DNA of 25,445 nucleotides, from positions 1-25,445 of IMG/VR virus record IMGVR_UViG_3300027801_001209; one strand, written 5' to 3'. The stretch is from a virus. Shown piece by piece: positions 1 to 25,445 of this stretch. The stretch's first letter is position 1, and each line of letters begins with the position of its first letter. The translations under genes and the position numbers were made by a program. The notes under the pieces are model-generated. The model had not been told where the DNA came from, made no database searches, and worked only from the letters and a program-made list of their open reading frames with translations.

Positions 1-975
1 GCAATTTCAAGTACAATAGGTTCTGTCTTTGCAATCATCTTATTCTTATTATTTCTACCTAGTATATACAGTATATTTCAATTCTATAATAGTACCTTAC
101 AACTAGGTATTATATGTACAGCAATAATCTTTTTAACATTGTTATCGAAACAAAAGATATGGAAAACTGTATCTCTTTTTCTATTTGGTGGTGTGTTAGC
201 AAAGATAGGTTTTAATAATACAACTTATGAAACATGGGGAACATTTAACATAGATTACTTAACACTAGGTATTCCTTTTAGTGCTGTAATGATTTGTCTG
301 TACATTGTACCAGAATTATTAAAGTTTAGAGATGTTGAAATGGGAAAACAAAAGAAGATTAATAAATTTGGTTATGACCCAAGCACAATAACATCTACGG
401 GTATAGGAAGTTTTGTAGGATTTTGGTGTGGTCTTATACCAGGCGTGACGAATATATTAGGTAGTTATCTAAGTGCCAATCTTGTTAAGAAAGATTTAAA
501 TAAGATAGCAGCTGCTGAGGCGGCCAATAATAGTGGTGCGTTAAGTTCATTATTACCTCTAATCATACTAGGCATACCAATCGTTGGTAGTGAAGTATTG
601 ATTTTTTATTTGATTGTCACAAAAGGTTTTATCTTTAGTGTAGATACTATGAATTATTTTACAGATATTTTGTATTACATACCTATTGTCTTAATTATAT
701 GTGTAGTGTTATCATGGGGTTGTTTCAATATACTAGGTCAACTAGCACAAATATATAAGAAACATAAAAATATATTAATAATTTCTATTGTAACATTCAT
801 ATGTATTATGAGTATAAACATCTATCCTGTAAAAGAATGGTTGGTTATATGTTTATTAGTATTAGGTCTTATAGGTTATCTATTAAGAAAGTTTGATACT
901 TTTCCTATACTATATGGTTACTTCTTAACAGATTTATTTTGGGATAACTTAATGAGAGTGATGGTGATATATTAA
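1..975 (+). CDS. tctA: Tripartite tricarboxylate transporter permease, TctA family (5' end outside window)
   Basis: This is the C-terminal part of the large membrane subunit of a TTT-family importer, which moves carboxylates with a periplasmic TctC receptor. The frame is open from base 1 with no stop, so the start lies upstream; a TTG at 139 lies in the middle of a hydrophobic domain and is not a convincing start. At least 324 codons are visible, against about 500 residues for typical TctA. The protein is strongly hydrophobic with many membrane segments. It carries the second TctA signature: GLIPGVTNILGSYL, followed by AAEAANNSGALSSLLPL and LGIPIVGSEVL, matching the family pattern PGxGGTxxSFLAY...APEAANNA...PLLTLGIPGS. 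The stop overlaps the next ATG by one base (TAATG), so it is translationally coupled to the ATP-grasp gene. A TctB partner is not visible; it could lie upstream. Family identity is seen in the sequence; the substrate is unknown. Confidence 0.85.
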   Translation, partial: AISSTIGSVFAIILFLLFLPSIYSIFQFYNSTLQLGIICTAIIFLTLLSKQKIWKTVSLFLFGGVLAKIGFNNTTYETWGTFNIDYLTLGIPFSAVMICLYIVPELLKFRDVEMGKQKKINKFGYDPSTITSTGIGSFVGFWCGLIPGVTNILGSYLSANLVKKDLNKIAAAEAANNSGALSSLLPLIILGIPIVGSEVLIFYLIVTKGFIFSVDTMNYFTDILYYIPIVLIICVVLSWGCFNILGQLAQIYKKHKNILIISIVTFICIMSINIYPVKEWLVICLLVLGLIGYLLRKFDTFPILYGYFLTDLFWDNLMRVMVIY

Positions 976-2150
976 TGAAACATTTAATACTAGGATATTC
1001 AAGAGCGAAGAACAAATGGCAATGTCTTGAAAGAGCATTAAAAAAGAATGGTCACGAAGTAGATGTTGTTACTGAAAACTTTGATGATATAGTAGGTCCT
1101 TATGATAGAATTTACACTGTATCAGAAAGTTTATTACCATTACATGCCAAATTAGAAAAGTTGTGGGGGTTAAATAATATATCTGAAAAGGCTGCTGATA
1201 TTTTATCAGACAAATCAAAGATGGATAACTGGTGTATTAATCTAGGCCTTAGAAGTATCATACCTCATAGTGTCATTCCTACTAAACATACAGATTTAGA
1301 TGTATTTGAAGATACTCCTTTTATAATAAAACCAATCATTGGTTCGGGTGCAAAACCAGGTGGTTTAAATTATATATCTTTTAGAAATAAGAAAGAATTT
1401 TTACTACATGCTGGTTCATCATTCTTTGATGATAATAAAAAAGGCAAGCTAGATGGTGAGTTTAATAATCGTAAAAATTATTATATGGCTCAAGAACAAT
1501 TGCCTGACCATTCTGTTATGTGGGGTCCATATGGATATGTAAATGATAAAGGTGAGTTTAAAATTTTAATGTGGGTTAGAGGCGAAATCTTATACAATAA
1601 AATTGATGAATACTCATATGAAACTAAAAATGGTTCGTGGATGAGTTTTGATGAAAAAGAAGTGCCTACAGATATAAAAGAAAATGCTTACAACTTTTTT
1701 AACAAACTCATTTCAAGTTTAAAACTAAAGAATATGTTTTTTTCTGGACCTGATTTTTATAAATGGGAAGATATGATAAAGTATATAGATTGTAACCCTA
1801 GATTAGGACAAGGTCTACAACAGATGGATGACGTACATAAGAGTAAGATAGTGGCAAAAATTTTAAATGATGAACCGATTTCGTTTGATAGACAGATATA
1901 TTGGGCTGTGTCTAATTTAAAACCTGGTAAAATAAAGTCTATGAAAAATATTAGTCACTTGAAAGGTTATTGGTGTAAGACAAACAATGATAGATTAAGG
2001 CCTGGTGAAACTGTACCTAAGTTTGCACATATCACTACAGAAAAGGCACCTAGAATTTCTTTTTTAATAACTGGAGTTAACGAATCTGATATGAAAAAAA
2101 CTTACCAGACCGTTAACACCGAATTACAAAATTGTATTGAGTATTATTAG
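975..2150 (+). CDS. ATP-grasp domain protein (carboxylate-amine/thiol ligase-like)
   Basis: A 391-aa protein with the layout of ATP-grasp ligases, which activate a carboxylate as acyl-phosphate and join it to a nucleophile. An N-terminal Rossmann-like region (residues 1-70, starting MKHLILGYSRAKNKW) is followed by a KSKMDNW segment. The ATP-grasp lysine region is TPFIIKPIIGSGAKPGG near residues 113-129, with a glycine-rich loop. Near residues 258-280, FFSGPDFYKWEDMIKYIDCNPRLGQG matches the Mg-binding E/D-x-N-P-R motif of the superfamily, here with DCNPR. It starts one base inside the TctA stop, so the two are probably co-expressed. Its stop TAG shares bases with the TAA stop of the opposite-strand TctC-like gene. 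The superfamily is well supported; the substrate cannot be read from sequence. Placement with a carboxylate importer suggests it may act on an imported acid, which is inference. Confidence 0.7.
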   Translation: MKHLILGYSRAKNKWQCLERALKKNGHEVDVVTENFDDIVGPYDRIYTVSESLLPLHAKLEKLWGLNNISEKAADILSDKSKMDNWCINLGLRSIIPHSVIPTKHTDLDVFEDTPFIIKPIIGSGAKPGGLNYISFRNKKEFLLHAGSSFFDDNKKGKLDGEFNNRKNYYMAQEQLPDHSVMWGPYGYVNDKGEFKILMWVRGEILYNKIDEYSYETKNGSWMSFDEKEVPTDIKENAYNFFNKLISSLKLKNMFFSGPDFYKWEDMIKYIDCNPRLGQGLQQMDDVHKSKIVAKILNDEPISFDRQIYWAVSNLKPGKIKSMKNISHLKGYWCKTNNDRLRPGETVPKFAHITTEKAPRISFLITGVNESDMKKTYQTVNTELQNCIEYY

Positions 2151-2926
2151 TTACTATTTAAAGCAACGGCAGCTTCAACTTTATTTACAAGTGAAGAAGC
2201 ATTGTCTTCATTCATAACATACGTAGCTGAACCTTCAAAGGCAGTTTGCCATGCTTCTGTATTTGTTAAGTCTGATACAACTTTTCTTAGTTGTTCAACA
2301 GTTCCGTTTTCAGGATTAACAGTTAGAATAACATCAACAAATGCAAACTCTAAATCGCCTTTAGAACTAAACGCAAAACAATTTCCGTCAGCTTCTACTT
2401 TAGCTTGTTTAGTTTGAATTGTAAAGATAGTATCAGCGTCTTTACCTAGATAACCTCTAGTTGTAGCACCACTACCATCATAAGGTACAATTTCAAATGT
2501 AAAGTTATTTGATTTTGATAAGTCACTCATAAATTTCTCAACAGCTGGAGATTTTCCCCACGTTGCAATTTTAATATTTTTACCAGACATATCTGATAAT
2601 GACTTGTACACACGACTACAAAGTATTGTTTCGTATGCTGTAACACCAACAATTGTATTTTTATCCATAGTCACAGATGGAAGAGTTTTATCTCCAGGCC
2701 ATTCTGTTGACCAGACAGTAAGAACATTACCTTTATCAAAGTGTGTTCCTGCCACTACTGGATTGTTTGCCTGAATAACATTGGCATTATCCAATTTCTC
2801 AGAAATCATTGTTAGTATTTGGTGAAATGCACCTGAGTCACTTCCTGCATTGACTACGGTTGTACTTCCTGCATATGAGATATTAGCACATAATAACATC
2901 AAAGTTGCAATAATATATTTCTTCAT
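2147..2926 (-). CDS. tctC: TctC-like periplasmic substrate-binding protein
   Basis: A 259-aa protein starting with a clear signal peptide: MKKYIIATLMLLCANISYAG, with positive residues, a hydrophobic core and a SYA-G type cleavage site near residue 19. The mature part begins STTVVNAGSDSGAFHQ, resembling the glycine-rich first strand and loop of Bug/TctC receptors (VVPFAAGGGTD). It is followed by a binding-protein-like fold with WGKSPAVEKFM and PYDGSGATTRGYLGKDADT, the latter in the position where TctC proteins bind the ligand carboxylate. It is shorter than typical TctC (about 300 residues before processing). The start is supported by an AAAGGAG ribosome site 7-8 bases upstream. It lies opposite to the tctA gene, convergent with the ATP-grasp gene, and has its own sigma-70-type promoter. 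Role inferred: capture of a carboxylate in the periplasm for the TctA permease. Substrate unknown; a more distant receptor family cannot be excluded. Confidence 0.7.
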   Translation of the reverse strand: MKKYIIATLMLLCANISYAGSTTVVNAGSDSGAFHQILTMISEKLDNANVIQANNPVVAGTHFDKGNVLTVWSTEWPGDKTLPSVTMDKNTIVGVTAYETILCSRVYKSLSDMSGKNIKIATWGKSPAVEKFMSDLSKSNNFTFEIVPYDGSGATTRGYLGKDADTIFTIQTKQAKVEADGNCFAFSSKGDLEFAFVDVILTVNPENGTVEQLRKVVSDLTNTEAWQTAFEGSATYVMNEDNASSLVNKVEAAVALNSN

Positions 2927-2956
2927 TTTAGTTCTCCTTTATTTAATGAACATACT

Positions 2957-2964
2957 TATTTATG
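2957..2964 (-). promoter_or_regulatory. Possible late-type box upstream of the TctC-like gene
   Basis: CATAAATA on the minus strand, one mismatch from the T4 late consensus TATAAATA, 31 bases before the start codon and just downstream of the sigma-70 promoter. The same octamer occurs in front of the other minus-strand gene. Function is inference. Confidence 0.35.
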
Positions 2965-2973
2965 TTGGTCTGG

Positions 2974-3001
2974 ATTATACACTTTTCTATAAAAATGTCA
3001 A
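2974..3001 (-). promoter_or_regulatory. Sigma-70 type promoter for the TctC-like gene
   Basis: On the minus strand a perfect TTGACA (-35, plus-strand 2996-3001) and a perfect TATAAT (-10, plus-strand 2974-2979) are separated by 16 bases. Transcription would start near 2967, giving a leader of about 40 bases before the ATG at 2926. Both hexamers match the bacterial housekeeping consensus, so host RNA polymerase could express this gene from the start of infection. Confidence 0.75.
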
Positions 3002-3014
3002 GCGTGGAATAGAA

Positions 3015-3314
3015 TTAAAAGGTCATTCGTTCTTCTTTTAAGTTCTTATCTATAGTAGGTAATTTAGCTCTTTCTTCAAGCCATTTCTCTGCTGTTTCTT
3101 CGTCTTCAAAATCTCTGGTCATTAGAACAGTTTTCTTATCTGATAATAAGGTAGCTTCTTTATTATCCTGATATTTATTATCATTAGCAATGTGGGCATC
3201 CAAAGCGCTTTTATCATCTACACCGGCATTTTCATCTTTAAAAAATTCACTAACGGTTTCGAAAGTTTGGTCTGGATTGGTCACATTTTTGTACATTAAT
3301 TTAAGTGATATCAT
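3015..3314 (-). CDS. Small acidic phage protein of unknown function
   Basis: A 99-aa protein I do not recognise. The start at 3314 is chosen because AAGGAG lies six bases upstream; a longer reading frame exists upstream but would cross the divergent promoter region and lacks a ribosome site. The protein begins MISLKLMYKNVTNPDQTF and is rich in Asp, Glu and Lys, with no signal peptide or membrane segment. A likely helix near residues 68-84 (DFEDEETAEKWLEERAKL) resembles the amphipathic ends of small soluble phage proteins. It shares strand and orientation with the TctC-like gene 88 bases downstream, so readthrough may join them. It is divergent from the 72-aa gene that opens the tail module, and the spacer carries boxes for both directions. 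Confidence 0.7.
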   Translation of the reverse strand: MISLKLMYKNVTNPDQTFETVSEFFKDENAGVDDKSALDAHIANDNKYQDNKEATLLSDKKTVLMTRDFEDEETAEKWLEERAKLPTIDKNLKEERMTF

Positions 3315-3333
3315 AAGTTTCTCCTTTTCATTA

Positions 3334-3341
3334 TATTTATG
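3334..3341 (-). promoter_or_regulatory. Possible late-type box for the 99-aa minus-strand gene
   Basis: CATAAATA on the minus strand, 20 bases upstream of the start at 3314, the same distance at which plus-strand TATAAATA boxes sit before their genes. A TATAAT hexamer (plus-strand 3357-3362) with TTGTAA 16 bases further upstream (3379-3384) is a competing sigma-70-like candidate for the same gene. Confidence 0.35.
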
Positions 3342-3343
3342 TG

Positions 3344-3351
3344 TATAAATA
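3344..3351 (+). promoter_or_regulatory. T4-type late promoter box TATAAATA
   Basis: Exact TATAAATA, 24 bases before the ATG of the 72-aa gene at 3375. It sits almost back-to-back with the CATAAATA of the opposite strand, making a compact divergent promoter. In T4 this octamer is read by the late sigma factor gp55 with gp33 and the sliding clamp. Confidence 0.75.
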
Positions 3352-3374
3352 GTACCATTATAGGAGAATAGATT

Positions 3375-3593
3375 ATGATTACAATAGATGGAAAAGAGTA
3401 TGATGAGGCGAAATTCAGTTCTGAATTGAGAAATTATATAACAGCACGACAAGAAGTTGTAGTAAGTAAGACTAGACTTATGGTTGAGATGGAAAAGACA
3501 GACGTATTGACGAAGTATTATAATGAAAAAATCGTAGAGATGTTGAAGACTGAAAGTAGTGGTTTTCAATCAGCAGAAAAAACAGAAGAGTAG
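3375..3593 (+). CDS. Small helical phage protein, DUF6447-like
   Basis: A 72-aa protein beginning MITIDGKEYDEAKFSSEL, then a long, mostly charged helix with heptad-like spacing (about residues 18-60), predicted coiled coil. This layout, a short beta hairpin with I-x-I-D-G-K-E-Y followed by a helix, resembles small proteins of the DUF6447 type found in marine T4-like phages beside tail genes; the assignment is by pattern only. The ATG has a TAGGAG ribosome site and a late promoter just upstream. It is the first gene of the plus-strand tail module and ends seven bases before the next start. Function unknown. Confidence 0.65.
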   Translation: MITIDGKEYDEAKFSSELRNYITARQEVVVSKTRLMVEMEKTDVLTKYYNEKIVEMLKTESSGFQSAEKTEE

Positions 3594-3599
3594 AAACAT

Positions 3600-3941
3600 A
3601 TGGCAGCAATAGCTAACTTATCGGTAGACCAAGGCGCAACCTTTAGTTCGGATGTAACAGTCGCAGACGCTAATGGAAGTCCTTTTAATTTATCTGGTTA
3701 TACAGCAGAGGCCAAATTAGCTAAAGGGTACAATAGTGTTAATACTAGAGTATCTTTCACAGCAACAGTAGCCGCAGACGCTACAACTGGTGTGGTTTCT
3801 TTACTATTATCTAAAACTCAGACTGAGGCGTTAGATGATACTCGTTATGTTTACGATTTAGAAATTACGCAAACTAGTAGCGGAAACGTTACCAGAGTAA
3901 TTGAAGGAATAATTACAGTCCGTCCATCTGTTTCAGTATAA
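3600..3941 (+). CDS. Beta-sandwich virion protein (BppU-N-like / tail accessory)
   Basis: A 113-aa protein with the pattern LSVDQGATFSSDVTVADANG, then NLSGYTAEAKLAKGY, then a C-terminal YVYDLEITQT...VIEGIITVRP. This arrangement (V-D-Q-G-A-T-F, an L-S-G-Y-T turn, a Y-V-Y-D-L strand and a final G-x-I-T-V-R-P strand) is typical of small Ig-like beta-sandwich proteins encoded next to tail fibres in many tailed phages, related to the N-terminal domain of baseplate upper proteins. There are no cysteines and no signal peptide. It sits between the 72-aa gene and fibre genes, which supports a virion role. Family by pattern; precise position in the particle unknown. Confidence 0.6.
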   Translation: MAAIANLSVDQGATFSSDVTVADANGSPFNLSGYTAEAKLAKGYNSVNTRVSFTATVAADATTGVVSLLLSKTQTEALDDTRYVYDLEITQTSSGNVTRVIEGIITVRPSVSV

Positions 3942-3957
3942 TACAACTCCTTATCAT

Positions 3958-3965
3958 TATAAATA
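3958..3965 (+). promoter_or_regulatory. T4-type late promoter box TATAAATA
   Basis: Exact TATAAATA, 19 bases before the ATG at 3985, with a GAGGGAG ribosome site between. Confidence 0.75.
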
Positions 3966-3984
3966 GTACAAAGAGGGAGCATTA

Positions 3985-4233
3985 ATGCCTGATATTACAG
4001 CAAGAATTAACGTTAACACATCAGCGGGTCCAGAAAAAGTATCAGTTACTTTGCCATCGGCTCAGGCAGCAGCCAACAGTTCCTTACAATTAAAACAGTT
4101 GGGTGATGTAGACGCAACCACATTAAGTGATGGTTCGCTACTACAATATAGAGCAAGCGATGGTAAATTTGTAACAAGAACAGAAATTGTTACAACAACG
4201 GGAACGCTGTTATTTAACTGTGGGAGTTTTTAA
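3985..4233 (+). CDS. Small tail-fibre-associated protein
   Basis: An 82-aa protein starting MPDITARINVNTSAGPEKVSV. Its centre, LKQLGDVDATTLSDGSLLQY followed by RASDGKFVTR, matches the L-x-D-V-D...L-x-D-G-x-L-L-x-Y-x...G-K-F-V repeat module that occurs many times inside fibre proteins of cyanophages and other marine myoviruses. Here the module stands alone in a short protein. It has its own late promoter and strong ribosome site and lies seven bases upstream of the large fibre gene. Probably virion-associated; it may be a detached piece of a fibre. Confidence 0.6.
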   Translation: MPDITARINVNTSAGPEKVSVTLPSAQAAANSSLQLKQLGDVDATTLSDGSLLQYRASDGKFVTRTEIVTTTGTLLFNCGSF

Positions 4234-4240
4234 ATAAGAT

Positions 4241-5950
4241 ATGGCAACAATAATTCAAATCAAAAGAAGTTCGGGTACTACTACCCCAGCGACTCTTAAA
4301 CAAGGTGAATTAGCTTACACCTACGGTTCAGGTACTCAAGCAAATAACGGTGATAGAATATTTTTAGGTACTGGTTCAGTTGATGGAAACGGTGACGCAG
4401 TAAGTATTGATATTATCGGTGGTAAGTATTTTACATCAATTTTAGACCACGTTCAAGGAACACTAACTGCTAACTCAGCCTTAATTGTTGACTCAAACAG
4501 TGCAGTAGACCAGTTCATTGTTGGTACTTCAGCAACAGTCGGTGGTACAATCAAATTTAACGAGGGTACAAATAACGGTTCAAACTTTATTGCCCTTAAA
4601 TCTCCAAACGCCGTAACTGCCACTCAAACATTCGTATTACCGGATGGTGACGGTACTGCTGGTCAGTTCCTAAAAACAGATGGTTCAGGCAATTTAGATT
4701 TCGCAACTGTCAATCAGTTTATTGATATAGCTGGTGATACAGGAACAGACACATATAATACGGCAGAAACTTTAACGTTTGCTGGTGGTTCTGGACTTGA
4801 AGCAGTCATAACAGATAACTTAATTACATACAATGCAACAGCATTAACAAATTCCAACTTATCAGGTTCAGCTGCAATATCAAATGCTAACCTTTTAAAT
4901 CCTACAGTAACATTAGGTTCATCTACATTAACATTAGGTGCAACTACAACTGATATTGCAGGATTAACTTCACTAGTTGTTGATGACCTTACACTTAATG
5001 GTCAATCAATAACAACTACTGCTGGCAATAAAGATATTACTTTAACGCCACACGGAACAGGTACAGTAATTGTACCATCAGGTTACGAAGATAGAAGTGG
5101 TTTCGCAGGACAATCATTAGCAAACAAAGCATATGTTGACCAAGTTGCTCAAGGACTTGACGCTAAACCATCTGCTAAAGTTGCTACGACAGCAAACTTA
5201 GCTTCAACTTATTCAAACGGTACTGCCGGAGTTGGTGCAACATTAACTGCTTCAGCAAACGGCGCATTATCATTAGATGGTGTTTCGCCAACTGTTGCAG
5301 ATAGAATTTTAGTTAAAGACCAAACAACAGCTGCTCAAAACGGTATCTATGTTGTTACTACAGTTGGTGACGGTTCAAGTGCCTTTGTATTAACAAGAGC
5401 AACTCCAGAAGACCAACCTTCTGAATTATCAGGCGGTTCTTTTGTATTTGTAGAAAGTGGTACTGCCGGTGGTAGTAACGGTTATGTATTTACTCACACA
5501 GGTGCTCCTACATTTGGCACAACGGCATTAGATGTATCACAATTCTCAGGTGCTGGGCAAGTTATTGCTGGTGAGGCTTTATCAAAATCAGGAAATACAG
5601 TAAACGTAGAAACAGATAACTCTTCTATTGAAGTTAGCTCAGACCAACTAAGAGTTAAAGCATTAGGTGTTACAGACGCTATGTTATCTGGTTCAATTTC
5701 AAGTGCTAAACTAACTGACCCATTATACTTTACAGACGAAAGTTCTACACAAGGTAATGTAAGATTAGGTGGTACTTTAGAGTTTCTTGCTGGCGAAGGT
5801 ATCAATACAGTAGCAAGTGGTAATACAATTCAGATTGTTGGTGAGTTAGCAAGTACGTCTAATAAAGGTGTTGCTTCTTTCCATTCAGATAACTTTACAG
5901 TTACTTCTGGTGTTGTTACTGTTACACAAATTGACGGCGGAACATACTAA
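4241..5950 (+). CDS. Tail fibre / structural protein
   Basis: A 569-aa low-complexity beta-rich protein, Thr/Ser/Gly/Asn-rich without a catalytic motif. The N-terminus MATIIQIKRSSGTTTPATLK plus GELAYTYG is a recurrent phage virion start. A region around residues 220-285 (TLGSSTLTLGATTTDIAG, LTLNGQSITTT, LTPHGTGTVIVP) is the repeating fibre pattern seen in marine myoviruses. Residues about 290-440 (NKAYVDQVAQGLDAKPSAK through DRILVKDQTTAAQNGIYVV to QFSGAGQ) form a domain shared by many phage fibre proteins. It shares its first residues with the 143-aa protein that follows, suggesting paralogous attachment ends. Expected in the tail or baseplate periphery. Well supported as structural; exact fibre position unknown. 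Confidence 0.75.
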   Translation: MATIIQIKRSSGTTTPATLKQGELAYTYGSGTQANNGDRIFLGTGSVDGNGDAVSIDIIGGKYFTSILDHVQGTLTANSALIVDSNSAVDQFIVGTSATVGGTIKFNEGTNNGSNFIALKSPNAVTATQTFVLPDGDGTAGQFLKTDGSGNLDFATVNQFIDIAGDTGTDTYNTAETLTFAGGSGLEAVITDNLITYNATALTNSNLSGSAAISNANLLNPTVTLGSSTLTLGATTTDIAGLTSLVVDDLTLNGQSITTTAGNKDITLTPHGTGTVIVPSGYEDRSGFAGQSLANKAYVDQVAQGLDAKPSAKVATTANLASTYSNGTAGVGATLTASANGALSLDGVSPTVADRILVKDQTTAAQNGIYVVTTVGDGSSAFVLTRATPEDQPSELSGGSFVFVESGTAGGSNGYVFTHTGAPTFGTTALDVSQFSGAGQVIAGEALSKSGNTVNVETDNSSIEVSSDQLRVKALGVTDAMLSGSISSAKLTDPLYFTDESSTQGNVRLGGTLEFLAGEGINTVASGNTIQIVGELASTSNKGVASFHSDNFTVTSGVVTVTQIDGGTY

Positions 5951-5952
5951 GT

Positions 5953-6384
5953 ATGGCAACGATTATTAAACCAAAACTTAGTAGTACAAGTTTAAGTGTT
6001 CCTACTACAGGAGATTTAGTAGTCGGCGAATTGGCAATGAACCTTGCAGATGGTAAGTTTTATTCCAAGACAGTAGGCGGTGTAGTAAAAGAAATGGGTG
6101 GTTCAGGTAGTGCCATTCTAAATGACATTACAGCAAACGGTAATATTACCAACCAAGACATTATCTTAAATGGTTCTGACTTAGTTTTTGAAGGTAACCT
6201 TGCAAATGCATTTGAAACAAATTTAACGGCTCTTGAGCCAACGTCTGACCGAGTGATTAGTTTACCTAACGTATCAGGTACAGTTATTACAACTGGTAAC
6301 TTAACAACAGACGGAACATCAACAGGTGACGCATTGGTTGGTGAGGGTGACGCCCTCGCTTATGCTATAGTGTTTGGAGGATAA
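5953..6384 (+). CDS. Short tail-fibre-like structural protein
   Basis: A 143-aa protein starting MATIIKPKLSSTSLSVP, with GELAMNLADGKFYSKTVGG, a segment typical of phage fibres (G-E-L-A-x-N-x-x-D-G-K-x-Y). A later strand, RVISLPNVSGTVITTGN, is the common fibre motif ending a repeat. It ends in AYAIVFGG, almost the same as the AMAIVFG end of the 1107-aa fibre, suggesting a shared C-terminal recognition or trimerisation tag. The gene starts two bases after the stop of the preceding fibre gene. Role inferred as small fibre or fibre tip; no enzymatic motif. Confidence 0.65.
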   Translation: MATIIKPKLSSTSLSVPTTGDLVVGELAMNLADGKFYSKTVGGVVKEMGGSGSAILNDITANGNITNQDIILNGSDLVFEGNLANAFETNLTALEPTSDRVISLPNVSGTVITTGNLTTDGTSTGDALVGEGDALAYAIVFGG

Positions 6385-6392
6385 TATAATAT

Positions 6393-6743
6393 ATGGCTAG
6401 TTCATTTAAAAACGCAGGAAGAGCAGTATCGGTGACTGATAATACAGCAGCGAATGTTTACACAGCAGGTACCAATGGTGGTGCTGTAATTCATGCTGTA
6501 TATATTTCGAATAAACACCCAACAAACTATGCAAACGTAGATGTTAAGGTGACTACAGATGGTGGTAGTACGTTCTATCACATAGGAAAGTCTCTAATTA
6601 TTGAGCCAGAGAACACTTTAATGTTGGACAAACCTATTAATATGGAACAAAACGACATTATAAGAGTAGTTGCAGAATTAAACTCAGACAGTTCAACTCC
6701 GGATGTCGAGTGTTTTGCAAGTATTTTGGAAGTAACTGTATAA
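6393..6743 (+). CDS. Probable virion protein, beta-rich
   Basis: A 116-aa protein starting MASSFKNAGRAVSVTDNTAA. It is predicted all-beta, with AVIHAVYISNKHPTNYANVDVKVTT, a YHIGKSLIIEPENTLML turn and a final EVTV. The layout (external-looking strand with asparagines, an I-x-P-x-N-T-L turn, a D-I-I-R-V strand) parallels the 119-aa protein at 10561-10920, which also has NNVTITNK, a PANTVVF turn and a GDQVRGG strand; the two may be distant paralogues. Cysteine occurs once (near 108). The context among fibre genes supports a virion role. No specific function recognised. Confidence 0.55.
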   Translation: MASSFKNAGRAVSVTDNTAANVYTAGTNGGAVIHAVYISNKHPTNYANVDVKVTTDGGSTFYHIGKSLIIEPENTLMLDKPINMEQNDIIRVVAELNSDSSTPDVECFASILEVTV

Positions 6744-6748
6744 ACTAT

Positions 6749-6756
6749 TATAAATA
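6749..6756 (+). promoter_or_regulatory. T4-type late promoter box TATAAATA
   Basis: Exact TATAAATA, 27 bases before the ATG at 6784, with a GAGGGAAG ribosome site between. Confidence 0.75.
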
Positions 6757-6783
6757 ATACGTAAGAGGGAAGAACAATAAAAA

Positions 6784-7188
6784 ATGAGTTATTTAATTGC
6801 AAAGAAAAATGATACTTCAATTTTTGGTTCAGACCAAGCAGCCTTTCACGGTCTAAGAGTAGAGCGAGAAGGAACAAATGATGGTGTATTAACTTATACT
6901 AAAATTTTACTATCTGGTGGCGAGTCAGTTTCACTAGCAGATTACGGTGTACCTTATAATGGAATTGATGACGCAAACAGCGGAGCTTCAAATGCTTACA
7001 TTCGAGGTTCTAGTGAAGAGTTAGCAGACAGAAGAACACCTGGAAGTAGAAAATATGATGGTGCAAGATTTGACGCTAACAAATTGACATACTACATGAA
7101 TTCAGAAGGATTTTTAGTAGCAAGATATTTTGCAGATTTTACATATAACACAGGTTCAGCTGGAAACACAAGAAACTGGACGGAGTAA
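6784..7188 (+). CDS. Hypothetical protein in the tail-fibre cluster
   Basis: A 134-aa protein I do not recognise. It begins MSYLIAKKNDTSIFGSDQ and contains YTKILLSGGESVSLADYG in the middle and ARYFADFTYNTGSAGN near the end. It has no cysteine, no signal peptide and no membrane segment. Composition (Ser, Gly, Ala, Asp, Tyr) resembles neighbouring virion proteins. It has a late promoter and a good ribosome site and lies 20 bases upstream of the largest fibre gene, so a structural or assembly role for that fibre is plausible inference. Confidence 0.55.
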   Translation: MSYLIAKKNDTSIFGSDQAAFHGLRVEREGTNDGVLTYTKILLSGGESVSLADYGVPYNGIDDANSGASNAYIRGSSEELADRRTPGSRKYDGARFDANKLTYYMNSEGFLVARYFADFTYNTGSAGNTRNWTE

Positions 7189-7208
7189 TAAAAATTAAAG
7201 GATAACAA

Positions 7209-10200
7209 ATGGCAGATTTTGTATTAGGTAGACTAAAATTCGTATGGAAAGGTGATTGGGCAACCGCAACAGCATTCATTGTTGATGACGTTGTTAAATA
7301 CGGTGGTAATACATTCGTATGTAAATTTAACCATACATCAGCAAGCACTTTCGAAGCCGATTTAACAGCAAGTCCTGTTAGATGGGAAAAGATGGTATCG
7401 GGGCAAGATTACAAAGGTGATTATGCAAACAGCACATACTATAAAGTAGATGACGTAGTAAAATACGGAGCAAGTTTATGGATATGTACAGGTGCTCACA
7501 CAAGTAGCGCAACATTAAACGAAACTAAATTTAACATCTATGTTCCAGGTTTAGAGTTTGAAGACACATGGTCTTCTTCAACTCAGTATCAATCAGGCGA
7601 CATTGTAAATTATGGTGGTTACACTTATCTTGCACAATCGCAAAATTTAAACGTAGTTCCTACAGACGCAAGTTCTGAGTGGGAAGCTTTAACAACAGGT
7701 TTCAAGTTACAAGGCACGTACTCTGCCAGTACAGCTTATAAAACTGGTGACGTTGTTAAATATGGTGGTAACACATACGTATGTAAAGCAGACGGATTAA
7801 CAGCAGGTTCAAATTTACCAACAAGCACATCACACTTTGACTTATTAGTTGAAGGTATTACACTTAAAGGTGTTTGGAACGTTAACACAGCATATAAAGT
7901 TAGTGAATCAGTTCTTTACTTAAACAGTTCATACTTAGCAGTAGTTGATAACAACGGTCAAACGCCAGTAATTGGTGGTGACAGTGGTTATTGGAAACTG
8001 TTTACACAAGGTGACCCAGCAGGAATTTTAACCACACAAGGTGACTTAATTATTAGGGACGCCGTTGGCGCAACTAGATTAGCCATTGGTCGTGCTGGTG
8101 ACAGACTTGTTGTAAGTGCTAACGGAAATCAATTAGAGTATCAAACACCTACGGCGTCTAACGAAATTTACGTTGCTCCATCAGGTGCAGATACAAATCC
8201 AGGAACAGAATCGCTACCTTACAAAACTTTGAAAAAGGCAGCTTCAGTTGCTCAGACAAATGGTATTTCTCAAATATCAGGAGTTGCAGGTGGTACAGGT
8301 GGTACTCCAAACACATACAGAAACGTTGCAGTATCAGGTGGTTCATCATCTGGAACAACTGTTGACGTAGTAACAGACGGCTCTTCAATTGCTCTTGTTA
8401 CAATCGTATCAAATGGTACAGGTTGGGCAGAAGGCAATACTGCTACAATCGCAGGTTCAACTATTGGTGGCGCAACAAACGTAACATTCTCTGTAGAAAC
8501 GGTACAGAACGGTGATACAATTAGATTACAAGGTGGTACTTACGAAGAACAATTCCCAATTATTATACCTAACGGTACAACAGTATTCGGTGACTCATTA
8601 AGAGGAACAAGACTTGAACCAGCAGCTGGTTCTTCAACTTCTGTAGCGACAGTAGATACTTTCGGTGCAACAGATTCAAGTAGAACAACAGGAACATATA
8701 CAAATGTTGTTACAACTTCTGCCGGTACAGGTACAGGATTAAAAGTAACAGTCGTAGTAGGCGGCGGCGGAGCAATTACTTCCGTTGCAGTAACTTATGG
8801 TGGTGCTAATTATGCAGATAACGAAGTTATTACAATCGCAGACTCAGTTCTAGGTGGCGGTGGCGGTGCTAACTTAACAGCTCAAGTTGCAACGTTACAT
8901 GACAATAACGCATGTTCAATGTTACTAGTTAACAACAGTACATATATTTCATTTATGACATTCCAAGGAATGACAACAGGCGCTTCAGTAGTTTCACTTG
9001 ACCCTAGTGGTTCAATCACAACTGCTTCGCCATACATACACAACTGTACTTCATTAAACACAGGTACAACTGGTATGTTAATTGATGGTTTTGCACAATC
9101 TACAGGTAACAAATCAATGGTTGCCAATGACTTTACACAGATTAACTCAGACGGTACTGGAGTCCTTGCGACTAACGGTGGTCGTGCCGAGTTAGTATCA
9201 GTATTTACTTACTACTGTGATAAAGGTTTCCATGCAACAACAGGTGGTACTCTTAGAGCGCTTAACTGTTCAAATGCATACGGAGAATATGGTGGACTTG
9301 CAGACGGTGTTACTTCAACAGAAACTCCAGGTGAAGTTCAAGCAAGAGGTTCACAACTTAAATACGTTAAATTATCAGGTAACATTGCCTCGGCTGCACC
9401 AGCAGCTGGTGACGCAATGACAGGTGCTACCTCAGGTGCAACTGCTACAATATTAGGACATGTCGCTTCTACTTTCAAACTTAAATTTGAAAACTTATCA
9501 GGCATATTCTTACCTAATGAAACAGTTAACGTAACAGGTTCTAGTTCATATAACTTTGTAACAACAAAAGCAGTGCTCGACTTAGTTGATACAGCAACCA
9601 AAACAATTACAGGTGTTACGTCTGCTAACCCAGCAGTAGTTACATCTAACGGACACGGATTACAAAACGGTACTAAAATTGCTATTAGTGGCGTAGTTGG
9701 TATGACACAATTAAATGGCAATAGTTATTATGTACAAAACACATCAACAAACACATTTAGTTTATCATCAAGTGATGACCCTACTGTTACAACAAACGTA
9801 AACAGTTCATCATATGGAGCATACGGTTCTGCCGGAACAATTACTCCTAAATCAGTAGTAACAGGTCAAACAGGATATCTTTTCCATGTTGACAGTACAT
9901 CTACTTTCTTAGGAACAGCAGGTGCATTAGGAGTTGGACAAAACTTCCAGTTTGCTGGTGATTCACAATTTTATCGTGTAACGGCTTCAACAGAAGAAGT
10001 TACAGGTTCAAAACAAGCTTTAGTTGCAGTCACTCCTGAAAGAACGGCTCCTGTTCCAGATAATACTGAGTGTGATATAACAAAACTATTTTCTAACATT
10101 CGTCTAACAGGTCACGACTTCCTATCAATTGGTACTGGTTCTTTCGCAGACACCAACTATCCAAACAGTGTAGGTGCGACACAACCTTATGACGCTTCAA

Positions 10201-10532
10201 GAGAAACAGTTGAAAGTAATGGTGGTCGTGTGTACTACACTTCTACTGACCACTTAGGTAACTTTAGAGTTGGTTCACAATTTAAAATTGACCAGGCAAC
10301 GGGTACTGCTACGCTTAACGCAGACGCATTTGACCTTTCTGGTTTGACTGAATTACAACTTGGTTCTATTGGTGCTCAAATCGGTGCAACAATTAATGAG
10401 TTTAGTACAGACGGTACTTTGTCAGGTAACTCTGATACAGCCGTACCGACTGAGCAAGCCGTGAAGACGTATGTAGACACAAACGGATTCTCAACAGGTA
10501 AAGGGATTGCAATGGCAATCGTTTTTGGTTAA
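7209..10532 (+). CDS. Large tail fibre with carbohydrate-binding-like repeats and a beta-helix region
   Basis: A 1107-aa multi-domain fibre. Residues about 11-269 hold five imperfect repeats of about 50 residues, each with (W/Y)xxxTxYxxxDVVxYGGxxYxC, which resemble small chitin/carbohydrate-binding modules (CBM5/12 type). Residues 321-349 (IYVAPSGADTNPGTESLPYK, then TLKKAASVAQ) match the start of DUF1565/pectate-lyase-like beta-helix domains, and GDTIRLQGGTYEEQFPI continues that fold. Residues about 797-855 (TGVTSANPAVVTSNGHGL to NTFSLSSSD) match an FCCH-like phage tail module. The last 130 residues (DHLGNFRVGSQFKIDQ, FDLSGLTELQLGSIGAQIG, AVPTEQAVKTYVD) are the standard C-terminus of marine T4-like fibre proteins. 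It ends AMAIVFG. Probable role: host surface glycan recognition. No catalytic residues of a depolymerase can be assigned. Confidence 0.75.
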   Translation: MADFVLGRLKFVWKGDWATATAFIVDDVVKYGGNTFVCKFNHTSASTFEADLTASPVRWEKMVSGQDYKGDYANSTYYKVDDVVKYGASLWICTGAHTSSATLNETKFNIYVPGLEFEDTWSSSTQYQSGDIVNYGGYTYLAQSQNLNVVPTDASSEWEALTTGFKLQGTYSASTAYKTGDVVKYGGNTYVCKADGLTAGSNLPTSTSHFDLLVEGITLKGVWNVNTAYKVSESVLYLNSSYLAVVDNNGQTPVIGGDSGYWKLFTQGDPAGILTTQGDLIIRDAVGATRLAIGRAGDRLVVSANGNQLEYQTPTASNEIYVAPSGADTNPGTESLPYKTLKKAASVAQTNGISQISGVAGGTGGTPNTYRNVAVSGGSSSGTTVDVVTDGSSIALVTIVSNGTGWAEGNTATIAGSTIGGATNVTFSVETVQNGDTIRLQGGTYEEQFPIIIPNGTTVFGDSLRGTRLEPAAGSSTSVATVDTFGATDSSRTTGTYTNVVTTSAGTGTGLKVTVVVGGGGAITSVAVTYGGANYADNEVITIADSVLGGGGGANLTAQVATLHDNNACSMLLVNNSTYISFMTFQGMTTGASVVSLDPSGSITTASPYIHNCTSLNTGTTGMLIDGFAQSTGNKSMVANDFTQINSDGTGVLATNGGRAELVSVFTYYCDKGFHATTGGTLRALNCSNAYGEYGGLADGVTSTETPGEVQARGSQLKYVKLSGNIASAAPAAGDAMTGATSGATATILGHVASTFKLKFENLSGIFLPNETVNVTGSSSYNFVTTKAVLDLVDTATKTITGVTSANPAVVTSNGHGLQNGTKIAISGVVGMTQLNGNSYYVQNTSTNTFSLSSSDDPTVTTNVNSSSYGAYGSAGTITPKSVVTGQTGYLFHVDSTSTFLGTAGALGVGQNFQFAGDSQFYRVTASTEEVTGSKQALVAVTPERTAPVPDNTECDITKLFSNIRLTGHDFLSIGTGSFADTNYPNSVGATQPYDASRETVESNGGRVYYTSTDHLGNFRVGSQFKIDQATGTATLNADAFDLSGLTELQLGSIGAQIGATINEFSTDGTLSGNSDTAVPTEQAVKTYVDTNGFSTGKGIAMAIVFG
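7239..8015 (+). repeat. Five tandem carbohydrate-binding-like repeats inside the large fibre
   Basis: Five coding repeats of about 150 bases correspond to residues 11-269 of the 1107-aa protein. Core peptides are DDVVKYGGNTFVC, DDVVKYGASLWIC, GDIVNYGGYTYLA, GDVVKYGGNTYVC and SESVLYLNSSYLA. Repeats 1, 2 and 4 keep the final Cys; repeats 3 and 5 replace it with Ala, and repeat 5 is the most diverged. DNA of repeats 1 and 4 is still close in the core. Confidence 0.7.
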
Positions 10533-10533
10533 C

Positions 10534-10541
10534 AATAAATA
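10534..10541 (+). promoter_or_regulatory. Variant late promoter box AATAAATA
   Basis: One mismatch from TATAAATA, 19 bases before the ATG at 10561, the same spacing as the exact boxes; GAGGAAA ribosome site follows. Confidence 0.45.
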
Positions 10542-10560
10542 TAAGCAGAGGAAATAAAAC

Positions 10561-10920
10561 ATGGCAATACCAAATATAGTAAACGTAGCAACCATTAATG
10601 GTAAAACTGATTCTGGTGAGTTGAATACAACATATACAACTTCACTAGTGACAAACGTTGGTTCTTCTGGAAAGTCTTACAAAATTAATAATGTAACAAT
10701 TACTAATAAGGCTGGCTCAGATACAACATTCAGAATAGCATTTTATGATGGTTCTACCGATAGATTTATAGCCTACAATGTTAACTGTCCCGCTAATACA
10801 GTGGTTTTCGTAACAGATAAAAACTCTAGTTTCTATCTGGAAGAAGGCGACCAAGTTAGAGGTGGTGCAGCTACCAACAGTAGACTTGATTGGGTTGTAT
10901 CTTACGAAATTATCTCGTAA
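10561..10920 (+). CDS. Probable virion protein, beta-rich
   Basis: A 119-aa protein starting MAIPNIVNVATINGKTDSGE. Predicted all-beta: YKINNVTITNKAGSDTTFRI, FYDGSTDRFIAYNV, a CPANTVVFVTDK turn and YLEEGDQVRGGA. This pattern (outer strand with N-x-V-x-I-x-N, a turn P-A-N-T, and a G-D-x-V/I-R strand) resembles small phage virion proteins that decorate or cap fibres, and it parallels the 116-aa protein at 6393-6743. No signal peptide or catalytic motif. It lies between the two largest putative adhesion proteins, which supports a tail role. Function not known. Confidence 0.55.
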   Translation: MAIPNIVNVATINGKTDSGELNTTYTTSLVTNVGSSGKSYKINNVTITNKAGSDTTFRIAFYDGSTDRFIAYNVNCPANTVVFVTDKNSSFYLEEGDQVRGGAATNSRLDWVVSYEIIS

Positions 10921-10963
10921 TATATTAACTTAATTATATAACAATCAGGAGTTAGAATACAAA

Positions 10964-12352
10964 ATGGCAACAGGACCTTTTTACGGAAGAAAAGAATCAC
11001 GTAGACGTAATGGCTCAATTCCTATGGGGAAAAGCTTTGGCGGAACGTGGCATAGAAAATTGCAAAACGTTCACAGAACGGATGGCACGGATGGCTATGC
11101 GCCACACTCTGGACTATTTGATATGCGTAGTATTCTTGCTATGACCCACAATGATGGATATCACACTCATGGTTCAGGTATTTCTACAACTTCTACACAA
11201 CCACACCATGTTTATGGTAACGTAGTCAACTACACCACTGAAACTTTTGGTGGAGGTGGCGGACAAGGTGTTAGAGACACTAACTCAGGTAGAGGCAATC
11301 AATACGGCCAATACAGTCATGGTGGCGGTAACAAAAATCAATCTAACGGAAATAGTTATGCTTCGGCATCCACAATGCAATATTTCTTTTCCGGTAATGA
11401 TATGCTTGGTGCTGCTTTAGAATTTGAACCTGGCTATGGTGGTTATGCAGCTCAAGGTGCTAGAGATACTACATCACCTGGTGCTCAATGGAGATATAGA
11501 CAGATTGTTGCTTTAACATATACTGGTGGCGGATATAAAGATGGTTCTCCTTGGAGACAAATACATAGAAGTTTACACCATACAGACCAAACTACAAACT
11601 TAGGTAATCTTATGGATTATCCAGGTTCTTATTGTGCTGGAGCAAATAATGCTACAACATTCTTTGTATGGTCTACACCTACAGATAATGCACACTCAAC
11701 TGCTACAACAAGAACATCAACAATTCATATGTTTACTGATACAGGTAAGTCACATAACAGTAACTATGACCTGTATAATTCAAGACAAGATTTATCTTCT
11801 TCTCAAAAAGAATTAGACTTAGCATTTCAAACAGGTTCAGGTTCTTCTAACTACGAGGTGTTTAACCTTGTAACAGAAACAAAATTCACACAGTTTGGTG
11901 GTAACTTAACATCTACTGGTTCAGCATTTATGGATAAAGATAAAGGTTATCATTGGGACGATTCCACTGGTTCAACTGCTCATTTCTATACTTTTTCTTA
12001 TACTAGTACCACTCATTATGCAAACCACGGACAACAAAAAGGTATGAGTTCTAAAAGTAGAATTGGTCTATGTGGTAATGAAGGTTCATATAGTGGTGGT
12101 TATAACTGGCGTAGATGGAATCTAGTTACAGATACTAACACTGGTACAATTGGTAAAATTGAGACAAACATGGGCGAAGAAAATTATGGATTAGGACAAG
12201 ATTGGCAATACATGATTGGTAACTATGATGGTGCTCAGAACAATGAAAATCATAAAATGTATTATGCAACAGATACAGGTAATACTGTTTCTGGTTTAAG
12301 TCCAACAGCTAATGCCGGTCAAAGTTCAGGTCACTGTGCCTGGAGAGCGTAA
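10964..12352 (+). CDS. Gly/His/Asn-rich probable tail adhesin
   Basis: A 462-aa protein starting MATGPFYGRKESRRRNGSIP. Glycine, histidine, asparagine, serine, threonine and tyrosine dominate. A polyglycine stretch with FGGGGGQGVRDTNSGRG lies around residues 96-112, and SHGGGNKNQSNGN follows. The C-terminal half carries motifs CGNEGSYSGGYNWRRWNL, MGEENYGLGQDWQYMIGNYDG and a final SSGHCAWRA, with spaced aromatic and glycine residues suggestive of kelch-like blades. I have the impression of similar C-termini in marine myovirus proteins, but cannot confirm by search. Polyglycine-rich loops are typical of T4-type receptor-binding tips such as gp38, so host recognition is a reasonable inference. 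Histidines (including HGSG, THYANHG) could bind metal. No enzyme motif found. It closes the fibre cluster. Confidence 0.55.
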   Translation: MATGPFYGRKESRRRNGSIPMGKSFGGTWHRKLQNVHRTDGTDGYAPHSGLFDMRSILAMTHNDGYHTHGSGISTTSTQPHHVYGNVVNYTTETFGGGGGQGVRDTNSGRGNQYGQYSHGGGNKNQSNGNSYASASTMQYFFSGNDMLGAALEFEPGYGGYAAQGARDTTSPGAQWRYRQIVALTYTGGGYKDGSPWRQIHRSLHHTDQTTNLGNLMDYPGSYCAGANNATTFFVWSTPTDNAHSTATTRTSTIHMFTDTGKSHNSNYDLYNSRQDLSSSQKELDLAFQTGSGSSNYEVFNLVTETKFTQFGGNLTSTGSAFMDKDKGYHWDDSTGSTAHFYTFSYTSTTHYANHGQQKGMSSKSRIGLCGNEGSYSGGYNWRRWNLVTDTNTGTIGKIETNMGEENYGLGQDWQYMIGNYDGAQNNENHKMYYATDTGNTVSGLSPTANAGQSSGHCAWRA

Positions 12353-12361
12353 TTTAAAACT

Positions 12362-12369
12362 TATAAATA
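12362..12369 (+). promoter_or_regulatory. T4-type late promoter box TATAAATA
   Basis: Exact TATAAATA, 22 bases before the ATG at 12392, with a TAGGAG ribosome site between. Confidence 0.75.
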
Positions 12370-12391
12370 GTATTATATAATAGGAGATACA

Positions 12392-13252
12392 ATGAGTACA
12401 AGAGTGAAAATGAGTGATGACACGGCAATTATTGAATACGCAAACAGCGAAGTCAGTCAACACAACCCAAAATTTAAAATGGAGCATTTTGTAGGCGGTT
12501 CAATGCTTACACCATATAAACGGATGCACCAATACTTTGCTGAATTGCGAGTAAAACAAGATTCGTTCCTACACTGTGATTGGGAATTAAAGAAAAAAGA
12601 AATTGAGTTAAAGATTGAAGAACGTAAATATTCTCAGGTTAAACCAGATACATTAGAACAAGAGTATATTGAATTAGATTTAATGAACATACGTAAAGAT
12701 TGTAAACAATATAGAGACCGTATGAAACAAGCTCTTATAGAAAAAGATGATTGTTTAGCTTTAATTAGAGAATTGAATGAAAGTCCTGAGGGTAAACTAC
12801 CAGATGGTACGTTCCTTATTGATGTATTTGGTAATAAAGAGTTAGAAGAAAAACTTGAAGCTGAATACTGGACTGTAAGACTTGCTAAACAATGTGCTAC
12901 AGAAATGTTAGCATATGGTAAAATTGGTACAGGAAACCTTGACGCAATTGCTATGGTTCCACCAGCAATGCAAAAGGAAGTTTTAAAAATTGCAACTGAT
13001 TATACAGTTAGATTTGATATTAACATGAATCAATTAACTAATCAGGCAGTTGCTGATTTAAGAATTGGTTACGTTAATGAACGAAGACTGGCACAATTGA
13101 AGAGTATAGGTATTGCTGAAGGCGCTGAGTCTCCAGAGTTACTTAAAAATTTAGAAATGTCTCAACCAGACAATAATACTCTTATAAATAATAAGTATAA
13201 CAACGAAGAACAAATTTCACCTCCAAGTGGTGATTGGACAACAGAAAAATAG
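12392..13252 (+). CDS. Conserved marine T4-like phage protein, helical
   Basis: A 286-aa soluble, mostly helical protein. It begins MSTRVKMSDDTAIIEYANSE and has FVGGSMLTPYKRMHQYFAEL near residues 33-52, then a long charged helix (about 54-115, ELKKKEIELKIEERK, YRDRMKQALIEKDDCLALIREL) and an EYWTVRLAKQCATEMLAYGK segment near 158-177 followed by GTGNLDAIAMVPPAMQ. From memory this layout matches a protein family conserved in cyanomyoviruses and related marine phages, of unknown function and encoded near structural genes. Late promoter and a strong ribosome site are present. The C-terminal 40 residues are polar and probably disordered, and their DNA contains a late-promoter box. Confidence 0.6.
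   Translation: MSTRVKMSDDTAIIEYANSEVSQHNPKFKMEHFVGGSMLTPYKRMHQYFAELRVKQDSFLHCDWELKKKEIELKIEERKYSQVKPDTLEQEYIELDLMNIRKDCKQYRDRMKQALIEKDDCLALIRELNESPEGKLPDGTFLIDVFGNKELEEKLEAEYWTVRLAKQCATEMLAYGKIGTGNLDAIAMVPPAMQKEVLKIATDYTVRFDINMNQLTNQAVADLRIGYVNERRLAQLKSIGIAEGAESPELLKNLEMSQPDNNTLINNKYNNEEQISPPSGDWTTEK
13183..13190 (+). promoter_or_regulatory. T4-type late box TATAAATA inside the end of a gene
   Basis: Exact TATAAATA within the last codons of the 286-aa gene, 71 bases before the ATG at 13262. It is the only exact box found inside a coding region, and it falls in a poorly conserved-looking tail, so it may drive the next gene or continue into the accessory operon. Confidence 0.5.
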
Positions 13253-13261
13253 GGATAACAA

Positions 13262-14002
13262 ATGGCAAATCAATACGTTTTATTTAAAAAGAACAGTATA
13301 GAACAAAAACCAGGCTGGATTGCAGATTATTTTAATTATTGTAGTTACGGTGTAGGTATTATTACAGACGAAATGCAGGATTTAAGGGTTGAGTTAGACC
13401 ATATTCATGCAGAAATTATTCCTTATTCAACTGCCAAAGGTGTTTTGTTTGCAGATTCATATGATGGAACAATATCAATTAAACCAGGTACGTCTGTAGC
13501 GGATGAATTTCCTCAACTAGTAGGTTCTGGTGAAGCTTCTAAGACAACACACACACTATCAAGTGATGATGTAGCACAAGGAGTTTTATTTCAAAAGGTA
13601 TTATTCAAAAGAATTATTAGGGATAGATACAATCAACACTTCTTAGCATTAACTCAAGCAAGTGCATTAGAGAAACAATCTTGGGCCGTGCAACAAGCAG
13701 AAGCTAAAGATTGGACAGCAGATAATTCTGCTTCAACTCCGACACTATCTACTTTGGCAACAGCAAGAGGTCTAACAGTATCAGCATTAGTATCAAAAAT
13801 TAATACTAAAGTTACAGCATATAACAGTGCAGTAGCAACTTTACTAGGTGAACAAAAAGACTTAGAAGATGAAGTTGACGCATTAACAGATGTTGCAGGT
13901 CTACATAGATGGAGACACCTTAAAGGTATCTCGGCTGTATCAACAGCACAAGCAACAGATGAGCCAGGTCTCGCTGACGCACCGACTAAGATTAGTTTTT
14001 AA
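13262..14002 (+). CDS. Probable virion-associated protein with DUF4376-like helical domain
   Basis: A 246-aa protein starting MANQYVLFKKNSIEQKPGWI. The N-terminal half (about 1-80) is mixed alpha/beta. The segment at about 145-205 (AEAKDWTADNSASTPTLSTL, ARGLTVSALVSKINTKV, NSAVATLLGEQKDLEDEV) has the W-x-x-x-S-x-x-x-P-x-L...A-x-x-R-G-x...L-V-x-K-I pattern of DUF4376-type domains found in phage tail-fibre assembly and tail proteins. It ends with WRHLKGISAVSTAQA. The ribosome site GGGATAACAAATG is shared with two other genes in the window. Location at the end of the fibre cluster fits a tail role. Assignment by pattern only. Confidence 0.5.
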   Translation: MANQYVLFKKNSIEQKPGWIADYFNYCSYGVGIITDEMQDLRVELDHIHAEIIPYSTAKGVLFADSYDGTISIKPGTSVADEFPQLVGSGEASKTTHTLSSDDVAQGVLFQKVLFKRIIRDRYNQHFLALTQASALEKQSWAVQQAEAKDWTADNSASTPTLSTLATARGLTVSALVSKINTKVTAYNSAVATLLGEQKDLEDEVDALTDVAGLHRWRHLKGISAVSTAQATDEPGLADAPTKISF

Positions 14003-14009
14003 TTAACAG

Positions 14010-14027
14010 CCCACGTTAGTGGGTTTT
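14010..14027 (+). terminator. Weak intrinsic terminator between tail cluster and accessory operon
   Basis: CCCAC (14010-14014), loop GTTA, GTGGG (14019-14023), followed by TTTT. The stem is a perfect 5 bp GC-rich hairpin, unusual in this AT-rich DNA, but the U-tract is short, so termination may be partial. It lies eight bases after the upstream stop. Confidence 0.5.
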
Positions 14028-14044
14028 GAAATGAGTATTATATT

Positions 14045-15727
14045 ATGTTTAGTATACCACTAAATCCAAAACTAACGCCAGAACAATTTGATACGTTTCT
14101 GGAGTTCCTCAAACGAAATAAGAAATATATCTATGATGTATATTATACATCTAGGATTGCTCCCTTTGGACAAGACGCAATGGGTGATATATTTCCAGCA
14201 ATTGAACAAGGGTTAATATCCGAAAACGCTTATATTATTCCTAAAGAGACAGGTATTCCTTTATCTGCCACATTCAATAACATAGAAGTACCTCCTACAG
14301 ACGCCAACTTAGACCTATTCATTAAGAATTTTAAAAATCTGTACGACAATGGCATTCGTATTGTAACTATACCACATACTCTTTGGATGCTATCTGGTAA
14401 GTTCCAACGTGCATATCCTGACGTATTAGTAAAGAATACTATTCTTAGAAATACACAAAGAGCTAATGAGATAGTGAAACAAGTAGAGGCTGGGTTTAAT
14501 TACATCAACCTAGACCGAGACTTAATGCGTAATGAGGACTTTCTAAAATCATTAGCAAAGGTCAAAGAACATTGTAAGACTAAACTTGGTGTAGATGTTA
14601 AGATTAGTTTACTTGCAAACGAGGGTTGTTGGGGTAATTGTCCAGTACAAGATGAACATTTTTTATATAACAATACAAGAAAATCAGGTTTAGAACCAAC
14701 ATATTTCAAAACAAAAATTAGTTACTTCTCATGTCCTAAATGGGAAGAACAAGACCCAGCATATCAATGGCGTATCGCAAACTTTCCACCTTGGAAAGAA
14801 GAGTGGGATAGATTACTAACTTACATTGATGTTATTAAAATGCATGGTAGAGAAAGCTCTGAAAGACTATTTGAGAGTATGACTATCATTGATAGATTTA
14901 GAGAAGGAAAGGAAATTCTATTTCCTGAATTTGAAGAGTTTATTAATAAACAGAAATTTGCCGACAAAAGAATTAAAGTATGGCGAGAGACTATTAAGAA
15001 TTGCCAATTTAATTGTTGGGATTGTAATGTCTGTGATAAGATAGTAGAAAAGAATAATAGTGTAGAATATATTAAAGTAGTAAAAGAAGCTATACAAAAT
15101 AGTGGTAGAGGTTTTAGTGGGATAACTGATACTACAAAGGCAATAGGTGGCCTTACTTCTGATAAAGTTAAACACCTAGTTAACAATATTTGTAGAAATA
15201 CACCAGACCCTAGTTACTTAGAGGTTGGTGTTTTTCAAGGTGCTATATTTACAAGTGCATTAGAAAGAAATAATATTATCGCAACTGCTGTTGACAATTG
15301 GTCAGACACACAAAATGTACCAGCAGATGAGAAAGTAAAGATTGACGTTGAGAGAGGTAAGGATAAAACAATATTTTTAGAGAATATTCGTAGTCAAGTA
15401 CAAGATAAAAGAGTACAGATAATTGACAAAGACTTATTCAAAGTACAACCTAGAGATATTAGGACAAAAGCTAATATAGTGTTCTATGATTGTGACCATA
15501 CACCAGAGGCACATTATAAATTCTTAGGACACTATAGAGACGCTATTGACGATACGTTTATATTGTTAATGGATGATTGGAATTGGCCACATGTTAAGGC
15601 TATGACTGAACGTTCCATTAATGACAACGGTATGAAAGTATTATTTAAAGAAGAGATTATGACGAAAGGAGAAGACAAAGACGATTACTGGAATGGAGTA
15701 GGTGTTTTTGTTATAAACCAACAATGA
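14045..15727 (+). CDS. U32-like Fe-S protein fused to a class I methyltransferase-like domain
   Basis: A 560-aa fusion. Residues about 1-340 resemble the peptidase U32 fold (an Fe-S TIM-barrel family that includes UbiU/UbiV and tRNA/rRNA hydroxylation proteins): FNYINLDRDLMRNEDFLKSL, VDVKISLLANEGCWGNCPVQ and then a distal cysteine cluster CQFNCWDCNVC at 320-330. C195, C199, C230 and the CX3CX2CX2C cluster could ligate a 4Fe-4S centre. Residues about 385-560 look like a Rossmann methyltransferase: YLEVGVFQGAIFTSAL (motif I), VFYDCDHTPEAHYKFL and FILLMDDWNWPHV, the last like the acidic post-strand-5 segment of Methyltransf_24 proteins. No good ribosome site precedes the ATG; initiation may depend on readthrough. 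It overlaps the next gene by ATGA. Function inferred only: Fe-S-dependent modification, possibly of RNA or a small molecule. A dead enzyme cannot be excluded. Confidence 0.6.
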   Translation: MFSIPLNPKLTPEQFDTFLEFLKRNKKYIYDVYYTSRIAPFGQDAMGDIFPAIEQGLISENAYIIPKETGIPLSATFNNIEVPPTDANLDLFIKNFKNLYDNGIRIVTIPHTLWMLSGKFQRAYPDVLVKNTILRNTQRANEIVKQVEAGFNYINLDRDLMRNEDFLKSLAKVKEHCKTKLGVDVKISLLANEGCWGNCPVQDEHFLYNNTRKSGLEPTYFKTKISYFSCPKWEEQDPAYQWRIANFPPWKEEWDRLLTYIDVIKMHGRESSERLFESMTIIDRFREGKEILFPEFEEFINKQKFADKRIKVWRETIKNCQFNCWDCNVCDKIVEKNNSVEYIKVVKEAIQNSGRGFSGITDTTKAIGGLTSDKVKHLVNNICRNTPDPSYLEVGVFQGAIFTSALERNNIIATAVDNWSDTQNVPADEKVKIDVERGKDKTIFLENIRSQVQDKRVQIIDKDLFKVQPRDIRTKANIVFYDCDHTPEAHYKFLGHYRDAIDDTFILLMDDWNWPHVKAMTERSINDNGMKVLFKEEIMTKGEDKDDYWNGVGVFVINQQ

Positions 15728-16449
15728 GAAAGATTGAATTTGTAAGTACATTACCTGGGGTAGCTGACCTATTCATGGTAAGGAACACCTCTGATTATAC
15801 ACCAAAATGGATACCACTGGCAATGGTGGATTATAAAAAGAATTTAGATAAGACTAAAAAGACTACTCACATTATGCAATGTCCAGGTATCTTTAGTTTA
15901 TTTAAAACAGGTTACATAGTATCAGCATGGTATGATGTTGTTGTTAGTACAAAGAAAAGTCAAAAAGGATTTAACTGGAGAGTTGCTGATTCTGATTTAA
16001 TGCAAAACGCTGAGATGGCTATAATAGACACACACTCAGATAGTCATACAAAATTTATTCCTAAACGAGAAGGAACACTTGAAAATATTGTAAAGATTAA
16101 TACACCATATCATGTAATAGCACCGAAAGGTGTTAAGTTTTTATGTATGCCTATACCTTATCCTGATTCGTTTGAGTATGAAAGTACCACCGGCATTCTG
16201 GACCCAGCAGAATCTAGTGAGATAAATATACAATTGAATTGGAATGTAGAAGAGGGAGAAACTTTGATTAAAGCAGGTACTCCACTTATGTACATGTTAC
16301 CTATATCAGAAGAGAAATTTGAAATGACATGTAGAGACGCAACTGAAAAAGAAATTATATGGATGAAAAAAAGAAGATACTTTAATAGTTTTTCTTTTAC
16401 TCCAATTAGAAATAAAGTGAAAGAAGTATATGAGAAGTATTTTCAATGA
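15724..16449 (+). CDS. DUF6065-like protein of unknown function
   Basis: A 241-aa protein starting MRKIEFVSTLPGVADLFMVR. The pattern MQCPGIFSLFKTGYIVSAWY then DVVVSTKKSQKGFNWRVADS (residues about 56-95) resembles DUF6065-type proteins, with a C-P-x-x-x-x-x-x-x-x-G-Y-I-x-x-W/L-x-D core, a family found in phages and bacteria without a known role. Further conserved-looking parts are PKGVKFLCMPIPYPD and INIQLNWNVEEGETLIKAGT, an apparent beta core, and a charged helical C-terminus. Its ATG overlaps the stop of the fusion gene (ATGA), and its own stop overlaps the next ATG the same way, so it is translated as part of one operon. It may be a cupin-like beta protein; not certain. Confidence 0.55.
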   Translation: MRKIEFVSTLPGVADLFMVRNTSDYTPKWIPLAMVDYKKNLDKTKKTTHIMQCPGIFSLFKTGYIVSAWYDVVVSTKKSQKGFNWRVADSDLMQNAEMAIIDTHSDSHTKFIPKREGTLENIVKINTPYHVIAPKGVKFLCMPIPYPDSFEYESTTGILDPAESSEINIQLNWNVEEGETLIKAGTPLMYMLPISEEKFEMTCRDATEKEIIWMKKRRYFNSFSFTPIRNKVKEVYEKYFQ

Positions 16450-17039
16450 TTGAACCAATATTCGCCACACCTATATACAAGTCTGATAACTGTTACGAGT
16501 TTACTAAAGAGCAATTAGATTGTTTGAGTAGTTTAGAATTAATGGAAAACAGAGGTAACACTGTAACTAAAGATAAGAATATTTTTGATAATACTATATT
16601 CTCTGATTTAAAAAACTGGTGTCTATTGAATGTCAATGCTTTTGCAGAACAATTAGGTAGAGAAGAGGGTGTAGAATTTTATATAACAAACTCATGGTAC
16701 AATAAAAGTAAACCTCACGAATCACACCATTCACACATGCACCCTAACAGTATTTTCTCAGCAGTATTATATGTTGACGGACCAGATTGTCCGACTTTCT
16801 TTTATAACAATGGTGCTTTTGCAAACTTTACCTTTTATGATAAAAATAAAGGCAATCAATTTACAGCAAACAAAGTAGGCATTAGAAATGAACCTGGAAG
16901 ATTAATATTATTTCCATCTTCATTAACACATGATGTTGATACCAATAGAGGTAACAGTGATAGACATACTATATCATTTAATACATTTATTAAAGGTAAG
17001 TTTGGTGACTATAATGATTTAACGGAGCTAACAATATGA
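16446..17039 (+). CDS. 2OG-Fe(II) oxygenase (TIGR02466-like)
   Basis: A 197-aa protein of the 2-oxoglutarate/Fe(II) dioxygenase superfamily, close in layout to the TIGR02466 group common in marine phages. Seen: ITNSWYNKSKPHESHHSHMH then PNSIFSAVLYVDGPD (residues about 80-114), corresponding to the family pattern N-S-W-x-N...H-x-H-x-H-P-N-S-x-x-S-x-V-x-Y; GRLILFPSSLTHDVDTNRGN with the distal histidine H162; and RHTISFNTF with R173, the expected 2OG-binding arginine. These enzymes hydroxylate proteins, nucleic acids or small molecules using O2 and 2OG. The gene overlaps both neighbours by ATGA. Adjacency to heme-oxygenase genes and a U32-like protein suggests a shared oxidative modification pathway, but the substrate is unknown. 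Confidence 0.75.
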   Translation: MIEPIFATPIYKSDNCYEFTKEQLDCLSSLELMENRGNTVTKDKNIFDNTIFSDLKNWCLLNVNAFAEQLGREEGVEFYITNSWYNKSKPHESHHSHMHPNSIFSAVLYVDGPDCPTFFYNNGAFANFTFYDKNKGNQFTANKVGIRNEPGRLILFPSSLTHDVDTNRGNSDRHTISFNTFIKGKFGDYNDLTELTI

Positions 17040-18067
17040 TAGATAATCTATTAGCCGGTCAGGTGTATTTATTTCTGATAGTATTTGTAATGATGATTGC
17101 AGGTATGATTAAAGACAACAATTTATTTAGTGATGTATTTTCGTTTCTAAAAAGAAGTATGAAAAGCAATAGAGCTATTGTAGCCTTGTTCAGTGCATTA
17201 ACAGGAGTGTTACCTATTAAAGGTCGTGTAACTGTATCTGCTGGACTTTTAGATACACTAGCAACTAAGAACCAAGCAAGTAGAAGTAAGTTTGGTCCAA
17301 TTGATTTTATGGCAACACACCATTATTATTTTTGGTCGCCTTTAGAGAAGACTGTTATCTTACCTATGGCTGCATTTGGTTTATCATATGGCGCATTTAT
17401 TGGTTTGATTTGGCCGTTGATAGCAATGACCTTTGTTTATACTCTAAGTTATCTTATCTTCTTTGTTAAAGACACAGATATAAAATTAAAACGAGGAGAA
17501 GATGAGATTAAGATTAGTAGAATAACAAGATACGTTTTCCCTTACATACTAGGTATTGCAGCTGTTATATCTGGCGTAAACTTTCTGTTTGTATTCAGTG
17601 TGTTAACAATATACTATATGATTGTTACACGAACATTTGATTTTAAAAAACTATTACGTTATGTCGATTGGTCTATTGTAGCTTGGGTTGCAGGTATTAT
17701 TTTCTTATCAAACATAGTAAGAGAACATACAAACGAAATCACAACGTTCTTAGGAACGACAGGTTTAGATATAACAACGACATTTGGATTTATGGCAATC
17801 AGTGGACTATCTTTTATTGGTGCATTTGTTTTAGGCTCATCAAGTAGATTTGGTGCAATCACCGTATTACTTGCCTCAATATATGGTATTGAATATCTAC
17901 CATGGTTCTTTGCTGTTGACTTTGCAGGTTATATTTTATCACCTATGCACAAGTGCGTAGCAATTGGTAAGTTATATTTTGGAACCAAACTATCAACCTA
18001 TGTTAAAATATTATCGGGGTGGGCAGGATTATTAATCGTAACGGCAGGAGTATTACTATGGATATAA
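17036..18067 (+). CDS. DUF401-like integral membrane transporter
   Basis: A 343-aa polytopic membrane protein with about nine or ten hydrophobic segments. Matches the DUF401 pattern: NRAIVALFSALTGVLPIKGR (family A-x-x-A-L-L-P-A-x-x-G-L-L-P-x-x-G), THHYYFWSPLEKTVILPM (family Y-W-F-R-H-x-W-E-x-x-x-P-L-Y-P), and near the C-terminus FAGYILSPMHKCVAIGKLYF (family G-Y-L-L-S-P-x-H-L-C-L-V). DUF401 proteins belong to the ion transporter superfamily alongside GntP and other carboxylate carriers. GGAG lies about nine bases before the ATG, which overlaps the previous stop. Its last ten bases overlap the heme oxygenase start. In the operon it could move a substrate or product of the pathway, such as a bilin precursor or carboxylate; that is inference. 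Confidence 0.65.
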   Translation: MIDNLLAGQVYLFLIVFVMMIAGMIKDNNLFSDVFSFLKRSMKSNRAIVALFSALTGVLPIKGRVTVSAGLLDTLATKNQASRSKFGPIDFMATHHYYFWSPLEKTVILPMAAFGLSYGAFIGLIWPLIAMTFVYTLSYLIFFVKDTDIKLKRGEDEIKISRITRYVFPYILGIAAVISGVNFLFVFSVLTIYYMIVTRTFDFKKLLRYVDWSIVAWVAGIIFLSNIVREHTNEITTFLGTTGLDITTTFGFMAISGLSFIGAFVLGSSSRFGAITVLLASIYGIEYLPWFFAVDFAGYILSPMHKCVAIGKLYFGTKLSTYVKILSGWAGLLIVTAGVLLWI

Positions 18068-18648
18068 AAGAAATAACAAGTGAGTGGCATAAGGCTGCTG
18101 AAAGAAAAGACTTTGTAAAGACAATTATGAGTGGCAACTTAGATGAAAAAGTATATGCAACTTACGTATATAATCAAGCACAATGTTATGCTGTGTTGGA
18201 AAAATATGCACAAGAAAATTCTTTGTTTAGACAGACACCTGGTATAGAAAGAACTGAACATTTGGTCTATGATTACAAAGCATTATGGAAGGATGAAGAA
18301 ACGCCTATTATAACACAAAGTACAAAAGAATACATTAATCACATTGAAGGTATTAAAGAAGACGCCCACAAACTCTATTCACATATATATGTAAGACACT
18401 TAGGAGATTTGTCTGGTGGTCAGATGATTAGGAAGAAGACACCTGGTCCTAATAGATTTTATACCTTTAAAGACGTAGCACACAAAACTTATAAACCTAT
18501 TGTTAGGGAAATAATACATTCTTATTTAAGTCTGTACGAAGAAGATGTACGTACAGAAACACAGAACTGTTTTATATTTGCAACAAGACTATTTGGAGAA
18601 ATGCATGATTTGGGAAAGATTATTACTCAACAGCGAAAAACTGATTAA
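18058..18648 (+). CDS. ho1: Heme oxygenase
   Basis: A 196-aa heme oxygenase that cleaves heme to biliverdin IX-alpha, CO and iron using O2 and reduced ferredoxin. Start at 18058 is chosen for GGAG seven bases upstream and because it gives the normal N-terminus MDIKEITSEWHKAAERKDFV; a TTG further upstream would add 13 residues read through the DUF401 end. H11 aligns with the proximal heme ligand (family T-x-x-x-H-x-x-A-E). GDLSGGQ at residues 116-122, within RHLGDLSGGQMIRK, is the signature distal helix. Length fits bacterial HO1 (about 190-240). It overlaps the DUF401 gene by 10 bases, and the bilin reductase start lies 44 bases inside it. Function is well supported by motif and neighbour. 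Confidence 0.93.
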   Translation: MDIKEITSEWHKAAERKDFVKTIMSGNLDEKVYATYVYNQAQCYAVLEKYAQENSLFRQTPGIERTEHLVYDYKALWKDEETPIITQSTKEYINHIEGIKEDAHKLYSHIYVRHLGDLSGGQMIRKKTPGPNRFYTFKDVAHKTYKPIVREIIHSYLSLYEEDVRTETQNCFIFATRLFGEMHDLGKIITQQRKTD

Positions 18649-19288
18649 GACATTAAATTTTCATTGTGAAGAATACAATGAAGAAGGAATGGAAAGATTT
18701 AACGATAAAGAATTAGGTTGGGTCAATCGTACCTGGCAAAATCGAAGCATACGTAGAGCTCACATTGATATCGTTGACGTAAGAGATACTAAAGGTCTTT
18801 GGATGATGCATGTCTGTATTTTTCCAGAGAAACATAATGATGGTCCTATTTTTGGGTGGGACGTAATCGCAGGTAAGAATAAAGTTACCGGTGCATTTTA
18901 CGATTGGTCGCCTATGTTAGTTAAAGACCATTACATGACACAAAAATTCATTGAGATGAATAAACCATTTAAACCAACGAAGCAACGAGAGTTGCCAGAT
19001 TGGGCATTGAAGATATTTTCACCAGGTATGATGGCTGCTGGAAACATTACAACAGAAGAAGAAATCAATACTATCTGTGGACTTGTTGAAAGACAACTAA
19101 AAGTCTACTTAGATATCATTAACAACTATGATAATACAGGCAAAGAAGAAGAAGTAATCAATGCTCAGAATTATTATTGTGAACACCAACAACAAAACCC
19201 TCATACACCAAGGGTAATGATGTCTTTAGGACTACCAGAGGAAACTGTAAAAACCTTTTGCACAGACAACTTGTTTCCTAAAATATAA
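18605..19288 (+). CDS. pcyX: Ferredoxin-dependent bilin reductase, PcyX-like
   Basis: A 227-aa FDBR that reduces biliverdin with electrons from ferredoxin. Start at 18605 is chosen for GGAG six bases upstream and because the 227-residue product fits the family. Motifs: RRAHIDIVDVRDTKGLWMMH (residues 50-69), FPEKHNDGPIFGWDVIAGKN (73-92), GAFYDWSP, LPDWALKIFSPGMMAAGNIT, AQNYYCEHQQQNPHTPRVMM then SLGLPEETV, and a final FPKI. H69 and D86 align with PcyA His88 and Asp105; PcyA Glu76 aligns with D55. The GPIFGWDVIAGKNKVTGAF region and the preceding heme oxygenase fit PcyX, described from uncultured oceanic phages thought to infect alphaproteobacteria and shown to make phycoerythrobilin. PcyA, PebS or PebA/B-like activity cannot be excluded by eye. 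The start is embedded 44 bases inside heme oxygenase, so the two are translationally coupled. Confidence 0.88.
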   Translation: MIWERLLLNSEKLIKTLNFHCEEYNEEGMERFNDKELGWVNRTWQNRSIRRAHIDIVDVRDTKGLWMMHVCIFPEKHNDGPIFGWDVIAGKNKVTGAFYDWSPMLVKDHYMTQKFIEMNKPFKPTKQRELPDWALKIFSPGMMAAGNITTEEEINTICGLVERQLKVYLDIINNYDNTGKEEEVINAQNYYCEHQQQNPHTPRVMMSLGLPEETVKTFCTDNLFPKI

Positions 19289-19291
19289 ATA
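19284..19291 (+). promoter_or_regulatory. T4-type late promoter box TATAAATA (first of two before gp13)
   Basis: Exact TATAAATA overlapping the stop codon region of the bilin reductase, 61 bases before the gp13 ATG. Confidence 0.65.
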
Positions 19292-19323
19292 GAAGTAATA
19301 GGATAAACAACACTTCCTGTTCT

Positions 19324-19331
19324 TATAAATA
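19324..19331 (+). promoter_or_regulatory. T4-type late promoter box TATAAATA (second before gp13)
   Basis: Exact TATAAATA, 20 bases before the gp13 ATG at 19352, the spacing used by most boxes here. It restarts transcription at the neck/terminase block after the accessory operon. Confidence 0.75.
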
Positions 19332-19351
19332 TACCAAAAGGGACTAGAGTT

Positions 19352-20158
19352 ATGGCAGAACCAGCAAGTAGAGAACAACTAAAACAGTATGCTTTAAGAG
19401 CATTAGGTAAACCAGTTATTGAGATTAATGCTGACGACAATCAATTAGAAGATAGAATTGACGAAGCGTTACAGTATTGGTCGCAGTTCCACTATGATGG
19501 TATCCGTAGAAGTTACTTAAAGTATCAATATACACAAGCAGATAAAGACAGAGTTACAGTAAACTCTTCTGAATCTGTTACAAAGAATTCAGTAACCACG
19601 GCATGGGAAGAAGGCCAAGGTTATATCATTGTTCCCGAGTCTGTTATATCAGTAGTTAACATATTTCCTTTTTCATCTAAAGGTTCTTTAAACTTATTTG
19701 ACGTAAGATATCAATTAAGATTGAATGACCTTTACGACTTCTCTTCAACTAGTGTTGTAAACTATGACATGGTGATGAGACAACTTGACTTCTTAGACCA
19801 CATTTTAGTTGGTGAAAAACCATTAAGATACAATCAACACGACAATAGATTATACATTGACATGGATTGGAAGAATGATTTAAGAGTTGGTGAATATCTA
19901 GTTATTGAGTGTTACAGAAAAATGGATCCAAACGTTTACACAGATGTGTTTAACGACATTTATTTAAAAAGATATGTAACTGCTCTATTTAAAAAACAAT
20001 GGGGACAAAACTTGTCTAAATTTAACGGCATGGCCATGATTGGTGGTGTCTCACTTAACGGCCAACAGATATATTCAGAAGCGTTAACAGATTGTACAAA
20101 ATTAGAAGACGAAATCAGAAGTACATTTGAATTAAATCCAGCGTTTTTGATAGGATAA
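19352..20158 (+). CDS. 13: Neck protein gp13
   Basis: A 268-aa homologue of T4 gp13 (309 aa), which with gp14 forms the head-completion collar that closes the packaged capsid and receives the tail. The N-terminus MAEPASREQLKQYALRALGK, then PVIEINADDNQLEDRIDEAL, is the conserved start of gp13 in marine T4-like phages; YWSQFHYDGIRRSYLKYQYT and YIIVPESVISVVNIFPF follow, and the C-terminal VTALFKKQWGQNLSKFNGMA is also characteristic. It has two late boxes upstream but only a modest ribosome site (GGGACTAGAG). gp14 follows after three bases, as in T4. The only GATC site seen in the window is inside this gene. Confidence 0.88.
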   Translation: MAEPASREQLKQYALRALGKPVIEINADDNQLEDRIDEALQYWSQFHYDGIRRSYLKYQYTQADKDRVTVNSSESVTKNSVTTAWEEGQGYIIVPESVISVVNIFPFSSKGSLNLFDVRYQLRLNDLYDFSSTSVVNYDMVMRQLDFLDHILVGEKPLRYNQHDNRLYIDMDWKNDLRVGEYLVIECYRKMDPNVYTDVFNDIYLKRYVTALFKKQWGQNLSKFNGMAMIGGVSLNGQQIYSEALTDCTKLEDEIRSTFELNPAFLIG

Positions 20159-20161
20159 CAA

Positions 20162-20983
20162 ATGACAGTAAATCACTATTTTCAAGGTGGTAGAGGAATC
20201 GGTAATCAAGCTGAGAAGCGATTACAAGAAGATTTAATCTACGAATCTATTAAGGTATTCGGTCAAGATATTTACTATCTTCCAAGAACACTAGTCAATA
20301 GGGATTTAATATTTGGTGAAGATACTTCAAGTAGATTTGACGACTCTTATCTAACTGAAATGTATTTTGAAACCAATGAGGGTTTTGCTGGCGAACAAGA
20401 AATCATTAACAAATTTGGTTTAGAAGTTAGAGACGACACTACATTGGTCGTTACTAAAAGAGCATTTGATATGCAGGTTGCAAACTCAGCTAATCTTATT
20501 GCTTCAGGTAGACCAAACGAAGGAGATATTTTATATGTCCCTTTAATGGCTTCATACTTTGAAATACTATTCGTAGAAGACCAGGAACCATTCTTTCAAT
20601 TAGGTTCTTTACCGGTTTACAAACTAAGAGTTACACGTTGGGAATACTCTAGTGAGAAAATTGATACTGGTAATGAACTACTTGACCAACACGCTGACGA
20701 CCATAGTTTAGATACTATGTTACATAAAACTTCACTTGAAATTGGTCAGACAGTATTAACAGGACTTGGTTCAATAGAGATGGAAGATTATCATAAGTAT
20801 TCAACAGGCGGTCAAGCATTGTTGATGATGGAAACATATTCAGAAACATCTAACTTAGCAACACAATCGGCCTATGCTAGTAATTTAGATTTAAATACAG
20901 AGGCAGGTTACGATACAGTTTCTACACTAGATGATATATTGGATTTCACAGAAAGAAATCCGTTTGGAGAAGTAGATGAGTAG
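20162..20983 (+). CDS. 14: Neck protein gp14
   Basis: A 273-aa homologue of T4 gp14 (256 aa), the partner of gp13 in the neck. Diagnostic stretch: ENPYFQG-like start MTVNHYFQGGRGIGNQAEKR, IYESIKVFGQDIYYLPR-like segment, DLIFGEDTSSRFDDSYLTEM and YVPLMASYFEILFVEDQEP, typical of gp14 in marine myoviruses. The ribosome site GGATAACAAATG is shared with two other genes. The final bases overlap a 55-aa gene that is normally missed because it is short. Confidence 0.88.
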   Translation: MTVNHYFQGGRGIGNQAEKRLQEDLIYESIKVFGQDIYYLPRTLVNRDLIFGEDTSSRFDDSYLTEMYFETNEGFAGEQEIINKFGLEVRDDTTLVVTKRAFDMQVANSANLIASGRPNEGDILYVPLMASYFEILFVEDQEPFFQLGSLPVYKLRVTRWEYSSEKIDTGNELLDQHADDHSLDTMLHKTSLEIGQTVLTGLGSIEMEDYHKYSTGGQALLMMETYSETSNLATQSAYASNLDLNTEAGYDTVSTLDDILDFTERNPFGEVDE

Positions 20984-21143
20984 AGATAGACACTTACAAA
21001 TAAATGAACACTTAAAAGAGTTGAATAGAAAAAAACAAGAAATGGTTTTAACTAAGACTCTAAAAAAAGAAGTAGACACTGGTGCTAATGGCACACAGAA
21101 GTATACTATTAAAAACGGTCCTAATAAAGGCAAGGTATTATAA
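20976..21143 (+). CDS. Small basic protein between gp14 and gp15
   Basis: A 55-aa lysine-rich protein, starting MSRDRHLQINEHLKELNRKK and ending GPNKGKVL. Predicted a helix (residues 6-32) followed by a polar tail. The ATG lies inside gp14 (overlap 8 bases), with GGAG about eight bases upstream; its TAA shares one base with the gp15 ATG (TAATG), so translational coupling on both sides argues it is a real gene rather than a chance frame. In T4, gp14 and gp15 are adjacent with no gene between. Function unknown; it may bind DNA or a neck partner. Confidence 0.65.
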   Translation: MSRDRHLQINEHLKELNRKKQEMVLTKTLKKEVDTGANGTQKYTIKNGPNKGKVL

Positions 21144-21943
21144 TGTTTGGTAATCATTTCTATAACGAGACATTAAGAAGATTGACTATTGCTTTTGGTC
21201 AGATTTTTAATAACATCATCATACAAAATACATCTTCTACAGGTGCTATCACTAAAAGATTACGTGTGCCATTGGCATATGCACCAAAAGAAAAGTTTTT
21301 AGTCAGACTAGATGAACAATCTAATTTAGATGACAGAGCCTTTGCAACTACATTACCTAGAATGGGTTTTGAGATTACAGGTTTAGCTTATGACCCTAGT
21401 AGAAAACTAACTAGAACACAGAAACATAGAATTGTTAAAGAAGGCGAAGATGGTAAAGTATTAAACTTTAACTATACACCGGTGCCTTACAATATAAGTT
21501 TTACTTTATATTCTTTTACAGCAACTGCTGAAAATGGTCTACAGATTGTAGAACAAATATTACCATATTTTCAACCAGACCTAACAGTAACAGTCAACAT
21601 GGTTCCTGATATGAATATTAAGAGAGATATACCTATTATTTTAAATGATGTACAGTACGAAGATAGTTACAACGGAACGTTTACTCAAAGACGAGCAGTT
21701 ATATACACAATGAATTTTACTGCCAAAACATATCTATATGGACCAATGAGTAATCAGAAAGTTATTAGAGAAGTAAGAGACGACTTAGCTACAGATATGC
21801 CAAACGCAAGTAGAGAAGAAAGAATAATTATAACACCAAATCCAGCAAGTGCAAACGCTGATGATGATTTTGGTTTCACAACACAAATATTAAACTTTTC
21901 CGATGGTAAGAGTTTTAATCCGACAACAGGTAATGATGAGTAA
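21143..21943 (+). CDS. 15: Tail sheath stabiliser and completion protein gp15
   Basis: A 266-aa homologue of T4 gp15 (272 aa), the hexameric tail terminator that caps the sheath and tube and joins the tail to the neck. The start MFGNHFYNETLRRLTIAFGQ, then RLRVPLAYAPKEKFLVRLDE and TTLPRMGFEITGLAYDPSRK, is the gp15 pattern. VPYNISFTLYSFTATAENGL and VTVNMVPDMNIKRDIPIILN follow. Length and order after gp13 and gp14 agree with T4. A short gap of five bases leads to gp16. Confidence 0.88.
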   Translation: MFGNHFYNETLRRLTIAFGQIFNNIIIQNTSSTGAITKRLRVPLAYAPKEKFLVRLDEQSNLDDRAFATTLPRMGFEITGLAYDPSRKLTRTQKHRIVKEGEDGKVLNFNYTPVPYNISFTLYSFTATAENGLQIVEQILPYFQPDLTVTVNMVPDMNIKRDIPIILNDVQYEDSYNGTFTQRRAVIYTMNFTAKTYLYGPMSNQKVIREVRDDLATDMPNASREERIIITPNPASANADDDFGFTTQILNFSDGKSFNPTTGNDE

Positions 21944-21948
21944 TTTAT

Positions 21949-22443
21949 ATGAACAAAAAATTAGAGAATTCAGTTAATGAAATATTAGGTTTAGACCCGG
22001 TCTCAGAAGATATTACAGAGAACGAAAACCAAATGGTTGTTAAAGAAACACCAAAGGTGCCTAGAGTAGAAGACAAAGACAAAGGTGATATTGATAATGA
22101 TTATACTCACAGTAGAGAAAATTATTATAACCTTATAGATAAAGGTAACGAAGCAATCGAAGGTATTTTAGAGATTGCTAAAGAGGGTCAACACCCTAGA
22201 GCATATGAAGTTGCTGGACAACTTATCGCTAACGTAGCTACTACAGTAGATAAACTACAAGACTTACAAAAAAAATTAAAAGACTTGAAGGCCGAAACTA
22301 AAAGTGCTGATACTAAAATTCAGAACGCTCTCTTTGTCGGTTCAACAGCAGAGTTACAAAAGATGTTGAATAGAAAAGAAACGCCGGAGAGTAGAATGGA
22401 AAAACAGACCGAAAATGAAATTGTTGAAGGCAAAACTGGTTAA
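21949..22443 (+). CDS. 16: Small terminase subunit gp16
   Basis: A 164-aa homologue of T4 gp16 (also 164 aa), which regulates the large terminase during DNA packaging. It begins with a variable acidic arm, then DYTHSRENYYNLIDKGNEAI, EGILEIAKEGQHPRAYEVAG, a coiled-coil segment (LIANVATTVDKLQDLQKKLK), and NALFVGSTAELQKMLN, all typical of the gp16 family. The start is six bases after gp15. Its 3' end overlaps the ParB-like gene by 29 bases. In T4 gp17 follows gp16 directly; here two small genes lie between. Confidence 0.9.
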   Translation: MNKKLENSVNEILGLDPVSEDITENENQMVVKETPKVPRVEDKDKGDIDNDYTHSRENYYNLIDKGNEAIEGILEIAKEGQHPRAYEVAGQLIANVATTVDKLQDLQKKLKDLKAETKSADTKIQNALFVGSTAELQKMLNRKETPESRMEKQTENEIVEGKTG

Positions 22444-22750
22444 CAGCAAAAAGATTGTTGTTGCATTAGATAATATTAAATATATCAAGTCTATGCCACC
22501 ACTACAAGAGTTGATGAATGGTGAAGAATTAGAACTGCCAATAGAAGTATGGGAATATAAAAAAGGCACAGGTGAAAAAACTGGTGTTAATGGCACCACA
22601 TATATTCATAAACCATACATGACATTTAGAGGCAGTCAAAGAGTTAATGCAGCTATACGATTAGGTTATACACACATAGAAGCCTTAGTAATTAAGGACG
22701 AAGTATGGCTTAGTCATTTTATGAGGGAAAGTGATGACACACGTTGTTAA
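22415..22750 (+). CDS. ParB/sulfiredoxin-like small phage protein
   Basis: A 111-aa protein (if started at the ATG 22415; TTG codons at 22421 and 22424 are alternatives, and no strong ribosome site is visible, so coupling to gp16 is likely). After a basic N-terminus, [20 protein letters not shown] and [20 protein letters not shown] with YTHIEALVI resemble the ParB/Srx fold (I-x-x-x-G-x-H-R-V-x-A-x-x-x-L-G-Y-x-x-I-x-x-x-V). The catalytic residues of Srx are not present; such small ParB-like proteins are often found in phages and may bind DNA. It overlaps gp16 by 29 bases and the ferredoxin by 17. Role in packaging is inference. Confidence 0.6.
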
Positions 22751-23057
22751 TGAAAGTTGTATTAAATGCAAACTTATGGACTGTATCGAAGTTTGTCCAG
22801 TTGATTGTTTTTATGAAGGCAATAATATGCTGGTCATTAATCCAGACGAGTGTATTGATTGTGGCGTTTGTGTACCAGAGTGTCCAATTGACGCAATTGT
22901 TACAGACGACAAGGCAACAGATTTAATGATAAAGGTTAATGAAGAGTATTCTAAAATATGGCCAAATATAACAGAGAATGAAGTATCTCCGTTTGGCGAT
23001 AAACATAAAGATGAAGATGATAAGTACAATAAATATTTCAGAGAGAATATAAAATAA
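22734..23057 (+). CDS. fdxA: 7Fe (3Fe-4S + 4Fe-4S) ferredoxin, FdxA type
   Basis: A 107-aa ferredoxin closely following Azotobacter FdI. Seen: [17 protein letters not shown] (residues 9-25), with C9, C17 and C21 plus the remote cluster [20 protein letters not shown], giving the residues that bind a [3Fe-4S] and a [4Fe-4S] centre. The C-terminal part [16 protein letters not shown] is also typical of FdxA. The ATG at 22734 is preferred over the in-frame GTG at 22731 because AGGG lies six bases upstream. This is a proteobacterial-type ferredoxin, unlike the plant-type [2Fe-2S] PetF of cyanophages. It overlaps the ParB-like gene by 17 bases and shares one base with gp17. A plausible electron donor for heme oxygenase and the bilin reductase, but expressed with the packaging block. 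Confidence 0.92.
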
Positions 23058-24688
23058 TGACAGACGCATATCTAGGTAACCCCAATCTAAAAAAGATTAA
23101 TACTCCGGTTGAGTTTACTAAAAAACAAATTATAGAGTATCAGAAGTGTGCCGCTGACCCATTATACTTTATGGAAACTTATATTCGTATTGTATCACTT
23201 GATGATGGTCTTGTACCTTTTAAGATGTATCCTTTTCAGAGACACATTGTACAAACAATACATGATAATAGATTTACTATTTGTAAACTACCAAGACAGT
23301 CTGGTAAGTCCACAACCACAGTTTCATATCTATTACATTATGCATTGTTTAATCCTAATAGTAACATTGCTATTCTTGCCAACAAATCATCTACTGCTAG
23401 AGATATCTTAGGCAGAGTACAACTTGCTTATGAGAATTTACCAAAGTGGTTACAACAAGGTGTTATCAACTGGAACAAAGGTAACATTGAATTAGAAAAC
23501 AAGTCGGTCATTGTGGCAGCTGCAACATCTTCAAGTGCTATTCGAGGTGGTTCATTCAACATCATCTTCTTAGATGAATTTGCTTTCGTACCTACCAATA
23601 TTGCCGAGGCCTTCTTTAGCTCAGTTTATCCTACAATTTCTTCTGGACAAAAAACTAAAATGATAATCGTATCCACACCTTACGGTATGAATATGTTTTA
23701 TAAGTTATGGACAGACGCAGAGAATAAACGAAACGATTATGTTCCTATTGAAGTGCATTGGTCAGAAGTTCCAGGCAGAGATGAGAAATGGAAAGAAGCA
23801 ACAATAAGAAACACCTCACCTGAGCAGTTTCAACAAGAGTTTGAATGTGAATTCTTAGGTTCAGTAGATACCCTTATCAGTCCTTCTAAAATTAAAACCC
23901 TTGCATATATGGACCCCTTGACTACAAGTGGTGGTGTAGATGTATTTGAACACCCTATAAAAGGTAAAGAATATGTTTGTACAGTTGACGTTGCAAGAGG
24001 TGTAGAAAAAGATTACTCGGCGTTTGTAATATTTGACGCAACACAAATGCCTTATAAAATTGTAGCAAAGTATAGAAGTAACGAGATTAAACCTATTTTG
24101 TTTCCTCACATTATCAAAAAAGTTTGTGACGCATACAATAAGGCAAATGTATTAATTGAGGTCAATGACCTTGGTCAACAGATTGCAGAAGCAATGCAAT
24201 TTGAATTAGAATATGATAATTTATTAATGACTACACAAAGAGGTCGTGCTGGTCAAATATTAGGTGCAATGTTTAGTGGTAGAGGTTCATCACTAGGTGT
24301 AAGAATGACTAAACAAATTAAGAAGATTGGTTGTTCTAATATCAAAACATTGATTGAATCGGATAAACTTTTAGTAAATGACTTCAACATTATTGGCGAG
24401 ATGAGTACCTTTGTAAGACGAGGTTCATCATGGCAGGCAGAAGATGGTTGTAATGACGATTTGTTCATGTGTTGTGTGATATTCGGTTGGTTGAGTAACC
24501 AACCATTTTTTAAAGAATTAACGAATACTAACGCAAGACAAATGTTGTATGAGGAACAAGAGAAATTGATAGAACAAGATATGGCACCCTTTGGATTTAT
24601 TGATGATGGAACACCAGATGAGTTGAAAAGTGAAGTAGATGAGTATGGTACGGTCTGGCATCCAGTAGTGACACACAAAGGATTGTAG
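23057..24688 (+). CDS. 17: Large terminase subunit gp17
   Basis: A 543-aa homologue of T4 gp17 (610 aa), the ATPase-nuclease motor that pumps DNA into the capsid. Seen: Walker A PRQSGKST (residues 79-86), Walker B IIFLDEFAF (169-177), the coupling STP motif (206-208), and a C-terminal nuclease domain starting VDVARGVEKDYSAFVIFD with D311, then EVNDLGQQIAEAM and EDGCNDDLFMCCVIFGW with acidic residues of the RNase H-like site. The start shares one base with the ferredoxin stop (TAATG). No intein or frameshift is visible. Confidence 0.93.
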   Translation: MTDAYLGNPNLKKINTPVEFTKKQIIEYQKCAADPLYFMETYIRIVSLDDGLVPFKMYPFQRHIVQTIHDNRFTICKLPRQSGKSTTTVSYLLHYALFNPNSNIAILANKSSTARDILGRVQLAYENLPKWLQQGVINWNKGNIELENKSVIVAAATSSSAIRGGSFNIIFLDEFAFVPTNIAEAFFSSVYPTISSGQKTKMIIVSTPYGMNMFYKLWTDAENKRNDYVPIEVHWSEVPGRDEKWKEATIRNTSPEQFQQEFECEFLGSVDTLISPSKIKTLAYMDPLTTSGGVDVFEHPIKGKEYVCTVDVARGVEKDYSAFVIFDATQMPYKIVAKYRSNEIKPILFPHIIKKVCDAYNKANVLIEVNDLGQQIAEAMQFELEYDNLLMTTQRGRAGQILGAMFSGRGSSLGVRMTKQIKKIGCSNIKTLIESDKLLVNDFNIIGEMSTFVRRGSSWQAEDGCNDDLFMCCVIFGWLSNQPFFKELTNTNARQMLYEEQEKLIEQDMAPFGFIDDGTPDELKSEVDEYGTVWHPVVTHKGL

Positions 24689-24701
24689 GGTTCCTAGGTC
24701 T

Positions 24702-24709
24702 TATAAATA
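24702..24709 (+). promoter_or_regulatory. T4-type late promoter box TATAAATA before gp18
   Basis: Exact TATAAATA, 91 bases before the gp18 ATG, the longest leader in the window. The 112-base gap between gp17 and gp18 holds no evident gene. Confidence 0.7.
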
Positions 24710-24800
24710 TCAGTAAGGATTGAACTTTGACTATGGACTTATGAATAATAAGAATGTTGAATATTTTAAAATTAAAAGGTAATTAAAAGGAGACAACCTA

Positions 24801-25445
24801 ATGGCATTTCAAGTATCACCAGGTGTTCTCGTACAGGAAAAAGACTTAACTAGAATAATTCCTGCCGTTTCAACTTCTATAGGCGCTATTGCTATCAAAG
24901 CAATTAAAGGTCCATTAGATGAAGTGGTAAGTATTTCTAGTGAGCAAGAATTAGTAACTCAGTTTGGTAAACCCAACACTTCAAATTTTGAAGATTGGTT
25001 TACAGCAGCAAACTATTTGCAATATTCTAACGCTCTAAGAGTTGTCCGTGTTCAGAACTCCGGAGTAAGCAACGCAACCGAAAGTGGTTCAGCGCTTGTA
25101 ATAAAAAATACGACAGACTATTCAAATAACTATGCAGACGGTTCAGGCTCAGTTGGCCTTTGGGCAGCTAGAAGTGCAGGAGTATGGGGAAATTCAGTAG
25201 AAATTTCTACATGTCCTTCAGCGACAGCTTACGAAGAATCAACTAAGACTACTGTTAACGACTCAGCTACGGCTATTGGAGACACAGTTGTTACTGTAAC
25301 TTCAGCAGTTGGTATAGTTGCAGGCGATATAGTAAATTTTGGAGACAACTACGAATACAGAGTAATATCTATCGCAACTAACGATTTAAACATTGTTAGA
25401 AAAGATGAGCCAGCATACTACGGTACAGCAGACTCTTCAGGTCTA
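24801..25445 (+). CDS. 18: Tail sheath protein gp18 (3' end outside window)
   Basis: The first 215 codons of a contractile tail sheath protein. The start MAFQVSPGVLVQEKDLTRII, then PAVSTSIGAIAIKAIKGPLD and LVTQFGKPNTSNFEDWFTAA with NYLQYSNALRVVRV, is the conserved N-terminus of T4-like gp18. Next to it, AAGGAG lies before the ATG. The frame is open to the last base. Order gp17-gp18 as in T4. Confidence 0.93.
   Translation, partial: MAFQVSPGVLVQEKDLTRIIPAVSTSIGAIAIKAIKGPLDEVVSISSEQELVTQFGKPNTSNFEDWFTAANYLQYSNALRVVRVQNSGVSNATESGSALVIKNTTDYSNNYADGSGSVGLWAARSAGVWGNSVEISTCPSATAYEESTKTTVNDSATAIGDTVVTVTSAVGIVAGDIVNFGDNYEYRVISIATNDLNIVRKDEPAYYGTADSSGL

Follow-up and report, generated by a model that had tools for sequence, protein, structure and literature searches.

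A heme oxygenase and PcyX-type bilin reductase pair, probably expressed late in infection, in a T4-like pelagiphage

Gene layout and phage background of the window

The window, by which we mean the whole stretch of DNA analysed, is a 25,445-base IMG/VR fragment (IMGVR_UViG_3300027801_001209) with a G+C content of 35%, in which no tRNA genes were found. Genes on the plus strand run from tail-fibre-like genes through a string of six overlapping genes to gp13, gp14, gp15, TerS, a small gene, a ferredoxin gene and the terminase large subunit gene (TerL), and the right end of the window holds the start of the tail sheath gene, 3' of TerL. The string opens with a gene for a 560-aa protein with a methyltransferase-24 domain (14045-15727; PF13578, E 2e-6; phrog_1458, E 6e-157), followed by genes for a protein matching phrog_7084 (15724-16449), a 2OG-Fe(II) oxygenase (16446-17039; PF13759, E 2.1e-20) and a DUF401/CitMHS-like membrane protein (17036-18067; PF04165, E 2.4e-8). 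The last two members are a heme oxygenase gene (HO, hemO; 18058-18648) encoding 196 aa and a gene for a 227-aa ferredoxin-dependent bilin reductase (FDBR; 18605-19288). Successive overlaps along the string measure 4, 4, 4, 10 and 44 nt, the largest being that of HO and FDBR (18605-18648), and a Shine-Dalgarno-like GGAG lies a few bases 5' of the start of each of these two genes. The coordinates, the motifs and the 44-base overlap given for the pair in the original prediction were all exact.

The conserved neighbour 3' of FDBR encodes the neck protein gp13, a head-tail adaptor (19352-20158, plus strand; phrog_211, E 8e-43), and the T4-type TerL was found further downstream (23057-24688, plus strand; PF03237, E 2.4e-26). 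These proteins are 80% (gp13) and 84% (TerL) identical to those of Pelagibacter phage Mosig, and gp14 is 75% identical. Structural genes this near to those of Mosig place the window among the pelagimyophages (Mosig-like T4-type phages) and bear out the predicted T4-like, non-cyanophage origin. Because Mosig (EXVC030M, MT647606) was isolated on Candidatus Pelagibacter ubique HTCC1062, the host of the window phage is likely Pelagibacter or a close SAR11 bacterium, an assignment drawn from one isolated relative. Carriers of such gene pairs had been described as phages believed to infect alphaproteobacteria, and the gp13, gp14 and TerL identities narrow this toward Pelagibacter.

Two transporter genes also lie within this phage sequence. 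Positions 1-975 encode the C-terminal part of TctA of a tripartite tricarboxylate transporter (PF01970, E 8e-30), and a minus-strand gene at 2147-2926 encodes a 259-aa protein with a signal-peptide-like start which resembles a periplasmic binding protein and had no Pfam match.

Assignment of the heme oxygenase and the bilin reductase

The HO reading frame runs from an ATG at 18058 to a stop at 18648 and matched PF01126 with an E value of 1.3e-19; its product is 62% identical to Mosig_00054. His11 occupies the position of the proximal heme ligand and is near-invariant across the group, and the distal region carries GDLSGGQ, which is likewise conserved, with Asp117 as the distal-site aspartate. 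These are the features of an HO-1-type enzyme, and the heme oxygenase with GDLSGGQ and a proximal histidine that had been claimed for this gene agrees with them. The product is predicted from the sequence to be biliverdin IXalpha.

The FDBR reading frame begins with an ATG at 18605, ends with a stop at 19288 and contains the motifs RRAHIDIVDVRDTKGLWMMH and GPIFGWDVIAGKN. It matched PF05996 above the curated cut-off (E 4.1e-24) and is 64% identical to Mosig_00053. Among solved structures the nearest was PcyX_EBK42635 (PDB 5OWG), which matched over the full length with an E value of 5.5e-97, compared with 5e-15 for cyanobacterial PcyA. In a maximum-likelihood tree, built without HY2 and without alphaproteobacterial PcyA and with a very long PebS branch, the window FDBR, 5OWG, Mosig and the phage relatives formed one clade with a support of 100/100, separate from cyanobacterial PcyA, cyanophage PcyA and the PebS/PebA/PebB-type rows. 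The phylogeny that had been called for thus places the 227-aa protein within the FDBRs and with PcyX, apart from PcyA, PebA, PebB and PebS. The catalytic Asp and His that are conserved throughout the PcyA/PcyX branch correspond to Asp86 and His69 in the window FDBR, and both of these, together with Asp55 and His53, are invariant in the 83 PcyX-type rows of the alignment. Asp55, also present in the window, has been described as a PcyX-specific catalytic residue (Wegner et al. 2024, PMC11480375) and is replaced by Glu in both cyanophage PcyA rows (n=2). All sequence tests that were run identify the FDBR as PcyX, and the PcyX-like assignment made at the outset is upheld by the 5OWG match, the 100/100 clade and Asp55.

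By analogy with characterised relatives the enzyme most likely converts biliverdin to the pink pigment phycoerythrobilin. A few residues can switch the product, since the CB_2 phage enzyme, which stands midway between PcyX and PcyA, makes PCB (PMC11480375). A rival reading is that the window enzyme is PcyA-type and yields phycocyanobilin; the two types share a superfamily branch, and a genuine PcyA is known from a freshwater phage whose genes are arranged similarly (PMC11480375). In view of Asp55, the fully supported PcyX clade and the closeness to 5OWG, we regard this as highly improbable.

Coupling of the pair, late-promoter motifs and neighbouring genes

One scan of IMG/VR returned 228 relatives of the FDBR and another scan 304 relatives of the HO, numbers that put the observation far beyond chance. 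Among 138 HO loci, with a few contigs entered twice in the count, 134 had an FDBR. The four exceptions comprise two contigs which stop 3 and 18 bases past HO, cyanophage P-SSM2, whose bilin reductase is elsewhere in its genome, and locus L198, where a different gene follows HO and the contig then ends. HO and FDBR therefore go together wherever the contig is long enough, L198 apart. The two genes were directly adjacent in 123 of the 127 loci with both, and FDBR was followed by gp13 in 92. Both genes are under purifying selection, with dN/dS values (Nei-Gojobori) of about 0.02-0.2 in most close pairs, a range like that of gp13, gp14 and TerL.

The pair was also found outside the Mosig-like background. 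It occurs in T4-like phages with a very different gene set (L077, L253 and L282) and in large-phage-like contigs (L086, L087 and L268) where genes for GMP reductase, Hsp20 and ClpS precede HO; the latter three represent a second PcyX lineage at about 52% identity. Two of them, L086 and L087, are binned in GTDB genomes of Neomarinimicrobiota and Pirellulales, but share the large-phage-like gene order and are probably misbinned phage contigs, so we did not accept them as cellular carriers of PcyX. A contig in the assembly of the flavobacterium Nonlabens xiamenensis (L089) was set aside as well; it carries a near-copy of the PcyA of cyanophage P-TIM40 and is a probable contamination.

The T4 late-promoter core TATAAATA occurs eight times in the window, always on the plus strand (3344, 3958, 6749, 12362, 13183, 19284, 19324 and 24702) and often 27-35 nt ahead of gene starts. 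The nearest copy 5' of the string that ends in HO-FDBR (13183-13190) precedes the gene at 13262, as it does in 13/13 relatives, and the copy between FDBR and gp13 (19324-19331) precedes gp13 in 113/113 relatives. Across the related loci the motif was strongly strand-biased (368 copies on the coding strand, 16 on the opposite strand), and it lay ahead of the sheath gene in all 31 loci. It was found ahead of FDBR in 0/128 and ahead of HO in 4/115 related loci. In 99 of 112 loci the next copy came no more than 100 nt after the stop codon of FDBR. Of the 83 loci with enough sequence, 69 had a copy upstream of HO, at a median distance of 2.7 kb. The pair thus lacks a late promoter for itself and stands at the end of a late-type transcription unit, directly followed by a conserved late promoter of T4 type. 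Given this position relative to the motifs, late expression of HO-FDBR is probable. The same motifs are useful for dividing such phage genomes into late units.

The ferredoxin gene (22731-23057, plus strand), which the original prediction omitted, encodes a bacterial-type protein with two 4Fe-4S motifs and a DUF3470 (PF13237, E 2.9e-9; PF11953, E 4.8e-7). FDBRs take electrons from ferredoxin-type proteins, and this one is a plausible, possible donor for the window enzyme, though not a dedicated one. Among the loci with FDBR, TerS and TerL the window alone has it. The family is common in marine phages without the HO-FDBR pair, and the flanks fetched for most of its relatives contained neither HO nor FDBR; as a general rule, a dedicated partnership with PcyX was therefore rejected. 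The interval between TerS and TerL (window 22415-23057) behaves as a cargo site, holding ferredoxin here, a 5-aminolevulinate synthase gene (AlaS) with a 2OG oxygenase in some relatives and other small genes elsewhere. AlaS occupies the window's ferredoxin slot in eight related loci. There is none among the annotated genes of the window, a 25,445-base fragment, and AlaS is present in G004 and G012.

Several other neighbours were considered. At 15 loci DUF401 lies directly 5' of HO, but it was rejected as part of the HO cassette because it also occurs without HO (with HO in 37 of 62 evaluable cases). It was mutually exclusive with a ferrochelatase-labelled gene in the loci seen, a pattern that may follow lineages. 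The 'ferrochelatase' family (L002:16357-17127, equal to Mosig_00059, and 28 further loci) bears this name by PHROG label only; it had no Pfam match, PDB sequence matches do not support the name either, and the label is possibly a misannotation spread via PHROGs. PF00762 found no ferrochelatase in Mosig and 18 other records, and the gene was dropped as evidence of heme flux. Many relatives, the window's nearest among them, have directly 3' of FDBR an outer-membrane porin-like gene which the window lacks (for example L004:4439-5458 and L077:10686-11744). Its product has a signal peptide, a coiled coil and about 16 predicted strands, and its model, with a pLDDT of only 64, matched OmpF and Rhodobacter-type porins in Foldseek (E about 1e-8). 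Slightly fewer than half of the relatives of this gene have no nearby FDBR, and we did not retain it as an obligatory member of the cassette. Pelagiphage-like contigs also carry, near HO, a gene of the tryptophan-halogenase family (PF04820, E 9e-107), at L016:1747-3357 and 18 further loci.

Proposed pathway, its possible purpose and known systems

We consider it very likely that a lytic T4-like pelagiphage encodes here an HO plus PcyX pathway from heme through biliverdin to phycoerythrobilin, probably read late. HO would open heme to biliverdin IXalpha, Fe2+ and CO, and PcyX would carry out a four-electron reduction of biliverdin through 15,16-dihydrobiliverdin to phycoerythrobilin. The host would supply reduced ferredoxin for PcyX, with the phage ferredoxin gene at 22731-23057 as a possible alternative source. 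At the end of the overlapping string, the pair would most likely be read late in infection alongside the virion genes. The chemistry of phage PcyX is known, and the point of interest is what is gained in a SAR11-type, non-photosynthetic heterotroph, SAR11 (Pelagibacter) being the ocean's most abundant heterotrophic bacterium.

The absence of photosynthesis genes, bilin lyase and phycobiliprotein noted at the outset extends to the related records searched. In 16-17 of these, searches for a PHY domain, for phycobilisome proteins and for a psbA-type reaction centre found nothing, and 19 had neither a CpeT nor a CpeS lyase, the whole Mosig record and the 177-kb G004 being among those searched; control genomes were positive where expected. 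The search covered phage records, and GAF-only and distant globin-type acceptors lie outside the families searched. These results bear on the idea that the bilin is loaded onto a bilin-binding protein of host or phage, such as a phytochrome, a bilin-binding globin or another photoreceptor. PcyX-type products do serve as protein chromophores elsewhere and the FDBR step is always kept, but because no acceptor was found in the families searched, chromophore supply is without direct support and we hold it to be doubtful.

Recovery of iron or heme is possible, if still on the unlikely side: HO would free iron for an iron-starved infected cell and FDBR would remove biliverdin and so keep HO turning over. 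The liberation of Fe2+ is part of HO chemistry, and iron supply has also been discussed for the published cassettes (PMC11480375). An FTR1-family iron permease gene about 1.5-2 kb past the cassette in L077/L253/L282-type phages keeps this explanation alive, but it was seen in that lineage only. HO alone would free iron, yet in this group HO practically never stands without FDBR, and the eight loci with AlaS add an enzyme that builds more tetrapyrrole. Since FDBR stands strictly beside HO and some relatives carry AlaS, the bilin itself, or the flux as a whole, is favoured as the purpose over simple iron release. Another reading is protection against redox or photo-oxidative stress, or an electron sink: HO and PcyX would together draw on many reducing equivalents and on O2, heme or porphyrin would be removed, and the bilin left late in infection would be an antioxidant. 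The ferredoxin in the window genome and the probable late expression fit this, but in relatives the ferredoxin is unlinked to HO-FDBR, and we offer this reading tentatively. Equally tentative is a broader picture of a late bilin factory in a non-photosynthetic host, with variable helpers (ferredoxin, AlaS, the DUF401 protein and the porin), in which the bilin would act outside light harvesting, for example in redox protection or as a signal during virion production and lysis. Whatever the role, the co-occurrence of HO and FDBR, the purifying selection and the place before a late promoter argue that the reduced bilin, beyond iron release, is kept by selection, which probably acts late in infection.

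Four known systems can be set beside the window. Cyanophage PcyA and PebS (P-TIM40, P-SSM7, P-SSM2) belong to the same FDBR superfamily and are likewise encoded by T4-like phages, but PcyA of the cyanophages shares only 23-29% identity with the window FDBR and has Glu for Asp55, the cyanophage hosts are phototrophs, and P-SSM2 has psbA near HO. PcyX_EBK42635 (5OWG) shares Asp55, His53, His69 and Asp86 with the window FDBR and matches it over the whole length; it is a single metagenomic sequence with a structure, whereas the window FDBR is a further member in a longer genome context.

Marine pelagiphage hemO-pcyX cassettes related to Mosig have been published (Wegner et al. 2024, PMC11480375). 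These hemO-pcyX(-valaS) cassettes contain the same pair as the window, are of pelagiphage origin by gp13 and in some cases have AlaS nearby; the annotated genes of the window include no AlaS, and a ferredoxin sits in the TerS-TerL slot. The HO-PcyX pair is thus already known from these cassettes and from the Mosig arrangement, and the window adds one member. New here are the absence of phycobiliproteins, PHY-domain phytochromes, CpeS/CpeT lyases and the psbA family from the related records that were searched, the quantified coupling of HO and FDBR across phage backgrounds, the purifying selection, the anatomy of the late unit and the variable helper genes.

The fourth system is Mosig, where Mosig_00054 and Mosig_00053 form an overlapping HO then FDBR right before gp13, gp14, gp15, TerS and TerL, as in the window. 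The two differ 5' of HO, where Mosig has 2OG-oxygenase genes and the window DUF401, and in the TerS-TerL interval, which in Mosig has no ferredoxin. Mosig and HTCC1062 are a culturable phage-host pair carrying HO-FDBR and open to direct testing.
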